Of a stretch of 64,000 bases of DNA, positions 1 through 64,000 are shown in pieces. The stretch is from Haloarcula pelagica (GTDB lineage: Archaea > Halobacteriota > Halobacteria > Halobacteriales > Haloarculaceae). The notes beneath the pieces were generated by a model that did no database searches, was not told the origin of the DNA, and saw nothing but the letters and a program-made list of their open reading frames with translations. A program made the translations under genes and the position numbers. Location of the stretch: contig NZ_CP126161.1 of the NCBI RefSeq assembly GCF_030127105.1, positions 186,001-250,000 on the forward strand. The letters are read 5' to 3'. The first letter of the stretch is position 1. Each line of letters opens with the position of its first letter.

Positions 1-573
1 CGCCGCCCGGTGGCTCGTCTCGAAGTCCTCGGGGGTCGGGTCACGGTCGTCGACGACGAACTCCACGTCGAGCGTCTCGTCTTCCTCGTCGCTGCCGGGC
101 GAGGTCTTGACCGTCGCACGCACGGTCACGATGCCGTCCTCGGTCTCGCCGCTCAGTTTGAGGCGGGGGCGGCCCCGCTGGTCCTCGCGGCTGGCGAGGT
201 CGCCCGAGCGGGCGCTCCCGCTCTGACCGCCGGAGAAGCCGCTCATGCCGCTTTCACCGGAGCGGCCGGAGACGCCCGACTGGCCGGAGTAGCCGCTCGC
301 GCCCGTCCCGCTGCCCGCGACTGCGGTCTCGGACGGGAACACCCGAAGCGTGAGGTGGTGGGTCGTCTCGGGCGTCGTCAACGAGGCGGTGTACTCGCCT
401 GGTTCGTCCGGCGTGAAGTGGACGACCGCCTGGTCGTCGGGGAGGTCGGCGGCACTGTCCTCGGGTCGATCCGAGAGCACCCACCGGTAGGTCGCGGCAG
501 GGTCGGGGTCACGCGGTGCGAGCTCTGTCGTCTCACCGACGGCGAGAAACCTCGGTGGTCCTGGATGTTGCAT
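1..573 (-). CDS. Alpha-amylase-like protein, N-terminal part (runs off left edge)
   Basis: The first 191 codons are in the window, from an ATG at 573. The N-terminus (MQHPGPPRFLAVGE) and an Ig/PKD-like beta-sandwich with a YRWVLSDRPEDS segment (residues 29-40) resemble the N-terminal domain of large haloarchaeal alpha-amylases as I remember them. A Gly/Ser-rich linker occupies about residues 87-125, followed by an acidic beta-rich segment. No catalytic GH13 motif falls inside the window, so the enzyme assignment rests on the N-terminal domain and on the divergent glucoamylase gene. A TATA-like CTTTTAGG on this strand lies about 30 nt upstream. No secretion signal is visible. Confidence 0.6.
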   Translation of the reverse strand, partial: MQHPGPPRFLAVGETTELAPRDPDPAATYRWVLSDRPEDSAADLPDDQAVVHFTPDEPGEYTASLTTPETTHHLTLRVFPSETAVAGSGTGASGYSGQSGVSGRSGESGMSGFSGGQSGSARSGDLASREDQRGRPRLKLSGETEDGIVTVRATVKTSPGSDEEDETLDVEFVVDDRDPTPEDFETSHRAA

Positions 574-634
574 CTGTACGTGTACCCTGTCGGGACTGCC
601 TAAAAGAGCTTTCTCAATCGGGTACTACGGGTGG

Positions 635-641
635 TAATAAG
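635..641 (+). promoter_or_regulatory. TATA box of the glucoamylase gene
   Basis: TAATAAG is centred 26 nt before an in-frame ATG at 664, the spacing expected for a leaderless haloarchaeal transcript. This is why 664 is preferred over the next in-frame ATG at 691. Confidence 0.45.
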
Positions 642-663
642 ACTCGCCTCCATCACAGGTGTT

Positions 664-3600
664 ATGAATGATCTCCGCTCTCTCTCAACCATGCGCCTGC
701 GAACAGCGCTCAACGACTACAAACGTCGCCTCGACGAGCCGTTCCCTGGCGAGGCCCCCACGACGACGGGGACCTTCTCGGGATTCGGCGACAGACTCGT
801 CTACGTCGAGCGTGACGGATCGTTCCGTGACTACTCCGCGGAACTCTCCGGACTCCACGGCGTCGACCGCTCCCGACTGGGGATCGACACCGGCGACGGC
901 GTCCTCTGGTTCGATCACGTCGAACCGATCCGACAGCACTACTACCGCGAGACGGCCCTCGTCGAGACGGAATACGACGCGGGGGCGTTCAGCGTCCACC
1001 AGTACGACCTGACGCTCGGTCGGGCACACCTCACCCACGTCGAACTCCGTGGGGAGGTTCCGCCCGACGCACAGTTGGTCGCGTTCATGACCCTCGCGCC
1101 GGAAGGCAAGGAGACACAGGTCAGCCGGCTCATCCACGAGTCGGCCGGCTACGACGACGAGCGGGTCGTCGAAGTCTACCACCGCCGCGAACACGATTAC
1201 GTCGCCGCCTCGACCGAACTGGAGATGGCGATGGGCAACCGTGTCGAGACGATGGGTGAACTCCTGGACGACGCCGCGATCGAGTACCCGCGCGAGCACC
1301 ACGAGGGCAAGCCCGATCAGGAAGCACTGACCGGCGACATCGTCGTGACCGCCGACCTCGAACGGGTCGGCCGGGCCGCGCGGACGACACTGGCGACCCA
1401 GCTTTCGGACCACGACGAGACGAGCCGCGAACAGGCACTCATCGACGTGACCCACGCCGCGCGGTCACACGCCTCCGTCGACGCGCTCCGGGACGCAGCG
1501 CTCGAACGCTCGATCGACGAGGTCCCGGAAGACACGCCCAACGCGGACGCGGTCACCGCCGACCTCCGCGCGCTCTCCCTGTTGACGAGTTCGAACGGCG
1601 CTCGGCTGGCCGCGCCCGAGTTCGATCCGTTCTTCGAACACACGGGCGGCTACGGCTACACGTGGTTCCGGGACGACAGCGAGGTCTCGGCCGCGCTGCT
1701 CGACGCCGACGACCGACTCGGACTCGACCTCGACGACCAACTGCTCGACAGCGCCATGCTGTACTGTCGAACCCAGCTCGACGACGGGACCTGGCCACAC
1801 CGGATCTGGGCCGTCGACGAGCGGCTCGCCCCCGGGTGGGCCAACGAGCGGCTCGAAGGCGACGGCGACGGCTACCAGGCCGACCAGACCGCCGCCGTCA
1901 CGACCTACCTGGCGGAACTGCTCGACGAGCGCGAGGACATCCTCGACGCCCAGGCCCGTTCCGAGATCGTCGGGACCATCCACGACGCCATCGGCGGCCT
2001 CGACGACGCGCTCGCCGAGAACGGACTGCCCGAGCGGTGTCAGAACGCCTGGGAGGACATGTCCGGCCAGTTCGCCCACACCACCGCGAAGTACCTGGAG
2101 GCGTACGCGACAGTCGCCGACGCGCCCCTGGAGCCGGGGCTGCGGGAACACGCCGCCACGCAGGCCGAGCGTGTCTACGACGCGCTGGACGAACTGTGGA
2201 GCGCCGACCGGGAGTTCTACGCGATGCGCCTCGACGACGGCGACCTCGACGAGGTGGCCGACTCCGCCGCGCTGGAACTGGCCGGCGCCGTCCGCGCCTA
2301 CGCCGAGGTCGAAGCCGTCGACGAGGTGACGCTGACCCGCCTGCAGTCCCACGTCGAGAACGTCGTCGACGCACTGTATCGGGACACCGGCAACGGTGTC
2401 ACCGGGCTGATCCGCTACGAGGGCGACGGCTGGCGGACGAACGAACAGGCCCACGAGAAGCTCTGGTCGGTCGCGACCGCACTGGGGACCACCGCAGCCG
2501 CCGAACTCGGGATGCTCCTCCGGACGGAGGGCAAAGCGGCCGAGGAGCCGCTCGACCTGGCCGGTGAGCTGTACAGCTATCTCCGGAACGACGGCCCGTT
2601 CGTCACGGACGCCGGCTTCCTGGCCGAGCAGGTGTTCGACGACGGGAACACCGACAGCGCCGCGCCGCTTGGCTGGAGCCACGCGGTCCGGCTCCGAGCC
2701 ACGGCAGTCCTGCGGGACCTGGGCGCGCTGCCGACGCCGTCGGCACCGGAAGGCCCCGGTGACAGACCCCACTGGACGACCGGCGAGAAGTTCGGCGTCG
2801 GGACCGTCGCCGACCACCACAGCGACGGCTCGTCGAAGGTCTGGTTCACCCTGACAGAGGGTGCGCTGACCGAGGTCCGCTACCCCCGGATCGACACGAT
2901 GAACCTCCGGACGATGGACTTCCTGGTCGTCGACAGGGACGAGGACTCCGACTACGTCGCTCGGACACACAACGAGGACCGCACCGACGACCACACCGAG
3001 ACGATCGAGCGCTCGGTCGAACTCCTCGAGGAGGACGCCCTCGTCTACCGACACACCGTCGCCGAGACCGGCGACGGGCACGGTCACAAGTGGACGCTGG
3101 TGGCCGACTACGTCACCGATCCCGAACACGACGCCGTGCTCTCGAAGGTGACCTTCGAGGCCGACGACGACAGTACGTACGATGTCTTTACCGTCGCGGA
3201 CACGGCGCTGACGAACACGGGCGACACCGACCGGGGCCTCCTGCTCGGCAAGCCCGGGGACTACTCGCTCGCGGCCCGGGACGCGGCCGCGTTCGACGTG
3301 CACGACGAGGACCCGCTACTGGTCGACGACGACGGCGAGCCGTTCAACGTCGCCGTCGCGCTGACCAGCGAGTCCGCCTTCGACTGGGCCTCCGCCGAAG
3401 TGGCCGGCACGGACCGGATCGACGGTCTGTTCGTCGACGGCGAGATCCCCCACTCCTCGAACGAGGTCGACGAGGAGAACGTCGTCCTCGTGGGCCGGAT
3501 CGGCTCCGGCCAGTCCCTCAGCGAGACGGTCGCGCTCGGCTTCGCCGAGGAGTCGGACACCGCCGGCGCGCTCGGGGAAGCCGACGGCGCCCTCGCACGC

Positions 3601-5214
3601 GGGTTCGACACCGTCAGAGCGGCCTACGAGGACAGCTGGGAGTCGTTCCTGGCCGACAAGGAACTGCCGGCCTCGGTCGCCCACGACGAGGCGCTGACGG
3701 CCCAGTACAAGGCCTCGTTGATGGTTCTCCAGGCCTGCGAGGACAAGACGTATCACGGTGCGGCGATCGCGAGCCCGTCGGTGCCGTGGGGCGAGGTCGT
3801 CCCCGCCGACCGGCCGAAAGCGTACGGCTACAACTTCGTCTGGTCGCGTGACCTCTACCAGACGTTCACCGCCTTCCAGGCGGTTGGCGAACTGGAGACC
3901 GCTCAGGAGGCGCTGTCGTACATCTACGAGTACCAGCAGGACGACCAGGGGTTCATCCCGCAAAACACCTACCTCCAGGGACGGACCCGCTGGGGCGGCG
4001 AACAGATGGACAACATCTCGTTCCCGCAGGTGATGGCCTACCACCTGGCACAGCAGGGCATCGGCTTCGGCGACGCCGACTACGACTACAAGAACGTCCG
4101 TCGCTCCTCGGACTACGTGGTCCGGAACGGCCCGGTCACCGCCCAGGAGCGCTGGGAGGAGGAGTCGGGCTTCTCGCCGAGTTCGCTTGCCGCGGAGATC
4201 GCCGGGCTGACGTGTGCCGGCTGGCTCGCGTCCGAGACCGGCCACGAGGGCGACGCGCTCGTCTGGCACGCCGTCGCCGACGCCTGGGTCGACGAGGTCG
4301 AGGACTGGACCGCCACCGAGGAGGGGACCAGCGGCCTCGATCAGACGCCGTACTACTGCCGGGTCACCCGACACGGGGACCCCGACGACGGCTCCCGTCG
4401 GGCGCTGGCGAACGGCGGGCCGAAACTCGAAGAGCGGGCCATCGTCGACGCCGGCTTCCTCGAACTCGTCCGCCTGGGGATCAAGCCCTGGGACGACGAG
4501 ACGATCCGCAACAGCGTCTCCGCGGTCGACGACACGATCCGCGTCGAGACGCCCCACGGACCGGCGTTCTACCGGTACAACGGCGACGGCTACGGCGAAC
4601 TCGAACGTGATCCCGAAGGAGCACCGTGGCATCCCCACGAACCCGACGGGAAGGGTCGGCTCTGGCCGATCTTCACCGGCGAGCGCGGGGAGTACGAACT
4701 GCTGGCCGGCGCGGACGGCGACAACGCGCCCGACCGACTGCTGGAGACGATGGAAGGGTTCGCCAACTCCGGCCGGATGATCCCCGAGCAGGTCTGGGAC
4801 GTTGAGCGACCCAGCGACTACAACTGGGAGTTCGGCGAGGGGACCGGATCGGCGACGCCGCTGGCCTGGTCGATGGCCCAGTTCGTCCGACTGGCCCACG
4901 GGATCGACAACGGCGAGCCGATCGAGACGCCCGAAGTCGTCCGGCAGCGGTACCTAGAGACCGAGCGACCCGCCGGCCCGGACCTGTGGGTCGACACGAA
5001 CTACGAGTCCGGCGGACTGGTGGTCAGCGTCGAGACCGACGGCGACCTCGTCGCGATCAAGACGCCGGCCGAGACGACCGTCACCGAGCCCACGAGCGGG
5101 AAGTTCGTCGTCAGGCTCGATGTCGTGCCCGGTGAGAACCAGGTGACCGTCGCCGCCGCGACGAGCACCGACCTGGACACCGCCGGGACGACCGTCGAGC
5201 AGTTCACGCTCTGA
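664..5214 (+). CDS. Two-module glucoamylase, GH15 (glucan 1,4-alpha-glucosidase)
   Basis: Predicted protein of 1516 aa that should release glucose from the non-reducing ends of starch or maltodextrin. The N-terminal half is a GH15-like (alpha/alpha)6 module with a GYGYTWFRDDSE motif near residue 325 and GTWPHRIW further on. The second module begins with the beta-sandwich typical of prokaryotic GH15 enzymes (TGEKFGVGTVADHHSDG, about residue 702). It continues with a catalytic barrel containing YNFVWSRDLYQTF (about 1053) and MIPEQVWD (about 1372), where the Glu is the expected catalytic acid/base region. A C-terminal beta domain starts near 1439. No signal peptide is visible, suggesting intracellular action. 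The start could instead be 691 (MRLRTALNDYK). The divergent alpha-amylase-like gene implies a starch-degrading pair. Confidence 0.85.
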   Translation: MNDLRSLSTMRLRTALNDYKRRLDEPFPGEAPTTTGTFSGFGDRLVYVERDGSFRDYSAELSGLHGVDRSRLGIDTGDGVLWFDHVEPIRQHYYRETALVETEYDAGAFSVHQYDLTLGRAHLTHVELRGEVPPDAQLVAFMTLAPEGKETQVSRLIHESAGYDDERVVEVYHRREHDYVAASTELEMAMGNRVETMGELLDDAAIEYPREHHEGKPDQEALTGDIVVTADLERVGRAARTTLATQLSDHDETSREQALIDVTHAARSHASVDALRDAALERSIDEVPEDTPNADAVTADLRALSLLTSSNGARLAAPEFDPFFEHTGGYGYTWFRDDSEVSAALLDADDRLGLDLDDQLLDSAMLYCRTQLDDGTWPHRIWAVDERLAPGWANERLEGDGDGYQADQTAAVTTYLAELLDEREDILDAQARSEIVGTIHDAIGGLDDALAENGLPERCQNAWEDMSGQFAHTTAKYLEAYATVADAPLEPGLREHAATQAERVYDALDELWSADREFYAMRLDDGDLDEVADSAALELAGAVRAYAEVEAVDEVTLTRLQSHVENVVDALYRDTGNGVTGLIRYEGDGWRTNEQAHEKLWSVATALGTTAAAELGMLLRTEGKAAEEPLDLAGELYSYLRNDGPFVTDAGFLAEQVFDDGNTDSAAPLGWSHAVRLRATAVLRDLGALPTPSAPEGPGDRPHWTTGEKFGVGTVADHHSDGSSKVWFTLTEGALTEVRYPRIDTMNLRTMDFLVVDRDEDSDYVARTHNEDRTDDHTETIERSVELLEEDALVYRHTVAETGDGHGHKWTLVADYVTDPEHDAVLSKVTFEADDDSTYDVFTVADTALTNTGDTDRGLLLGKPGDYSLAARDAAAFDVHDEDPLLVDDDGEPFNVAVALTSESAFDWASAEVAGTDRIDGLFVDGEIPHSSNEVDEENVVLVGRIGSGQSLSETVALGFAEESDTAGALGEADGALARGFDTVRAAYEDSWESFLADKELPASVAHDEALTAQYKASLMVLQACEDKTYHGAAIASPSVPWGEVVPADRPKAYGYNFVWSRDLYQTFTAFQAVGELETAQEALSYIYEYQQDDQGFIPQNTYLQGRTRWGGEQMDNISFPQVMAYHLAQQGIGFGDADYDYKNVRRSSDYVVRNGPVTAQERWEEESGFSPSSLAAEIAGLTCAGWLASETGHEGDALVWHAVADAWVDEVEDWTATEEGTSGLDQTPYYCRVTRHGDPDDGSRRALANGGPKLEERAIVDAGFLELVRLGIKPWDDETIRNSVSAVDDTIRVETPHGPAFYRYNGDGYGELERDPEGAPWHPHEPDGKGRLWPIFTGERGEYELLAGADGDNAPDRLLETMEGFANSGRMIPEQVWDVERPSDYNWEFGEGTGSATPLAWSMAQFVRLAHGIDNGEPIETPEVVRQRYLETERPAGPDLWVDTNYESGGLVVSVETDGDLVAIKTPAETTVTEPTSGKFVVRLDVVPGENQVTVAAATSTDLDTAGTTVEQFTL

Positions 5215-5235
5215 TCGGCCACGGCCGCGCGTTTT

Positions 5236-5820
5236 TCAGGCCGGACCGGCGCTCTGGACGAACAACACGCCCGTCCAGAGAAACGTCAACACGCCGGCGA
5301 CCGCCATCGAGCGGGTCGCCAACCACACCGGCGCTGCGAGCAGGTAGCCAAGCGGCCGTACGGCTCCCGGGAGTGTCCCCGCCGTTCGGAGCAGCGAGGC
5401 AGTGTCGGTCGCGCTGGGCAGGGCGGTGAACCCGAAGGCGACACCGAGCCAGAGCCACACCCACTGGAGCGGGCCAGCAGTGGCGTGGAGCGCCCAGAAG
5501 GCCGCGAACGCGAGCACCGAGTTCACGGCGAAGGGGGCGACAGCGATCGGGAAATCCGCGGCGAACGAGTCGACCGGTTCGTGTTCCAGGAGGGCGTCGT
5601 CGGCCAGCGGACGGAGCGCGGGCGGCGAGTACACGTCGACATCGACCAGCCGACAGGCGACGTAGTGGGCGTACTCGTGGGCGAGGATACCGGGACCGAC
5701 GACGACCGTGATGGCGAGGTTCGAGAGGGCAGGCGCCACGCCGTCGGGTTGGGCGGCCGAGCCAATGGCTCTATCGGAGCCTGTTCCGGACCACCGACCG
5801 TGGCCCGTCTCGCCGCTCAC
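5236..5820 (-). CDS. Integral membrane protein with HExxH motif (putative metalloprotease)
   Basis: 194 aa from a GTG at 5820. That GTG overlaps the TGA of the upstream sensor kinase as GTGA, which fixes the start and implies translational coupling. HEYAH at residues 48-52 lies at the end of a hydrophobic segment, as in site-2-protease-like and DUF3267-like membrane metalloproteases. Three or four further hydrophobic segments follow, and a PSATD motif sits between them, where M50-type enzymes often carry a third metal ligand. Substrate unknown. Co-transcription with a hybrid kinase could mean a signalling role, which is inference. Confidence 0.6.
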   Translation of the reverse strand: MSGETGHGRWSGTGSDRAIGSAAQPDGVAPALSNLAITVVVGPGILAHEYAHYVACRLVDVDVYSPPALRPLADDALLEHEPVDSFAADFPIAVAPFAVNSVLAFAAFWALHATAGPLQWVWLWLGVAFGFTALPSATDTASLLRTAGTLPGAVRPLGYLLAAPVWLATRSMAVAGVLTFLWTGVLFVQSAGPA

Positions 5821-8675
5821 GCCGACGGATCGGTCACCACTTCGAACCGGACCCCGCCGTCGTCGCTCTCGGCCAGCGAGAGGTCCCACCCGTGGACCGA
5901 CGCGATGCGGTCGACGATCGCGAGCCCGAACCCGGTTCCCTCGGTGGCCGTCGAGTAGCCGCTCTCGAAGACTGCCTCGCGTTCGTCCGGGGGAATCCCC
6001 GGCCCGTCGTCGGCGACGTAGAACCCGGACTCGGAGGGCAGCGCCCCGACGGTGATGGTCACCCCCTCCTCGCCGTGCTCCACGCTGTCGTCTCCCACCG
6101 GCCGACTGCCCGTGGAGCCATGCTCCACGCTGTCATCGGACCCCGTCCGATTGCCCGTCGAACCATGTTCGACGCTGTTCCGAAACAGATTTTCGAGGAG
6201 CTGTTTCAGTCGGCTCTCGCTGGCGGTGAGTTCGACGGACTCCGCGACCTGGAGCCGTGCCTCGTCGGTGGCGACGGTCGTCCAGCAGCGTTCGGCGACG
6301 GTCCCGAGGTCGACCTTGTCCATCTCGCCGACCGGGTGTCCCTCCCGGGCCAGCGACAGCAGGTCGTCGATGAGCTGTTCCATCCGACCGACGGCTCGGC
6401 GGCCCCGGTCGAAGTGCTCCTCCTCGCCCGTCTGTGCGGCCAGTTCCAGCGACCCGCTCACCACTTCCAGCGGGTTCCGCAGGTCGTGGCTGACGACGCT
6501 CGCGAACTCCTCTAGACGCTCGTTCTGGCGCGTGAGCTCGCGTTCCCGTTCCTGCAGGAGCGACTCGCGGTCGACCCGGCGAAGCGCGACCGTCAGCGTC
6601 GACGTGAGCAGGTCGACGAGCGCCCGGTCGGTCTCGTCGAAGGCGTCGGGGCGCGTCGAGGAGACGATGAACACGCCGTGGTCGGCGATCGGTTGGATGA
6701 CGCCGCTCCGCGCCGGCGTGTTGCCGGCGAGTCGGTCGTGGTCGGCGGTGTCAGGGATGTAGAGGGGATCGCCGGCGTCGAAGGCCTCCCAGACGACCGC
6801 CGAGACAGGGTCGTCGTCCCGGCGGTGGTACCCCGGCAGTGGCTCGAAGGTTCGGCCGATCGGTTCGGTCTCGGTCAGTAGCCGGAGCCGCCCGTCCGCC
6901 TCGTCGAGAACGTGGAAGCCGCTGAGTTCCGCGTCCAGGATGTCCTGTGCCGTCTCGACCGCCACCTGCGCCGTCTCGGCGACGGTTTCTGTCTCCATCA
7001 GCGCCTGAGTCCGGCGCTGGATCGCTTCGAGGTTCCGGAGGTAGGTCCGTCGCTCGGTCACGTCCCTGACGACACAGATGAGGTACCCGTTGTCGAGTCT
7101 CGTCAGCGAGACCTCCTGCGGGAACGTCTCGCCGTCGGCCCGGAGTCCGGTAGCTTCGCCGAACCACTCCCTGTGTTCGGCGAGTTCGGGGAACACCTCG
7201 CGCTCGAAGCGGGCTTCCTCGTCGGGTCCGTAACACAGCCGCCAGCTCTCGCCGAGAAGCGCGTCCGGGTCGTCGTACCCGTACATCTCGGCGTGGGCCG
7301 GGTTCACGAAGACGTACCTGTCGTCGGTGTCGAGGATAGCCATCCCGTCGATGGCAGCGGTGAGCGCCTCGGACCGTGTCTCCAGTCGCCGTTCGCGCTC
7401 CTTCCGAGCGGTGATGTCGCGGCTGTTGACGACGAACTGGGTGTCCCCGTTCACGTTCGTCTTGCGCAAGTGGACCGCGACGGGAAACGTCGACCCGTCC
7501 GCCCGACGAAACTGTGTCTCCAGTTCGTGGCGGCTCCCGTTGTCCATCCGGTCCCAGAACGCCCGCGCTGCCGCCGGGTCCATCTCCGCGTCGACCTCCC
7601 AGACCGACATCCCGTCGAGTTCTTCGCTCGTGTACCCCAGCTGCTCGCGGGTCGTCCGGTTCGCGTCGACAAGCGTCCCGTCGGTGTCGTGGACGGTGAT
7701 CATGTCGGGCGCATCGGCGAACAGCGCCTCCATACGGGCGGTCGTCCGGCGGAGTTCGCTCCGGATCGTCCGGCTGTGGATGGCGTGGGCGATGTCGTCG
7801 CCCAGGTCGGTCAGCAGGTCTCGCTCCGCCTCGTCGAACGCGTGGGATCGGTCCGCGTACACCACGAGCAGTCCGTAGCGCCGTGACTCGTAGTGGAGCG
7901 GAATCGCGGCGACGGACTGGAACCCGTACTCCGTGGCGGCCTCGCGCCAGGGCTCGAACGCCTCGTCGTCGTGGATGTTCTGTGAGACGGCCAGCGTCCC
8001 CGTCCTGACCGCCCGGCCCGCGGGGCCGTTCCCCGTCGGCGTCTCGTCGGCAGTTATCGTGATCGACTCCAGGTACTCGTCCGCGCCACCGCCCCAAGCG
8101 CGAGGCTCGATCCGGCCGGTCTCCTCGTCGACCCCACCGATCCACGCGAACGTGTACGGATCGGCGTCGCTGAGTATCTCACAGCAGTCCCCCTCGATGT
8201 CGGCCTCGGAGTCCGCCCGGACCAGCGCCCGGTCGACGGCCCTGACCACCCGGCTGACGCGTTCCTCGGCGGCCGCTCTGCGGGTCGCACGATACCGCTC
8301 GACGGCGTTCAGGACGCGGTTTGCCAGAAGATCGAACTGTTCCGTGTCGTCCCCTTTCGAGATGTAATCGGTCGCACCACCGGTCAGGGCCTTGCTTGCG
8401 ACCGCCTCCGACCCTGCTCCCGTGAAGATGATAAACGGCAGGTCCGGGAACTCCTCGCGGACCCGTTGGAGGAGTTCCAGCCCGTCCGAATCGGGGATCT
8501 CGTAGTCGGAGATCACACAGTCGATCCGGGACGTGCACAGTTCGTCCAGCGCCGCGGTCGCTCCCGACACCGTCCTGACTCGGACGTTGCCGTCGACCTG
8601 GTCGAAGTGTTCGCGGGTTTCCGCGGCGAACTCCGGGGTCGGTTCTACGTGGAGAATTTCGACCGGGTCGTCCAT
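5817..8675 (-). CDS. Hybrid response regulator / PAS-GAF sensor histidine kinase
   Basis: 952 aa soluble kinase. Order: receiver domain (residues 1-130, phospho-acceptor Asp57 in VISDYEIPDSDG, although the acidic pocket reads EP instead of the usual DD), GAF-like domain (about 145-300), PAS (about 310-430), PAS (about 440-560), second GAF (about 570-700), HisKA with His730 in SHDLRNP, and HATPase_c with N-box Asn833 and G boxes DDGPGI and GTGFGLAI. No membrane segment. A 15-residue tandem repeat beginning SVEHGST interrupts the N-box at 834-863. The gene is the first of a two-gene unit with the HExxH membrane protein. The input signal is unknown; many haloarchaeal kinases of this type act in light, oxygen or redox signalling. 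Confidence 0.85.
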   Translation of the reverse strand: MDDPVEILHVEPTPEFAAETREHFDQVDGNVRVRTVSGATAALDELCTSRIDCVISDYEIPDSDGLELLQRVREEFPDLPFIIFTGAGSEAVASKALTGGATDYISKGDDTEQFDLLANRVLNAVERYRATRRAAAEERVSRVVRAVDRALVRADSEADIEGDCCEILSDADPYTFAWIGGVDEETGRIEPRAWGGGADEYLESITITADETPTGNGPAGRAVRTGTLAVSQNIHDDEAFEPWREAATEYGFQSVAAIPLHYESRRYGLLVVYADRSHAFDEAERDLLTDLGDDIAHAIHSRTIRSELRRTTARMEALFADAPDMITVHDTDGTLVDANRTTREQLGYTSEELDGMSVWEVDAEMDPAAARAFWDRMDNGSRHELETQFRRADGSTFPVAVHLRKTNVNGDTQFVVNSRDITARKERERRLETRSEALTAAIDGMAILDTDDRYVFVNPAHAEMYGYDDPDALLGESWRLCYGPDEEARFEREVFPELAEHREWFGEATGLRADGETFPQEVSLTRLDNGYLICVVRDVTERRTYLRNLEAIQRRTQALMETETVAETAQVAVETAQDILDAELSGFHVLDEADGRLRLLTETEPIGRTFEPLPGYHRRDDDPVSAVVWEAFDAGDPLYIPDTADHDRLAGNTPARSGVIQPIADHGVFIVSSTRPDAFDETDRALVDLLTSTLTVALRRVDRESLLQERERELTRQNERLEEFASVVSHDLRNPLEVVSGSLELAAQTGEEEHFDRGRRAVGRMEQLIDDLLSLAREGHPVGEMDKVDLGTVAERCWTTVATDEARLQVAESVELTASESRLKQLLENLFRNSVEHGSTGNRTGSDDSVEHGSTGSRPVGDDSVEHGEEGVTITVGALPSESGFYVADDGPGIPPDEREAVFESGYSTATEGTGFGLAIVDRIASVHGWDLSLAESDDGGVRFEVVTDPSA
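6087..6176 (-). repeat. 45-bp tandem repeat inside kinase N-box
   Basis: Two adjacent copies encode SVEHGSTGNRTGSDD and SVEHGSTGSRPVGDD, followed by a partial third copy (SVEHGEEG). The copies sit immediately after the ATP-binding Asn and add about 30 residues to a region that is compact in most HATPase domains. Confidence 0.75.
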
Positions 8676-8783
8676 ACACAGTCAAACTCTGTATTGCTGA
8701 TAAATACGTTCGGTCTAATTACAGGAACTGATACTCGGCGGTGTCAGCGAGCGCGGGACCGAGGTGTCCGGGTACCAAGGCCG

Positions 8784-8790
8784 TTTTTAT
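8784..8790 (+). promoter_or_regulatory. TATA box upstream of a leaderless mini-ORF
   Basis: TTTTTAT is centred 29 nt before the ATG at 8816 and 127 nt before the ATG of the next full-length gene at 8914, so the natural leaderless start is the mini-ORF. Confidence 0.5.
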
Positions 8791-8815
8791 CTCCGGGGTC
8801 GTTACCGCGACCGTA

Positions 8816-8908
8816 ATGACCCCCCTCCACACGGAACTGACACCGGACAGCACAGCCGGTGATCGCCGTGAGCCACGGCGCCCCAAGCACGTGCGAATCG
8901 GGCGCTGA
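8816..8908 (+). CDS. Leaderless 30-codon upstream ORF
   Basis: ATG at the predicted transcription start, 30 sense codons, TGA ending 5 nt before the ATG of the 255-aa gene at 8914. The peptide starts MTPLHTEL and is Arg-rich at its end. No family is recognised. Ribosomes finishing it would be placed next to a downstream start that has no Shine-Dalgarno. It may be a translated uORF, or simply chance in a 5' leader. Confidence 0.35.
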   Translation: MTPLHTELTPDSTAGDRREPRRPKHVRIGR

Positions 8909-8913
8909 TACCG

Positions 8914-9681
8914 ATGGCAGACAGCGACCGGTCCGACGACAAGCCCGCGTCACTCCTGACCAAGACACAGCGGTCCCGCATCCGCGAGGCGTTCGCCGAA
9001 CAGGACGAACACCAGCGCCGAAGGGACCAACGACAGATCCGCGAGCGGGTGCGTGCCGGGGTCACGGACTTCGAGGTGTTGGCGGACTACCCCGACCGTC
9101 AGTTCGAACTCGCCTTCGACGACCTCGACGAGGAAGCGTTGACGGCTGCGCTTGCCGACGCCAGACTCGTCACCGAACGGCTGCGATCCCTCCACGGAGT
9201 CGACCGCCAGGCGGTCGTCGATCGGGCCAGCGACCGCGCGAACGCGGTCTCACAGACGCTCGACGATACGGAGAGCCTCGACGGCGTGGAACTCGTCCCG
9301 GCAGCGACCTACCGACAGCAGGGCCGCGCGGCCGCGGCGGCCGAACACGGGAACCGCTGGGACGAGCGCGCCGACGGCCTGCTGAAGACCGCCGCCGTCG
9401 CCGCGTTACCACTGCTGGTCGGCTGGTTCGCCGATACGGTGACCGAACAGAACCTGCTAGCGACCCGAGCGGAGGTCTGGATCGTGATGGCTCTGTCCGC
9501 GCTGGTCGTCCTGACGGGGCTCGCGGGCGTCCTCCTCATCAAGGGCGCACAGGCGCTGAAACACGACATCATCCCCGCCTGTCGGCGGTTCCGGCGCGAA
9601 CCGACCGCTGTGGTCGGCGACGCAGCGGCGTTGCTTCGACGCCCCGGAACGAGACTCCGGGCGGTGTGGGAGGAGCTCTGA
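8914..9681 (+). CDS. Hypothetical two-TM membrane protein
   Basis: 255 aa. The N-terminal 145 residues are charged and probably helical. Two adjacent hydrophobic segments (about 153-172 and 186-212, ending VVLTGLAGVLLI) form a hairpin anchor, followed by a short basic cytoplasmic tail. I do not recognise the family. The gene stands alone, convergent with the CPBP protease gene 10 bp away. There is no Shine-Dalgarno before the ATG, and the transcript seems to start about 98 nt upstream at a mini-ORF. Confidence 0.65.
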   Translation: MADSDRSDDKPASLLTKTQRSRIREAFAEQDEHQRRRDQRQIRERVRAGVTDFEVLADYPDRQFELAFDDLDEEALTAALADARLVTERLRSLHGVDRQAVVDRASDRANAVSQTLDDTESLDGVELVPAATYRQQGRAAAAAEHGNRWDERADGLLKTAAVAALPLLVGWFADTVTEQNLLATRAEVWIVMALSALVVLTGLAGVLLIKGAQALKHDIIPACRRFRREPTAVVGDAAALLRRPGTRLRAVWEEL

Positions 9682-9691
9682 GCGGCCGGCG

Positions 9692-10465
9692 TCAGAGCGG
9701 GGCCAGTTCCAGGACCAGCTCGTGGAAGGAAATCGTCCACGACATCGCGTGCGTGACCGCCGTCACGATCAAGTTCTCCGTGCGTTCGTAGGCATACCCC
9801 CACACCATCCCCGGGAGAGCCGTGGTGAGCCCCCAGCGGAGCGCACCGGCCGGCGCGACGCTCGGCGTGAGGAAGCCGATCAGGACGTGCATGAGTCCGA
9901 ACAGGAGTCCGCCAAGCACTACCACGCCCGCCACGTCGAACGCCCGACGAAGCGTCCCCTGGACGATCCCACGGTAGACGAGTTCCTCGGCCGGGGCGGC
10001 AAAGAGGAACATCCCGACGAACGCGGCCGGCCACAGCAGCGGCCGGGTCGCGAGGTCGATACTCCCTACGGCAGTCCCCTGATCGGGATGTGGCAGTCCC
10101 AGGGCGGCCAACACCGGGGAGAGGACGACGCCCTGTGCCGCGAACACCAGCGGGATGGCGACGATCCAGGCGGCGTCTGCCAGCGTCGGGACGCGGAGTT
10201 TGCAGTAGTGGCCGAGGTCGCCGCGCCAGGCGAGAAACACGGCTGCGAAGGCCGCGAACCCGACCTGAACGGAGTGGAGCTTGAGGGCCCAGACAGCGGG
10301 GGCCGTCAGGACGCCGACGGCGCGGAGGACCACACCGGCAGCGACGATGCCGACGATTCCAGTCACCAACGCGACGACGGTGATGCCGAGCGCCGCCAGC
10401 CCGGCGCGGACTCGCGGGGGCAGCGAGGCACCGCTGTCGGACTCGCGGTCGGTTGCGAGGGTCAC
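9692..10465 (-). CDS. CPBP-family intramembrane metalloprotease
   Basis: 257 aa with about seven hydrophobic segments. EELVYRG at about residues 161-167 is the EExxxR motif of CPBP (CAAX-processing Abi-type) membrane proteases, followed by the second motif region FGLMHVL, which holds a conserved His. The start is the GTG at 10465: a strong Shine-Dalgarno GGAGGTGA lies 3 nt before it, and the GTG overlaps the stop of a leaderless 31-codon ORF as GTGA. The substrate is unknown. Upstream lies a symmetric operator with a TrmB-type site. Confidence 0.8.
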   Translation of the reverse strand: MTLATDRESDSGASLPPRVRAGLAALGITVVALVTGIVGIVAAGVVLRAVGVLTAPAVWALKLHSVQVGFAAFAAVFLAWRGDLGHYCKLRVPTLADAAWIVAIPLVFAAQGVVLSPVLAALGLPHPDQGTAVGSIDLATRPLLWPAAFVGMFLFAAPAEELVYRGIVQGTLRRAFDVAGVVVLGGLLFGLMHVLIGFLTPSVAPAGALRWGLTTALPGMVWGYAYERTENLIVTAVTHAMSWTISFHELVLELAPL

Positions 10466-10557
10466 GGCTCACCTCCCCGTGGATGGGCACGCAGGCGGTC
10501 GCGAGCGGTGCTGTCTCTCCCTGATCGGGAGCGGAGTCGGAGTCGAATCGTCGACAT
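10462..10557 (-). CDS. Leaderless 31-codon upstream ORF coupled to CPBP gene
   Basis: ATG at 10557 lies about 30 nt from a TATATAA-type box. The ORF ends in TGA overlapping the GTG of the CPBP protease. The peptide begins MSTIRLRLRSRSGRD and is very Arg-rich, so a stable protein is unlikely. A coupling or regulatory uORF is the more natural reading. Confidence 0.4.
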   Translation of the reverse strand: MSTIRLRLRSRSGRDSTARDRLRAHPRGGEP

Positions 10558-10583
10558 CGCAGGTCGAGCCGAGGTGCGAGCCG

Positions 10584-10590
10584 CATATAA
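10584..10590 (-). promoter_or_regulatory. TATA box for the mini-ORF/CPBP transcript
   Basis: TTATATG on the minus strand, about 30 nt before the ATG at 10557. It lies between that start and the 10615-10672 operator. Confidence 0.5.
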
Positions 10591-10614
10591 CCCTGAACGG
10601 TCGTTTACCGGCGC

Positions 10615-10672
10615 TGTACGGCCGTACACCGGATATACTCGTTTCGGGAGTACGTCGGTGTACGGGCGTACA
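10615..10672. promoter_or_regulatory. Nested dyad operator containing a TrmB-type site
   Basis: Two palindromes, TGTACGGCCGTACA (10615-10628) and TGTACGGGCGTACA (10659-10672), flank TACT-N8-GAGTA (10636-10652), which matches the published Halobacterium TrmB consensus TACT-N7/8-GAGTA. The centres are about 22 bp apart, near two helical turns. The arms are also inverted repeats of each other (CCGTACACCG at 10622 and CGGTGTACGG at 10656). It lies upstream of the TATA box at 10584. The rest of 10466-10835 holds only the mini-ORF and promoter described separately. Confidence 0.6.
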
Positions 10673-10835
10673 CCGGGCTGGTGAACCCAGTTTCCGGGAC
10701 CGTGGCCCTCCCCCGACGGCGTGCGATCTTAACGGCCGGACGGAAAAAATCGTCAACAGTGCGAGAATAGCGTGAACCGGGGTTACGCAGCGTCGACCAA
10801 CGCGAATCGGCGATCCGCCGGCTCGACGAGTCGCT

Positions 10836-12086
10836 TCACTCCTCGTCGAAGAGGGTGTCGCCCTCGACCATGTGCTCTTCGACGGCGTCCATGTCGAGGG
10901 TGAGGCCGAGTCCGGGCTCCTCCGGAATCTCGATGTAGCCGTCCTCGATGACATCCTCCTCGACCAGGTCCTCCCACCAGCCGAGTTCGTAGGAGTGGTA
11001 CTCGACGGCCAGCGAGTTCGGCACGGCGGCGCCGACGTGGGCGCTCGCCATCGTCGCGATCGGCGAGGAGACGTTGTGCATCGCGACCGGGATGTAGTAC
11101 TGGTTGGCGACATCCGCGACCTTGCGGGTCTCGCGCATCCCGCCGACCTTCGGCATGTCGGGTGCGACCATGTCGACGGCCTGGTTCTCGATGAGGCGGC
11201 GTTCCTCGGTCACGCGGTAGCGGTTCTCCCCGACGGTGATCGGCGTCGTCGTGGACTTGGTGACCTCCTCCTGGACTTCGAGGTTCTCCGGCGGGACGGG
11301 GTCTTCGAGCCACCAGACATCGTACTCCTCGATGGCTTCGGCCAGGCGCTTCCCCGAACTCCCGCTGAACGTCCAGTGACAGTCGAAGGCCACGTCGGCC
11401 TCGTCTTTGACTTCCTCGGTGACTTTCTCGACGATCTCGGCCTTGTGGCGGATCTCGCCGGGCCGGAGGTGGCGGTTCGCGCGGTCTTTCTCCAGGCCGC
11501 TGGGCACGTCCAGGTCGAACTTGAGGGCGTCGTAGCCGAGTTCGTCGACGACACGGCGGGCCTCCTCGGCGCAGGCGTCGGCGTCGGCCTCTTCCTCGGT
11601 GTGACAGTCACAGTAGACGCGCATCTCGTCGCGGTACTTCCCGCCCAGTAGCTGGTAGGCCGGGACTTCGAGGATCTTGCCGGCGAGGTCGTGCAGCGCG
11701 ACCTCGATACCGGCGATGGCGGTGACCGTGACGCCCTCGACGCTCCCTTCACCCGACATCTTCTGGATGAGGTGCTCGTAGAGGCGGTCGATGTCCAGCG
11801 GGTTCTCGCCGACGACGAACGGCTTCATCCGCTCGATGAGTTCCGGAACGCCGGCGCCCCAGTAGGCCTCGCCCGTCCCGACGATGCCGGCGTCGGTGTA
11901 GATGCGGACCAGTGTCCACGGGAAGTTCCCGTCGACCATCGTGGTCTGGACATCGGTGATCTCGACATCGCGGCCGCCACCGCGTTTCGCGGTGACGCCC
12001 ATCGTCTCCGCCGAGAGTTCGCGCATCGTGTACTCCGCGTTCGGATCGTGCAGGTCAGCGTAATCCACGTCGTTTGCCTGTCCCAT
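10836..12086 (-). CDS. gnaD: Sugar-acid dehydratase, enolase superfamily (gluconate/xylonate dehydratase type)
   Basis: 416 aa, typical length for haloarchaeal MR-subgroup acid-sugar dehydratases that convert D-gluconate (or D-xylonate/D-galactonate) to the 2-keto-3-deoxy acid. This is the entry to the semi-phosphorylative Entner-Doudoroff route. The N-terminal capping domain is followed by a TIM barrel with LKFDLD, AFDCHW and WLEDPVPPEN (metal-ligand strands), VGENRY, and a C-terminal AMHNVSSPIATMASAH segment with the conserved His. GnaD and XacD are close paralogues and sequence alone does not separate them here, so the symbol is a best guess. A TATA-like element about 26 nt upstream fits a leaderless ATG. 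Neighbours are sugar-sensing and sugar-oxidising genes. Confidence 0.8.
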   Translation of the reverse strand: MGQANDVDYADLHDPNAEYTMRELSAETMGVTAKRGGGRDVEITDVQTTMVDGNFPWTLVRIYTDAGIVGTGEAYWGAGVPELIERMKPFVVGENPLDIDRLYEHLIQKMSGEGSVEGVTVTAIAGIEVALHDLAGKILEVPAYQLLGGKYRDEMRVYCDCHTEEEADADACAEEARRVVDELGYDALKFDLDVPSGLEKDRANRHLRPGEIRHKAEIVEKVTEEVKDEADVAFDCHWTFSGSSGKRLAEAIEEYDVWWLEDPVPPENLEVQEEVTKSTTTPITVGENRYRVTEERRLIENQAVDMVAPDMPKVGGMRETRKVADVANQYYIPVAMHNVSSPIATMASAHVGAAVPNSLAVEYHSYELGWWEDLVEEDVIEDGYIEIPEEPGLGLTLDMDAVEEHMVEGDTLFDEE

Positions 12087-12214
12087 GACAGGCCATTGCT
12101 ACCCCCGTTACAAAAGTGTAGAGGAAACCGCGATGCGGTGCTTCGTGCACGTGAGGGACTCACACTGTCGGAGACGAGGGTCTGGGCGCCGCCGGAGTGG
12201 CGGGACCAACGCCC

Positions 12215-13408
12215 TCACGCCGCGTGTTCCAGTGCCGTGATGACGGCGTCGGCGGCCGACTCCACGTCCCACGTCGAGACGAACGCGGACATCGCCGTCT
12301 TGAGTTCGATGAGCTGGTCCGGGCGGACGCCGAGACCGTGGGTGATCGAGAGAGGTTGACTCCGGGACTGCTGGAACGCCCGCTGCTGGTCCTGCAGGAA
12401 CTGCGTGAACTGGCCGGTGTCGACATCCGTCCGGGGCGGGATCGACCCCTTCTTCTGGTTGAACCGGCGCTGGCCGTCGGCGGAGCCGGCATAGCGCAGG
12501 AACGTCTCGACGGCCGATGGGTTGTCCGTGTCGGCGGCAGAGACGATCGAGTCCATGTTCATCGCGTAGTAGCCCTCCGTCCCCGGGAACGGGACGTGAG
12601 ACCACTCGGACTCGTAATCGAACCCCTCTGTTTCCGTGTACGCCCCTGCTGCCCAGTCGCCCTGGTGGAAGAACACCGAACCGCCCTCGACGAACCGTTC
12701 GTTCGCGTCCGTCAGCGAGAGGTACACGCGGTCGTCCGTCGCGACCGCGCCGTAGCGCTGGACGATCTCTAGAGCCTGGACGATCTCACGGCGGTGCTGA
12801 CTCGCCTGGCCGTCGCTGATTGCCCGATAAGTGTCGTGGCCCTCCTCGCCCAGCAGGACCGTCTCGAAGACCTGGAGCACCGTCCAGGGGTTTTTCATCG
12901 GGAACAACATCCCGACGTGGTCGGTCTCGGTGTCGATCCGTTCCAGTTCGTCGGCAAACGCGCTGGGGCTGTCGATCCGTGACGGGTCGACACCGACCTC
13001 GTCGGCCAGCGAGGGATTGATAAAGAGGTTGTTGATGCGGTGGATGTTCAGCGGGACTGCCCGATAGGTCCCGTCGAGCCGTGCGGCTTCCGTCGGGCCG
13101 TCGAGGTAGTTGCGCTCCATGTCGCTGTCGTTCCAGACCGGCGACAGGTCACCGATGACGCCCGCGTCGGCGTACGGTTCGAGGTTCTTGCCCGGCCACT
13201 CGATCCAGATATCCGGGGGGTCCTCCTTGAGAATCCGGCTCTTGACTGTCAGACTCAGGTTCTCGTTGGTGACATCGCTCAGCGGGACGCCGGGATGTTG
13301 CTGTGTGAACCCCTCCAAGAGCGCCTCCAGTGCGGCCCCGCCGTCGCCGCCGACGAGTCGATGTAGCAACTCGACATCCGCCCCGCCCCCAGTCGATGCC
13401 CGTGACAT
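12215..13408 (-). CDS. Family-1 solute-binding protein without signal peptide
   Basis: 397 aa from ATG 13408. The fold pattern is that of sugar-binding SBP family 1: an ALLEGFTQQHPGV start, NENLSLTVKSRI, PPDIWIEWPGKN, YRAVPLNIHRIN and FVEGGSVFFHQGDWA. Unlike the usual archaeal lipoproteins it has no hydrophobic leader and no lipobox. The 23 codons upstream in frame also encode none, so the protein should be cytoplasmic unless the annotated frame misses an exon-like or frameshifted start. No permease or ATPase gene is nearby. It is divergent, 104 bp apart, from a methyl-accepting transducer, an arrangement like the Halobacterium binding-protein/transducer pairs (BasB/BasT, CosB/CosT), though those binding proteins are lipoproteins. 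Confidence 0.75.
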   Translation of the reverse strand: MSRASTGGGADVELLHRLVGGDGGAALEALLEGFTQQHPGVPLSDVTNENLSLTVKSRILKEDPPDIWIEWPGKNLEPYADAGVIGDLSPVWNDSDMERNYLDGPTEAARLDGTYRAVPLNIHRINNLFINPSLADEVGVDPSRIDSPSAFADELERIDTETDHVGMLFPMKNPWTVLQVFETVLLGEEGHDTYRAISDGQASQHRREIVQALEIVQRYGAVATDDRVYLSLTDANERFVEGGSVFFHQGDWAAGAYTETEGFDYESEWSHVPFPGTEGYYAMNMDSIVSAADTDNPSAVETFLRYAGSADGQRRFNQKKGSIPPRTDVDTGQFTQFLQDQQRAFQQSRSQPLSITHGLGVRPDQLIELKTAMSAFVSTWDVESAADAVITALEHAA

Positions 13409-13482
13409 ACCCCCCAGTTTTCGACTGGTGGTTATCAAGCTACCGTGCGCATTCTCAATCCTGAAGACGGGGGGCAAGAGAA

Positions 13483-13489
13483 TTTATAT
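13483..13489 (+). promoter_or_regulatory. TATA box of the transducer gene
   Basis: TTTATAT lies 24 nt before the ATG at 13513, supporting a leaderless start there, in the frame that is later interrupted. Confidence 0.6.
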
Positions 13490-13512
13490 CGGGTCTGTCG
13501 ATAGGACGTACT

Positions 13513-14987
13513 ATGGCACGGACAGGACACAGGTGGGTTACTGCTGGCGTGGCTGGGCAGTTCTTCCACGCACTCTATCAAGTGGCCGTGATCGGGTTCG
13601 GTCCGCCCGGGGCTGCGGTGGCCGCTGGCGCTGGGGGGGCGCCGTGGTCGCGGCGGTCGGGGGCGGTTACACGATCGTCGCCGTCAGGGAACGGCTGGAC
13701 GAACTGGCGACGGACCGCGAACAGTACCGAACCGAACGGGACGACGCACGCGCGGCCACGGCGGCGGTCGAAGCCGAACTCGAAACGGTACGTACGAAAC
13801 TCGCCGATCTCGAAACCGCGGCCAGAGGAACGGGGACACAGGCTACTGCGGCGGCCGACGGAGGCGTCTCGACCGCCGAGGGCATGAGCCACGATGAGCT
13901 CTCTGCCTACATCGGCGAGTGCTGTGCGACGATCGACGCCACGAACGACGGCGACCTCAGCCGACGGATGGCCGAGGACACCCCGTCGACGGCGCTGAAC
14001 GAACTCGGAGCGGAGTTCAACGAGATGGCCGCGGCCTTCGAGCAGACGATCCAGACGGCCGACGAGTTCTCCGGTGACGTGGCCGACTCCTCGGAGCAGG
14101 TGACCGCCGCGACCCAGGCGGTCAAGGAGGCCTCACAGAACGTCGCCGAGACCGTCCAGGAGATCGCCGATGTCTTCCACGAGCAACACCAGCAGATCAC
14201 GACGATCAGCGACGAGATGTCACAGATGTCCGCGACGATCGAGGAGATCGCGGCCTCCTCGAACGAGGTCACGGAGATGGCCGACAAGACCGAACGCCGG
14301 ACCGTCGAGGGGATCGAAGCGGCCAGATCGGCACAGGAGACGATGTCAGAGACGGTGACACAGACCGACGAGGTCGTCGAGACCGTCCGGACCCTCGACG
14401 ACCAGATGACCGAGGTCGGCCGGATCGTCGACCTCATCGACGACATCGCCGAACAGACCAACATCCTGGCCCTGAACGCCTCGATCGAGGCGGCCCACGC
14501 CTCTTCCGGGGGCGCGAACAACAACGGGTTCGGCGTCGTCGCCGACGAGGTCAAGACGCTCGCCGAGGAGACCAAGGAGGCGACCAACGAGATCGAGAAC
14601 CGTATCGGCGACATCCAGGCCCAGACCGAGGACGCGGTCGACGAGATCACCGAGATGCAAGACTCGGTCGAGGACGGCCAGAACGCCGTCGAAGAGGGCC
14701 TGACCGCCCTGGAGTCGATCATGGAACACGTCGAGAAGACCTCCACCGGCGTCAAGGAGATCAGCAACGCGACCGACGACCAGGCGGCCACCTCCGAGGA
14801 GGTCGCCTCGATCGCCGACGATGTCGCCGAGACCTCGCGCCAGAACGTCGAGGAGGCCGAACACGTCGCGGCCATCGCCGAGGAGCAGAACCTCGCGCTG
14901 GGCGAGATGTACGTCAACGCGAAGATGCTCACGATGCGCGCCCAGCAGTTGACGACGCTGTTCGAGCGCTACGAGACCGACGCCTGA
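13513..14987 (+). CDS. Methyl-accepting chemotaxis transducer with apparent frameshift in a G7 run
   Basis: From ATG 13513 (leaderless, TATA at 13483) the frame encodes MARTGHRWVTAGVAGQFF and a hydrophobic stretch, then runs out of phase at seven G's (13633-13639). The next frame continues smoothly with VVAAVGGGYTIVAVRERL, a coiled segment, a HAMP-like region and a full signalling domain (DIAEQTNILALNASIEAAHA, GFGVVADEVKTLAEETKEAT) to 14987. One extra G, or two fewer, would restore a membrane-anchored transducer with two hydrophobic segments. A soluble product from an internal start is also possible. It relays signals to CheA/CheW, and the divergent binding protein suggests a sugar-type ligand. 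The cause could be sequencing error, decay or slippage. Confidence 0.75.
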
Positions 14988-15014
14988 GCGACGACTCCGG
15001 GTCGGGAGCAAGGA

Positions 15015-15022
15015 TTTATTAT
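15015..15022 (+). promoter_or_regulatory. TATA box of isomerase/oxidoreductase operon
   Basis: TTTATTAT, 23-30 nt before the ATG at 15045, leaderless spacing. Confidence 0.55.
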
Positions 15023-15044
15023 CATCATTTCCGCACTACCATCC

Positions 15045-16013
15045 ATGCAAGTCGGTGTACTCACCGTCCCACTGGGGGGCCAGTCGCTTGCGGAGGCACT
15101 GTCGTACCTGGATACCATCGGCGTCGACGCCGTGGAACTCGCCTGTGGGGGGTTCCCGGGCGACGACCACCTGCCACGAGACCAGTATCTCGACGACGAG
15201 GACGCGCAGGCAGAACTCCGGGAACTGCTCGACGAACACGGGATGACCGTCAGCGCGCTGGCGACACACAACAACCCGCTGCATCCCGACGACGAGCGCG
15301 CGGCCGCGGCCGACACGGAACTCCGGGAGGCGATCCGGCTGGCCGACCAACTGGGCGTCGACGCCGTGACCTGCTTCTCGGGGCTGCCCGCCGGCGGACC
15401 GAACGACGAGGTACCCAACTGGATCACCGCGCCGTGGCCGACCGAGCACGCCGAGGCCCACGAGTACCAGTGGGAGGTCGCGACCGACTACTGGGGCGAC
15501 CTGGCCGACCACGCCGCCGAGCACGACGTGAACGTGGCGATCGAGATGCACCCGAATATGCTCGTCTACGAGCCACGCGGCATGCTGAAACTGCGCGAGG
15601 CGACCAACGACCACGTCGGCGCGAACTTCGACCCCTCGCACCTGTACTGGCAGGGCATCGACGTGACCGAGGCGATCCGGCTGCTGGGTGAAGAAGACGC
15701 GATCCACCACTTCCACGCCAAAGACACCAAGGTGTACGACTCGGAGGCCCGCGAGAAGGGCGTCCTCGACACCGCACCCTACACGGACGAACCCAACCGC
15801 TCGTGGCTGTTCCGCTCGATCGGCTACGGCCACGACGAGAGCCACTGGAAGGACGTGGTCTCGACGCTGCGGATGGTCGGCTACGACGGGACGCTCTCGA
15901 TCGAGCACGAGGACTCGCTGACCAGCGCGCGCGAGGGGCTGGAGAAGGCCGTCGACGTGCTCGATCGGGCCGTCTTCGAGACGACACCCGGCGACGCCTA
16001 CTGGGCGGAATAA
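15045..16013 (+). CDS. Sugar phosphate isomerase/epimerase-like TIM-barrel protein
   Basis: 322 aa, AP-endonuclease-2-type TIM barrel. Metal-site signatures are AIEMHPNMLVYEP (Glu and His), GANFDPSHLYWQG (Asp and His), HHFHAKDTK and a C-terminal SIEHEDS Glu. The family isomerises or epimerises sugars or inositols, and the exact substrate cannot be read from the sequence. It is the first gene of a pair with the Gfo/Idh oxidoreductase 3 bp downstream, a common pairing in inositol, xylose and keto-sugar breakdown. Confidence 0.8.
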   Translation: MQVGVLTVPLGGQSLAEALSYLDTIGVDAVELACGGFPGDDHLPRDQYLDDEDAQAELRELLDEHGMTVSALATHNNPLHPDDERAAAADTELREAIRLADQLGVDAVTCFSGLPAGGPNDEVPNWITAPWPTEHAEAHEYQWEVATDYWGDLADHAAEHDVNVAIEMHPNMLVYEPRGMLKLREATNDHVGANFDPSHLYWQGIDVTEAIRLLGEEDAIHHFHAKDTKVYDSEAREKGVLDTAPYTDEPNRSWLFRSIGYGHDESHWKDVVSTLRMVGYDGTLSIEHEDSLTSAREGLEKAVDVLDRAVFETTPGDAYWAE

Positions 16014-16016
16014 CTC

Positions 16017-17126
16017 ATGACCGACACACCACTCGACATCGGCGTCCTGGGGTATCGTTTCATGGGTAAGGCCCACGCGAACGCCTTCGCGCGGCTGCCG
16101 ATGTTCTTCGACGACGCGCCGGCGTTGAACCGCGACGTGATCGTGGGGCGCGACGAGGACGCACTCAGTGAGGCCGCCGACCGGCTCGGATTCGACCGCT
16201 ACGCGACCGACTGGCGCGAAGTCGTCGACGAGGTGGACGTGTTCTACAACCTCGGTCCCAACCACGTCCACCGGGAACCAACCGTCGCGGCGCTCTCGGC
16301 CGGTACGCCGACTTTCTGTGAGAAGCCCCTGGCGCCGACACTCGACGACGCCGAGGCGATGGCCGACGCGGCGGGCGACGCGGACGTGCCCGCCGGGATC
16401 GCGTTCAACTACCGGTTCGTCCCGGCGATCCAGTACGCGAAGGCACTGATCGAGGACGGCGAACTCGGCGAGATCCACCACTTCCGGGGCCGGTACCTCC
16501 AGGACTGGCTGGTCGACCCCGAGGCGCCGTGGTCCTGGCGCAACGACGCCGAGATGGCCGGCAGCGGGGCGCTGGGCGATCTGGGTGCACACACGGTCGA
16601 CCTCGCGCGGTTCCTGGTCGGCGACATCGACCGACTCAGCGGCCACCTCACCACCTTCGTCGACGAGCGGCCGGTCGAGGGGAGCGACGAGACGCGACCG
16701 GTCACCGTCGACGACGCCTACAGCGCACAGGTGGAGTTCGAGAACGGTGCCGTCGGGACTCTCGAGGCGTCGCGGTTCGCCAACGGCCACAAGAACGATC
16801 ACACCATCGAGATCCAGGGCTCGAAGGGGAGCCTGCGGTTCTCGCTGGAACGGCTCAACGAACTCGAACTGCTCCGCGAGGACAGTCGGGGGTACGAGAC
16901 GATCCTGATGACCGACGAAAGCGACCCCTACCTCGATCACTGGTGGCCCCCAGGCCACGTCATCGGCTGGGAACACACGTTCGTCCACGAGAACTACGAG
17001 TTCCTCACGAGCGTCGCGGCGGGCGGCGACTACGAACCGGACTTCGCCGACGGACTGGCCGTCCAGCGAGTGCTCGACGCCGTCGAACGCAGCGACGACA
17101 GCGGCGAGTGGGTCGACGTTCGGTAA
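16017..17126 (+). CDS. Gfo/Idh/MocA-family oxidoreductase
   Basis: 369 aa NAD(P)-dependent dehydrogenase. The N-terminal Rossmann domain opens IGVLGYRFMGKAHANAF, followed by the conserved FCEKPLAPTLDDAEAM (catalytic-domain Lys of the EKP motif) and the GFO_IDH_MocA_C beta domain with GALGDLGAHTVDLARFLVGDI. It lies 3 bp after the isomerase gene, so the two very likely share a transcript and act on the same sugar or polyol. Confidence 0.85.
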   Translation: MTDTPLDIGVLGYRFMGKAHANAFARLPMFFDDAPALNRDVIVGRDEDALSEAADRLGFDRYATDWREVVDEVDVFYNLGPNHVHREPTVAALSAGTPTFCEKPLAPTLDDAEAMADAAGDADVPAGIAFNYRFVPAIQYAKALIEDGELGEIHHFRGRYLQDWLVDPEAPWSWRNDAEMAGSGALGDLGAHTVDLARFLVGDIDRLSGHLTTFVDERPVEGSDETRPVTVDDAYSAQVEFENGAVGTLEASRFANGHKNDHTIEIQGSKGSLRFSLERLNELELLREDSRGYETILMTDESDPYLDHWWPPGHVIGWEHTFVHENYEFLTSVAAGGDYEPDFADGLAVQRVLDAVERSDDSGEWVDVR

Positions 17127-17161
17127 GGCCCGCCTACCACGATCCTGTACCTCAGCTTAAC

Positions 17162-17169
17162 TTTATATA
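17162..17169 (+). promoter_or_regulatory. TATA box of the AIM24-family gene
   Basis: TTTATATA, 24-31 nt before the ATG at 17193. A clear leaderless promoter. Confidence 0.65.
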
Positions 17170-17192
17170 CCATCCCGAGCGAACCCCTCGCT

Positions 17193-17906
17193 ATGGAGAT
17201 CGAACTCTCACACAAGCCATCCTACACACACGTCGTCGTCGACCTCGAAGACGGTGAGACCATCATGGCCGAACCCGGCGCGATGGTCAGCCATACGACG
17301 AACGTTTCGATCGATACGACGACCAGCCGGGACGGCCTGCTCAGTTCCGCGAAGTCGATGCTGGGCGGGGAGTCGTTCCTGGCCAACGAGTTCACCGCGG
17401 AGGGCGGTTCCGGGACCATCACGCTCGCGCCGCCGACACCCGGGGACGTGAACCATCATACCCTGGACGGAGAGACGCTGTACGCCGTCGACGGGGCGTA
17501 TCTGGCCTCCGATCCGGCCATCGACATCGACTCGGAGTTCGGCGGGCTGAAGTCGATGCTGGCCGGCGCGAGCATCACGCCGCTGGCGCTGAAAGGGACC
17601 GGTGACGTGCTCATCGAGGCCTTCGGCGGCATCGAACGGAAGGAGCTGGCCGACGGGGAGACCTACACCGTCGACAACGAACACGTCGTCGCCTGGACCG
17701 AGTCGGTCGACTTCGACGCCCGGCGGATCGGCGGGCTGAAGTCGACGCTGCTCAGCGGCGAGGGACTCGTCATGGACTTCACCGGACCGGGGGCGGTCTG
17801 GTACCAGACCCGCGGGCTGGATTCGTTCATGGCCGCCATCGCCGAGGCGTTCGGCGGGAGCGGCGACCAGGGTGGGGACGCCCCGGACATGACCGACTTC
17901 CTCTGA
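17193..17906 (+). CDS. AIM24 / TIGR00266 family protein
   Basis: 237 aa with the AIM24 (DUF124) beta-rich fold: YTHVVVDLEDGETIMAEPGAM at the start, a glycine-rich middle (SMLGGESFLANEF), and a C-terminal TGPGAVWYQTRGLDSF segment. The family is widespread and soluble. Its molecular role is not settled, with a mitochondrial homologue in yeast. Single-gene unit, tail-to-tail with the GarR-like gene whose stop abuts at 17907. Confidence 0.8.
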   Translation: MEIELSHKPSYTHVVVDLEDGETIMAEPGAMVSHTTNVSIDTTTSRDGLLSSAKSMLGGESFLANEFTAEGGSGTITLAPPTPGDVNHHTLDGETLYAVDGAYLASDPAIDIDSEFGGLKSMLAGASITPLALKGTGDVLIEAFGGIERKELADGETYTVDNEHVVAWTESVDFDARRIGGLKSTLLSGEGLVMDFTGPGAVWYQTRGLDSFMAAIAEAFGGSGDQGGDAPDMTDFL

Positions 17907-18797
17907 TCAGTCGTCCTCGACTGTCACGTCGACCGTCGATTCGAGCGGCTTGACCACCGCTCCCATGTCCTCGCGGCCGTAGCCGCTGCCCCGTGCCGCG
18001 CTGAACGCCTCGCGGGCCGCGGCCGTCTGCGAGAGCGGGACGCCGAGGTCGCCGGCCCGGTCCAGCGCCAGCGAGAGGTCCTTGTGCTGGTAGTCGACCG
18101 GGAACCGCGACTCGAAGTCACGGTCGGCGATGAGCGCGCCTTTCCCCTCGAACAGCGGGCAGTCAAGCGCCCCGTTCTCGACGACTTCGAGCATGTCGTC
18201 GACACCCAGCCCATTGGCCGTGCCGAACACCAGCGCCTCCGCGAACGCGCCCATCGCGTCGCCCAGCAGGAGGTTGATAAACAGCTTCATGTTGGTCCCC
18301 TGGCCGACCTCGCCACAGTGGACGACCGGGTCACACATCGCCGCGAGGACCGGGCGGACATCTTCGACGACTGCGTCCGGACCGCTCGCCAGCCCGACCA
18401 GCGTCCCCTCACGTGCCGGGCCGACCGTCCCGGAGACCGGCGCGTCGACGAACTCGGCGCCCGTCTCCCGAACGAGTTCGGCCGCAGCCATAGTCTCGGC
18501 GTACCCGATGGTGCTCATCTGGACGACCGTCGTCGACTCGTCGAGGCCTTCCAGGATACCCCGCTCCCGTTCGAGGACCTGCTGGACGGCATCGCCGTCA
18601 CTGACGATGAGACAGACTACGTCGACGCGTTCGGTGAGGTGTTTCGGGGAGTCCGCGACCGAGACGCCCGCCTCGGCGAACGGCTGTTCGCGGTCGGTCG
18701 TCCGGTTGTACACGACCAGGTCGAACCCAGCGTCGTCGAGGTTCCACGCCATTGGTGCGCCCATCGCGCCCAGGCCGATGAAGCCGACCGTTGTCAT
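17907..18797 (-). CDS. 3-hydroxyisobutyrate / tartronate-semialdehyde reductase family dehydrogenase
   Basis: 296 aa beta-hydroxyacid dehydrogenase. The N-terminal NAD(P) fold is GFIGLGAMGAPMAWNL. The substrate motif DAPVSGTVGPAREGTL and catalytic Lys in GQGTNMKLFINLLLG are present, as is the family C-terminal helix with DYQHKDLSLALD. It could be GarR-like (tartronate semialdehyde to glycerate) or act on hydroxyisobutyrate or a sugar-acid intermediate; context in a sugar block favours the former. The ATG at 18797 opens a short divergent region shared with the DUF5799 gene. Confidence 0.8.
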   Translation of the reverse strand: MTTVGFIGLGAMGAPMAWNLDDAGFDLVVYNRTTDREQPFAEAGVSVADSPKHLTERVDVVCLIVSDGDAVQQVLERERGILEGLDESTTVVQMSTIGYAETMAAAELVRETGAEFVDAPVSGTVGPAREGTLVGLASGPDAVVEDVRPVLAAMCDPVVHCGEVGQGTNMKLFINLLLGDAMGAFAEALVFGTANGLGVDDMLEVVENGALDCPLFEGKGALIADRDFESRFPVDYQHKDLSLALDRAGDLGVPLSQTAAAREAFSAARGSGYGREDMGAVVKPLESTVDVTVEDD

Positions 18798-18874
18798 GGC
18801 GCGGTCTTGGGGGCCAGGGGTCTTGTAACTCGGGGCGGGAAACGCTCATACATCAGGCCACCTAACCGGTTGGC

Positions 18875-19324
18875 ATGAGCGACAGCAACTGGACCGACCG
18901 GATCGCCGCCGAGCGGATGCAGGTCGACCAGCAGTTCAACGACCAGGTCGAAGTGTCATCGTTCTCCAGCCAGCAGTGGGGGCTGGTCATGACTGCCGTA
19001 GAGTTCGAGATCGAGAACGCCGACGACCCGGAGTCGGCCCGGATCGTCGCGAACACGTCGAAGCTACCGAGCATCATGCCGGAACTCGACCGGATCGAAC
19101 AGCAGTCGGCGATGGGCGGAGCACCGGGTGGCGGCTCCGGTGGTTCGGGCGGGTCGGGCGGTGGCGGGCTCTTCTCGGGTGTCAAGGACGCCCTCGGCCT
19201 CGGTGGTGGCGGGAACGACGACCGCATAGAGGAAGCCGCCGAACTGGCCCAGAAGTACGCCGAGGAACTACAGGAGCAACTGGAGTCGAACGGCCGGTGG
19301 GACTCGGTCCGCGAACAGGCCTGA
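18875..19324 (+). CDS. DUF5799 family protein
   Basis: 149 aa haloarchaeal family protein of unknown function: helical N-terminal domain (SNWTDRIAAERMQVD, QQWGLVMTAVEFEIEN), a Gly/Ser-rich linker at about 87-115, and a C-terminal charged helix. No enzymatic motif. Confidence 0.8.
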   Translation: MSDSNWTDRIAAERMQVDQQFNDQVEVSSFSSQQWGLVMTAVEFEIENADDPESARIVANTSKLPSIMPELDRIEQQSAMGGAPGGGSGGSGGSGGGGLFSGVKDALGLGGGGNDDRIEEAAELAQKYAEELQEQLESNGRWDSVREQA

Positions 19325-19455
19325 CCCAGAAAACGGCGCCGGCGAACCGAGCAGTATCGTTTCCGGAGCGGGTGTCACGAGCAAAAACGAACACGAACAG
19401 TAGTAAACGATCGATACCGAAAACGGTTAATGGCCGTTCTGGGTAGTTCGGTTAC

Positions 19456-20238
19456 ATGCGACCTGTGGATGACTCCCCGATCGTTCGCGACGACAAGACG
19501 CTCGTGCTGGCTCACGACCACGGGCTGGAACACGGCCCCAAGCAGTTCAGTGGCGTCGAGGAACGCCTCGACCCGCGGGAAGTGTTCGAGATGGCGACCC
19601 ACGACGCCGTCACCGCGCTGGCGGTCGGTAAGGGGCTGGCCGAGACGTACTACCCCAGCTACGAGGACGACGTGAACCTGCTGGCGAAGCTCAACGGCAG
19701 TTCCGACCTCTGGATGGGTGACCCCTACTCCCCGCAGAACTGGTCTGTCGACTACGCCGCCGAACTCGGCGCCGACGCCATCGGTTACACGATCTATCCC
19801 GGCATCAACCGCGAGCCCGACTCCTTCGAGGACTTCCGGCCGGTCCAGGAGGCCGCTCGGGACCACGACCTACCTATCGCGATGTGGTCGTACCCGCGCG
19901 GGCAGGCCGTCAAGGACCACCGGACGCCCGACATCATCGCCTACGCGGCCCGGCTCGGACTGGAGCTGGGCGCCGACTTCACGAAGGTCAAGTACCCCCG
20001 CAGCAAGGAGGCGATGGCCCACGCCGTCGACGCGGCCGCGGACAACCGCGTCCTGCTGTCGGGCGGGTCGAAGACCTCGGACCGGGACTTCCTGGAACTC
20101 GTCGAGGACTGCATGGACGTGGGCGTCTCCGGACTCGCCGTGGGCCGGAACGTCTGGCAGCGCGAGGACCCCTACGAGATCCTCGACAAACTCGAACCGG
20201 TCGTCTTCGAGGGCGCGGCCGCCGACGACGTGCTGTAG
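19456..20238 (+). CDS. fba: Fructose-bisphosphate aldolase, class I (archaeal DhnA type)
   Basis: 260 aa, cleaving fructose 1,6-bisphosphate to glyceraldehyde 3-phosphate and dihydroxyacetone phosphate through a Schiff base. The active-site Lys is in GADFTKVKYP (Lys177, the position known in archaeal class I aldolases). VLAHDHGLEHGP at the N-terminus and LLSGGSKTSD, GLAVGRNVWQ (phosphate-binding loops) fit. Haloarchaea also carry a related aldolase for aromatic precursors (ADTHS), but the neighbouring sugar kinase, 3 bp away in the same direction, favours glycolytic aldolase. Confidence 0.85.
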   Translation: MRPVDDSPIVRDDKTLVLAHDHGLEHGPKQFSGVEERLDPREVFEMATHDAVTALAVGKGLAETYYPSYEDDVNLLAKLNGSSDLWMGDPYSPQNWSVDYAAELGADAIGYTIYPGINREPDSFEDFRPVQEAARDHDLPIAMWSYPRGQAVKDHRTPDIIAYAARLGLELGADFTKVKYPRSKEAMAHAVDAAADNRVLLSGGSKTSDRDFLELVEDCMDVGVSGLAVGRNVWQREDPYEILDKLEPVVFEGAAADDVL

Positions 20239-20241
20239 GCG

Positions 20242-21384
20242 ATGGCGGACTCACCAGCCGACGAACCGGACCACGAGACCCGAGACGCGGTCGCGCAGGC
20301 ACAGCGTGGCCTGGAAGCCGGCTTCGCTCCGGACGCACACGGCCACGTCGTCTTCGGCTTCGACGGCTACCTCGACCGCGTCCGCGAGGTCGTCGCCGAC
20401 CGCTCGGACCCCGAGACCTACGAGCGACTGTCGACGCTCGCTGGCTTCGGCGAGCGCGTCGAACAGTCGGTCGCCGCCGAGAGCTCGCTGACCTTCGAGT
20501 GGCTCCAGGACGGGAGCCGGACCGGCGGCCACACCTGCCACCTGGGACGGGCGTTCGACACCTGGGGGTTCGAGACGACGTTGATCGGGATGTACGACGA
20601 TCCGGTCCGGGAGCCGTTCGACGCGGAGTTCGGCCACCTCGATCTCCACAGCATCGGCGAGCCCGGCGTCACCGACGCCGTCGAGTTCGACGACGGGAAG
20701 CTGATGCTGACCGAAATCGGCGACACGATGGACTTAGACTGGGCGACGCTGGACGAGCGGTTCGGCCACGACCGGCTGCTGGCTCGTCTCGACGGCGCCG
20801 CGCTCCTGGGCACCGGTTACTGGTCCGAGACACCCGACCTGCCGGACGTGTACCACGGTCTCCGGGACGCCTGGGACCGGATCGAGGACCCGCCGGGGAC
20901 GGTGCTTGTCGATCCCGGCGACGTGCGGAAACTCGACACGGATCGGCTCCGGGCCGGCCGTGACGCGATCGGCCGGCTCGACGAGGTGACCGACGTGGTC
21001 GTCTCCTCGAACCGCGCAGAGACGGGCATCCTGGCGGACGCCTACGACGGAGCGACCGACCGGACCTTCGAGGAATCAGCAGAAGTCGCGTTCGACGCCC
21101 TGGGACCGACCTGGTTCGTCGGCCACGGCGTCGACCGTTCTGTCGTCGTCACGGGCGACGGGACCCACAGCGTCGCGGTCCCGGCCGTCGACGACCCGGC
21201 GCTGACGACCAGCTCCGGCGACCACTTCAACGCCGGGCTGGCGATCGGGCGCGTCCTCGGGCTCGGCGCCGCGGCGTCGATCCTGCTTGGCAACGCGGTC
21301 GCCGGCCACTTCGTCAGGACGGCCGATCAACCGTCCCAGACAGAGATCGTCGCGTTCGTCGAGGACTACGTCGAGAAGTTCTGA
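20242..21384 (+). CDS. PfkB-family sugar kinase (candidate ketohexokinase)
   Basis: 380 aa ribokinase-fold kinase. An N-terminal VFGFDGYLDRV strand and a sugar-site GGHTCHLGRAFDTWG motif lead to the C-terminal ATP/catalytic motif SSGDHFNAGLAIG with catalytic Asp327, followed by LLGNAVAGHFV. The sequence is divergent from ordinary ribokinases. It lies 3 bp after class I aldolase and tail-to-tail (1 bp) with 1-phosphofructokinase, so phosphorylation of fructose at C1 is an attractive idea. The substrate is inferred from context only. Confidence 0.75.
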   Translation: MADSPADEPDHETRDAVAQAQRGLEAGFAPDAHGHVVFGFDGYLDRVREVVADRSDPETYERLSTLAGFGERVEQSVAAESSLTFEWLQDGSRTGGHTCHLGRAFDTWGFETTLIGMYDDPVREPFDAEFGHLDLHSIGEPGVTDAVEFDDGKLMLTEIGDTMDLDWATLDERFGHDRLLARLDGAALLGTGYWSETPDLPDVYHGLRDAWDRIEDPPGTVLVDPGDVRKLDTDRLRAGRDAIGRLDEVTDVVVSSNRAETGILADAYDGATDRTFEESAEVAFDALGPTWFVGHGVDRSVVVTGDGTHSVAVPAVDDPALTTSSGDHFNAGLAIGRVLGLGAAASILLGNAVAGHFVRTADQPSQTEIVAFVEDYVEKF

Positions 21385-21385
21385 G

Positions 21386-22294
21386 CTACAGTGTCCGGAC
21401 GGCAACTTCGTCCCGCAGCGAATCGACGGCGTCGAACGACGGGACGCCGGTGCCGGCCTGTGAGACCAGCAGCGACGAGACCGCGACGCCCGTTTTGAGA
21501 GCCGCTTCGTCGCTCTGCCCGGCTTCCCAGGCCGAGAGGACACCCGAGAGCAACGCGTCGCCGGCACCAACGGTGTCGACCACGTCGATGTCGAGCGCGT
21601 CGGCGTACAGGAGTTGGTCGCCCGTCGCTAACACCGCGCCGTCGGCGCCCAGCGACGCCAGCACGCGGTCGAACCCCTGGTCACGGAACGAGCCGGCGGC
21701 ACGCGCACACCCTTCCAGAGTAGAGACATCGGCGTCGGTCGCGTCGCCCAGTTCGTGGCGGTTGGGCTTACACATCGAGTAGCGAGCGTCGAGCCGTCTG
21801 AGGATCGTCCCTTCAACGTCGACGACGGTCTCCCAGTCGCCGGCCGTCGCGACCCGGTCGATGTCCGCGATCTCCAGGCCGGGCGGGAGGCTCCCACCGA
21901 CGAGCACCCAGTCCGGATCGTGTGCGCGGACACGTTCGAGAACGGCGTCGACGACGCTCCTATCGACGGCGGGGCCGTTGAGGTTGAGTTTGTACTCCTC
22001 GCTGTCGGCCAGCGCGGTCGTGTTGAGTCTGGTGATGCCCTCGATCTCGGTGAAGTCGGTCTCGACGCCGCCGGACTGCATGTCTTCCCGGACGAAGCGA
22101 CCGGTGAACCCGCCGGCCAGGCCCGTCGCCACGCAGGGTTTGTCCATCGCGGTGAGAAACTGGGCGACGTTGATTCCTTTGCCACCGGCGTCGTAGCGGG
22201 CGCTCTCGGCCCGCATGACGCGGTCGGGTTCCATCGGCTCGTCGAACTGGACGGTCTGGTCGACTGCTGGGTTGTAGGTGACTGTGACAATCAT
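21386..22294 (-). CDS. pfkB: 1-phosphofructokinase
   Basis: 302 aa, converting fructose 1-phosphate to fructose 1,6-bisphosphate. FruK/PfkB signatures are VTYNPAVDQTV, AGGKGINVAQ (residues 36-45), LVGGSLPPG and VDTVGAGDALLSG with catalytic Asp246. The start ATG at 22294 overlaps the stop of glpR by 4 nt (ATGA), so the regulator and kinase form one operon, as in Haloferax where GlpR controls fructose and glycerol genes. Confidence 0.92.
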   Translation of the reverse strand: MIVTVTYNPAVDQTVQFDEPMEPDRVMRAESARYDAGGKGINVAQFLTAMDKPCVATGLAGGFTGRFVREDMQSGGVETDFTEIEGITRLNTTALADSEEYKLNLNGPAVDRSVVDAVLERVRAHDPDWVLVGGSLPPGLEIADIDRVATAGDWETVVDVEGTILRRLDARYSMCKPNRHELGDATDADVSTLEGCARAAGSFRDQGFDRVLASLGADGAVLATGDQLLYADALDIDVVDTVGAGDALLSGVLSAWEAGQSDEAALKTGVAVSSLLVSQAGTGVPSFDAVDSLRDEVAVRTL

Positions 22295-23052
22295 TCGTTG
22301 ACTCCCTCGACGGCGACGCCGGCGTCGTCGAGCGCTGTCGCGAGCGGGCCTGTCGGCGCTCTGTCGGTGACGAGCAGGTCGATCGCCGACAGGTCCCCGA
22401 ACGAGACGAAACTGCGTTCGCCGAACTTCGAGTGGTCCGCGACGAGGACCACTCGTGCGGCCCGGTCGATCATCTGGGCCTTCACCGCGGCCTCGTCCTC
22501 GTTGGGCGTCGACAGCCCGGCGGTCGCGTCGAGCGCGTTCGTCCCGAGGACGAGCAGATCGAAGTTCGTCCGGTCCAGAAACGCCTCTGCGGTCGGTCCC
22601 ACGAGCGCGCGGGTCCGTGCGCGGAGCGTCCCCCCGGTCAGTTTGACCTCCAGATCGCGGCCCGAAAGTTCCGTCGCTAGCTCTGGCATGTTCGTAGCTG
22701 CGACAAAGTCCGTCTCCGGGGCCGCGCGAGCGACCTCCATCGTCGTCGTCCCGGCGTCGAAGAAGACGACGTGTCCTTCGCGGATCTCCTCGCTTGCCCG
22801 GCCGGCGATCGCACGCTTTGCGTCGAGGTTCTCGACTTCCCGCTGGTCGTACGAGCGTTCGGTCCCGACGGACGAACTGGGGACGGCGCCGCCGTGGGAC
22901 CGCTCGACGCGGCCCTCGGCTTCGAGGTCACGGAGGTCACGACGGATCGTGGCCTTCGAGAAGTCCAGTTCCGCCGCCAGTTCCGCGACTGAGCAGCCGT
23001 CTCGCTCGGTCACCAGTCGGACGATAGTCCGTTTGCGCTCGGCCGGGAGCAT
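22291..23052 (-). CDS. glpR: DeoR-family transcription regulator GlpR
   Basis: 253 aa. N-terminal DeoR winged helix (residues 1-57, VAELAAELDFSKATIRRDL as recognition region, then RSHGGAV), and a C-terminal DeoR effector domain with FFDAGTTTME and GTLRARTRALVGP motifs for phosphorylated sugar binding. In haloarchaea GlpR represses fructose and glucose metabolic genes in glycerol-grown cells. It is the first gene of the glpR-pfkB operon. A TATA-like CGTAAAACC about 28 nt before the ATG fits a leaderless transcript. Confidence 0.9.
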   Translation of the reverse strand: MLPAERKRTIVRLVTERDGCSVAELAAELDFSKATIRRDLRDLEAEGRVERSHGGAVPSSSVGTERSYDQREVENLDAKRAIAGRASEEIREGHVVFFDAGTTTMEVARAAPETDFVAATNMPELATELSGRDLEVKLTGGTLRARTRALVGPTAEAFLDRTNFDLLVLGTNALDATAGLSTPNEDEAAVKAQMIDRAARVVLVADHSKFGERSFVSFGDLSAIDLLVTDRAPTGPLATALDDAGVAVEGVNE

Positions 23053-23119
23053 CCTCGCAGTGTGATTGTTTCGCTTCGGTTTTACGCCTTTCTATCGGAA
23101 GGTGACTGTTTTTGCTCGA

Positions 23120-24103
23120 TTACAGCGCGTCGAGGATCGCCGCGGTCACTTCCTCGGTGGTGCCGTCCCCGCCCAGGTCGGGAGTCCGTGGGCCGGCTTC
23201 AAGCACCGTCTCCACGGCGTCCCGGACGCGGTCGCCCTCCTCGTCGTAGCCGAGGTGATCGAGCAGCATCGCGGCCGAGAGGATCATCGCCGAGGGGTTG
23301 GCGACGCCTTCGCCCGCGATGTCCGGCGCGGAGCCGTGGACCGGTTCGAACAGTGCGTTCTCCTCGCCGACGTTTGCCGACGGGAGCAGACCGAGGCCCC
23401 CGACCAGCCCCGCCGCGAGGTCCGAGAGCATGTCGCCGGCGAGGTTCGGACAGATGACGACGCCGTAGTCCTCGGGGTTCATCACCAGGTGCATCGCCAG
23501 CGCGTCCATGAGTGCGGTGTCGTACTCGGCGTCGCGTTCGGCGCCGACCTCCTCGGCGGTCTCCAGGAAGAGCCCGTCCGTCTGGCGCATGACGTTCGCC
23601 TTGTGGGCGATGGTCACGTCGTCGAAGCCGTTCTGTCGCGCGTAATCGAAGCCGAACTCGGCGATCTTCTCGGAGGCGTCCTCGGTGATGACACGGGTAC
23701 ACGTGGTCACTCCGTCGGTGATCTCGCTCTCGATGCCCTTGTAGACGCCTTCGGTGTTCTCCCGGATGAACACGAGGTCGGTGTGGGGCTGGACCGCATC
23801 GAGTGCGGGGTACGCGACGGCCGGGCGGACGTTGGCGAACGAGCCGACGACCTGCCGCAGCGGGAGGATCACGTCGGCGGCCGTCTCGCCGGCCGCGCCA
23901 AAGAGCGTCGCGTCGGCGTCGGCGGCGAGGTCCGCGGTCGCGTCCGGCAGTGCCGTCCCCGTCTCCGCCTCGACGGCGTCGCCGGCGTCGCCTTCGACGA
24001 ACTCGAAGTCGACCGTCTCGATTGCCTCAAGCACCTCGACGGCGGCGGGTGTGACCTCCTGGCCGATCCCGTCGCCGGGGATCACGGCGATCTCGTGTGT
24101 CAT
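23120..24103 (-). CDS. leuB: 3-isopropylmalate dehydrogenase
   Basis: 327 aa, third enzyme of leucine biosynthesis. [14 protein letters not shown] at the start, [23 protein letters not shown] and [15 protein letters not shown] (metal Asp residues), and [22 protein letters not shown] (NAD site) are all present. The length is standard. It is separated from leuD by about 1.7 kb of unrelated genes, unlike the usual compact leuCDB order, so it probably has its own promoter. Confidence 0.92.
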
Positions 24104-24176
24104 ATCCCAGCAGAGACGAGCGGGGGGTGAAAGTGGTTCGGTTTCCCGCAGTTGCGGACCGAGCCGGCATCCGGAC

Positions 24177-24572
24177 TCACAGTCCGCCGACGGTCTGGGC
24201 CTGTCTGCGGCGCCGGTCGTAGACGTACAGGCCGGCGACGACGACCGGAGCGGCGACCAGCCAGTAGGTCGCCTGCGAGAACGGGTCCGGCGGCGAGAGC
24301 AGCCCCGCGACAGCGAGGGCGAGGACCGTTCCGACGGCCGACGCTCTGGCGAAGTAAAACAGCGTGTCCGGCCGGTCGACCCGAGCAGCGCGGCGCCGCA
24401 GGAGGAAGAACACCACCGGGAACACGGGATACAGGGGGACGGCGAGCAGCCCCCACAGCAGCGGGTTCTCGTCTCTGATCCGGGCGTCCAGCGCCACCCA
24501 CAGGACGAGCGACCCGACGGTCACGCCCAGCAGGAGGCCGAGCAACGGCAGCAGGGGACCGTGCTGTGTCAC
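24177..24572 (-). CDS. Small four-TM membrane protein, hypothetical
   Basis: 131 aa when read from the GTG at 24572 ([16 protein letters not shown]). Longer upstream reading would pass through a hairpin-rich non-coding region with no hydrophobic or conserved character. Four hydrophobic segments, with a basic RRRRQAQ C-terminus. Family not recognised. It lies between leuB and the HFX_2341-type regulator in the segment that splits the leu cluster. Confidence 0.55.
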
Positions 24573-24659
24573 GGTCGCAGTTCCGGGGGCAGCGAGAAAA
24601 ACACCGCGGTCGTCCGTCACGGACCGTGTGGCGTCAGGGGGACCAGGGGCGGTTCGAAC

Positions 24660-24785
24660 GGGCCTCGGGCAGAGGCCCGCTGTGCGTGTCAGAGACACAC
24701 TCTCACCGCACGCAGTGAGAGCGGGCGCGGGGTGGCGACGCCGCCGGGGTGCCCGCGGTGGAGGGCCGAAGCGGGTGGGCACCCG
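24660..24785. repeat. Array of five consecutive hairpins
   Basis: In a 397-bp gap (24573-24969) five inverted repeats follow one another: GGGCCTC/GAGGCCC (24660-24678), GTGTC/GACAC (24686-24698), TCTCAC/GTGAGA (24701-24720), nested GCGGGC(GGTGGC/GCCGCC)GCCCGC (24721-24756) and CGGGT/ACCCG (24772-24785). This could be a structured RNA on either strand or a long leader of the minus-strand membrane gene. No RNase P or SRP RNA signature was recognised. Confidence 0.45.
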
Positions 24786-24835
24786 ACGACGGTGTGTCGC
24801 CGACCCGTGCGCATCCACTGCTTGGAGGGACCAGT

Positions 24836-24903
24836 ATGTACGTTTTATCTGTATACTCTCGATACAAACGATAGTGTCGATACTATCTATACTACTGGTA
24901 CCC
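24836..24903. promoter_or_regulatory. AT-rich palindromic segment
   Basis: Markedly AT-rich against its surroundings. TCGATAC occurs twice (24859, 24877), GATAGT/ACTATC forms an inverted repeat (24870-24887), and an outer imperfect pair GACCAGTA / TACTGGTA closes the block. TATA-like stretches occur on both strands. Probably a promoter/operator for transcription through the hairpin array toward the small membrane gene. No regulator can be assigned. Confidence 0.4.
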
Positions 24904-24969
24904 GAAACGGCTGGGTGGTCTCTGTACTATCGGGAGTCCGATGACAGCAGATCGACCCGGGGTACCGGT

Positions 24970-25710
24970 TCAGAGCTTGTGACGGAACGCGTGGAGGACG
25001 TTCCGTCCGGTTTCGGTGAGCGAGATCTGTTTCGTGCGACCGACCTCGCGGACGGCGATGTAGCCGTCCTCGGTCAGCGGATCGACGACGTTCGCGTTCA
25101 GCAGGGCGAACTTCGCCTTGTCGTTCGCGGGGTCGGCGTCGTCGATGAACGCCAGCCCGGTCTCCTCGGCGAACTCGATGAGGTCTTTCTTCTTTGCGGT
25201 GTAGCTCTCGGAGTTCCGCCGGTCGAGGCAGTCGAGCACCGCGACCTGGTCGCGAGAGATCGCTTCGATCGGGTACGAGGGCAGGACCTCCGCTCGCTGC
25301 ATCCCGCGAGTGAGTGGCTCCTCGGCGACCGCTGGGACGTGTCGTTCCGGGTGGACGTAGTATGCCGTCGCCGTCGTCGCCATGCAGGCGATGGCGCTCC
25401 CGATCGCCGCGACCTTCGGCCCGCTGGAGACGTTGACCCGGACGATGTCGTCGGGGTGGTCGGCGGTGAGCGTCGTCACGACGGCCAACACGTCGTAGAG
25501 GTCGTGGAGGTCCGTCTCCCGGACGACGATGTCGACGCCGTCGCTTTCGAGGTCCTCGACGAGGGCCTGCTGGTACGGGGTGAACCGCTGGGGGCGCTCG
25601 CTCTGGTTGAGCAAGTAGACGGTGTCGGCGTTGTGCTCCCGGATGGGCTCGACGATGCGGTCGCGCTCGTGACCCAGCGGGGCGATGTGGATCTCGCGTA
25701 TCCGCTCCAT
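24970..25710 (-). CDS. HFX_2341-type regulator: CARF-like N-domain plus winged helix
   Basis: 246 aa. The N-terminal half (EIHIAPLGHERDRIVEPI; RVNVSSGPKVAAIGSAIACM) has the Rossmann-like layout and NVSSGPK loop of CARF/Csa3-type ligand-binding domains. The C-terminal third (residues about 160-246) is a winged helix ending in the wing KQISLTETGRNVLHAF. Csa3 relatives sense cyclic oligonucleotides in CRISPR systems, but no CRISPR array or cas gene is present here. It sits between leuD and leuB, so it may have another ligand and target. Family assignment is moderately sure; function unknown. Confidence 0.75.
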   Translation of the reverse strand: MERIREIHIAPLGHERDRIVEPIREHNADTVYLLNQSERPQRFTPYQQALVEDLESDGVDIVVRETDLHDLYDVLAVVTTLTADHPDDIVRVNVSSGPKVAAIGSAIACMATTATAYYVHPERHVPAVAEEPLTRGMQRAEVLPSYPIEAISRDQVAVLDCLDRRNSESYTAKKKDLIEFAEETGLAFIDDADPANDKAKFALLNANVVDPLTEDGYIAVREVGRTKQISLTETGRNVLHAFRHKL

Positions 25711-25782
25711 GTCGGAGACCCGACCCGACGGTAGATGGGTCTTGGCATCACGGACCGCGCACCCGGAAAAACCGCCCGGCGT

Positions 25783-26427
25783 TCAGTCGTCGGCTTCGAG
25801 GTCCGACCGGCGCTGATCGAGGTACGGCAACTGGCCGGCCGTCTCCTCGATGGCGTTCCGATTGGCCTTCATCAGCGCGGTCGTGTCCCAGATGCCCTCG
25901 ACGAGGGCCTGCCGCTGGGCGTCGTCGACCGAGACACTGGCCTCGTTGCCGCCGTAGCGGACCGTCTCGGCGGCTACGTCGACCTCGATCTCGCCGTCGG
26001 GGTTGTCGTCGACCCACTGCTGGAGCGCGTTGATCGTCTCGTGGTCGGCGGTCACCGTCGGGATGCCCAGCGCGAGGCAGTTCCCGGCGAAGATCTCGGC
26101 GAACCCTTCGCCGATGATCGCGTCGATGCCCCAGCGCATCAGCGCCTGCGGGGCGTGTTCGCGCGAGGAGCCACAGCCGAAGTTGTTGTTGACGACCATG
26201 ACGTTGGCGTCACCGAATCGCTCCTCGTTCATCGGGTGCTCTTTCTGGGTGTCCTCGTCGTCGAAGCGCAGGTCGAAGAAGGCGAACTCGCCCAGGCCGT
26301 CGAAGGTGACGACCTTCATGAACCGCGCGGGGATGATCTGGTCGGTGTCGATGTCGTTCCCGCGGATCGGGATACCGGTCCCCTCGACGTAGTCGACCTC
26401 GGGGATCTCCTCGGTCGCGTCGGTCAT
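25783..26427 (-). CDS. leuD: 3-isopropylmalate dehydratase, small subunit
   Basis: 214 aa swivel domain of isopropylmalate isomerase, partner of Leu[39 protein letters not shown] and [17 protein letters not shown] are the family motifs. The ATG at 26427 overlaps the leuC stop by 4 nt, consistent with equal expression of the heterodimer. Confidence 0.92.
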
Positions 26428-27845
26428 GCTAACGCCACCTCCTCCAGATCGCGCACGTCAGAGACCTCGCCGGTGATGGCCGCGGCGGCGACCATCCGGG
26501 GGTTCATCAGCACGGTGCGGCCGTCCTTGCTGCCCTGGCGGCCGACGAAGTTCCGGTTCGAGGAGCTGGCACAGGCCTCGTCGCCCTCCAGTTGGTCCTC
26601 GTTCATCCCCAGACACATCGAACAGCCGGCGTTGCGCCAGTCGAAGCCGGCCGCCTCGAAGATGTCTTTGAGCCCTTCCTCCTCGGCGGCCCGCTGGACG
26701 CGCTGGCTGCCGGGGACGACGAACGCGCGCACGTCGTCGGCGACCTCGCGGCCCTTGACGATGCGGGCCGCGCGGCGCAGGTCAGGCAGTCGGGCGTTGG
26801 TACACGAGCCCAGGAAGGCCACGTCGATCTCGTAGCCGTTCATCGTCTCGCCGGGTTCGACGCGCATGTGCTTCTGGGCGCGTCGAGCCGTGTCCTGCTT
26901 GTCGTCGGCGAGGTCTTCGGGCGCCGGGATCGGGTCGTCGATGCCGATGCCCTGGCCGGGCGTGGTCCCCCACGTGACGACGGGGTCCAGTTCGCTCGCG
27001 TCGATCTCCACCACGTCGTCGTACTCGGCGTCGTCGTCGCTCTGGATGGACTCCCAGTACGGTTTGAGTTCCTCGAACTTCCCGGGGTGTTCCTGGAAGT
27101 AGTCCGTCTCTTCGAGCCACTCGAAGGTGGTCTCGTCGGGGTTGACGTAGCCCGCGCGAGCGCCGCCCTCGATGGACATGTTACAGATGGACATCCGGCC
27201 TTCCATGTCGAGGTTCTCGATGGCTTCGCCGGCGTACTCGTAGACGTAGCCGACGCCGCCCTCGGTGCCGAGACGACGGATGATCTCTAAGATGATGTCC
27301 TTGGCTTCGACGCCCTCGCCGAGTTCGCCGTTGACCTCGATCTTGCGGACCTGCTGTTTCTCCATGGCGATGGTCTGAGTCGCCAGCACGTCCCGGATCT
27401 GGCTGGTCCCGATCCCGAACGCGAGCGCGCCGAACGCGCCGTGCGTCGAGGTGTGGCTGTCGCCACAGACGATGGTCTTGCCGGGCTGGGTGATCCCCTG
27501 CTCCGGCCCGATGACGTGGACGATGCCCTGATCGCCGGTCGTCGGGTCCGAGAACTGGATGCCGGCGTTCCGGACGTTCTCCTCCAGTTCGCTCATCATC
27601 CGCTCGGCCGCGTCGTCGGCGTAGGGCCGGTCCTGGTTCGCCGTCGGGACGATGTGGTCGACGGTTGCGTGGGTCAGGTCGGGTCGGGCGACCTCCAGGC
27701 CGCGCTCCTGGAGCATCCCGAACGCCTGGGGGCTCGTGACCTCGTGGATGAGATGGAGCCCGACGAACAGCTGGTCCTGCCCGTTCGGCAGGGTCGTGAC
27801 TTTGTGTCGGTCCCACACCTTGTCGTACAGCGTGCCGTTGCTCAT
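26424..27845 (-). CDS. leuC: 3-isopropylmalate dehydratase, large subunit
   Basis: 473 aa [4Fe-4S] aconitase-family subunit isomerising 2- to 3-isopropylmalate. Cluster Cys residues lie in FLGSCTNAR (about 343) and GCSMCLGMN (about 405). [23 protein letters not shown] and [10 protein letters not shown] are also conserved. The start overlaps the stop of a 15-codon ORF (ATGA), which itself overlaps the end of ilvC. Confidence 0.93.
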
Positions 27846-27889
27846 GCTGTGGCCTCCGTCGTCCCGGAGCGATCTCCGTCGTCAGTCAT
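27842..27889 (-). CDS. 15-codon bridging ORF between ilvC and leuC
   Basis: [15 protein letters not shown], from ATG 27889 to a TGA that forms ATGA with leuC. Its start lies inside the last codons of ilvC, so the three reading frames overlap head to tail without a gap. It contains no Leu, Ile or Val, so it is not an attenuator peptide. A ribosome-relay role is the simplest idea. It could also be the remnant of a longer small gene at this place in other haloarchaea. Confidence 0.4.
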
Positions 27890-28907
27890 CTGCGGGCGCT
27901 TCCTCCGCGGCCTGCTCGTCGTCGCCCCACGCGAACAGTTTCCGCAGTTCGCCACCGACTTCCTCGATCTGGTGGCTCTGCTCGGCGTCGCGGTACTGCT
28001 TGTACGAGGGCCGGTTCGTCTGGTTCTCGGTGATCCACTCGCGGGCGAACTCGCCGTTCTGGACCTCTTCGAGGATCCGCTCCATCCCCTCGCGGTCGAT
28101 GACCTCTTCACCGCGAGTGAGGCCGCCGTACTCGGCGGTGTCGGAGACGGAGTTCCACATCCCCATGTGGCCGCCCTCGTACATCAGATCGACGATGAGT
28201 TTGAGTTCGTTCAGACACTCGAAGTAGGCCATCTCCGGCGCGTAGCCGGCGTCGACGAGCGTCTCGAAGCCGACCTTCACCATCTCGGTCACACCGCCAC
28301 AGAGGACGGCCTGCTCGCCGAAGAGGTCGGTCTCGACTTCCTCCTGGAACGTCGTCTCGATGACGCCCGCGCGGGTGCAGCCGATGGCTTTCGCGTAGGC
28401 CAGGGACTCCGCCTTGGCGTCGCCGGTCGCGTCCTGGTAGATCGCGATCAGGCCCGGCGTCCCCTCGCCGCGCTCGTAGGTCCGCCGGACCAGGTGACCC
28501 GGGGACTTGGGGGCGACCATCGTCACGTCGACGCCCTCGGCGGGCTCGATCTGGCCGTAGTGGATGTTGAACCCGTGGGCGAACTGGAGCGTGTCTCCGG
28601 CTTCCAGGCCGTCCTCGATCGCCTCGTAGACGGCGGGCTGGATCGTGTCGGGGACCAGCATGACGACGCGGTCGGCCTCGGCGGCGGCCACGTCGGGCGT
28701 CTCGACCCGCAGACCGGCCTCGGTGGCCTCGGCCCGCGAGGAGGAGTCCTCACGCAGGCCGACGACCACGTCGACCCCGGATTCGTGGAGGTTCAGCGCG
28801 TGGGCGTGGCCCTGTGAGCCGTAGCCCAGCACGGCAACGGTCTCGTCTTCGAGTGTCGATACGTCGGCGTCGTCGTCGTAGTAGACGGTCGTGGATAGGT
28901 CAGTCAT
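27882..28907 (-). CDS. ilvC: Ketol-acid reductoisomerase
   Basis: 341 aa class I enzyme reducing and isomerising acetolactate (valine/leucine) and acetohydroxybutyrate (isoleucine). Nucleotide fold [25 protein letters not shown], and the knotted domain with [18 protein letters not shown] and [19 protein letters not shown]. The start is ATG 28907 ([15 protein letters not shown]), which overlaps the 3' end of ilvN by 8 nt. The upstream in-frame ATG at 28931 is rejected because it would extend into ilvN with non-family residues. Confidence 0.93.
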
Positions 28908-29499
28908 GTTTCTCCAGTGTCTTGGGGCCACGCTCCAGCGCGGCGGCCCCGGTGCGAACGATCTCCTGTACGTCGAACTGCTCGAACGCCGCGACGGCGG
29001 CGTCGATCTTCTGCTTGCTGCCCGTGATCTCGACGGTCACCGAGTCGGTCGAGGCGTCGACCGCCTGGCCGTCGTACATCTCGGCGACGGCGTTGACATC
29101 GTCGGGTTTCTCGCCGCCCACCTTGATGAGCGCGAGTTCCCGCCGGAGCGCCTCGGGTTCCAGTTCCATCACCGAGACGACGGGCACGAGCTTCTGCAGT
29201 TGTTTCTTCGCCTGTTCGATTCCCGGCTGCGGTTCCTCGATGAGGATCGTCATCCGGGCTATACTCTCGTCACTCGTGGGACCGACGGTGAGGCTTTCGA
29301 TGTTGAACTGCCGCCGGCTGAACAGGCCCGAGACCTCAGCGAGCACACCGGGCCGGTGTTTGACGAGCGCCGAGAGCACGGCCTGTCGTGGTTCGTGAGT
29401 CGCTTCCGCTTCGGGGTCGACGCGAATCCCCTGGGAGTTGCGTCGTCCCTCGGGGCGCATCCGGTCGTGTGGCGCAGGGCCAGGCATTCCTCCAGTCAT
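28900..29499 (-). CDS. ilvN: Acetolactate synthase, regulatory small subunit
   Basis: 199 aa with an ACT domain ([23 protein letters not shown], residues about 45-68) for valine feedback, followed by the ALS small-subunit C-terminal domain ([20 protein letters not shown]). The start ATG 29499 is 2 nt after the ilvB stop. A 39-residue hydrophilic N-terminal extension precedes the ACT domain. Confidence 0.92.
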
Positions 29500-29501
29500 C
29501 G

Positions 29502-31277
29502 TTAGATCTCGTCTAAGTGGTCCTCGTTCAGTGCGAACAGTCCGTTGTCGCCGCCGCTTGGCACCATCGGGAAGACGTTCTCCCCGGGGTCGATGTGGGC
29601 GTCGATGACGCTGGGACCGTCGTACTCGCGTGCGGCCGCGATGGTCTCCTCGACGTTCTCGTAGTCCTCCAGGCGGAAGCCGGCGGCGCCGAACGCCTCC
29701 GCGAGCTTGTCGAACTGCGGGATCCACGGGTACTCCGAAGCCATCCGACGCCCCTCGTAGAAGCCGTCCTGCCACTGGCGGACCATCCCGACGGCCTCGT
29801 TGTTGAGGATGACGTAGGTGATGTCCAGTTGCTCACGAACGGCCACGGAGAGCCCCTGGACGGTCATCAGGAACGAACCGTCGCCGTCGAAGCAGACGAC
29901 TTCCTGGTCGGGGGCGGCCAGTTTCGCGCCGATGGCGGCTGGGACGCCGTACCCCATCGTTCCCAGACCGTGCGAGGAGACCCAGGTCCGTGGCTCGGTG
30001 TACTCCCAGAACTGGGAGGCCCACATCTGGTGTTGCCCGACACCCGTACAGACGATGGTGTCCTCGTCGGTCACCGCCGAGAAGTGCTCGACGACGTACT
30101 GGGGTTTCAGCGGCTCGTCGTCGGGCATCTCGTAGCTCATCGGGTACTCCTGTTTCCACGTCTGGCACTGCTCGCGCCACTCGTCGGCGTCGGGCGCTCG
30201 CGGCATGGCGTCGAACAGCTGTCGCAGCACTTCGCGCGCGTCGCCGATCAGCGGGTAGTCCGCGTAGACGTTCTTGCTGATCTCGGCCGGGTCGATGTCG
30301 ACGTGGACGATGTCGGCGTCCGGAGCGAACGAGTCGACGCCGCCGGTCAGGCGGTCGTCGAAGCGGGTCCCGATCGCCAGCATGCAGTCCGTGTTCGTGA
30401 TCGCCAGGTTCGCGTAGCCGGTGCCGTGCATCCCGGCCCACTCCAGGGAGAGCTCGTGGTCCTCCGGGAAGGAACCGATCCCGGGCATCGTCGTGATGAC
30501 CGGGACCTCGTACTCCATCGCGAACTCACGGAGGGCGTTCGAGGCGTTGGCCTTGATGACGCCGCCGCCGGCGAGGATGACCGGCCGCTCGGCGTCGGAG
30601 ATGACTTCCGCGGCCTCCTGCACGGCCTCGTCGTCGGCCTCCTCGGGCACCTCGTAGGTGTCGGGCGTCTCCGGCGCTTTCGGTTCCACGTCGGTCTCGC
30701 CCTGTGTCACGTCCTTCGGGAGGTCGACCAGCGTCGGCCCCTGCCGGCCGGCGTCCGCGAGAGCGAACGCCTCGCTCACGTCGTCGCCGACGGTGTCGGA
30801 GTGGCTCGCGAAGTAGCTCTCCTTGGTGACCGGCTGGGTGATGCCGACGGTGTCGGTCTCCTGGAAGGCGTCGTTGCCGACGAACTCCGTGGGGACCTGG
30901 CCGGTCAGTGCGATCAGCGGGTCCGAGTCCATGTTGGCGTCGGCGATGCCGGTCACGAGGTTGGTCGCGCCCGGCCCGGACGTGGCGAAACAGACGCCCG
31001 GTTCGCCCGAGACGATGCCGTAGGCGTCGGCGGCGTGGGACGCCCCCTGCTCGTGGGCCATCGTCACGTGGGTGATGTCGGAGTCGTACAGCGCGTCGTA
31101 GACGGGCATGATCGCGCCCCCCTGGACGCCGAAGACGTACTCGGCGCCGGCGTTTTCGAGCGCTCGGACGACCGACTGTGCGCCGGTCGTGACCGGTGCC
31201 TGCTCGTCGTCGGCCGCTGCCTCGTCTTGGTCTGTCGACTGTTCGTCCTCTTTCGGAACTGATGCGCGTTCGCTCAT
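29502..31277 (-). CDS. ilvB: Acetolactate synthase, catalytic large subunit
   Basis: 591 aa TPP/FAD enzyme condensing pyruvate with pyruvate or 2-oxobutyrate. ENAGAEYVFGVQGGAIMPVY and AHEQGASHAADAYG (catalytic Glu region) are followed by the FAD domain and the TPP/Mg motif CFDGDGSFLMT with LNNEAVGMV. An acidic N-terminal tail of about 30 residues is haloarchaea-like. The ATG at 31277 has a GGAGGGG Shine-Dalgarno 7 nt upstream and a leader of about 205 nt with mini-ORFs and a hairpin, unlike the leaderless genes around it. Confidence 0.93.
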   Translation of the reverse strand: MSERASVPKEDEQSTDQDEAAADDEQAPVTTGAQSVVRALENAGAEYVFGVQGGAIMPVYDALYDSDITHVTMAHEQGASHAADAYGIVSGEPGVCFATSGPGATNLVTGIADANMDSDPLIALTGQVPTEFVGNDAFQETDTVGITQPVTKESYFASHSDTVGDDVSEAFALADAGRQGPTLVDLPKDVTQGETDVEPKAPETPDTYEVPEEADDEAVQEAAEVISDAERPVILAGGGVIKANASNALREFAMEYEVPVITTMPGIGSFPEDHELSLEWAGMHGTGYANLAITNTDCMLAIGTRFDDRLTGGVDSFAPDADIVHVDIDPAEISKNVYADYPLIGDAREVLRQLFDAMPRAPDADEWREQCQTWKQEYPMSYEMPDDEPLKPQYVVEHFSAVTDEDTIVCTGVGQHQMWASQFWEYTEPRTWVSSHGLGTMGYGVPAAIGAKLAAPDQEVVCFDGDGSFLMTVQGLSVAVREQLDITYVILNNEAVGMVRQWQDGFYEGRRMASEYPWIPQFDKLAEAFGAAGFRLEDYENVEETIAAAREYDGPSVIDAHIDPGENVFPMVPSGGDNGLFALNEDHLDEI

Positions 31278-31330
31278 ATTGGGTCCCCTCCTGTGGGTCG
31301 ATCGGTCGTTGGTGTGGATGCAGTGTGCAT
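31274..31330 (-). CDS. 18-codon leader ORF overlapping the ilvB start
   Basis: ATG 31330 (MHTASTPTTDRPTGGDPI) ends in TGA overlapping the ilvB ATG as ATGA. It passes over the ilvB Shine-Dalgarno, so its translation would affect access to that site. Second small ORF of the ilvB leader. Confidence 0.3.
   Translation of the reverse strand: MHTASTPTTDRPTGGDPI
31285..31291 (-). promoter_or_regulatory. Shine-Dalgarno of ilvB
   Basis: GGAGGGG with 7 nt spacing to the ATG at 31277. A strong Shine-Dalgarno here marks a leadered, regulated start among mostly leaderless neighbours. Confidence 0.7.
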
Positions 31331-31384
31331 TGTGGTGTCGCTGGTGTCGGGTCGAACCTCGATACAGTCGGCGTCGGGATGGGA

Positions 31385-31411
31385 TGTAGTGGGGGCTATG
31401 GCGCCCCTACA
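31385..31411 (-). promoter_or_regulatory. Hairpin overlapping the leader-peptide stop codon
   Basis: On the transcript, TGTAG-GGGC pairs with GCCC-(3-nt bulge)-CTACA around the loop GCCATA. The 5' arm covers the last sense codons of the 28-codon leader ORF and the loop/3' arm covers its TAG. A ribosome stalled on the Ile-Val codons would cover the 5' arm. Confidence 0.5.
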
Positions 31412-31482
31412 ATACCCTCGCCGAGAAGAATGGACGCGGTGCTGGTGGCCGGACGAGCCTGTCTGCCAGCACGCGCTCTCAT
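31396..31482 (-). CDS. Leaderless 28-codon ilv leader peptide (candidate attenuator)
   Basis: The ATG at 31482 lies about 29 nt from the TATA box at 31508, so it is the expected leaderless start of the ilvB transcript. Residues 17-25 read SILLGEGIV: Ile ATT, Leu CTT, Leu CTC, Ile ATT, Val GTA, of which ATT, CTT and GTA are poorly used codons in GC-rich haloarchaea. The ORF ends in TAG inside the hairpin at 31385-31411, 118 nt before ilvB. This matches the logic of bacterial ilv leader peptides. I know of no archaeal precedent, so it is a proposal. Confidence 0.5.
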   Translation of the reverse strand: MRARAGRQARPATSTASILLGEGIVGAP

Positions 31483-31507
31483 CACGTGCGGTACCAATTC
31501 GTCCCGG

Positions 31508-31515
31508 ATAATAAA
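31508..31515 (-). promoter_or_regulatory. TATA box of the ilvBNC-leuCD transcript
   Basis: TTTATTAT on the minus strand, about 29 nt before the ATG of the leader ORF at 31482 and 235 nt before ilvB. The remainder of the 31278-31613 gap contains only the leader elements listed. Confidence 0.6.
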
Positions 31516-31613
31516 CGTTCTGTGAGAGGTGCTGACGAACGGCCCGGGACGGCGAGCCCCGGGAGTTCACCCGTGGCTGACGATTCGGGACAGCGACCGG
31601 CGAGGACATAGGC

Positions 31614-32825
31614 CTACGCCCTGACCTCCTCGGTCTCCTCGTCGACACCGACCTCCTGGGCGAACCGCTCCAGTTCGGTCATGGTGACCTGCTGTTTCTC
31701 CGCGCCGAAGTCCTTGACCCGGCGGGTCACCTCGCGGACCTCGGCCTCTGTCGGGTCGTAGCCCGCGTCGACCAGCCGTTCCCGCACGGAGTGAGCGCCC
31801 GTGTGTTTCCCCAACACCAGTTCGCGCTCGGCGCCGACCATCTCGGGGGTCATGACGCCGGGTTCGAAGGTGTCGGAGTTCTCGATGACGCCCGCGGCGT
31901 GGATGCCGCTCTCGTGGGAGAAGGCGTTCCGACCGACCACCGGTTTGTTCGCCGGCACCGGGATGTCGGACTTCTCCTCGACGAGTCGGGACAGTTCGGT
32001 GATCCGGGTCGTGTCGATGCCGGTGTCGACATCGTACAGCGACTCCAGGCTCATGACGACCTCCTCGTAGGCCGCGTTGCCCGCCCGTTCACCGATCCCG
32101 TTGACCGACACCTGGGCCTGGCTCGCGCCGGCCTCGAAGCCGGAGATGGCGTTCGCCGACGCCAGCCCGAAGTCGTCGTGCGTGTGCACGTCGATCCGGG
32201 CCTCCGTCGCGGCGTCGACCTCTTCGATGAGGTCGTAGAACCGCCGCGGCGTGGCGACCCCACAGGTGTCGGGGATGTTGATCCAGTCCGCGCCCGCCGC
32301 CGAGGTCGCCTCGATGACCTCGATGAGGAACTCCCCGTCGGTCCGGGTGGCGTCCATCGGCGAGAACATGCACTCGGCGCCAGCGTCTTTGATCATCTCG
32401 ACACACTCGACTGCCGTGTCGAGTGCCTCCTGCCGGGTCGCGTGCATGGAATCCTGTAGCTGTACGTCCGACGTCGAGACGAAGGTGTGGACCATGTCCA
32501 CACCCGAATCCAGGGCCGCCTCGATGTCTTTCTCGACCACGCGCGCCAGTCCACAGGTCGTCCCGTGGGTGGCTTCAGCGATGTCGCGGACGGCCTCGAA
32601 CTCCGCGTCGGAGTTGACGGGGAACCCGGCCTCGATGACGTGAGTCCCCATCTCGTCGAGAATCGCCGCGATCTCGCGTTTGTCCTCGTAGTTGAACGAC
32701 GTGCGTGGCGACTGCTCGCCATCACGTAGCGTGGTGTCGAAAATCCGTGCGTCTGTTATCTCAGACGTGGAATCCAGTGTGCCCTGGAAGAACTCGATCC
32801 GCCGGAGATTCCGACGTGCCCTCAA
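31614..32825 (-). CDS. leuA: 2-isopropylmalate synthase family protein (LeuA, or citramalate synthase)
   Basis: 403 aa DRE-TIM condensing enzyme: FDTTLRDGEQSPRTSFNYEDK, VEAGFPVNSDAE-type strand (HVIEAGFPV), DVHTHDDFGLASANAISG and VGRNAFSHESGIHAAGV (HxH metal site). The protein ends about 100 residues short of bacterial LeuA and lacks a recognisable LeuA dimer regulatory domain, so (R)-citramalate synthase is an alternative. No ATG or GTG in frame precedes the catalytic motif, and TTG at 32825 is the only plausible start before EFFQGTLDSTSEI. A leaderless ATG ORF overlaps it in another frame, so a start-region frameshift is possible. Confidence 0.85.
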   Translation of the reverse strand: MRARRNLRRIEFFQGTLDSTSEITDARIFDTTLRDGEQSPRTSFNYEDKREIAAILDEMGTHVIEAGFPVNSDAEFEAVRDIAEATHGTTCGLARVVEKDIEAALDSGVDMVHTFVSTSDVQLQDSMHATRQEALDTAVECVEMIKDAGAECMFSPMDATRTDGEFLIEVIEATSAAGADWINIPDTCGVATPRRFYDLIEEVDAATEARIDVHTHDDFGLASANAISGFEAGASQAQVSVNGIGERAGNAAYEEVVMSLESLYDVDTGIDTTRITELSRLVEEKSDIPVPANKPVVGRNAFSHESGIHAAGVIENSDTFEPGVMTPEMVGAERELVLGKHTGAHSVRERLVDAGYDPTEAEVREVTRRVKDFGAEKQQVTMTELERFAQEVGVDEETEEVRA

Positions 32826-32835
32826 TGTTGGACAT
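32761..32835 (-). CDS. Leaderless 24-codon ORF overlapping the leuA start
   Basis: The ATG at 32835 is about 30 nt from the TATA box at 32863. The frame (MSNIEGTSESPADRVLPG) ends at TGA 32761, inside leuA. It contains ATT, GTT and CTT codons. It may be a uORF governing the TTG start of leuA, or the true leuA N-terminus separated by a one-base error. Confidence 0.35.
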   Translation of the reverse strand: MSNIEGTSESPADRVLPGHTGFHV

Positions 32836-32862
32836 AATCACCCGTATCTGGTCGCTTCCGGT

Positions 32863-32870
32863 ACTTATAG
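32863..32870 (-). promoter_or_regulatory. TATA box of leuA
   Basis: CTATAAGT on the minus strand, about 30 nt upstream of the ATG at 32835 and 40 nt upstream of the TTG at 32825. Confidence 0.5.
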
Positions 32871-32904
32871 TTGTCCATCGGCCCCAGATCTGTCGGGTAT
32901 CTGA

Positions 32905-33591
32905 CTACTCCCCGACCAGCGTCAGGTAGTGGCCGTCGGGGTCGCGGATACGGACACCTTCCTCGACCGAAGTGACAGCGAGCGCCCGGTCGGCGACGTT
33001 CCGGGCCACCGAATCCGGGGCCTCGGCGACGACGCCGAAGTCGACGTGGACCCCTCCGCGGGCGTCGGCGATGCCCAGCCGCGGTTCCCACAGTTCCAGG
33101 TCGAACGCGCCCGTCGAGAGCCGGACCCGGCCCTCCTCGTGGCCGTCGTCGACGACCTCGAAGCCGAGGTCGGTGTAGAACTCGACGGCGGCCGCGAGGT
33201 CCTCGACCTCCAAGACGAGTTCGAACAGGTCCGAGACGCCCGACGGCGCGTCGGCACGCTCACCCAGTTCCACGCAGTTGCCCTCGGGGTCGTAGAAGTA
33301 CAGCGACCGCTGGTCGCCGAAGGTGTGTTCGACGAGGTCGAACCGCTCGCCGAGGATGTCGTGCCAGTCGTCGTACTCGCGTTCGGCGACCGTCAGCGCG
33401 TAGTGGGTGTGGAGGCCACCACGAGGGATCTCCCCCGGTGCGCGCAGCCGAAGCGCCGTCTCGCCGACCGAGAGCACTGCCTCCTGCTCGGACTCGGAGA
33501 CGACATCCAGTTCCAGAAACGCCTCGTAGAACGCCGTCAGCCGGTCCGGGTCCTTCGCCTCCAGCGTGAGCCACGCGGGCGTCGAGAGCAT
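32905..33591 (-). CDS. VOC-family (glyoxalase/dioxygenase-like) protein
   Basis: 228 aa made of two vicinal-oxygen-chelate modules: residues 1-112 (LTLEAKDPDRLTAFYEAFLEL, YFYDPEGNCVELGE) and about 118-228 (FELVLEVEDLAAAVEFYTDLGF, RIRDPDGHYLTLV). DPEGN and DPDGH turns and a terminal Glu in the first module are typical of metal-binding VOC proteins. Substrate unknown; glyoxalase or ring-cleaving dioxygenase annotations are common for this family but not supported here. Confidence 0.75.
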   Translation of the reverse strand: MLSTPAWLTLEAKDPDRLTAFYEAFLELDVVSESEQEAVLSVGETALRLRAPGEIPRGGLHTHYALTVAEREYDDWHDILGERFDLVEHTFGDQRSLYFYDPEGNCVELGERADAPSGVSDLFELVLEVEDLAAAVEFYTDLGFEVVDDGHEEGRVRLSTGAFDLELWEPRLGIADARGGVHVDFGVVAEAPDSVARNVADRALAVTSVEEGVRIRDPDGHYLTLVGE

Positions 33592-33671
33592 ACCCGGCCC
33601 GTTGACGACCCAGCGTGAAAACTGCCGCGGCGTGGGGAGGATTTTTTGCTCCGCCCGTCTACCCTCACCGC

Positions 33672-33971
33672 ATGAGTGACTTCGAGGGGCTCGACCTGCA
33701 GGCGGTCGAAGACCAGATGGACGGGAGCGGCGACGACGGCAACAGCGACCGCGTGGTCCTGGGAGTCCTCGACGGGACGACGCCGGACGCCGAGTGGGTC
33801 GAGACCGTCGAGGACGGCGCGGTGCTCGTGTTGAACGTCGACGGCGACCTGAACCGACTCGCGGCCGGTTTCGCTCGGCCCGTCAAAGAGGCCGGCGGCG
33901 AGTTGATGCACTTCCGTGGCTTCCTAGTCGTCACGCCCCCGGGCGTCGAGATCGACGCAGACCGGCTCTGA
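33672..33971 (+). CDS. DUF5779 family protein
   Basis: 99 aa from ATG 33672 (MSDFEGLDLQAVEDQMD); the longer upstream frame has no family character. RVVLGVLDGTTPDAEWV, GGELMHFRGFLVVTPPGVEID match the haloarchaeal DUF5779 family as I recall it. Function unknown. Confidence 0.75.
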   Translation: MSDFEGLDLQAVEDQMDGSGDDGNSDRVVLGVLDGTTPDAEWVETVEDGAVLVLNVDGDLNRLAAGFARPVKEAGGELMHFRGFLVVTPPGVEIDADRL

Positions 33972-34032
33972 GCGATAGTTCGGGGTAGGCGGGGAATTAC
34001 AAACGTCGTGCCGAGCCCCGTCCAGGGCATCG

Positions 34033-34653
34033 ATGGCCGCTCGCGCTCTGACACGCCGCGGCGTCCTCGCGGCCGTCGCCGCGGTTTCGGGTGCCGTCGG
34101 GGCCGTCCTCACCGATCCTCGGTCGGGGTCCGCCGACGGACCGACACGATCCGGCGACGAGCCGCTGGGCTGTGGCCGGACCAGCTACGCGCGCCGCCGG
34201 CGACTCGGCGCGTTTCTCAACGAGACGGCGGCCTTCGTCGAGCCGCCCGTCTGGGACGGGAGCCTCGTCGACCGGACGGACCAGGAGACCGTTGAGGTGA
34301 CCGTCGGCGAAGCCCGTGCTGTCTCGGTTCCGGGCGTCGGACTGGCGACCGCGCCGGTCGCGTTCGACCCGGCGGCGGTGCTCGTCTCGCCGGGGACGAC
34401 GGTTCGCTGGACCTGGGCCGAGGGCGTCGATCCGGCGCTCCCGAGCGATGTCGTCGCGCTGTCGGTGGGCTGTTTCGACAGCGGAGTGCGGCCCCCGGGC
34501 GGTGAGCCGTTCACGCACACCTTCCGCACCTGGGGCCACTACCTCTACTACTCGACGCTCCACGGCGCGCCCTACCGGGTTCCCTCCGTCCGTGGCGACA
34601 GCGTCACCAACCCGTTCGGGATGCGCGGGGCCGTCGTGGTGACCGGCGTGTAG
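34033..34653 (+). CDS. Tat-exported cupredoxin-fold protein lacking copper ligands
   Basis: 206 aa. The N-terminus (TRRGVLAAVAAVSGAVGAV) is a twin-arginine-type export signal. Residues about 85-206 have the halocyanin/plastocyanin pattern: PGTTVRWTWAEG, EPFTHTFRTWGHYLYYSTLHGAP and GMRGAVVVTGV. In halocyanins the copper ligands are His (HNVV), Cys, His and Met. Here the first His is absent (PSDVVA) and the Cys is Ser174, while His177 and Met197 remain. Electron transfer through type-1 copper is therefore unlikely; a structural or binding role is possible. Confidence 0.7.
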   Translation: MAARALTRRGVLAAVAAVSGAVGAVLTDPRSGSADGPTRSGDEPLGCGRTSYARRRRLGAFLNETAAFVEPPVWDGSLVDRTDQETVEVTVGEARAVSVPGVGLATAPVAFDPAAVLVSPGTTVRWTWAEGVDPALPSDVVALSVGCFDSGVRPPGGEPFTHTFRTWGHYLYYSTLHGAPYRVPSVRGDSVTNPFGMRGAVVVTGV

Positions 34654-34710
34654 GGTGTCGGTGCCGCCTGGGTGAACGGGCTTAATACTATCAAAGCCCC
34701 AGTACCGGCT

Positions 34711-35391
34711 ATGCCGATGAAAGGTTCGGGCACGGCGACGAGTTGGGAAGTGACGAACCGCTGGGACCGCGGCGCGAGCTGGCTCGCGTACCCACACGAG
34801 GACATGCAACGGGCGAGTCACGTCCTCAAGACCGAGGCCGGCGTCTTCGTCGTCGACCCGGTCGACGCCGACGGCATCGACGACCTGTTCGCCGAGTACG
34901 GCGAGGTGGCCGGGACGGTGCTCCTGCTCGACCGCCACAAGCGCGACACCGACACCGTCGCGAACCGTCACGATGTCCCCGTCTATGTCCCCGAATGGAT
35001 GTCCGGCGTCGAGAGCGACCTCGACGCGCCCGTCGAGCGCATCCACAGACAGCTCCCCGGGACCGACTACGGCGTCCACAAGCTCCGGAACAACCCCTTC
35101 TGGAAGGAGGCGGCCCTCTACGGCGACGATGACGACACGCTCGTCGTTCCCGAGTCCGTCGGGACGGCGTCGTTCTTCCTGGCAGAGGGCGAACGCCTGG
35201 GCGTCCACCCGATGTTGCGGCTGTTCCCGCCGAAGAAGCTCACACGGCTCGAACCCGAGCGGATCCTGGTCGGCCACGGGCACGGCATCATGACCGACGC
35301 CACCGAGGCGCTGGCCTACGCGATCCGCGGGTCCCGGAGCCGGACGCCGAGCCTCTACGCCAAGACAGTCAGATCGTTCGTCTTCGGGTGA
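34711..35391 (+). CDS. MBL-fold-like protein with degenerate metal motif
   Basis: 226 aa from ATG 34711, with a TTAATAC box about 27 nt upstream. The order of elements resembles metallo-beta-lactamase-fold hydrolases (GVFVVDPVDADGID; VLLLDRHKRDTDTV in the place of HxHxDH; RILVGHGHGIM near the C-terminus). Most of the first zinc motif is replaced (DRHKRD), so activity is doubtful. Assignment to this fold is tentative. Confidence 0.55.
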   Translation: MPMKGSGTATSWEVTNRWDRGASWLAYPHEDMQRASHVLKTEAGVFVVDPVDADGIDDLFAEYGEVAGTVLLLDRHKRDTDTVANRHDVPVYVPEWMSGVESDLDAPVERIHRQLPGTDYGVHKLRNNPFWKEAALYGDDDDTLVVPESVGTASFFLAEGERLGVHPMLRLFPPKKLTRLEPERILVGHGHGIMTDATEALAYAIRGSRSRTPSLYAKTVRSFVFG

Positions 35392-35442
35392 GCGAGGTCG
35401 GGGTGGCGACGGGGTTTTAGTCGTGCCACGCGAAGGGTACCC

Positions 35443-35853
35443 GTGGTATACGTCACTCGCGGTCTGGTCGAGACGCTGTTACGGATGGCGAGCGACGCGG
35501 AACCCGACTCCGTGACGATCTCACTGGCCGTCACGAAAGCCAGCGACCTCCCCGACGTGGATCTCCCGCCGGAGACACCGGTCTTCACGGACTTCTATCT
35601 CCCCTCTGCGGGCAGTTCGGTGAACGCGGTGTTCGGGATGGACCTGGGGACGCCGGCCGGGCAGACCCACGGTCGGTTCATCTCGCACCCGACGGGCCGG
35701 ATGGGAGTCGACGTGACCGACGACCTCCACGAGGTCATCTTCGTGGCAATCCCGCCGTGGGAGGAGGACTGTTTCCGTGCGTTCGACCGCTCGGACCGCG
35801 AGCAGACCGTCGAGATTCTCGACGTTGAGCCCCCGGAACGGTATCCGGCCTAA
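35443..35853 (+). CDS. JAMM/MPN-like protein with degenerate catalytic motif
   Basis: 136 aa from a GTG at 35443, 23-28 nt after a TTTTAG box, so leaderless. The layout parallels the haloarchaeal JAMM desampylases: helix LVETLLRMASDAEPDSV, strand FTDFYLPSAGSSVNAVF, then GRFISHPTGRMGVDVTDD and a C-terminal WEEDCFRAFD. The JAMM zinc motif HxHP-x7-S-x2-D would need His80, His82, Ser90 and Asp93. Here they are Ile80, His82, Asp90 and Asp93, and the catalytic Glu near residue 22 is absent. It is likely a non-catalytic MPN-fold protein, perhaps binding small archaeal modifier proteins, which is inference. Confidence 0.55.
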   Translation: MVYVTRGLVETLLRMASDAEPDSVTISLAVTKASDLPDVDLPPETPVFTDFYLPSAGSSVNAVFGMDLGTPAGQTHGRFISHPTGRMGVDVTDDLHEVIFVAIPPWEEDCFRAFDRSDREQTVEILDVEPPERYPA

Positions 35854-36063
35854 CTACTCCAGGTAGCCCAGGTCCCGCAGTTCGTCGGCGATGTCCTGGA
35901 ACTCCGCCTCCGTGAGTTCGCCCTGGCGCTGGTGCTGGACGACGATGCTGCGCAACAGGAACCGGACGAGGTCCGAGGTGCTTGAGAAACTGGTCCCCTC
36001 GATCGTCTCGTCGACGCGGTCGGCGAGGTCTTTCGGGATCGAGACGGTCGTGTAATCGGCCAT
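35854..36063 (-). CDS. Ribbon-helix-helix (CopG-like) DNA-binding protein
   Basis: 69 aa. YTTVSIPKDLADRVDETIEGTSFSSTSDLVRFLLRSI is a standard ribbon-helix-helix core (residues 4-40), followed by an acidic helix. It stands alone without a toxin gene next to it, so it is more likely a transcription regulator than an antitoxin. Stop codons of this gene and the JAMM-like gene abut. Confidence 0.8.
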   Translation of the reverse strand: MADYTTVSIPKDLADRVDETIEGTSFSSTSDLVRFLLRSIVVQHQRQGELTEAEFQDIADELRDLGYLE

Positions 36064-36099
36064 GGTGGAGGGACGACCGCCCCGGCCAAATGCGTTCTG

Positions 36100-36261
36100 T
36101 TACTGTGGCTCGTCGGCTTCAGTGTCGAACTGGCCCATGGCCGCACTGCTTGTCGGCGAGAACATCATCGGCGCCCGGTCGCTCCGGCCGGTGTCGCCGA
36201 ACGTCTGTGTGGTGGTCGGGTACGATTCGTCGTCGGTGGGTGTCGTGATTCGTGTCGTCAT
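36100..36261 (-). CDS. Hypothetical 53-aa protein
   Basis: The ATG at 36261 overlaps the stop of a leaderless 28-codon ORF (ATGA). The product begins MTTRITTPTDDESYPTTT and is Thr/Asp-rich, soluble and acidic, without a recognised family. It ends 36 nt before the ribbon-helix-helix gene and could share its transcript. Coding is supported by the overlap and promoter position only. Confidence 0.4.
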   Translation of the reverse strand: MTTRITTPTDDESYPTTTQTFGDTGRSDRAPMMFSPTSSAAMGQFDTEADEPQ

Positions 36262-36344
36262 CCTGGGGGTCGTGTGGGTCGCATCGCGTGGTCGGTAGTC
36301 GGGTCCTGGCGTGTCGTGATCGGGTGTGCTTTGGGTACAAGCAT
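36258..36344 (-). CDS. Leaderless 28-codon upstream ORF
   Basis: ATG 36344 lies about 30 nt from the TATTATATA box at 36369. The peptide begins MLVPKAHPITTRQDPTTD, and its TGA overlaps the ATG of the 53-aa ORF. Leu CTT and Val GTA occur as codons 2 and 3. A 10-nt direct repeat ATCACGACAC is shared with the downstream ORF. Confidence 0.35.
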   Translation of the reverse strand: MLVPKAHPITTRQDPTTDHAMRPTRPPG

Positions 36345-36368
36345 CGCGTACCACTCCCTTTCGACCCA

Positions 36369-36380
36369 TATATAATAAAA
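36369..36380 (-). promoter_or_regulatory. TATA box upstream of the small ORF pair
   Basis: TTTTATTATATA on the minus strand (also AT-rich on the plus strand), the strongest TATA in the 36064-36427 gap. It is about 30 nt before the ATG at 36344. Confidence 0.55.
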
Positions 36381-36427
36381 GTTCATGACGTATCCTGTGG
36401 ACAGTTCACACGACCCACGTCGACGCC

Positions 36428-37599
36428 TCAGACGACCAGCGACTGCTCGTAGTCGGTGAAGTTCTCGTAGCCATCCTCGGTGACCACGGCGATGTCCTCG
36501 ATGCGGACGCCGCCGACCGCGGGGTCGTACAGTCCCGGTTCGATGGTGACGACGTGGCCCGGGCGCAGTTCCCCGCCGTTTGGCGAGAGCCGCGGGAGTT
36601 CGTGTACGTCCAGGCCGACGCCGTGGCCGGTGCTGTGGATGAAGCCCGTCTCTGTGCGTTCGTCGCTGCGCAGCGTCGGTTCGCCCGCGTCCTCGTAGAC
36701 AGCACAGACCGCGTCGTGGACATCGGTACCCGTCGCGCCGGGTTCCAGCGCGTCGAACGCCGCGGCCTTGGCCCGCTCGGTCAGGTCGTACCACTCGCGG
36801 ATCTCGTCGCTCGGATCGCCCCGCAGGAACGTCCTGGTCATGTCCGCGTGGTACTTCGTCGACTTGTCCCGCGGGAAGATGTCGACGATGATCGGCTCGT
36901 CCGCCGACAGCGGCCCGCTGCCCCGATCGTGGGGGTCGGCGGCGTCGGCGCCACAGGCGACGATCGTCTCGTCCAGCGCACAGCCGTGGCGCAACAGCGT
37001 CACTTCGATCTCCTCTTTGACGGCCTCGCTGGTCAGCGGATCGCCCGCGTGGACCAGCCGTCCGCCCTCGATGTCGGTCGCGGCGATGAGATCCTCGGCG
37101 GCAGCCATCGCCGCCTCGTTGGCCCGCTGGGCTGCCCGGACGTGTTCGATCTCGGCTTCGGTCTTGGTCGCGCGGATCTCGGTGACGACGCTGTCGGTGT
37201 CGGCGGTGACGGTCTTCCCCGATCCCTGAGCCCGTCGGCCGTCCGCAGCGGGAACCGCGGCGGGACGGCGACCGAGCCCACGTCGTAGCTGTCGAGAAAC
37301 GCCGCGAGGACGTGCGAAACGGCGTCGTCGGGCCCGTGCTCGTCGACGAGGCGCTGGTGGTCGAAGTCGACGTACCGCTCGACGGTCTCGGCCCTGGACT
37401 CCCGCTTTGCCCGGCCGAACTCCAGGCTCCGGGGAAAGAGGAGGTGGGTCTCGCCGTCGTACAGCGTCACGAACGGATCGGGCGCGTCGAAACCCGAGAG
37501 GTAGTACTGATCCGACAGCTCCGAGTCGGCGTCGACGAGGTAGCCGTCGGCACCGGTCTCGTCGAGATAGTCGTCCAGTCGGGAGAGATCGGGGTCCAT
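36428..37599 (-). pseudogene. M24-family Xaa-Pro dipeptidase, frameshifted
   Basis: The N-terminal part starts at ATG 37599 (MDPDLSRLDDYLDETGADGY) and reads to ADGLR. The frame is then lost by one missing base near the GGG at 37224-37226. The next frame continues TVTADTDSVVTEIRATKTEAE through the full pita-bread domain: TIVACGADAADPHD, VDIFPRDKSTKYHADMTRTF (metal Asp residues), FIHSTGHGVGLDVHELPR (His) and TIEPGLYDPAVGGVRIED (Glu residues). Adding one base gives 391 codons with stop, the usual family length, and all metal ligands. It could be a sequencing error or a recent inactivating mutation. Intact, it would cleave Xaa-Pro dipeptides. Confidence 0.8.
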
Positions 37600-37640
37600 G
37601 CCCCCGTCTCCGGGCGTCGGCGGCAAAGAGCTACCGCCTC

Positions 37641-38843
37641 TCAACTGAACCGCGCGACGCCGGTTCCCCCGCTGACGTACGCAGCGCCGTCGGCGACTGC
37701 CGGGCCGCTCTCGAAGTACGCGTCGGCGACCCCCCACGTCCCGAGGCGCTCGCCGGTGGCCGGGTCGAGCGTCGCGAACTGGGTTTCCCGACGATCGGTC
37801 GGCACGTAGAGACGGCCGTCACCGACCGCGAGCCCCGTGTTGTAGCTCCCGCTGAGGTCGGGACGCGACCAGCAGACGGTCCCGTCTGCAGCCGCGAGCG
37901 TGTGCAGTTTGCCGCCGGCCAGGACGTAGACGCGACTCCCATCGCTGGTCACCGTCTCCGGTTCCGGTCGGTCCCCCTCGTCTTTCGGCAGCCGGTATGA
38001 CCACTGCCGGCTCCCGTCGGCCGCCGAGAGCGCGTGGACGATCCCGTCCCGGGAGCCCGCGAACACCCGGCCGCCGGCGACGCAGACGTTCGCCTCGATG
38101 CGGTCGCCGGCTTTGTACCGCCAGCGTTGGCTCCCGTCGGCCGTCGAGAGCGCCCGGACGTAGGTGTCGTCGCCGCCGCTGAAGACGGTGCCGTCGGCGA
38201 CGGCGGGCGTCACTTCCGAGGGGAGTCCGGTGGCGTCTCGCCACTCCGTCTCGCCCGTCGTCAGGTCCAGGGCGTACGTGGCGATACCGACCTGGACGTA
38301 CGCTGTCCCGTCGGCGATCACCGGGCGCGCGTCCAGCAGGCGACCGCCCGTCTCCAGTGCGGTCCACAGCGTCTCGCCGCTCGCCGCGTCGAGAGCTCTG
38401 ACATCCTGATCGGCGAAGTAGACGAGCGTCCCGTCGGCGACCGCCGGCGCACCGGGGTACTCCGGGACGCTGGTCTCCCAGCGCACCTCGCCCGAAGCGG
38501 CGTCGAGCGCCCACATGGTCGTGTCCAGATCGCTGACGTAGACCGTCCCGTCGACGACGATCGGCGTGTGGTAGCCGATCGCGGTGTCGAACTCGAAGGT
38601 CCAGTCGCGGGACGGCTCCGGCCCGGGCATCGCGTTCGCCGGCACGGTGCTGGTTCCTCGCCGACCGCCCAGCCGGGTCGTCCACCCCGCGGTCGGCGAG
38701 ACTGTGGGGTCGTACGGGGGACAGGAGCCGACCGACTCGGAACTGTCGTCGTCCGACGACCCGTCACTGGCACAGCCGGCGACACCGGCCAGTCCGGCGG
38801 CACCGAGCGCGCCGAGTACCTCCCGGCGACTGCGGTCGGTCAT
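37641..38843 (-). CDS. PQQ-type beta-propeller lipoprotein (second of pair)
   Basis: 400 aa. Tat lipoprotein signal: SRREVLGALGAAGLAGVAGC, lipobox Cys24. The mature protein consists of about seven repeated blades with the pattern GTVYVSDLDTTMWALDAASG-E-x-W, typical of PQQ-like (YWTD/PQQ_2) propellers that act as surface binding scaffolds rather than dehydrogenases when no PQQ residues are present. The ATG at 38843 overlaps the stop of the upstream paralogue by 4 nt. Confidence 0.85.
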   Translation of the reverse strand: MTDRSRREVLGALGAAGLAGVAGCASDGSSDDDSSESVGSCPPYDPTVSPTAGWTTRLGGRRGTSTVPANAMPGPEPSRDWTFEFDTAIGYHTPIVVDGTVYVSDLDTTMWALDAASGEVRWETSVPEYPGAPAVADGTLVYFADQDVRALDAASGETLWTALETGGRLLDARPVIADGTAYVQVGIATYALDLTTGETEWRDATGLPSEVTPAVADGTVFSGGDDTYVRALSTADGSQRWRYKAGDRIEANVCVAGGRVFAGSRDGIVHALSAADGSRQWSYRLPKDEGDRPEPETVTSDGSRVYVLAGGKLHTLAAADGTVCWSRPDLSGSYNTGLAVGDGRLYVPTDRRETQFATLDPATGERLGTWGVADAYFESGPAVADGAAYVSGGTGVARFS

Positions 38844-40108
38844 GCGAACTTCTGTACCCCCCGAGTGGCGTGTGTCAGGTAGACTCCCTCTGCCGTGACG
38901 GCCAGGTTCGCCATCGGGACGCGGTCGTACGGGTCGGTGAAGTACTTCCCCGAGTCCGCCCAGCTATCGGCGTCGGTCCCCCAGCGGCGCGTCCCGTCGG
39001 CGGGGTCGAACCCCGCTGCCCGGAGGTAGACCGTCCCGTCGGCGACCGCCGGCCGTGCGAGGAACGGGACGCCGTCGAGATCGGTGTCGTTCCGCGGGGT
39101 CGACTCGTTGACGACGCGCCACAGCTCCGTTCCGTCGGCGGGATCGAGCGCGTAGAGGTTCTTCGCGGCCACGTAGACGCGGTCGCCGTCGGTCGCCGGC
39201 GGGCCCGCGGTGTAGTAGCCGGTGACGAACTCCCAGTCGAGTTCGCCCGCTTCGGCGTCGACCGCGGCGATCGTCCCGCCGTACGAGAGGTACAGCGTCC
39301 CGTCGGCGAGAGCGATCCCCCGGGGACCGATGTCGTACCCGGTTTCGGACTGGAGTTCGAGGCGCCACTGCCGCAGCCCGCTGTGATCGAAAGCGGCGAC
39401 GACCGACCGACCGCCGTCGCCGGTGCTGAACGCGGCGTACACACGGTCGCTGTCGACGGCCGGGACCGCCGCGCGGATCGGCTCGCCGTCGCCCAGCAGC
39501 CACTCCAGTGGGTTGCTCCGAGAAGCGGTCCAGCGGGTCGATCCCGACCGGTCGAGACAGCGGAGCGCCCCGCTGGCGTCGGGGACGTAGAGGCGCTCGC
39601 CGAACACTCGGGGCGTCAGTCCGGCGCCGTCGAGCCCGGTCGTCCAGGCGGTCTCGCCGCCCTCGACGGCAAGCAGGCGACCGTCGCCGGTGCCGACGAC
39701 GACCGTCGAACCGATCGCGGTCGGGGCACCGGTGATCCCCTCGGGGACGGTGTGGGTCCACAGCGGTTCGCCGGACTCGGGGTCGATCCCGGCCAGCACG
39801 CTGTCGAGGTCTTCCGAGTCGTAGTAGCCTCTGGCCATCCCGGCGACGTAGACCGCGTCGCCGACGGCTGGCTGGCCGAGGTAGCCGTACAGCGGCGGAT
39901 CGACTGCCTCGCGGTCCAGCGTCCACTGTTCGGTCGGGGCGTCGGGGCCGGCGGGTGCGTGACTGGTGCCGGCGGGGCCGTAGCCGGCCGCCGGCCAGCG
40001 GTCCGTCGGCCGGTCGAACGACCCGGCGTACGCGGAGTCGGTCGAACAGCCAGCGACGGCGGTCGAGAGGGCAGTCGCACCCGCCGCGAGGAACTCACGG
40101 CGGCGCAC
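38840..40108 (-). CDS. PQQ-type beta-propeller lipoprotein (first of pair)
   Basis: 422 aa with a Tat lipoprotein signal MRRREFLAAGATALSTAVAGC and a propeller of repeats such as YVAAKNLYALDPADGTELWR. Paralogue of the next gene in the same operon, presumably arisen by tandem duplication, though the two are clearly diverged. Anchored outside the membrane. Ligand unknown. Confidence 0.85.
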   Translation of the reverse strand: MRRREFLAAGATALSTAVAGCSTDSAYAGSFDRPTDRWPAAGYGPAGTSHAPAGPDAPTEQWTLDREAVDPPLYGYLGQPAVGDAVYVAGMARGYYDSEDLDSVLAGIDPESGEPLWTHTVPEGITGAPTAIGSTVVVGTGDGRLLAVEGGETAWTTGLDGAGLTPRVFGERLYVPDASGALRCLDRSGSTRWTASRSNPLEWLLGDGEPIRAAVPAVDSDRVYAAFSTGDGGRSVVAAFDHSGLRQWRLELQSETGYDIGPRGIALADGTLYLSYGGTIAAVDAEAGELDWEFVTGYYTAGPPATDGDRVYVAAKNLYALDPADGTELWRVVNESTPRNDTDLDGVPFLARPAVADGTVYLRAAGFDPADGTRRWGTDADSWADSGKYFTDPYDRVPMANLAVTAEGVYLTHATRGVQKFA

Positions 40109-40203
40109 GCCCGTTGGTTACGATGGGCGAGTGAAGTGTCTTCTGGGAGACAGCAGGAGCCGCGAGCGGTAGCCTCTTGTCGCCCGGCCGCAACGCCCCC
40201 TGC

Positions 40204-41493
40204 ATGGACGTTACCATCGCCGAATCGACGGTCCACGGGACCGCACAGGCCCCGCCGTCGAAGAGCTACACGCACCGCGCGATCCTGGCCGCCGGCTACG
40301 CCGATGGGGCCGTGGTCACCGATCCCCTCGTCAGCGCCGACACGCGGGCGACGATGCGGGCCGTCACGGCCTACGGTGGCGACACGGACCTCTCGGCGGA
40401 CGAACGGACCCTGACCGTCGAGGGCTTCGACGGTCGCCCCGAGACGCCGAACAACGTCATCGACTGTGCCAACAGCGGGACGACGACCCGTCTCGTCACT
40501 GCGACCGCGGCGCTCCAGGACGACCTGACGGTCCTGACCGGCGACGACTCGCTGCGCTCCCGCCCCCAGGGCGCGCTGCTGGACGCCATCGAGCAGTTGG
40601 GCGGGCGCGCCGAGAGCACGCGCCGGAACGACCAGGCACCGCTGGTCGTCGGCGACGGCATCGCGGGCGGTCACGTCGCCATCCCCGGGGATGTCTCTTC
40701 GCAGTACATCACCGCCCTGCTGATGGCCGGTGCCGTCACCGACGAGGGCATCGACATCGAACTGACGACCGGGCTGAAATCCTCGCCGTACGTCGACATC
40801 ACGCTGGAGGTTCTGGAGGCGTACGGCGTCGACGCCGAGGAGACGGCCGACGGGTACAGCGTCGCGGGCGGCCAGACCTACGCCCCCGCGGGCGGCGAGT
40901 ACCACGTCCCCGGGGACTTCTCCTCGATCAGCTACCTCCTGGCGATGGGTGCGCTGGCGGCCGCGGACGAACTGGTCGTCACCTCGGCGGTCCCCAGCGC
41001 GCAGGGCGACACGGCCATCGTCGACATCCTCGACCGGATGGGCGCCGACCTCGACTGGGACCGCGAGGCCGGCGAGATCGCGGTCCGGAAGAGCGACCTC
41101 ACGGGGATCGAAGTGGGCGTCGAGGACACGCCGGACCTGCTGCCGACGATCGCCACGCTCGGCGCGGCCGCCGACGGCGTCACGCGGATCACCGACGCCG
41201 AACACGTCCGCTACAAGGAGACCGACCGCGTGAGCGCGATGGCCGAGGAACTCACCAAGATGGGCGCCGCCGTCGAGGAGCGCGAGGACGAACTGCTCGT
41301 CTACGGCGAGGACACCGACCTGCACGGTGCGACCGTCGACGGCCGGGCCGACCACCGGATCATCATGTCCCTGGCCGTCGCCGGCCTCGTCGCCGACGGC
41401 GAGACCATCGTCACTGGCGCCGAACACGTCGATGTCTCGTTCCCGAACTTCTTCGACCTCCTGGAATCGCTGGGCGGCGCGGTCGAGCGCTGA
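40204..41493 (+). CDS. aroA: 3-phosphoshikimate 1-carboxyvinyltransferase (EPSP synthase)
   Basis: 429 aa, shikimate pathway. [19 protein letters not shown] (Lys for PEP/S3P), [48 protein letters not shown] and [13 protein letters not shown] are family motifs. ATG 40204 is chosen because [20 protein letters not shown] is the usual N-terminus. aroC lies 1.5 kb downstream on the same strand, separated by a reductase gene. Confidence 0.93.
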
Positions 41494-41802
41494 GCCGCGC
41501 GGAGCGACGGGAATCGTGTGACAATCTGGCACGAAGCGTTATGTCGTCCGACTGCCTCCTTTTACGTCGGTCCTTCGCCCGGCGTGACTGGCGACTGGCG
41601 CCGAGAGCCGGCGTACCGATCGTCCGGCACGTTCGGGCAGGACAGCACGAGGTATCGCAATGGCAACGACGACAACTGATCCCGTCGGGGCGTGGCGGCC
41701 ACGTCTCGGACGGACCAGACCGAACAGAACGACCGTACTAGCCGCCGGCCGCCGCCTCGCCGGCGAGGACGGGAGGAGACGACCGGCGACAGGAGCGACC
41801 TG
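41494..41802. other. Intergenic stretch, no convincing gene
   Basis: About 309 bp between aroA and the reductase gene. In-frame codons continue upstream of 41803 to 41692 but with an Arg/Pro-rich, non-conserved translation. I see no RNA gene or clear promoter beyond weak T-rich TCCTTTTAC near 41566. Confidence 0.5.
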
Positions 41803-42855
41803 ATGGCGGAGACGGCACGCTCGGAGGCTCCATCCCGGACCGCGACCGCGACAGCCGAGGACCCGCCGCGCATGCACGCAGTCGTCACCGCGGCGTACGG
41901 CGGCCCCGAGGTACTCAGATTCGCCGAGGTGGCGCGGCCCGTCCCCGACGACGACGAGGTCCTGATCCGCGTCGTCGCGGCGTCCGTCGGCGCGGGCGAC
42001 TGGCACCTCATGCGGGGGTCACCGTTCCTCGTCCGCCTCATCTACGGCGGCTACCGCCGGCCGAAGTTCCCGATACTCGGTGTCGATGTCGCGGGGCGAG
42101 TCGAGTCGGTCGGACGAACCGTCACCGGGTTCCGCCCCGGCGACGAGGTGGTCGCCGACCTCTCCGAGAGCGGGTTCGGCGGGTTCGCGGAGTACGTCTG
42201 TGCGTCGGAGACGGGCGTCGTCTCGAAGCCGTCGACCGTCTCGTTCGAAGCGGCAGCGTCGGCCCCGACCTCGGCCGTCGCCGCGCTCCAGGCGCTCCGC
42301 GACGCGGGCGAACTCCGGGCCGGCGAGCACGTCCTGGTCAACGGGGCATCGGGCGGCGTGGGGACGTTCGCGGTACAGATCGCCAAGCACCTCGGCGCCG
42401 AAGTCACCGGCGTCTGCAGCACCGCGAAGCTGGAGACGGTCCGGTCGGCCGGCGCCGACCACGTCGTCGACTACACCGAAGAGGACGTTACGACCGCCGG
42501 GACCCGGTACGACCTGATCCTCGATACGGCAGGTTCGCACCCGATGCGGGCGTACAGGCGCGTGCTCCGCCCGGACGGTCGGTACGTCATGGTCGGCGGG
42601 CCGACGAGTCGGTTCCTGCAAGCGATGGTCCTCGGACCGCTGCTCTCGGCGACTGGCACGCGGACGTTCCGCGGGTTCACCCTCCAGGTCGACCGCGACG
42701 ACCTCGCGACGGTCATGTCGCTCCTCGAATCCGGCGACATCGTGCCCGTCATCGACAGGCGCTTCCGGCTCCGCAGGGTCCCGGAGGCGATCCGCTACCT
42801 CGAAGCCGGTCGCGCGGAAGGGAAAGTCGTGATCGAGGTCGAACGGGCGTCGTAG
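41803..42855 (+). CDS. Zinc-free MDR family NAD(P)H:quinone-type oxidoreductase
   Basis: 350 aa from ATG 41803; ATG 41872 (MHAVVTAAYGGPEVL) is an equally plausible start at the family N-terminus. Medium-chain reductase: GroES-like domain with GVDVAGRVESVGRTVTGFRPGDEV, cofactor loop LVNGASGGVGTFAVQIAKHLGAEV, and no zinc-ligand cluster. The family reduces quinones or enones with NAD(P)H. Physiological substrate unknown; it is not functionally tied to the flanking aro genes. Confidence 0.8.
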   Translation: MAETARSEAPSRTATATAEDPPRMHAVVTAAYGGPEVLRFAEVARPVPDDDEVLIRVVAASVGAGDWHLMRGSPFLVRLIYGGYRRPKFPILGVDVAGRVESVGRTVTGFRPGDEVVADLSESGFGGFAEYVCASETGVVSKPSTVSFEAAASAPTSAVAALQALRDAGELRAGEHVLVNGASGGVGTFAVQIAKHLGAEVTGVCSTAKLETVRSAGADHVVDYTEEDVTTAGTRYDLILDTAGSHPMRAYRRVLRPDGRYVMVGGPTSRFLQAMVLGPLLSATGTRTFRGFTLQVDRDDLATVMSLLESGDIVPVIDRRFRLRRVPEAIRYLEAGRAEGKVVIEVERAS

Positions 42856-42982
42856 CAGAACGCCGTCGGCAGGAGCCGGGCCGGTTCGAGCGGCCGTCGC
42901 GACTCCCGTTGGTCCCCGAGCGAGTCCACCGTCACGCCTGCATCTACAAGGTTCAAATGCCCCCGCCCCCGAAACGTTCGTA

Positions 42983-44182
42983 ATGAACGGCAACGAGTTC
43001 GGTCGTCTCTTCCGCATGACGACCTACGGCGAATCACACGGGGAGGCGATGGGGTGTGTCGTCTCCGGTGTCCCCGCGGGGGTCGAACTCTCGGAGGAGG
43101 ACATCCAGACCGATCTGGACCGGCGCAAGCCCGGCCAGTCGATGATCACGACCTCGCGCGGCGAGCCGGACAAGGTCGCGATCAACTCCGGCATCCAGGA
43201 CGGCTACACCACCGGCACGCCCGTCGGCATGGTCATCCAGAACAAGGACGCCCGCTCGGGCAAGTACGAGCCGTTCATCACGGCGCCCCGGCCCTCCCAC
43301 GGCGACTACACCTACTCGGCGAAGTTCGGGACGCGCAACTGGGGCGGCGGCGGCCGCTCGTCGGCCCGCGAGACGGTCAACTGGGTCGCCGCCGGCGGCG
43401 TCGCGAAGCAGGTCCTCGAACAGTCCGACTACGACGTACAGATCAAGGCCCACGTCTGCCAGATCGGCGACGTGGAGGCCGGCCCGGTCACCTTCGAGGA
43501 CATGCTCGAACACAGCGAGGAGAACGAGGTCCGCTGTGCCGACCCCGAGGCCGCCGAGGAGATGCGCGAGCTGGCCGACCGGCACCAGAAAGAGGGCGAC
43601 TCGATCGGCGGAGCCATCTACTTCGAGTGTCGCGGCGTCCCGCCGGGACTGGGCGCCCCGCGGTTCGACAGCTTCCCTTCCCGGCTCGCCCAGGCGATGT
43701 ACTCCATCCCCGCTGTCAACGACTTCGAGTACGGTATCGGCCGCGAGGCCCGCACGACGAGCGGCAGCGACTACAACGAGGACTGGGAGTTCGACGCCGA
43801 AGACAATCCCGTGCCGGAGGGCAACGACCACGGCGGCATCCAGGGCGGGATCACCACCGGCCAACCCATCTACGGCGAGGTGACCTGGCACCCGCCGGTC
43901 TCGATCCCGAAGACCCAGACCACCGTCGACTGGGAGACCGGCGAGGAGAAGGAGATCACCGTCACGGGCCGCCACGACCCCGTCCTGCCGCCGCGTGCGG
44001 TCCCCGTCGTCGAGGCGATGCTGTCCTGTACGGTACTGGACTTCATGCTACTCGGTGGCCGCATCAACCCCGACCGACTCGACGGCCAGCCGGGCCAGTA
44101 CGATACCGACTACCACCCGTCCAGCCCACAGAACGACCCCGACGACGCAGACACCCACGCGACCACCGTCGACGAGGACTGA
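42983..44182 (+). CDS. aroC: Chorismate synthase
   Basis: 399 aa, last step of chorismate formation, FMN-dependent. TYGESHGEAMGCVVSGVPAGV, RRKPGQS-type motif (LDRRKPGQSMITT), GRSSARETVNWVAAGGVAKQ and GRHDPVLPPRAVPVVEAM are complete. An acidic C-terminal tail follows. 1 bp before the downstream UDG gene. Confidence 0.93.
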   Translation: MNGNEFGRLFRMTTYGESHGEAMGCVVSGVPAGVELSEEDIQTDLDRRKPGQSMITTSRGEPDKVAINSGIQDGYTTGTPVGMVIQNKDARSGKYEPFITAPRPSHGDYTYSAKFGTRNWGGGGRSSARETVNWVAAGGVAKQVLEQSDYDVQIKAHVCQIGDVEAGPVTFEDMLEHSEENEVRCADPEAAEEMRELADRHQKEGDSIGGAIYFECRGVPPGLGAPRFDSFPSRLAQAMYSIPAVNDFEYGIGREARTTSGSDYNEDWEFDAEDNPVPEGNDHGGIQGGITTGQPIYGEVTWHPPVSIPKTQTTVDWETGEEKEITVTGRHDPVLPPRAVPVVEAMLSCTVLDFMLLGGRINPDRLDGQPGQYDTDYHPSSPQNDPDDADTHATTVDED

Positions 44183-44183
44183 C

Positions 44184-44810
44184 ATGGACGCCAACCAGGA
44201 CGAAGCGTCGAACCCCTTCGGGATGGACGAGGACTGTCAGAACTGCGACGCGCTCTGTGCGACCCGTGAAACCGTCGTCCACGGCTACGGCGACGTGAGC
44301 GCGGAGTTTCTCGTCCTCGGCGACTCGCCCAGCGCCGCGGCCGACGACTCCGGCGTCCCCTTTACCGGCGAGCACGAACGCGGCCTGCTCGACATCCTCG
44401 CGGCCGTCGACATGTGCGAGGATCCGGACGCCGCCGAGCCGACGCTCGACAACGCCTTCCTGACCTACGTCACGCGGTGTCGCCACCCCGACCGGACGGC
44501 CACCGACGAGGAGGTCATGAACTGCGAGCCGTACCTCAACAGCGAGGTGCGGATGATCAACCCCGAGCTCCTGCTGCCCGTCGGTCAGGCGGCCCTCGAA
44601 GCGCTGGCCTTCGAGTACACCACGATGAGCGCGGACGAACTCGACGTGGTCGACCAGCACGCCACGACCATCCGCGGCCGGGGCTTCGAACTGCTCCCGA
44701 TGGTGCCACCGGCCGAACAGAGCGACGAACAGCGGACCGCCGTTCTCGACGCGCTCGGCGACATCCTGGGTCGTGACTACCGCCAGACGAAGGGACGACG
44801 AGGCAGATAA
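44184..44810 (+). CDS. Uracil-DNA glycosylase, family 4-like (Fe-S)
   Basis: 208 aa. Four Cys residues at 18, 21, 99 and 114 (CQNC; TRCRHPDRTATDEEVMNCEPYL) match the [4Fe-4S] ligands of family 4/5 UDGs. FLVLGDSPSAAADDSGVPFTG corresponds to the uracil-pocket motif GEAPG-x-x-ED..G.PF.G, with Asp in place of the usual Glu after G. LLPVGQAALEAL follows. It would excise uracil from DNA; the altered first motif may change specificity. Confidence 0.75.
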   Translation: MDANQDEASNPFGMDEDCQNCDALCATRETVVHGYGDVSAEFLVLGDSPSAAADDSGVPFTGEHERGLLDILAAVDMCEDPDAAEPTLDNAFLTYVTRCRHPDRTATDEEVMNCEPYLNSEVRMINPELLLPVGQAALEALAFEYTTMSADELDVVDQHATTIRGRGFELLPMVPPAEQSDEQRTAVLDALGDILGRDYRQTKGRRGR

Positions 44811-44816
44811 CCGGCC

Positions 44817-45344
44817 TCAGCCCAGCGCGGTCGGTTCGGCCAGCGTCCCGTAGTCGGCGGCCGTCTGCAGCCGTTCGCGGCCGTCGTGGCGGAACTGTGC
44901 CGCGAGAAGCTCCGCTGACTGTTCACTGGCGAACGTCGCTCCGCTGAGCCACTCCATCGCCTGCCAGAGACAGGTCGCCTTCTGCCGGGCCAGTTCACAC
45001 GGCTCGGTGATCCCGTCCGTCTCGGCGCGACCGACCGCGGTCGTGAAGTGGCCGACTGCGGTCTGAAACTGGTCGGCCGCGGCCTCGATGTGCGCCCGGG
45101 CGTCGGTCCACCGTTCGTCGGTGTAGCGGTCGAGACCGGCGGTCAGTCGCCGGCGACCCTCCCGATACGTCGCGTACCCGAGGCGGTACTCCCGGCGCGC
45201 GGTGCAGTCCCCGCAGAGTCGCCGCCGACGCCCACAGTCCGGACAGGTGACCGTCGACCGGGGTGTGGGGTCGCCGTCCACCGTCGCCGGACACCTGCGA
45301 CACGGACACGGTTGGTCCACCGCTGAATCGGATCGGTTCCCCAT
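44817..45344 (-). CDS. Hypothetical zinc-ribbon protein
   Basis: 175 aa from ATG 45344. CPCRRCP near residue 13 and CPDCGRRRRLCGDC at about 34-47 form candidate zinc knuckles. The rest is helical and charged. Family not recognised. Convergent with the UDG gene, 6 bp apart. Confidence 0.6.
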   Translation of the reverse strand: MGNRSDSAVDQPCPCRRCPATVDGDPTPRSTVTCPDCGRRRRLCGDCTARREYRLGYATYREGRRRLTAGLDRYTDERWTDARAHIEAAADQFQTAVGHFTTAVGRAETDGITEPCELARQKATCLWQAMEWLSGATFASEQSAELLAAQFRHDGRERLQTAADYGTLAEPTALG

Positions 45345-45394
45345 GCCAGCCTGTCGTACGATACCGGGCAAAGGTATGGACCGGCTACGCCCGT

Positions 45395-45823
45395 TCAGGA
45401 CGGGTCCCACCGATTCCGAACGCGGTCCGTCGTCGAGAGTTCGCGTTTGAGATCGGAGAGGTGCCAGACGATGTCCGTGAGCGTGATGATCCCGACGAGT
45501 TCCAGTTCCGACATCACGGGGACTTTCTTCACGTCCTCCGCGGTCATGGTCCGGACCACAGCCGAGACGGACCGGTCGGGAGTCGTCGTGACCACGGGAC
45601 GGTGGCCGACCTCGCGGACGGTGATCTCCGTCAGTGGACGCCCGGTCTCGTGAGCAGCCGCGAGGGCGTCGGACTCGGTGACGAGCCCCATCGGAGTCCC
45701 GTCCTCGTCGAGAACGACACAGGAGCCGACGCCCGCGTCGAGCAACCGCCCGACGGCCGTCGCCATCGACTCGTCGACCGCGACGGTCACCACGTCGGTC
45801 GACATCAGCTCGCGGACGAGCAT
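45395..45823 (-). CDS. Two-CBS-domain protein
   Basis: 142 aa comprising a CBS pair (residues about 8-62 and 73-128: VTVAVDESMATAVGRLLDAGVG; RSVSAVVRTMTAEDVKKVPVMS), a stand-alone adenylate-sensing module. GCTTATC 27 nt before the ATG fits a leaderless transcript. Partner unknown. Confidence 0.85.
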   Translation of the reverse strand: MLVRELMSTDVVTVAVDESMATAVGRLLDAGVGSCVVLDEDGTPMGLVTESDALAAAHETGRPLTEITVREVGHRPVVTTTPDRSVSAVVRTMTAEDVKKVPVMSELELVGIITLTDIVWHLSDLKRELSTTDRVRNRWDPS

Positions 45824-45902
45824 ACCTCACGTGGGCGAGCCAGGGAGATAAGCCTCCGGTCGTGAACGCAACCGACAAACCCGGGACGACCGGAGTGGAC
45901 GT

Positions 45903-46655
45903 ATGACCACTGTTGCAGTCCTGGCCGAGCCGCCGGTCGAGGGCGCGGTGCTCGACTCGTTCGTCGACGGCCCGCTCGACGCTGGCGAGGCCGTCGAGTT
46001 GTACACCGCGATGGTGCGAGACGTGTGTCGCGCCGTCGAGGACAGCGGCGGGGAACTCCTCGTCAACTATCGTCCCGCCGAGCAGGTCGCGGCCGACGTG
46101 GAGCCGGAACAGCGTCTCCGGGACGTGCTGGAACCGGCGCTGACCGACCCGGACGAGGCCCGCTACGAGGTCCAGGTCGGCGAGACGTTCGCCGGCCGCG
46201 TCGGCAACACCGTCACGTACCTCCTCGAACAGGAGCAGGTCAACACCGTCGCGGCCGTCGATCCGACGGCGGCACTGCTCTCGCGCCAGCGCATCGACAG
46301 TGCGGCGATGAAGCTCCGGTCGAGCGAGGTGGTGCTCGGTCCCTCGACCGAGGGGCGTGTCTACTACGCCGCCTTCGCCGAGCCCGTCGACTTCGAGGAC
46401 GCGTACGCCACCCCGGCGATCGAGACGCTGACCGACCGTGGCCGGGCGGCCGACCTGTCCGTCGATTTCCTCCCGAGCGATCCGGTCCTCGCCCGACCCG
46501 ACGACCTCCGGAGCGTGCTGCCGCTGCTCAACGCCCGCCGGCGAGCCGAGCGACTCGTCCCGCCCCGGACCGTCGACTGTCTCGCCGACCTGGGGCTCGC
46601 CCTCGATGTCGACGGCGACGACCTCACGGTCGTTCGGCGAACCGACAGGCCTTAG
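45903..46655 (+). CDS. DUF2064-like (GT-A fold) protein
   Basis: 250 aa. TVAVLAEPPVEGAVLDSFVDG and the repeated alpha/beta layout resemble DUF2064, a family related to nucleotidyl/glycosyl transferases. No clear catalytic DxD motif is visible. The family name is a tentative recognition. Gene stands between a CBS gene and tRNA-Ser. Confidence 0.55.
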   Translation: MTTVAVLAEPPVEGAVLDSFVDGPLDAGEAVELYTAMVRDVCRAVEDSGGELLVNYRPAEQVAADVEPEQRLRDVLEPALTDPDEARYEVQVGETFAGRVGNTVTYLLEQEQVNTVAAVDPTAALLSRQRIDSAAMKLRSSEVVLGPSTEGRVYYAAFAEPVDFEDAYATPAIETLTDRGRAADLSVDFLPSDPVLARPDDLRSVLPLLNARRRAERLVPPRTVDCLADLGLALDVDGDDLTVVRRTDRP

Positions 46656-46681
46656 AGGAGCCACACGAAACTGCCGGGCGC

Positions 46682-46763
46682 GGTGGGATGGCAGAGCGGC
46701 CTATTGCGCCTGCCTTGAAAGCAGGTACCGTAAGGTTCCTGGGTTCAAATCCCAGTCCCACCG
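46682..46763 (+). tRNA. tRNA-Ser (anticodon TGA)
   Basis: Acceptor GGTGGGA pairs with TCCCACC, anticodon stem CCTGC/GCAGG around CTTGAAA gives TGA, T-arm CTGGG/CCCAG with TTCAAAT, and an enlarged variable region (TACCGTAAGGTTC) as in type II tRNAs. Discriminator G. 82 nt, no CCA encoded, no intron. Confidence 0.95.
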
Positions 46764-46874
46764 TCTCTCGCGGCTCGATCGGTCGACGAGGAGCCCCCGG
46801 CCCGGACCAGTCCCGCTCTGCGGTTTCGGCTGGCCGCGTGCCACCGACCTGTCCGTGAGACAACAACTGTGCAG

Positions 46875-46881
46875 TTTTATA
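46875..46881 (+). promoter_or_regulatory. TATA box of the CARDB-like surface protein
   Basis: TTTTATA, 27-33 nt before ATG 46908. Confidence 0.5.
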
Positions 46882-46907
46882 CTGCTGGTGTTGGTCAGAC
46901 AGAGACG

Positions 46908-48317
46908 ATGGAGCACCAGCAACGGTCCCCGGCGGCGGCGATCGGTCTCGCCGCTGTCTGTGTCACCGCACTCGCGATCGCGGGCTTGGCCGCGGCGCCG
47001 GCCGCCGCTGTCCCGAGCACGTACGTCGCCAACGCGAACGTCGGGCAGTCGGACGTTCTCGTCGGCGAGAACGTCACCGTCACGGCTGTCGTCGGCAACC
47101 TCGGTACCTCGCGCGGCGGACACACGGTCGAGTTCACACGCAACGGAAGCGGGTTCGCGACGAACCGCGTCGTCGTCGAAGCGGACGAACGCGAGCGCAC
47201 CTCGACGAACATCAGCTTTCAGCAGCCCGGCGTCTACGAACTCCGGGCCGACGACGAACTCGCGGGTTACGTCCGGGTGACGCGGACGCTCGCGACGGTC
47301 GACGCCCGGACGGAGAGCCAGCGGACCCTCAGCGTTCGCGTCGACGGCGTCCCGCTTCGGGAGACACACCGGGTCCCGATCCCCGCGGCGACGAACCGCT
47401 CGCTGCGTCTCCAGCAGTGGAACGTCACGACCGGGGAGTCCCGCTTCGAACAGACGGTCACGGAGTACACCGACCCCTCGGAAGCGGCGGTTCCGATCCC
47501 GGCCACGGACGCGACCGTCGCCGGCGTCGTCTCCGTCACGTCGTCGGCGCCCGTCGAGTCGACGACGGCGCGAGTCGCTGTCAACCAGTCGCGGCTCCAG
47601 TCGCTCGGGCTCACGCCCGATGAGGTGTCGCTGTACAGCTACGAAAACAGCCAGTGGCACACCGTCGAGACGACGATCGTCGACCGCCAGTCGACGGCGA
47701 TCGTCTACGAAGGGGCCGTCCCCAACGGCACGACCATCGCGGTCGGCCGCATGTCGCCCGCGTTCTCGATCACCGGGACCGCGCTCGATACGGAGGACGC
47801 ACCGGCGGGCCAGCGGATCGTCGTCGAGGCGACCGTCACGAACACCGGCGCCGTCGCCGGCGACTACGCGGCGACGATGACGCTCGACGACGAGTCGGTC
47901 AACGAGACGACCGTCACCGTCGCGCCCGGCGAGGAGCGGACGGTGACCCTCTCGGCGGTCACTGACTCGGCCGGCGCCTACGACGTGGGCGTGAACGACC
48001 AGGCCGTCGGCGTCGTCCGGATCGTCGACAGCCAGGTACAGACCCCGACACCCGGCGCTCCGACCGCGACGCCGACGGCAACGACCACCGCGACATCGAC
48101 ACCGACGAGCCAGCCCGCAGGGAGCGGGACCGGTGGTAGCGGCGGGCCGGCCGCCGGCGACGGACTGTTGCCGAGTTCGCTCCCGCCGACGGTCGCGGGC
48201 CTCCCGACAGTGTTGGTCGTCGGCGTGGGCGTTGGTGTCCTCGTATTCCTGCTCATCGGTGGCCTACTGTGGCGCAGTGGTCGGTCCAGTGGTGGCTCCG
48301 ACCCGAACCGCTGGTGA
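46908..48317 (+). CDS. Secreted, membrane-anchored CARDB-like protein
   Basis: 469 aa. Sec-type signal (residues 1-35, AAVCVTALAIAGLAAAPAAA). Two CARDB-like beta domains: NANVGQSDVLVGENVTVTAVVGN (about 40-125) and AGQRIVVEATVTNTGAVAGDY (about 295-375). A Thr/Pro-rich stalk (TPTATTTATSTPTS) follows, and then a C-terminal membrane helix TVLVVGVGVGVLVFLLIGG with a short basic tail. A cell-surface protein, probably heavily O-glycosylated in the stalk. Ligand unknown. Confidence 0.8.
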   Translation: MEHQQRSPAAAIGLAAVCVTALAIAGLAAAPAAAVPSTYVANANVGQSDVLVGENVTVTAVVGNLGTSRGGHTVEFTRNGSGFATNRVVVEADERERTSTNISFQQPGVYELRADDELAGYVRVTRTLATVDARTESQRTLSVRVDGVPLRETHRVPIPAATNRSLRLQQWNVTTGESRFEQTVTEYTDPSEAAVPIPATDATVAGVVSVTSSAPVESTTARVAVNQSRLQSLGLTPDEVSLYSYENSQWHTVETTIVDRQSTAIVYEGAVPNGTTIAVGRMSPAFSITGTALDTEDAPAGQRIVVEATVTNTGAVAGDYAATMTLDDESVNETTVTVAPGEERTVTLSAVTDSAGAYDVGVNDQAVGVVRIVDSQVQTPTPGAPTATPTATTTATSTPTSQPAGSGTGGSGGPAAGDGLLPSSLPPTVAGLPTVLVVGVGVGVLVFLLIGGLLWRSGRSSGGSDPNRW

Positions 48318-48361
48318 CGCTGAAGGCAATTCTTTTTGCTCCGCTGGTCCGAGGGTCGGGC

Positions 48362-48661
48362 ATGGACTGGCCGCACGACCCCGACGGCGAGGAGGGCAGC
48401 GAAGGGCGCCGGAAGTACGGACACGCGATACTCGCGAAGAAGATCGACGAGGGAGAGGACTTCCCCCTCTCGGCCGCGGACTACGTCGACCAGTACGGCG
48501 ACCACCCGGTCCGGATCGACTACGAGACGGTCGTCAGCGTCGCCGACATCTTCGAGTACGTCGACCGGGAGGAGTTCGAGGACTTCCCGGACTTCCACAA
48601 GGCGCTGGGCGCGGCCCTGCGGGAAGCGGACTGGTGGCCCTACCGGCTCACCCACGCCTGA
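48362..48661 (+). CDS. DUF5785 family protein
   Basis: 99 aa, MDWPHDPDGEEGSEGRRKYG start and VRIDYETVVSVADIFEYVD match the haloarchaeal DUF5785 family. Small, acidic, soluble; function unknown. T-rich ATTCTTTTT about 22-30 nt before the ATG serves as promoter element. Confidence 0.8.
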   Translation: MDWPHDPDGEEGSEGRRKYGHAILAKKIDEGEDFPLSAADYVDQYGDHPVRIDYETVVSVADIFEYVDREEFEDFPDFHKALGAALREADWWPYRLTHA

Positions 48662-48716
48662 TCGCGCGGTGTGAGACCACGACACATACTTGTACCGGGC
48701 TGTTGTAGTGCCGACT

Positions 48717-49052
48717 ATGGCCACACGGAGTTCGAACGGAACGGAGGGACCGACGCAACTACCGGACCACGTCGTCGAGGAGCTGTGGGCCGACGAGCAC
48801 TGTCGACGAGCCCTGGAAGTGCTTCGTGACCGGGAGAGGCCGGTGATCGTCGCGGATCTCGCCGCCGCCGTGCTGGCGGCCGAGCGAGACGGTGCCCCCG
48901 CCACAGTGGACGACGAGGCGGTGCAGGCGCTTCGGACGGAACTCTACGAGCGACACATCCCGAAACTGACCGCGACAGGGATCGTCGCCTACGACTCGCT
49001 GAAAGGCACTGTCGAACTCCGGCGGCCGGACGTGCTCCCGTCCCACGACTGA
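48717..49052 (+). CDS. DUF7344-type winged-helix protein
   Basis: 111 aa from ATG 48717. LWADEHCRRALEVLRDRERPVIVADLA and ELYERHIPKLTATGIVAYDSLKGTVEL form the haloarchaeal wHTH (ArsR-like) domain seen in DUF7344 proteins. Likely transcription regulator; target unknown. Confidence 0.75.
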   Translation: MATRSSNGTEGPTQLPDHVVEELWADEHCRRALEVLRDRERPVIVADLAAAVLAAERDGAPATVDDEAVQALRTELYERHIPKLTATGIVAYDSLKGTVELRRPDVLPSHD

Positions 49053-49101
49053 GTCGGTTCCGACAGATCGATACTGTGTGACACCCAAGCGTGTCCCGAC
49101 A

Positions 49102-49869
49102 GTGACGAACACGCAGGTAACACACGTCCAGATCGACAACTACGGTCCCTGGACGGTCACGCCGGAACCGAGACGCGAGGTCGACCTCCAGACGCTCCAG
49201 TCACGTCTGTACGCGGACCTGGCGCAGCTATTCGGGAACCACGACGGCTACCTCTTCTTCTCGCGGTTCGACAACATGATCGCCGTCACGAACGGGCTCG
49301 ACCGGGCGGACCACGCACGCATCCAGGAGTCCGTCGGGAACCGCTATCCGGTCTCGACGAGCCTCTCGGTGGCGACCGCCGAGACGCCGGCGGCGGCGTT
49401 GGGGGCCGCGACCGAGCGGCTCCAGCGGGCCGGGAGTGCACAGGACGACGGCCGACGGGAAGTGCTCGAAACGGACGTTCTGCCCGCGGCCGAACGGACG
49501 GGGACGGACGTGCAACTGGCACACTTCGATGTCGACGACGCGACCGGGAAGTACACCGACCAGCTCAACGAGTTCGATACGTTCATCCGGATCGAACAGG
49601 GGTACGCGGCGCTGATGAAGTACATGCGCTTTGCCCACGACTCGCTGTCGTTTTTCGTGGGCGGCGACAACGTCATCGCGGTCTGCTCGGCGCTGGACCA
49701 CGAGGACTACCGCGACGCCATCGAACACGTCGAAGAGACGGTCGGCGTCGAACTCAAGGTCGGCGTCGGGCGCGCCCGGACCGCCGCCACCGCCGGGATG
49801 GACGCCAAACACGCGCTCGAAACCTGTCGTGAGACCGGCCGGCCAGTCACGTTCGCCGACGAAGGGTAA
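49102..49869 (+). CDS. gch3: GTP cyclohydrolase III (IIa)
   Basis: 255 aa, archaeal enzyme converting GTP to the formylated pyrimidine FAPy, first step of archaeal riboflavin/F420 precursor synthesis. TQVTHVQIDNYGPWTVTPEPRR, YLFFSRFDNMIAVTNG, FFVGGDNVIAV and KVGVGRARTAATAGMDAKHAL are characteristic. GTG 49102 puts the N-terminus at the family position; GTG 49078 in frame adds eight residues and is possible. Confidence 0.9.
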   Translation: MTNTQVTHVQIDNYGPWTVTPEPRREVDLQTLQSRLYADLAQLFGNHDGYLFFSRFDNMIAVTNGLDRADHARIQESVGNRYPVSTSLSVATAETPAAALGAATERLQRAGSAQDDGRREVLETDVLPAAERTGTDVQLAHFDVDDATGKYTDQLNEFDTFIRIEQGYAALMKYMRFAHDSLSFFVGGDNVIAVCSALDHEDYRDAIEHVEETVGVELKVGVGRARTAATAGMDAKHALETCRETGRPVTFADEG

Positions 49870-49940
49870 AGAGGTACGTCACCGCGTAGCATAAACGTGG
49901 TGGAGGTACCTTTTAGACGGCGCGTGAGATATTGACACAC

Positions 49941-50516
49941 ATGAAGACTGCGGTGACCGCCCGAGAGGTCATGAATCGTGAGTTCGTCGGCGCCAGCGAG
50001 TCCGACGACCTCTACGAAACCGCCGAGTTACTCGTCCGCGAAGACGAGCGGACAGCACTCGTACTCCGGGGGAACGACCCCGTCGGCGTCGTCACGGAGC
50101 AGGACCTCCTCGGACACCTCGTGGACACCGACGACGCCGACGACGCGACAGTCGGCGACGCCATGGTCGAGTCGGTCCCCTCGGTCTCACCGGACGCTCG
50201 CCTGACGGACGTGCGCGATACGATGCTGGAGTGGTCCGCCGGATGGCTGCTGGTCGTCGAAGACGGCGACCCGGTGGGGACAGTCACCGAACACGACGTG
50301 CTCGCGGCCGCCCGGATGGAGAGCGAGACGACAGATCAAGTCTCGGACCGCCAGGAGGCCGCCACCGCCGGGCAGGTCGCCGCCGCGGACGGCTCGGCGA
50401 CCGCCGCTGACGACCAGTTCGAGCAACAGGGGATCTGCTCGGCCTGTGGGACCTTCACCCGGAACCTCGCGTCGTTCAACGGCCAGCTCCTCTGTGCGGA
50501 CTGCCGGAACGTGTAG
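49941..50516 (+). CDS. CBS-domain pair with C-terminal zinc ribbon
   Basis: 191 aa from ATG 49941. Two CBS domains (VTAREVMNREFVGASESDDLYE; MVESVPSVSPDARLTDVRD), then a linker and a zinc ribbon ICSACGTFTRNL / LLCADC. Nucleotide-sensing regulator, perhaps binding nucleic acid or protein through the ribbon. TTTTAGA about 24-30 nt upstream gives a leaderless start. Confidence 0.85.
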   Translation: MKTAVTAREVMNREFVGASESDDLYETAELLVREDERTALVLRGNDPVGVVTEQDLLGHLVDTDDADDATVGDAMVESVPSVSPDARLTDVRDTMLEWSAGWLLVVEDGDPVGTVTEHDVLAAARMESETTDQVSDRQEAATAGQVAAADGSATAADDQFEQQGICSACGTFTRNLASFNGQLLCADCRNV

Positions 50517-50556
50517 CCGGGCCAAACGTTTTCTCCGTCCCAGCCCGATCCGTACT

Positions 50557-51024
50557 GTGGAGATCCGGTCCGCACAGACAGCCGATGCCGACACGATCGC
50601 CGACCAGTGGGTCGCGCTGGCGGCCGGCCAGCGCGCTCACGGGTCACACCTGTCCACGGACGCGAACCGCTCGGCGATCCGCGAGGTGATCCTCCAGCGG
50701 ATCGTCACCGATCGGCTGCGCGTCGCCGTCGACGACGAGGCGGTCGTCGGATTCGTCATGTTCTCGGTCGAGACGGGGCGCTACGAGCAGGATGTCGTCC
50801 GGGGCGTCGTCGAGAACCTCTACGTCGTCCCGAGCGCCAGAGACGACGGGATCGGCAGCGCGCTCCTGACCGCAGCGGAGGACGCCCTCGCCGCCGCCGG
50901 CGTCGATGTCATCTCGCTGGAAGCGATGGCGGACAACGACGGTGCGCGCCGGTTTTACCACGCCCACGGCTACACGCCCCACCGGGTCGAGTTCGAGAAG
51001 TCGACCGAAAGCGATACTCTCTAA
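50557..51024 (+). CDS. GNAT-family N-acetyltransferase
   Basis: 155 aa from a GTG at 50557 (VEIRSAQTADADTIAD). The acetyl-CoA loop region VENLYVVPSARDDGIGSALL and AMADNDGARRFYHAHGY complete the GNAT fold. Substrate unknown. Last host gene before tRNA-Thr. Confidence 0.8.
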   Translation: MEIRSAQTADADTIADQWVALAAGQRAHGSHLSTDANRSAIREVILQRIVTDRLRVAVDDEAVVGFVMFSVETGRYEQDVVRGVVENLYVVPSARDDGIGSALLTAAEDALAAAGVDVISLEAMADNDGARRFYHAHGYTPHRVEFEKSTESDTL

Positions 51025-51054
51025 ACGCTCCCCCCAGAACAACCGAGTGCGAGC

Positions 51055-51128
51055 GCCAGGGGAGCTTGGGTGGTCCAAGCACTCGACTTGTAATCGAGAG
51101 TTCGTGGGTTCAAATCCCACCCCTGGCT
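51055..51128 (+). tRNA. tRNA-Thr (anticodon TGT), probable viral attachment site
   Basis: GCCAGGG/CCCTGGC acceptor, CTCGA/TCGAG anticodon stem around CTTGTAA, T-arm GTGGG/CCCAC with TTCAAAT, discriminator T. 74 nt, no CCA encoded. Viral genes begin about 130 nt after its 3' end. Confidence 0.95.
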
Positions 51129-51205
51129 CTGGTCATTTTGCGTACATGCTAACGCCGGGCAGTCTCGAAATAGAGCGACGCTGACGCCGGCGGATAGCAA
51201 TACAC

Positions 51206-51212
51206 CATATAA
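51206..51212 (+). promoter_or_regulatory. Candidate early provirus promoter
   Basis: CATATAA in the 132-bp gap after tRNA-Thr, about 50 nt before the first viral ATG at 51261. The only strong TATA-like element there. Confidence 0.35.
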
Positions 51213-51260
51213 CGCGATAGACATATCGGCTGGAACAGTCGAAACAGGGGGGTGCTCGGC

Positions 51261-51482
51261 ATGAGCCGGAGCTCCTACTCCGGCGACCCGCTTGACGGCA
51301 CCGTCCAGTGGATCGGCGAGCGCCCGGAGCTCGACGACGGGGAGACCGTCGACGTCGTCGACGACCGCATCGATGCCGAGGGCGAGGAGCGCGTCGAGAA
51401 CGTCCCGATCCCCGAGGACGAGCCCGACCGGCCCGATGTCGACGGCCAGTCGACGCTCGATGACTGGGGGTGGTCGCGGTGA
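51261..51482 (+). CDS. Small acidic viral protein, hypothetical
   Basis: 73 aa, very acidic (ERPELDDGETVDVVDD). Family not recognised. Its stop overlaps the GTG of the next gene (GTGA). Codon use matches its viral neighbours. Confidence 0.6.
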   Translation: MSRSSYSGDPLDGTVQWIGERPELDDGETVDVVDDRIDAEGEERVENVPIPEDEPDRPDVDGQSTLDDWGWSR

Positions 51483-51745
51483 CGACAGACTGCGACGGCT
51501 GCGGTGATCCTGTCGACGACCTCGATAAGTGCGACGTTTTCAACGAGAGCGGGGCCGTCATCGTCTGGGTCTGTTCAGACTGCAGAGAGAAACTCACCTC
51601 CAGCAGGTGTGTGGCCTGCGGTGACCGGGTTCGCGATGATCGCGAGGAGTCGATCGGTCCACACGGCTCGGGGTCCAGTTTCGGCCGACTGTGTCCCGAC
51701 TGCCGCCGTGACCTCATCTTCGAAGAGGGAGGTGTGTTCCAGTGA
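51479..51745 (+). CDS. Viral zinc-finger protein
   Basis: 88 aa from GTG 51479. Three CxxC pairs (CDGC, CSDC, CVAC) and a fourth (CPDC) indicate two treble-clef or ribbon zinc sites. Overlaps both neighbours by GTGA junctions. Possibly a DNA-binding accessory to the replication protein that follows. Confidence 0.65.
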   Translation: MTTDCDGCGDPVDDLDKCDVFNESGAVIVWVCSDCREKLTSSRCVACGDRVRDDREESIGPHGSGSSFGRLCPDCRRDLIFEEGGVFQ

Positions 51746-54700
51746 CCCAGGAGTGCTTCCGCTGCGGCGCCACCGAGGACCTCGACCGCTTCGGTGGCAG
51801 TTTCATCTGCCAGGGCTGTGCTCCTGACTCGGACAGCAACCCCGACGAGTGTCCACACGACCACGAGAACCCGGTCGACGTCTGTGACGTCTCCGACGAC
51901 GAACGTGCCGACATGCTCCGGGAGTACCTGGAAGCGTTCGTCGACGAGTTTGGTGAGGTGCCTCGGCTCATGCCTCTCGACGAGGAGGGAAAGGCGCCGA
52001 TCATCCAGGGCCGGGCCAGCCTGGATAGCCCTGCAGGCCGTGAGTTCCTCGTCGACGGCGAGGAAGCGATCCGACAGATCCGCGAAGACGGCGCCCGCGG
52101 CTTCGCGATGTACGCCGGGAAGTGGGACCATGGGACCGAGGATGCCGTCTTCGTCGACCACGACGACGATGCGTTTCAGGCCCCCACTGCCGAACCGACG
52201 CTTGAGGTCCTCTCCGGATCGGGCCGTGGTGCCCACGAGACGTACCGGAACGCCGGCGACGTACAGAACGCCCGCGTCGGCGACAACCTCGGCGAGATCC
52301 GCGCCGAGAACTGGTATGTAGTCACGCCAGGGTCGGTCCACCCAAGCGGCGGGGTCTATCATGTCGTCGAGGACCGCGACGTCGCGACGCTGTCAGACGA
52401 CGATCTCGACGATTCGATGCGGCCGGCGAGCAACCGCCGCGACCGTGACAACGACACCAGCCCGTCGCCGATCGAGGATCTCGATGGCGAGGGCGACCGG
52501 CCGGACGACGACGTCGTCGACGATCGCCTTGAACTCGCGTTCGCGAACAGCCACGACGGCGATCGGATCAAGCGTGTCTGGAACGGCCGGTACAAGGCCG
52601 CCGGCTTCTCCGACCGTTCGGCGGCCGAGTTCTGGCTCGCCAACCGCCTGGACTCCTGGGTCGCTCGCGGTGACGAGACCACGGTCCGGCGGCTCATGGA
52701 CCGCGCCAACCTCCAGAAGTGGCCCGAGCGCCCGGACGACAGTTATCGCGATTCCGTGCTCTCGGAGGTCGGCTACCAGGACTGGTACTACGACCCCGAC
52801 GGATCCGAGGAGGACGATGACCCGGAGTACGGTGAGGAGCGCCACCCGCTCCTCGAGGACGCCTTCGAACAGGAGGCCGACGTCGACGGCGAGCCGACCA
52901 GTGCGCTCCCGCTCGCCCAGCTGGAGGCCCTGCCCCAGCACGAACGGCGCCGGGCGGCCAAGAAACGAGGGCTGGAGTGGCCGTCGACGGATGACGCTCG
53001 CGAGGAGCTCCTCGCGACGATCAAGCAGGCCATGCGCTACGAGGACGAGACCGTCGTCGACGCGCCGACCTCACTCGGGAAGTCCTACTCCGTCGCGACG
53101 ACGCGGTGGGGTGCCTTCGAGGACGTCACCGGTGGGCAGCGAGTGGTCCACCTGAGTGCTACCCGTGACGCTCGCGACGAGGCCGCCGCCGCTGCTGAAG
53201 AACACGGTGGTGAACACTTCGTGCTGCTGTCCCGGCATGAGGCCTGCCCCGTCGCAGCGGGCGACCACGACCCCCGTCACTGCCAGGAAGACGACCGGCA
53301 GCCGATCACGATCAACGGCGAGCCCGCCAGCCAGTGGCTCGACCGGCAGTGTGAGGGCAAGGGAATCCCCTTCTCTGCCGCGCATCAGTACCTCGCCGAC
53401 CACAACGACCAGGGCGTCGCACTGCCCTGTGGCGGCGACGGCTGTCGTGGCGTCACGCAGTGGGATGATCTCCGCGAGGGGGAGCATCCACTCATCATCG
53501 CGACGCACAACTTCGCGCACGTCCCCGGCCTCCGACAGTCGGCGAACATCGTCGTCGACGAGGAGCCCGACTACACCCAGGACCTCACCAAGGACCGGAT
53601 CGCTCGCGCGATCACGGCGTACCTACAGGCCGCCGACGCGCCCGTCACGAACTGGGAGTCGTTCATCTCGCTGGTCGCTCACGACGGCTGGGGTGGCGAC
53701 GCCGCCAAGGAGCGCGACCAGCTCCAGGACTCGCTGGACTATGAGCCCGATCGGGAGTGGTACATCGAGCACGACGACGCCCACACGCTGGCGCCGGCGC
53801 TCGCGAGGGCCATCTTTCACGCCGAGGACCGAGGGAACGGCCGCCGCGTCGGCAAGACGCCCCACCAGCCCCCGCGGCTGGACGCGAACGTCGGCGATGA
53901 CGACGGCTGGAACCGTGTCTGGGTGACCGTCTGTCTCGACGAGGACAACGACGTCCGGACCGTGCGGACGGCGCCGGACTTCAGCCAGGCCCGCAGCGTG
54001 ATCGGCCTGGATGCCCACCCCGCCCAGCCGAAATGGGCCGTGAATACGGTCCCCCACATCGACACCACCGCAGTGCTCGATCCCGAACAGCGTCGTCTGT
54101 GGCGCCGCTACGAGCGCGGCCTCCGTGTCGTCCAGGTGGGCGAGGCGACCCGGCCGCTCGCGAGCGGCGAGTATTTCCAGCGCCAGCAGGTCGAGACGAT
54201 GGTCGAGCACCTCCGGCAGGAGTACGGCAACGAGTTCCAGACCGCGATTTCGACCAGCAGCGTCGAGCCACAGCTGCAGGAGATCCTCACCGACGCCGGC
54301 GTCGACAACGTCGTTCGTCGCGACGCCACTGGCGAGGTCGAGTCCAAGAAGACGATGCACTACGGCGAGGAGAAGTCACGGAACGACTTCGCCGACGAGG
54401 GCGTCGGGCTCGTCGAGGGCTGTGTCGACCCCGGCGATGATCACGTCGTCGACCTGCTGGCAGAGCTCGACCTGGATGCTTCCCCCGAGACGGTCGACGT
54501 CGACGGCGTCCAGGAGCGCGCCCACGGTCGCGGGTTCGAGGGTCCCGATGCCGAGACGGCTCAGGAGATCCTCGCGAGCGTTCGCGAGAACCACACCGCA
54601 CAGGCCGCCGGCCGGTACGCTCGTAACCCCGACGATCCCGACAGCCACGCGACGGTGTTCGTCCGGACCGATGCGATGCCCACCGACTTCGCCGACGTCC

Positions 54701-55101
54701 AGGTCTCGGGGATCGAGTGGACGTTCACCGACGCCCAACGGGCGATCGTCGAGGAGCTCCGGTCGGCCTCGTCCTCGCTGACCGCTCGCGAGATCGCCGA
54801 CACCGCCGGCGTCTCGAAAGAGCACGTCCGCCAGACGCTCGATCGCCTCGAGGGCATGGACGCGGTGCAGGCTCTTGAGGAGGCCGGCGCCCACGGTGCG
54901 ACGCTGTACGCCGACGACGGGCTTCCGGCGACTGGCGTGGTGGATCTCGGTGAGACTGCCAACGATGCCGTATTGGATACCTATACGTGGTCGTTGGCGA
55001 TTCGGGACCCCGATCCAGCCGTCGATGCACTCACCACCGGGACGAGTACCGATGACCAGGACGACACAGCGGTCTGGGACTGGCGGTCAGTGTCAGACTG
55101 A
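51742..55101 (+). CDS. Viral replication protein: zinc finger, Prim-Pol, helicase, HTH
   Basis: 1119 aa from GTG 51742. An N-terminal zinc finger (CFRCG...CQGC) leads to an archaeo-viral primase-polymerase domain, recognisable by AVFVDHDDD (metal Asp pair), SGSGRGAHETY and WYVVTPGSVHPSGGVYHV (residues about 135-210). A helicase region carries Walker A VDAPTSLGKSYS (about 442) and Walker B NIVVDEEPDY (about 607), with AVNTVPHIDTTAVL later. A C-terminal HTH (SLTAREIADTAGVSKEHVRQ, about 1012) may bind the origin. All steps of initiation thus sit in one polypeptide. Whether the helicase is SF2 or SF3 is not certain; the DEE box leans to SF2. Confidence 0.8.
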   Translation: MTQECFRCGATEDLDRFGGSFICQGCAPDSDSNPDECPHDHENPVDVCDVSDDERADMLREYLEAFVDEFGEVPRLMPLDEEGKAPIIQGRASLDSPAGREFLVDGEEAIRQIREDGARGFAMYAGKWDHGTEDAVFVDHDDDAFQAPTAEPTLEVLSGSGRGAHETYRNAGDVQNARVGDNLGEIRAENWYVVTPGSVHPSGGVYHVVEDRDVATLSDDDLDDSMRPASNRRDRDNDTSPSPIEDLDGEGDRPDDDVVDDRLELAFANSHDGDRIKRVWNGRYKAAGFSDRSAAEFWLANRLDSWVARGDETTVRRLMDRANLQKWPERPDDSYRDSVLSEVGYQDWYYDPDGSEEDDDPEYGEERHPLLEDAFEQEADVDGEPTSALPLAQLEALPQHERRRAAKKRGLEWPSTDDAREELLATIKQAMRYEDETVVDAPTSLGKSYSVATTRWGAFEDVTGGQRVVHLSATRDARDEAAAAAEEHGGEHFVLLSRHEACPVAAGDHDPRHCQEDDRQPITINGEPASQWLDRQCEGKGIPFSAAHQYLADHNDQGVALPCGGDGCRGVTQWDDLREGEHPLIIATHNFAHVPGLRQSANIVVDEEPDYTQDLTKDRIARAITAYLQAADAPVTNWESFISLVAHDGWGGDAAKERDQLQDSLDYEPDREWYIEHDDAHTLAPALARAIFHAEDRGNGRRVGKTPHQPPRLDANVGDDDGWNRVWVTVCLDEDNDVRTVRTAPDFSQARSVIGLDAHPAQPKWAVNTVPHIDTTAVLDPEQRRLWRRYERGLRVVQVGEATRPLASGEYFQRQQVETMVEHLRQEYGNEFQTAISTSSVEPQLQEILTDAGVDNVVRRDATGEVESKKTMHYGEEKSRNDFADEGVGLVEGCVDPGDDHVVDLLAELDLDASPETVDVDGVQERAHGRGFEGPDAETAQEILASVRENHTAQAAGRYARNPDDPDSHATVFVRTDAMPTDFADVQVSGIEWTFTDAQRAIVEELRSASSSLTAREIADTAGVSKEHVRQTLDRLEGMDAVQALEEAGAHGATLYADDGLPATGVVDLGETANDAVLDTYTWSLAIRDPDPAVDALTTGTSTDDQDDTAVWDWRSVSD

Positions 55102-55161
55102 CGACTCGGAGACCGATTCACGGCCGTTCGCGGGGCGGCCCGACAGCCCGCGCTCTACCAC

Positions 55162-55395
55162 ATGACTGACGGTATCAACATCACTGACCCCGACATCGCT
55201 CCGCTGCGACCGAGCGCGAAGCTCATCTACCTAGTTCTGGAAGCCCACGGACCGTGTGACCTGACCGAGATCCGGACCCGGACGCAGCTCCCAGACACGA
55301 CCGCGCGTGAGGCACTGGAAGACCTCGTCGAGCGGGGTCTCGTCGACAAAGACCACGTCCTAGGCGACACTCGATGTCGGCAGTACGACACATAA
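55162..55395 (+). CDS. Viral winged-helix regulator
   Basis: 77 aa. LRPSAKLIYLVLEAHGPCDLTEIRTRTQLPDTTAREALEDLVERGLV is a MarR/TrmB-like winged helix filling nearly the whole protein. Palindromes lie just downstream (55399-55429), next to the promoter of the following genes, so it may be the provirus repressor or late-gene switch. That is inference from position. Confidence 0.75.
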   Translation: MTDGINITDPDIAPLRPSAKLIYLVLEAHGPCDLTEIRTRTQLPDTTAREALEDLVERGLVDKDHVLGDTRCRQYDT

Positions 55396-55398
55396 CGC

Positions 55399-55429
55399 TA
55401 TCCGGCCCGGATACCGGTCCGTATACCGG
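55399..55429. promoter_or_regulatory. CCGGATA-type operator cluster before viral late genes
   Basis: Perfect palindrome TATCCGG-C-CCGGATA (55399-55413), followed by two direct ATACCGG copies (55411, 55423). A TATA box TTTATAT is at 55443-55449. The cluster thus sits at the upstream edge of a promoter reading into 55518. Confidence 0.5.
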
Positions 55430-55517
55430 CGCTATCTATTCGTTTATATCAACTCCTCCGCAGTTATCAGGCGACGCGCTACCAGCCGCCCTGGCCCGGC
55501 GGTGACCTCCCCCAGCT

Positions 55518-56078
55518 ATGTCTCTCGAGATCCCATCCACGGCGAGCATCGCGACCGACGACATCGATGTCCCCGACAACCCCGAGGACGTGTTCGAGAC
55601 GCTGGTCGCCGACCCGGCGTTGTGCTGCCAGCAGTGCTTTCGGCGGGTCCGCGCTCGCTTCGAGTTCGACCACGGCTGGGGCCGCGAAGTGGGCGATATC
55701 CTGAGCTTCGTCGACTACGATCTCCCCGAAGGCGAACCGCGCTGGAACACCGCCGACCGAGAGTACTGGGAAGAGGCTGAACTCGCCGATCGTCGCGACG
55801 AGGCCCACCCGCCGGGCGAGGACGGCTCGGGAAAGGCCTGCTCGTTCTGCGGCGCCGTCGATCACCACCGATCGCCGTCGACGCGGTCGCGTGACGAGGC
55901 CCTGGAGGCCGCGGTCGGGATCGTCGCGACGTTGATCGAGTTCGGTGCCGCCCACAACCCGCTCGTCCTCCTGGTTGAGGTCGCCGACCTGAAGCGAAAT
56001 CCGGACTACGCCGGCGACGACTTCGGGACGTTCCGGCTGGCCGTCGCGAGGGCTGTCCGCGCCGGCCGGTCCCGATGA
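55518..56078 (+). CDS. Viral zinc-binding hypothetical protein
   Basis: 186 aa. CCQQC (residues about 35-39) and CSFCGAVDHH (about 112-121) look like paired zinc ligands; between them is an acidic Trp/Tyr-containing segment, and a helical C-terminus follows. No family recognised. First gene after the operator and TATA at 55443. Confidence 0.6.
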   Translation: MSLEIPSTASIATDDIDVPDNPEDVFETLVADPALCCQQCFRRVRARFEFDHGWGREVGDILSFVDYDLPEGEPRWNTADREYWEEAELADRRDEAHPPGEDGSGKACSFCGAVDHHRSPSTRSRDEALEAAVGIVATLIEFGAAHNPLVLLVEVADLKRNPDYAGDDFGTFRLAVARAVRAGRSR

Positions 56079-56202
56079 CCCGCAAGGCGAGGGCATACTG
56101 GCTTCCGCTTCACCCACCCCTACCCCCAGCAGTGAATCGTCAGTCAACCGGCCGACGCCATGACTCATCTCGACCATAGTCGGCCGCCCCGCCCGGATCC
56201 AG

Positions 56203-56234
56203 CACGCTCGCGAGAGCGTGGGGTGCAACTCCCC
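56203..56234 (+). promoter_or_regulatory. Double stem-loop ahead of the small membrane genes
   Basis: CACGCTC-GCGA-GAGCGTG (GNRA-type tetraloop, 56203-56220) is followed directly by GGGG-TGCAACT-CCCC (56220-56234), 26 nt before ATG 56261. Could be a processing site or translational control element. The rest of the 56079-56260 gap is featureless. Confidence 0.4.
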
Positions 56235-56260
56235 GACCGGGCCATCGCAGTTATGGCACC

Positions 56261-56521
56261 ATGTCCACGTCACGACCACTCAACCAAGAACTCGCCGCGT
56301 ACAACGACCGCCTCGATCACTGCCTGAGGAGCCAGTACGGCATGTCACTCCGTCTGTTCAAGATCATCAAGCAGCTCACGCAGCTGACCGGCGTCGCCGC
56401 TGGGATTTACGCGATGTCCCTGGGCGCGCCACCGCTCGCGACGTTCGCGATGATGGCGGTGATCATCACCGGGCCGGAGGGGCTGGAGTACTTCATCGAG
56501 AAGGGTGGTGGGAGTGCCTAA
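56261..56521 (+). CDS. Small viral membrane protein 1
   Basis: 86 aa. A charged N-terminal helix is followed by hydrophobic segments about 42-56 and 60-74 (LATFAMMAVIITGP). Two short TM helices with a compact size like holins, but no family match is known to me. Overlaps the next gene. Confidence 0.55.
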   Translation: MSTSRPLNQELAAYNDRLDHCLRSQYGMSLRLFKIIKQLTQLTGVAAGIYAMSLGAPPLATFAMMAVIITGPEGLEYFIEKGGGSA

Positions 56522-56753
56522 CTACCGCCGGCTCGTCCGCCTGCTCCTGTCGACGGCGATCGTCGCGACGACGTTTGCGCTCTGGGTCCGGGCCCGACTC
56601 GTCGGCACCCGCCTCAGTCCGTTTTTCGTCCTGCTCGTGTTGGCCATCATCGTCGCCGCGTCCTACGTCGTGTTCGGGAAGCGGCTGTTCGGCGACGCTG
56701 TCGACGAGGCCAAAGAGATCCGCAGCACCACGGAGGACTCCGATGAGCAGTGA
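56514..56753 (+). CDS. Small viral membrane protein 2
   Basis: 79 aa from GTG 56514 (overlap of 8 nt with the previous stop; GTG 56505 also possible). Two hydrophobic segments (LLLSTAIVATTFALWV; PFFVLLVLAIIVAASYVVFG) and an acidic C-terminal tail. Class II holin-like topology, function unproven. Confidence 0.5.
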   Translation: MPNYRRLVRLLLSTAIVATTFALWVRARLVGTRLSPFFVLLVLAIIVAASYVVFGKRLFGDAVDEAKEIRSTTEDSDEQ

Positions 56754-56919
56754 CGATCGCCGGTCGGACAACGTCGCCATGTCGCTGTTCGACGAGGCCC
56801 TGCAGGGCCCGTGGTACATCGCGATCCCGCGGTTGGTCGTGCTGCTGACCGTCGGCGTGGTCTACATTGTCGTGGTTCTGGCCTGGAGCTGGCTCAAGGG
56901 AGTGGTCAGCTGTGAGTGA
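56743..56919 (+). CDS. Small viral membrane protein 3
   Basis: 58 aa from ATG 56743, overlapping its upstream neighbour by 11 nt. One hydrophobic segment IPRLVVLLTVGVVYIVVVLAW preceded by a charged N-terminus. Unknown function. Confidence 0.5.
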   Translation: MSSDDRRSDNVAMSLFDEALQGPWYIAIPRLVVLLTVGVVYIVVVLAWSWLKGVVSCE

Positions 56920-57049
56920 CGGTCCGCTTCCCGACGGCGCCGTCGGCGAGTTCGCCAACGCCTACGACGAGTGGCACTACCTCGTCGGCGGCGTCGCGCT
57001 TGGATTTCTGCTCGGCGCGGAGTACAGCCGACGTTTCCACAGAGACTGA
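56912..57049 (+). CDS. Small viral membrane protein 4
   Basis: 45 aa from GTG 56912 (8-nt overlap). A single short hydrophobic stretch YLVGGVALGFLLGAEY. The fourth small membrane-type protein in a row before the terminase genes. Confidence 0.45.
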   Translation: MSDGPLPDGAVGEFANAYDEWHYLVGGVALGFLLGAEYSRRFHRD

Positions 57050-57051
57050 TC

Positions 57052-57567
57052 ATGACCGACGACGAGATCTGCGGAAGCACGGATACGGACAGCGGTGAAC
57101 CCTGCCAGCGTAGCGCTGGTTGGGGGCGTGATTCCGACACCGGCCCGTGCATCGACCATGCTGACGAGGACGGTGGCACCGGTCGAACCTCCCTTCTGGA
57201 GCAGGACGAGTCGATCATCGAAGTGATGGCCGGCGCGCTCCAGGCTGGGGCGACGGTCCCCGAAGCGTGTGCAGAGGCACGGATTAGCGTCGACCAGTAC
57301 CACAAGTGGCGGCGACGCGGTGACAACGACGACGCCAAGGAACTGTTTCGCAAGTTCCGCAACGAAACAGCGCGCGCACGGCGAGTCGCAGCTCGACAGG
57401 ACCGTAGCGAGGTCAAGCAGCAGGCCAAGGAGACGGGCGACACGCGAACCCTTTATAAAATCCACCACGACCAGTACGGCGATACCTACGACGAGGAAGG
57501 CGGCGACGGCGATGCCGCCGAGGGGATCCCGCTGGTCGTGCCAGACAGCGCTCAGCCTGACCCATGA
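57052..57567 (+). CDS. Terminase small subunit (TerS)
   Basis: 171 aa. A CxxxxDTDSGEPC-type Cys-rich N-terminus is followed by an HTH region (residues about 58-88, AGATVPEACAEARISVDQYHKW) like phage TerS DNA-recognition domains, and then a helical oligomerisation region. The stop overlaps the terL ATG (ATGA). Position before terL supports the call. Confidence 0.7.
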   Translation: MTDDEICGSTDTDSGEPCQRSAGWGRDSDTGPCIDHADEDGGTGRTSLLEQDESIIEVMAGALQAGATVPEACAEARISVDQYHKWRRRGDNDDAKELFRKFRNETARARRVAARQDRSEVKQQAKETGDTRTLYKIHHDQYGDTYDEEGGDGDAAEGIPLVVPDSAQPDP

Positions 57568-58850
57568 CAGCCACACCCAAGGGATATCAACCGCTCGACG
57601 CCGGCCCGATCACGGAGCCGACTGCCGAGCGTTTCGAAGAGGAGCAACGCGACGAGTTGCTCGAACCGCTGGATTACCAGGAGCAGTTTGTCTCCTACGG
57701 GTCGACCTACAACGCGTTCGTCTCTGGCATCGGCGCCGGCAAGACGACTGCGCTCATCCAGCGCATCGCCCTCAACGTCGGGTACTGGAACCCTGGCGAG
57801 ACCGGCGTCGTGATCACGCCGACGGTTCCGTCGCTGCGGAACGTCCTCATCCCCGAGCTCCGAAAGTGGGGCTACCTCGAGATCGGCGAGTGGCAGCCCA
57901 GCAAAAAGCGCTGGATCCTCCCGAACGGTGCTACGGTGATCTTCGAGTCGGCCGACAACGCGCGAAAGATCCAGCGCCTCCGGGGCCCAAACATCGCTTG
58001 GTTCGGGATGGACGAGCCATCCTCGATCGCGGCCGAGGCCTGGGACATCATGGTCGGCCGGCTCCGTGAAGGGTCGTACCTGAACGCGTTCATCACGGGA
58101 ACGCCGAAGGGATACAACTGGGTCTACGATACCTTCGTCGGTGACGACGCCCTCAACGACGTCAACCTCGTCCACGACGTCGAGACCGGCGACAACCCGC
58201 ACCTGCCGGATGTCTACACCGACCAGATCGTCGAGCAGTACGAGGGTCGGTTCTACGAGCAGGAGGTCAAGGGCCAATTCACCGACTTCGAGGGGCTGGT
58301 CTACCCCTGGTTCAGTGACGACCACCTCATGGACGAGCCACCAGAGGAGTACGACGAGGTCGTCTACGGCGTCGACTGGGGCCACAACAACCCCGCAGTC
58401 GTCCTGGTCGTCTGTCGGCGCGGTGACCAGTGGATCGTCGCCGACGAATGGTACGAACGCCGGTGTACGACTGGCGACCAGGCTCGCGCCGCCGGCGAGT
58501 TCATCGACGACTACGGGCAGGGAATCATCTACTGCGACCCAGCGGAGCCGTCGAACATCCACGAGTTCCGCCGGGACTACGGCCTGCCGGCGAAGAAGGC
58601 GGCCAACGAGGTGTCGCCCGGTATCCGGAAGATCTCGGAGTTTCAGGACGATTTCCGGGTTGTTCGTCACTGTCAGAACGTCCGCAACGAGTTTCCACAG
58701 TACCAGTACAGGGACGGCGGCGATGGCGACGACCCACTGAAGCAAAACGACCACGCGATGGACGCGCTGCGGTACGCGATCTTCACGCACGCGCCGGCCA
58801 CGAAGACGTCCGACACTGACCGGAGCGGATCTGGGGTGAGCTACGTCTAA
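57564..58850 (+). CDS. Terminase large subunit (TerL)
   Basis: 428 aa packaging motor. Walker A GIGAGKT (55-61), Walker B IAWFGMDEPS (Asp150, Glu151), motif III ITGTPKG. RNase-H-type nuclease acids: Asp271 in VYGVDWGHN, Asp325 in IYCDPAEPS and Asp410 in NDHAMDALRYA. The short length, near the lower end of the family, leaves all motifs intact. It cuts and pumps viral DNA into the prohead through the portal encoded next. Confidence 0.92.
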   Translation: MTATPKGYQPLDAGPITEPTAERFEEEQRDELLEPLDYQEQFVSYGSTYNAFVSGIGAGKTTALIQRIALNVGYWNPGETGVVITPTVPSLRNVLIPELRKWGYLEIGEWQPSKKRWILPNGATVIFESADNARKIQRLRGPNIAWFGMDEPSSIAAEAWDIMVGRLREGSYLNAFITGTPKGYNWVYDTFVGDDALNDVNLVHDVETGDNPHLPDVYTDQIVEQYEGRFYEQEVKGQFTDFEGLVYPWFSDDHLMDEPPEEYDEVVYGVDWGHNNPAVVLVVCRRGDQWIVADEWYERRCTTGDQARAAGEFIDDYGQGIIYCDPAEPSNIHEFRRDYGLPAKKAANEVSPGIRKISEFQDDFRVVRHCQNVRNEFPQYQYRDGGDGDDPLKQNDHAMDALRYAIFTHAPATKTSDTDRSGSGVSYV

Positions 58851-58851
58851 C

Positions 58852-60717
58852 ATGACTGATTCATCAGACGAGGAGTCGACGCGCGTCTCCCTTTCCGTCT
58901 CGACGCCCGGCAACAGTGGGGCGATGGAGAAGGCAACGGAGACGACACAGCTCGACGAGCGACGCATCGCGACGGACGTCGGCCGGGGGATCGTCCCACC
59001 GTACAACCCCGAGACGCTGGCCGCGTTCCAGGAGCTGAACGAGACGCATCAGGCGTGCCTGCGCAAGAAGGCCCGCTACGAGTGTGGCTACGGCTTCGAC
59101 ATCGTCCCGCACCCGAGCGCTAGCGACCCCGACCCGGACGGCGACGCCTACAAGACGGTCGATGACTTCTGGCACGGTTCGGACTCGAAATGGTCGATCG
59201 GGCCGGAGAACACGACCGTCGCGACGCCCGAGGAGGTCCTGGAACTCTCCCGACTGGACTACCACGGCATCGGCTGGGCCTCGCTGGAGATCCTCGTCGA
59301 GGGCGACGGCACGCCGGTCGGGCTGGCACACGTTCCGTCGGCGACCACTCGGGTCCGCAAGACGACCACGGAGGTCGAGACCGAAGACGGCGAGACAGAA
59401 GAGGAGATCGTCAGCGGGCACGGCTACGTCCAGATCCGGCAGGGGCGCCGGCGCTACTTCGGCGAAGCCGGCGATCGCTACGGCGACGACCCGACGTTCG
59501 TCGACAAAGAGACTGGCGAGGTCGCGGACAGTGCCGACGCGCTCCCGAACGGCCCGGCCAACGAGCTGATCTTCGTGCCGAACCCCAGCCCGATCTCGCT
59601 GTACTACGGGATCCCGGACTGGGTCGCAGCGATGCGGACCATGGCCGCCGACGAGGCCGCCCAGGAATGGAACCACGACATCTTCGACAACCTGGGGATC
59701 CCTCACTACGCGATCAAGGTCACCGGTGGGACGCTCACCGAAGACAGCAAGGAAGAACTCCGCGAGCTGCAGGAGAACCTCAAGGGCGAGTCCTACCGGA
59801 CGGCCATCCTTGAGGTCGAGGGTTTCGAGTTCGAGTCCGACAACCCGCTCGACGAGGGCGACCCCAAAGATGTGAACATCGAGTTCGAACCGCTGGGGGC
59901 AACCGACTCCAACGACATGGAGTTCCAGGAGTTCCGCGAGCGCAACGAGCACGAGATCGCGAAGGTCCACGAGGTCCCGCCGATCCTCATCAACGTCACC
60001 AGCACGTCCAACCGCTCGAACTCCCAGGCGCAGGTCCAGGAGTTCGCCGAGGACGTGATCGCCCCCGAGCAGGCAAAGTTCGAGGCGCGACTCTATCGCA
60101 TCCTCCATCAGACCGCACTCGGCGTCGACGACTGGACGATCGACTTCGAGCTGCGGGGCGCGAACCGTCCACAGGAGGAGGCACGGACGGCGCGGGCGAA
60201 GATCCAGGCCGTCCGCGGCGCGATCCCAATCGACCGGGCGCTGGAGATGATCGGCGAGGATCCGCTGCCCGACGACCACGACGTCGACGGCGAGACGCTG
60301 GTCGCCAACGTCGGCGCCGAGTTTGAGGCCGACTCGGAGGCCAGCCGCTCCGAGGATGCGCCACCGAAGGCCAACAAGGTCGGCACGCGGGCCAGTCTCT
60401 CGGTCGAGCTGGACGACCCGCTGTCGCCTGAGGAGGTCCGGACGGACATGATGGCCTTCGAGAGTAGCAATCTCGTCTCCGGGCTGTACGACCGCCAGAC
60501 ACGGGACCTCTACATCCGGTTCCACGGCGACCCCGTCGACCGGATCTACGTCTACCTCGATGTCCCCGAGGAAACCTGGCAGGGCCTGAAGAACGCCGAG
60601 AGTCACGGCTCCTACCACCACGAGCACATCAAGTGGGACTTCGTCTACGAGGAGCTGACCGACACGAGCGGCTGGCCCCAGATCGGGGCGTCGGCGCCGG
60701 CCCCAGCTGACGACTGA
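58852..60717 (+). CDS. Portal protein with fused C-terminal KTSC domain
   Basis: 621 aa. Residues about 30-470 are portal-like (RRIATDVGRGIVPPYNPETL; WASLEILVEGDGTPVGLAHVPSATTRVRK; IPDWVAAMRTMAADEAAQEWN; NRSNSQAQVQEFAEDVIAPEQ). Residues 535-601 (FESSNLVSGLYDRQTRDLYIRF, DVPEETWQGLKNAESHGSYHH) match the KTSC domain, a small conserved module of unknown role often found as a free protein. Dodecameric DNA entry ring of the capsid. Confidence 0.85.
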   Translation: MTDSSDEESTRVSLSVSTPGNSGAMEKATETTQLDERRIATDVGRGIVPPYNPETLAAFQELNETHQACLRKKARYECGYGFDIVPHPSASDPDPDGDAYKTVDDFWHGSDSKWSIGPENTTVATPEEVLELSRLDYHGIGWASLEILVEGDGTPVGLAHVPSATTRVRKTTTEVETEDGETEEEIVSGHGYVQIRQGRRRYFGEAGDRYGDDPTFVDKETGEVADSADALPNGPANELIFVPNPSPISLYYGIPDWVAAMRTMAADEAAQEWNHDIFDNLGIPHYAIKVTGGTLTEDSKEELRELQENLKGESYRTAILEVEGFEFESDNPLDEGDPKDVNIEFEPLGATDSNDMEFQEFRERNEHEIAKVHEVPPILINVTSTSNRSNSQAQVQEFAEDVIAPEQAKFEARLYRILHQTALGVDDWTIDFELRGANRPQEEARTARAKIQAVRGAIPIDRALEMIGEDPLPDDHDVDGETLVANVGAEFEADSEASRSEDAPPKANKVGTRASLSVELDDPLSPEEVRTDMMAFESSNLVSGLYDRQTRDLYIRFHGDPVDRIYVYLDVPEETWQGLKNAESHGSYHHEHIKWDFVYEELTDTSGWPQIGASAPAPADD

Positions 60718-60783
60718 CGCAAAGACCGATGACCGCGGGAGTTCCCGGCTCCCCGCGCGAGGCACGACCGGGCACGATTCTCT

Positions 60784-60888
60784 ATGAGTAAACACAGCGA
60801 CAAGGAGCGCGGCGAGAAACGGGGCGTCCTCGAAACCGGTCGTGCCAACGACGACGAGGACGCCGACGACGCCGCCGACGAGGACTGA
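60784..60888 (+). CDS. 34-aa highly charged viral ORF
   Basis: MSKHSDKERGEKRGVLETG followed by an Asp/Glu/Ala-rich tail. Basic N-half, acidic C-half. Lies 3 nt before the protease gene and 66 nt after the portal gene. Too short for homology; plausible as a small virion or assembly factor. Confidence 0.4.
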   Translation: MSKHSDKERGEKRGVLETGRANDDEDADDAADED

Positions 60889-60891
60889 TAC

Positions 60892-62118
60892 ATGCCAGTA
60901 CAGCGCGACGAACAGCACTACGAGAAGCGCGTCGACTACGTCGCCAAGGACGAGGACGCCCAGACCGCGACGGGCGTCGTCATGGTCCCCTGGACGGTCG
61001 ACCACCACGGCGACTGGGAGCGCCCGGAGACGATCGAGGCGTTCGCCGCCCAGTTCGATGCCTTCATCGACGCCGAGCAGGCCGACGGTGGGATCCTCCA
61101 CTCGGTCTGGCCCTCGGACTGGATGACCCTCGAGCGCAACGAGGTGCTCGCCGAAGCCGAAGAGATCGGCGGCGAGACCGTCCCCGAAGGCGCCTGGGTC
61201 CAGTCGTGGGGCTACCACGACGACGAACTCTGGGGACTCGTCGAGGACGACATCCTCGGCGGGCATTCTATCGGCGCCGTCAGCGTCGATTGGTCGTTCA
61301 GTGGCGAAGATCCTGAGGACCTCCCCGACGAGGTGGATGTCCCCGACGAGGTCGACGCCGTGGAGTACTACGAGCTGACCGACGGCATCATCCAAGAAGT
61401 CAGCGCCGTCGACTTCCCGGCCGTCCCGGACGCCCAAATCCTGACTGCGTCGAAGGCACGAGCAGCGGCCGCCGAGAAGCGCTTCGCCGAGCACGTTGGC
61501 AACCCCAACGGCTTCATCGAGGAAGCGCTGGAGCGCGGCCACAGCGAGGAGGCGGCCCAGCGGATGTGGGACGTGGTCGACCGTGCGATCAACGTCGACG
61601 GCGCCGGCGAGCCCGGCGCAAAGAGCAAAGGTCGGCTGACGCGTGCGGCGACGACGGTTCTCAGCGCGCTGACCGGGTCCGATGACGGCAGTACGTCCGA
61701 GCCCCCGGATGCATCGACAGCCAAGGACGCCACCGGCGGCGAGACGCCGGATGATGGCGGCACAGCGGCCGCCGACGACATGAGCAACAAGGACGACGAG
61801 CCCCCCGAGTGGGCACAGACCATCATCGAACAGACCAAAGAGAACAGCGAGCGCCTCGACGAGATCCAGAACGCCGACGACGACGGCGATCCGCTGGATG
61901 ACGCCCCCGAGTGGGCCCGCGCGGTCGTCGAGCAGACCCAGAAGAACGCCGAGCGCATCGACGCGATCTCGAAGCAGACCGGGACAACCGAGTCCCAGCA
62001 GCTCGGCGGCACCGAAAAGGGAGGCGGCGGCGATGGCGGCATCAGCGAACGCCAGGCGTTCTTCATCCCCGACAGCAAGCTCAGTAAGATGCAGGCCGCC
62101 CAGGGGGGTCGCCGATGA
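60892..62118 (+). CDS. Prohead protease with scaffold-like C-terminus (XkdF-like)
   Basis: 408 aa. The N-terminal 190 residues fit the XkdF/prohead serine protease fold (GVVMVPWTVDHHGDWERPETIEAFA; ILHSVWPSD with His70; GGHSIGAVSVDW with Ser126; the family-ending IIQEVSAVDFPAVPDAQI). Residues about 240-400 are acidic, coiled and low complexity (two EWA-x-x-(I/V)-(I/V)-EQT repeats), typical of a scaffold that is digested during maturation. Confidence 0.8.
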   Translation: MPVQRDEQHYEKRVDYVAKDEDAQTATGVVMVPWTVDHHGDWERPETIEAFAAQFDAFIDAEQADGGILHSVWPSDWMTLERNEVLAEAEEIGGETVPEGAWVQSWGYHDDELWGLVEDDILGGHSIGAVSVDWSFSGEDPEDLPDEVDVPDEVDAVEYYELTDGIIQEVSAVDFPAVPDAQILTASKARAAAAEKRFAEHVGNPNGFIEEALERGHSEEAAQRMWDVVDRAINVDGAGEPGAKSKGRLTRAATTVLSALTGSDDGSTSEPPDASTAKDATGGETPDDGGTAAADDMSNKDDEPPEWAQTIIEQTKENSERLDEIQNADDDGDPLDDAPEWARAVVEQTQKNAERIDAISKQTGTTESQQLGGTEKGGGGDGGISERQAFFIPDSKLSKMQAAQGGRR

Positions 62119-63089
62119 GCGCCCAGCGGTACGGTGGGATGACCGGCGTCCGCAAGCAGAACGAAGAGGCGCTCAAGGACGTCGCGCCCGCCGACCTCTC
62201 CGGCGGCGTGATGCCGCGGGACCTCTTCGAGGACTGGTTCCGCCGCGTCCAGGACACGTCCATGCTGCTGGACATGGTCCGGACGGAGATCCTCCCGCGC
62301 CAGAAGATGGAGCTCGCCCGGATCGGCGTCGGTGAGCGGATGCGACGCGGCGCCAACACTGAAGAGGGGACCAGCAACGGCAGCGCTGAGGTCAACACCG
62401 ACGGCATCCAGATGGACGCCGAGAAGGGCGTCCTCAACTGGGACCTGCCGCGCGAGACCGTCGAGGACACCATCGGTCAGGTCGACGAGATCGTCCTGGA
62501 CAAGATGGCGTCGCAGTGGTCGACGGACACGCAGGACCTCGGGATCAACGGTAACGAGGACGACTCCTCGGGCGGGGCGTCGGAGGCGTTCCTCTCGCAG
62601 AACGACGGCTGGCTGAAGATCCTCGACGAGCGCTCGGACACGAACACCTACGACCACCAGAACGGCGCGATCGACACCAGCCTCTGGCACGAGGCTCGGG
62701 CAGCGCTGCCGAACAAGTTCAAGCGCAACCAGACCGTCAACAGCCCGGTCTACATGATGAACCTGTCGCACATCGAGAACTACGAGTACGAGCTGACCCA
62801 GCGGGAGGATCCGCTCGGGGCGGCCGTGCTGTTCTCGGACGACGACATGACGCCGTTCAACTACGATGTTTACGGGTTCGCGGCGTGGCCCGAGGATACG
62901 GCGCTGTTCACCTACCCCGAGAACCTCATCTACGGCGTCTGGCAGGAGACCGAGATCGAGGTGCTGGACGCGACCGACAAGACCGCGGAGAACGACCTGT
63001 TCGCGCGGTACTTCATGCGGACTCGGGACGACTTCTCGGTCGAGGACGAGAACGGCGCCGTCCTCATCAACAACCTGCCGAGTGCCTGA
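62115..63089 (+). CDS. Major capsid protein, HK97 fold
   Basis: 324 aa. Start overlaps the protease stop by 4 nt. PRDLFEDWFRRVQDTSMLLDMVRTEIL, an E-loop-like central part, and SPVYMMNLSHIENYEYELTQREDPLGAAVLF resemble the P2/encapsulin-like branch of HK97 capsid proteins. Assignment relies on position and overall layout. Confidence 0.8.
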   Translation: MSAQRYGGMTGVRKQNEEALKDVAPADLSGGVMPRDLFEDWFRRVQDTSMLLDMVRTEILPRQKMELARIGVGERMRRGANTEEGTSNGSAEVNTDGIQMDAEKGVLNWDLPRETVEDTIGQVDEIVLDKMASQWSTDTQDLGINGNEDDSSGGASEAFLSQNDGWLKILDERSDTNTYDHQNGAIDTSLWHEARAALPNKFKRNQTVNSPVYMMNLSHIENYEYELTQREDPLGAAVLFSDDDMTPFNYDVYGFAAWPEDTALFTYPENLIYGVWQETEIEVLDATDKTAENDLFARYFMRTRDDFSVEDENGAVLINNLPSA

Positions 63090-63101
63090 GGTGAGTGACG
63101 G

Positions 63102-63242
63102 ATGGCACATACCGTGGACGAAGTCGTCGTGGTCTCGGATACCGCAGCTGGAGCCGAGTCCGAGCTTGAAAGCTTGGAAGAAAACCACCGGATCGGATCG
63201 GATACTGAAATCGTGGTTGACATCCGGGGTGAGACCCGATGA
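63102..63242 (+). CDS. Small acidic viral protein, hypothetical
   Basis: 46 aa (MAHTVDEVVVVSDTAAGAES); the stop overlaps the next ATG (ATGA). Unrecognised; conserved spacing suggests a real structural-module gene. Confidence 0.45.
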   Translation: MAHTVDEVVVVSDTAAGAESELESLEENHRIGSDTEIVVDIRGETR

Positions 63243-63592
63243 CGACCACCAACAACCGCATCCGCGAACACTTCGAGGGTGAGGCCTCACCGTACGCCGA
63301 GACCGTCAGTCCCGGCAACGGCGCCGCCACGACCGTCGCGAAGGACACCCGTACACACGTCGTCAACCCCGACGGGACCAACAGCGTCGATCTGGACGCA
63401 GCTGCCCAGGAAGGTCACGAGGTGACCGTCGTCCACAATGGCGGGTCGAACACGCCGACGCTGTCGTTCGCCGACGCCGACTTCGTGGGAACCGGGCCGG
63501 CCGACATCACGAGCGCTGGCGCCACGGCGACTGTCCGAAACGTCGATGGGACGACAAGCGGCTGGGTCGTCGTCGCGACCGGGAGCGCCTGA
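63239..63592 (+). CDS. Viral beta-rich head decoration or fibre-like protein
   Basis: 117 aa, beta-strand and Gly/Thr/Asn-rich (VTVVHNGGSNTPTLSFADAD; TSAGATATVRNVDGTTSGWV) with the look of small decoration or fibre domains. It directly follows the capsid gene set. No specific family. Confidence 0.55.
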   Translation: MTTTNNRIREHFEGEASPYAETVSPGNGAATTVAKDTRTHVVNPDGTNSVDLDAAAQEGHEVTVVHNGGSNTPTLSFADADFVGTGPADITSAGATATVRNVDGTTSGWVVVATGSA

Positions 63593-63594
63593 CG

Positions 63595-63975
63595 ATGCCC
63601 CGAGTTCGGCACACCGGTGATGGCGGGCACTACCGCGTCGGGGGCCACGGCTTCGACCCTGGTGACGAGCACAACGTCGACGACGATCTCGCCGGCTACC
63701 TCGGCGACCACGACGACTTCGAGGTCCTCGACGAGGCCGGTGAGGGCAACAGCGAGGATACCGATCCCGATGAGGGCGACAGTGAGTTCCGGTTCGATCC
63801 CGGTGACGCGACTGACTTCTCGGCGAATGGCTGGCTGGACAACGACTATCAGGACCGGGCCGACGCAGTCCGGGCTGGCGGACTCGACGACTATCTCGCC
63901 GAGATTGAGGACGCCGAGACCAGCGAGACGGTGATCGACGCCGTCGACGAACGTCGCGACGAGCTGGAGGGCTGA
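63595..63975 (+). CDS. Viral acidic hypothetical protein
   Basis: 126 aa. A basic Gly/His-rich start (VRHTGDGGHYRVGGHGFDPG) leads into a strongly acidic middle, and a C-terminal helical part (DYLAEIEDAETSETVIDAVD) resembles the short head-to-tail region proteins that list repeated domain motifs. Role unknown. Confidence 0.55.
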   Translation: MPRVRHTGDGGHYRVGGHGFDPGDEHNVDDDLAGYLGDHDDFEVLDEAGEGNSEDTDPDEGDSEFRFDPGDATDFSANGWLDNDYQDRADAVRAGGLDDYLAEIEDAETSETVIDAVDERRDELEG

Positions 63976-63978
63976 CTC

Positions 63979-64000
63979 GTGCCGACCACTGAGGAGACGA
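63979..64000 (+). CDS. Start of the next viral gene (partial)
   Basis: GTG 63979 followed by codons for PTTEET, 3 nt after the previous stop. Cut off by the window edge; probably a head-completion protein by position. Confidence 0.35.

Follow-up and report, generated by a model that had tools for sequence, protein, structure and literature searches.

A conserved pair of palindromes upstream of haloarchaeal CPBP protease genes and the orphan membrane protein that accompanies it

Archaeal upstream activating sequences, such as those associated with GvpE and Ptr2, are short palindromic elements that occupy a fixed place upstream of BRE/TATA. In bacteria, envelope-stress modules use membrane-anchored regulators, as exemplified by anti-sigma systems with intramembrane proteolysis. 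For the archaeal TrmB proteins, the position of the binding site goes with the direction of regulation: sites further upstream are associated with activation, sites that overlap BRE or lie downstream of TATA with repression (PMC10817205, PMC4158304). The published consensus of the TrmB protein from Halobacterium (VNG1451C) is TACT-N7-8-GAGTA (PMC4158304). The CPBP proteases of archaea are almost unstudied; a review lists five of them in Haloferax volcanii, one null mutant having no growth defect and the function being otherwise unknown (PMC9263693). The element described below stands before a CPBP gene in a 64,000-nucleotide stretch of Haloarcula pelagica contig NZ_CP126161.1, referred to as the window.

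The palindrome pair and the string between its halves

The pair consists of the CPBP-proximal palindrome TGTACGGCCGTACA (10615-10628; 20-bp extended site 10612-10631), which is conserved, and the CPBP-distal palindrome TGTACGGGCGTACA (10659-10672; 20-bp extended site 10656-10675), neither being assigned to a strand. Both match TGTACGNNCGTACA exactly. Their centres, at 10621.5 and 10665.5, are 44 bp apart, and the arm TGTACGGCCGTACACCG matches the inverted form of CGGTGTACGGGCGTACA at 16 of 17 positions. Direct reading of the sequence thus bears out the preliminary description, which had noted two palindromes with identical cores and inverted flanks at this spacing. The exact site occurs only twice in the 4,458,205 bases of the genome, both occurrences being those of the window pair, and the reversed control pattern does not occur at all. 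A relaxed search, allowing one mismatch or the variant TATACG, returned 11 matches against 6 for the reversed control, and the matches beyond the exact pair are near background.

Between the palindromes, at 10636-10652 and likewise without strand, lies a string resembling a TrmB site, with TACT at 10636-10639 and GAGTA at 10648-10652; the same letters can be read as the palindrome TACTC-N7-GAGTA, centred at 10644. The preliminary description had built on it a composite operator in which TrmB would be bound centrally and flanked by a second dimeric regulator. The string is indeed present as TACT-N8-GAGTA, fits the consensus and is nearly centred between the palindromes, in a genome that encodes many TrmB-family proteins. 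However, TACT-N7-8-GAGTA is found 12 + 20 times on the two strands of this genome against 12 + 15 times for the reversed control, a background frequency at which a single match carries little weight. Moreover, the closest orthologous operator, in genome G012 (43-bp spacing), has no such motif between its palindromes, nor have the other relatives inspected: the pair recurs in relatives, but the string does not. The length of the spacer also varies, being 30, 33, 43 or 44 bp. The string was accordingly judged to be background, and a composite with TrmB is very improbable. The best reading puts in its place the paired sites of what would be one dedicated regulator.

A rare, conserved element that follows gene X

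The presumed target of the sites is the gene of a CPBP (Rce1-like, PF02517) intramembrane protease, at 9692-10465 on the reverse strand. Tail-to-tail with it, at 8914-9681 on the forward strand, lies gene X, which encodes an orphan protein with a helical N-domain and two predicted transmembrane helices. A blind search of 392 Halobacteriales genomes with the paired pattern gave matches in four (the window genome, G012, G266 and G383), and all four exact pairs lie before a CPBP protease gene that neighbours X. The CPBP protein of G012 is 81% identical to that of the window, and the palindrome pair is kept there at 43 bp. A blind scan of GTDB contigs returned 35 stretches, three of which are named as haloarchaeal (Haloferax mucosum, Hfx. 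larsenii and a Haloquadratum MAG) and carry the pair in the CPBP/X intergenic region with a centre spacing of 33 bp; the result rests on these haloarchaeal stretches, many of the bacterial matches belonging to a small number of MAGs. Across the 392 genomes the 16-mer GTGTACGNNCGTACAC was found 10 times: 8 times at CPBP-X loci, once in a response-regulator reading frame (G245) and once before another gene (G215). In G215, an isolated GTGTACGTACGTACAC stands directly before a small antitoxin-like gene, as judged by eye (L161).

An operator upstream of the CPBP gene, as first proposed, is supported by this conservation before CPBP orthologues, which extends over several haloarchaeal families. It also bears on the other neighbour of the pair. 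The 3' end of a sugar-acid dehydratase gene lies at 10836, at the distance of 164 bp given in the preliminary description, and the inverted symmetry of a sequence so placed behind a stop codon would suit a terminator-type inverted repeat, or some other element belonging to that gene. Such an origin is practically negligible, since the pair is conserved before CPBP where the upstream genes differ and consists of a specific repeated motif at a fixed distance from start codons (see below). A dehydratase operator was likewise rejected, the element standing behind the dehydratase gene and being kept where other genes take its place.

Gene X is labelled 'hypothetical protein' in Haloarcula plasmid records. 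It is present in 32 of the 392 genomes of the order, some with several copies, and the distribution of its modules among haloarchaea is patchy. The N-terminal 100 residues are well conserved (LLTKTQR...KRRRD..IR.RVAAG..DF..L..YPD.Q), and in an AlphaFold model the N-domain is helical and leads into two long hydrophobic helices. As modelled, X would thus have a soluble domain plus a transmembrane hairpin, as expected for a membrane-anchored one-component regulator. Searches of Pfam, NCBIfam, PADLOC, PHROGs, PDB and BFVD gave no meaningful match. X is found in two main settings, either beside CPBP or divergent from an ABC-2 transporter made up of an ATPase with a DrrA-type C-terminus and an ABC2_membrane_2 permease; in one locus (L126) a PAP2 gene lies between X and the ABC-2 genes. 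Apart from X, no gene is shared by all modules, and no linked transcription factor is conserved at the module loci. In Hfx. larsenii, and at this locus only, a gene that by eye resembles the TrmB family (L107, 6217-7071) ends just behind X. In G012, the closest relative, contig 3 (363 kb) carries a second copy of the module in which X is split into two reading frames (L117).

A scoring matrix was built from the operators of CPBP-X loci (29 sequences, one of which, L109 6349, is misplaced and adds only noise). With it, sites were found at 17 of the 18 CPBP genes beside X (scores 14.8-27.8) and at none of the 24 CPBP genes without X, all of which scored at most 4.4; the former loci largely coincide with the training set of the matrix, whereas the latter were not part of it. 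The ABC-X loci provided an independent test: 22 of 28 regions upstream of X reached a score of 8 or more, compared with 8 of 442 control windows (p = 3e-16), the control windows coming from the same ABC-X loci and related loci not being statistically independent. The sites of these loci are of the TRTAYNNNNRTAYA type, which is the core common to all site variants, and in most loci they are found near -165 and -79 relative to the X start, with 85-87 bp between them. Clear sites are missing at several further X loci, and the matrix search found none at the promoter of X itself in the window. Among the CPBP-X loci, only L115 (G262) is without any site; there CPBP precedes X on one strand, and the two may be cotranscribed. 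In the loci L118-L148, which have X without CPBP, X and the divergent ABC-2 gene each have their own site about 60 bp above the start codon. Taken together, these data show that the pair is a real, rare and conserved element that follows X rather than CPBP as such.

In a tree of X, the window belongs to a clade with X and CPBP in tail-to-tail arrangement and a pair spacing of 43-44 bp; this clade groups with an ABC-linked X, apart from the divergent CPBP-X clades (33 bp). X and the site variants show no clear co-variation (Spearman -0.09), only close relatives of X sharing site variants.

Position of the sites relative to promoters and start codons

Measured from the edge of the 20-mer site to the start codon, the site mostly lies 52-64 bp (commonly 59-62) above the first open reading frame, be it X, an ABC gene, CPBP or a leader ORF. 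For ABC genes with a placeable start the distance is 58-63 bp, mostly 60-62, with one at 51; for X in ABC loci, counted where a near site was found, it is mostly 59-60 bp (range 52-62). Most of the directly starting CPBP genes stand at 62-63 bp, with extremes of 47 and 72, L110 being omitted for its uncertain start. At most divergent CPBP-X loci X is at least 78 bp from the near site, which suggests that these pairs are set for CPBP rather than for X. TATA-like boxes lie between sites and start codons; in the window, sequence and conservation in G012 point to a probable TATA box, TTATATGC, of the CPBP transcript at 10583-10590 on the reverse strand. Haloarchaeal transcripts are often leaderless, so that the simplest explanation of a constant distance to the start codon is a core promoter at a set distance from the site, and the start of the first ORF would approximate the start of transcription. 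Read in this way, the sites behave as an upstream activating element would, a conserved motif lying upstream of the predicted BRE/TATA at a constant distance. The spacings of 33, 44 and 85-87 bp are near whole helical turns and that of 112-113 bp is not, for which reason strict helical phasing of all spacings was dropped. By eye, a string approximating (A)AACNGTC recurs about 20 bp below the site in both CPBP and ABC promoters (L111, L107, L096 and L072); it could be an extended BRE or the site of another factor.

At eight loci with a long leader, the CPBP start is 146-251 nt from the site. Seven of these, among them the window, have a leader ORF that begins with an ATG at 54-61 nt from the site and runs into the CPBP start codon, stop and start overlapping as ATGA or GTGA; the other six are L075, L073, L109, L117, L076 and L116. 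The leader ORF of the window has 31 codons (10462-10557, reverse strand), its ATG lying 54 nt below the edge of the proximal site and its stop overlapping the CPBP start as GTGA. Shuffling would yield such an arrangement at 1-4% per locus, and the loci represent about five independent lineages. The leader peptides are poorly conserved and differ between lineages, so that the leader is likely to serve in bringing ribosomes to the CPBP start. The window transcript would start at the leader ORF, and the overlap of stop and start would likely couple its translation to that of CPBP.

Position alone suggests that the sites probably activate transcription: by analogy with the archaeal TrmB proteins, whose upstream sites are associated with activation, a factor bound immediately above BRE/TATA would switch on the CPBP gene. 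They could instead be repressor operators, blocking the access of transcription factors to the promoters. Palindromic paired operators often serve repressors, and a single complex between divergent genes could shut off both; but here the sites keep a fixed distance on the upstream side of the probable BRE/TATA, a placement that for archaeal TrmB goes with activation (PMC10817205, PMC4158304), and repression is rather unlikely.

The candidate regulator and comparison with known systems

The palindromes are very probably the paired sites of one dedicated regulator, itself probably dimeric, and form the upstream control element of CPBP within the X module. Both sites, 33 or 44 bp apart and hence on about one face of the helix, would be occupied together by one dimeric factor. 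A less certain step is that membrane-anchored X itself binds them. X is the one constant gene and is distributed along with the sites, and no further exact target exists in the window genome; on the other side, X has no known DNA-binding fold, none having been recognised by Pfam, by PDB sequence or by fold comparison, no site lies at its own promoter in the window, and its co-variation with the site variants is not clear. X is the leading though tentative candidate, with a probability somewhat short of even. An unlinked transcription factor acting through the same operator is about as likely, X then being a sensor or effector whose promoter that factor also controls. The want of a recognised DNA-binding fold in X speaks for such a factor, as does the single core TRTAYNNNNRTAYA in all variants, which one widespread factor would need. 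Yet X is patchily distributed and the strict 16-mer sites hardly occur outside X loci, so that an unlinked factor would have to travel separately, and the lack of a further exact target in the window genome also weighs against it. A bolder and rather doubtful proposal is that X founds a new family of membrane-anchored regulators with a new DNA-binding fold, which would sense the envelope and switch on CPBP or ABC-2 genes through TRTAYNNNNRTAYA, and that cleavage by CPBP may then either release or silence X.

Whichever protein binds it, the element connects CPBP proteases as well as ABC-2 exporters with a single undescribed membrane protein across haloarchaeal families. It opens archaeal envelope signalling to testing and points clearly to a candidate for a new family of regulators. 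A search of the open-access literature, to which it was confined, found no paper on the motif or the module. As a class, operators and upstream activating elements are familiar; no description appears to exist of the sequence, of the X-CPBP/ABC module or of the strict spacing.

With the Halobacterium TrmB operators the element shares a palindromic site upstream of a haloarchaeal promoter, and in both the position relative to BRE/TATA would set the direction of regulation (PMC4158304). By contrast, the palindrome sequence is unrelated, the TrmB-like string is here unconserved and at background, and the targets do not belong to carbon metabolism. The palindromes resemble the GvpE and Ptr2 elements in being short and held at a fixed upstream place. 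They differ in being placed farther upstream than BRE-adjacent elements, about 60 bp from the ORF start, in their sequence and target genes, and in having only a candidate cognate factor. The likeness to bacterial anti-sigma envelope-stress modules concerns only how the system might work. X, which has no meaningful match in Pfam, NCBIfam, PADLOC, PHROGs or PDB, would combine a soluble domain with a transmembrane hairpin in a putative regulatory role, and the target genes encode a membrane protease, ABC-2 exporters and, in one case, a PAP2 protein.
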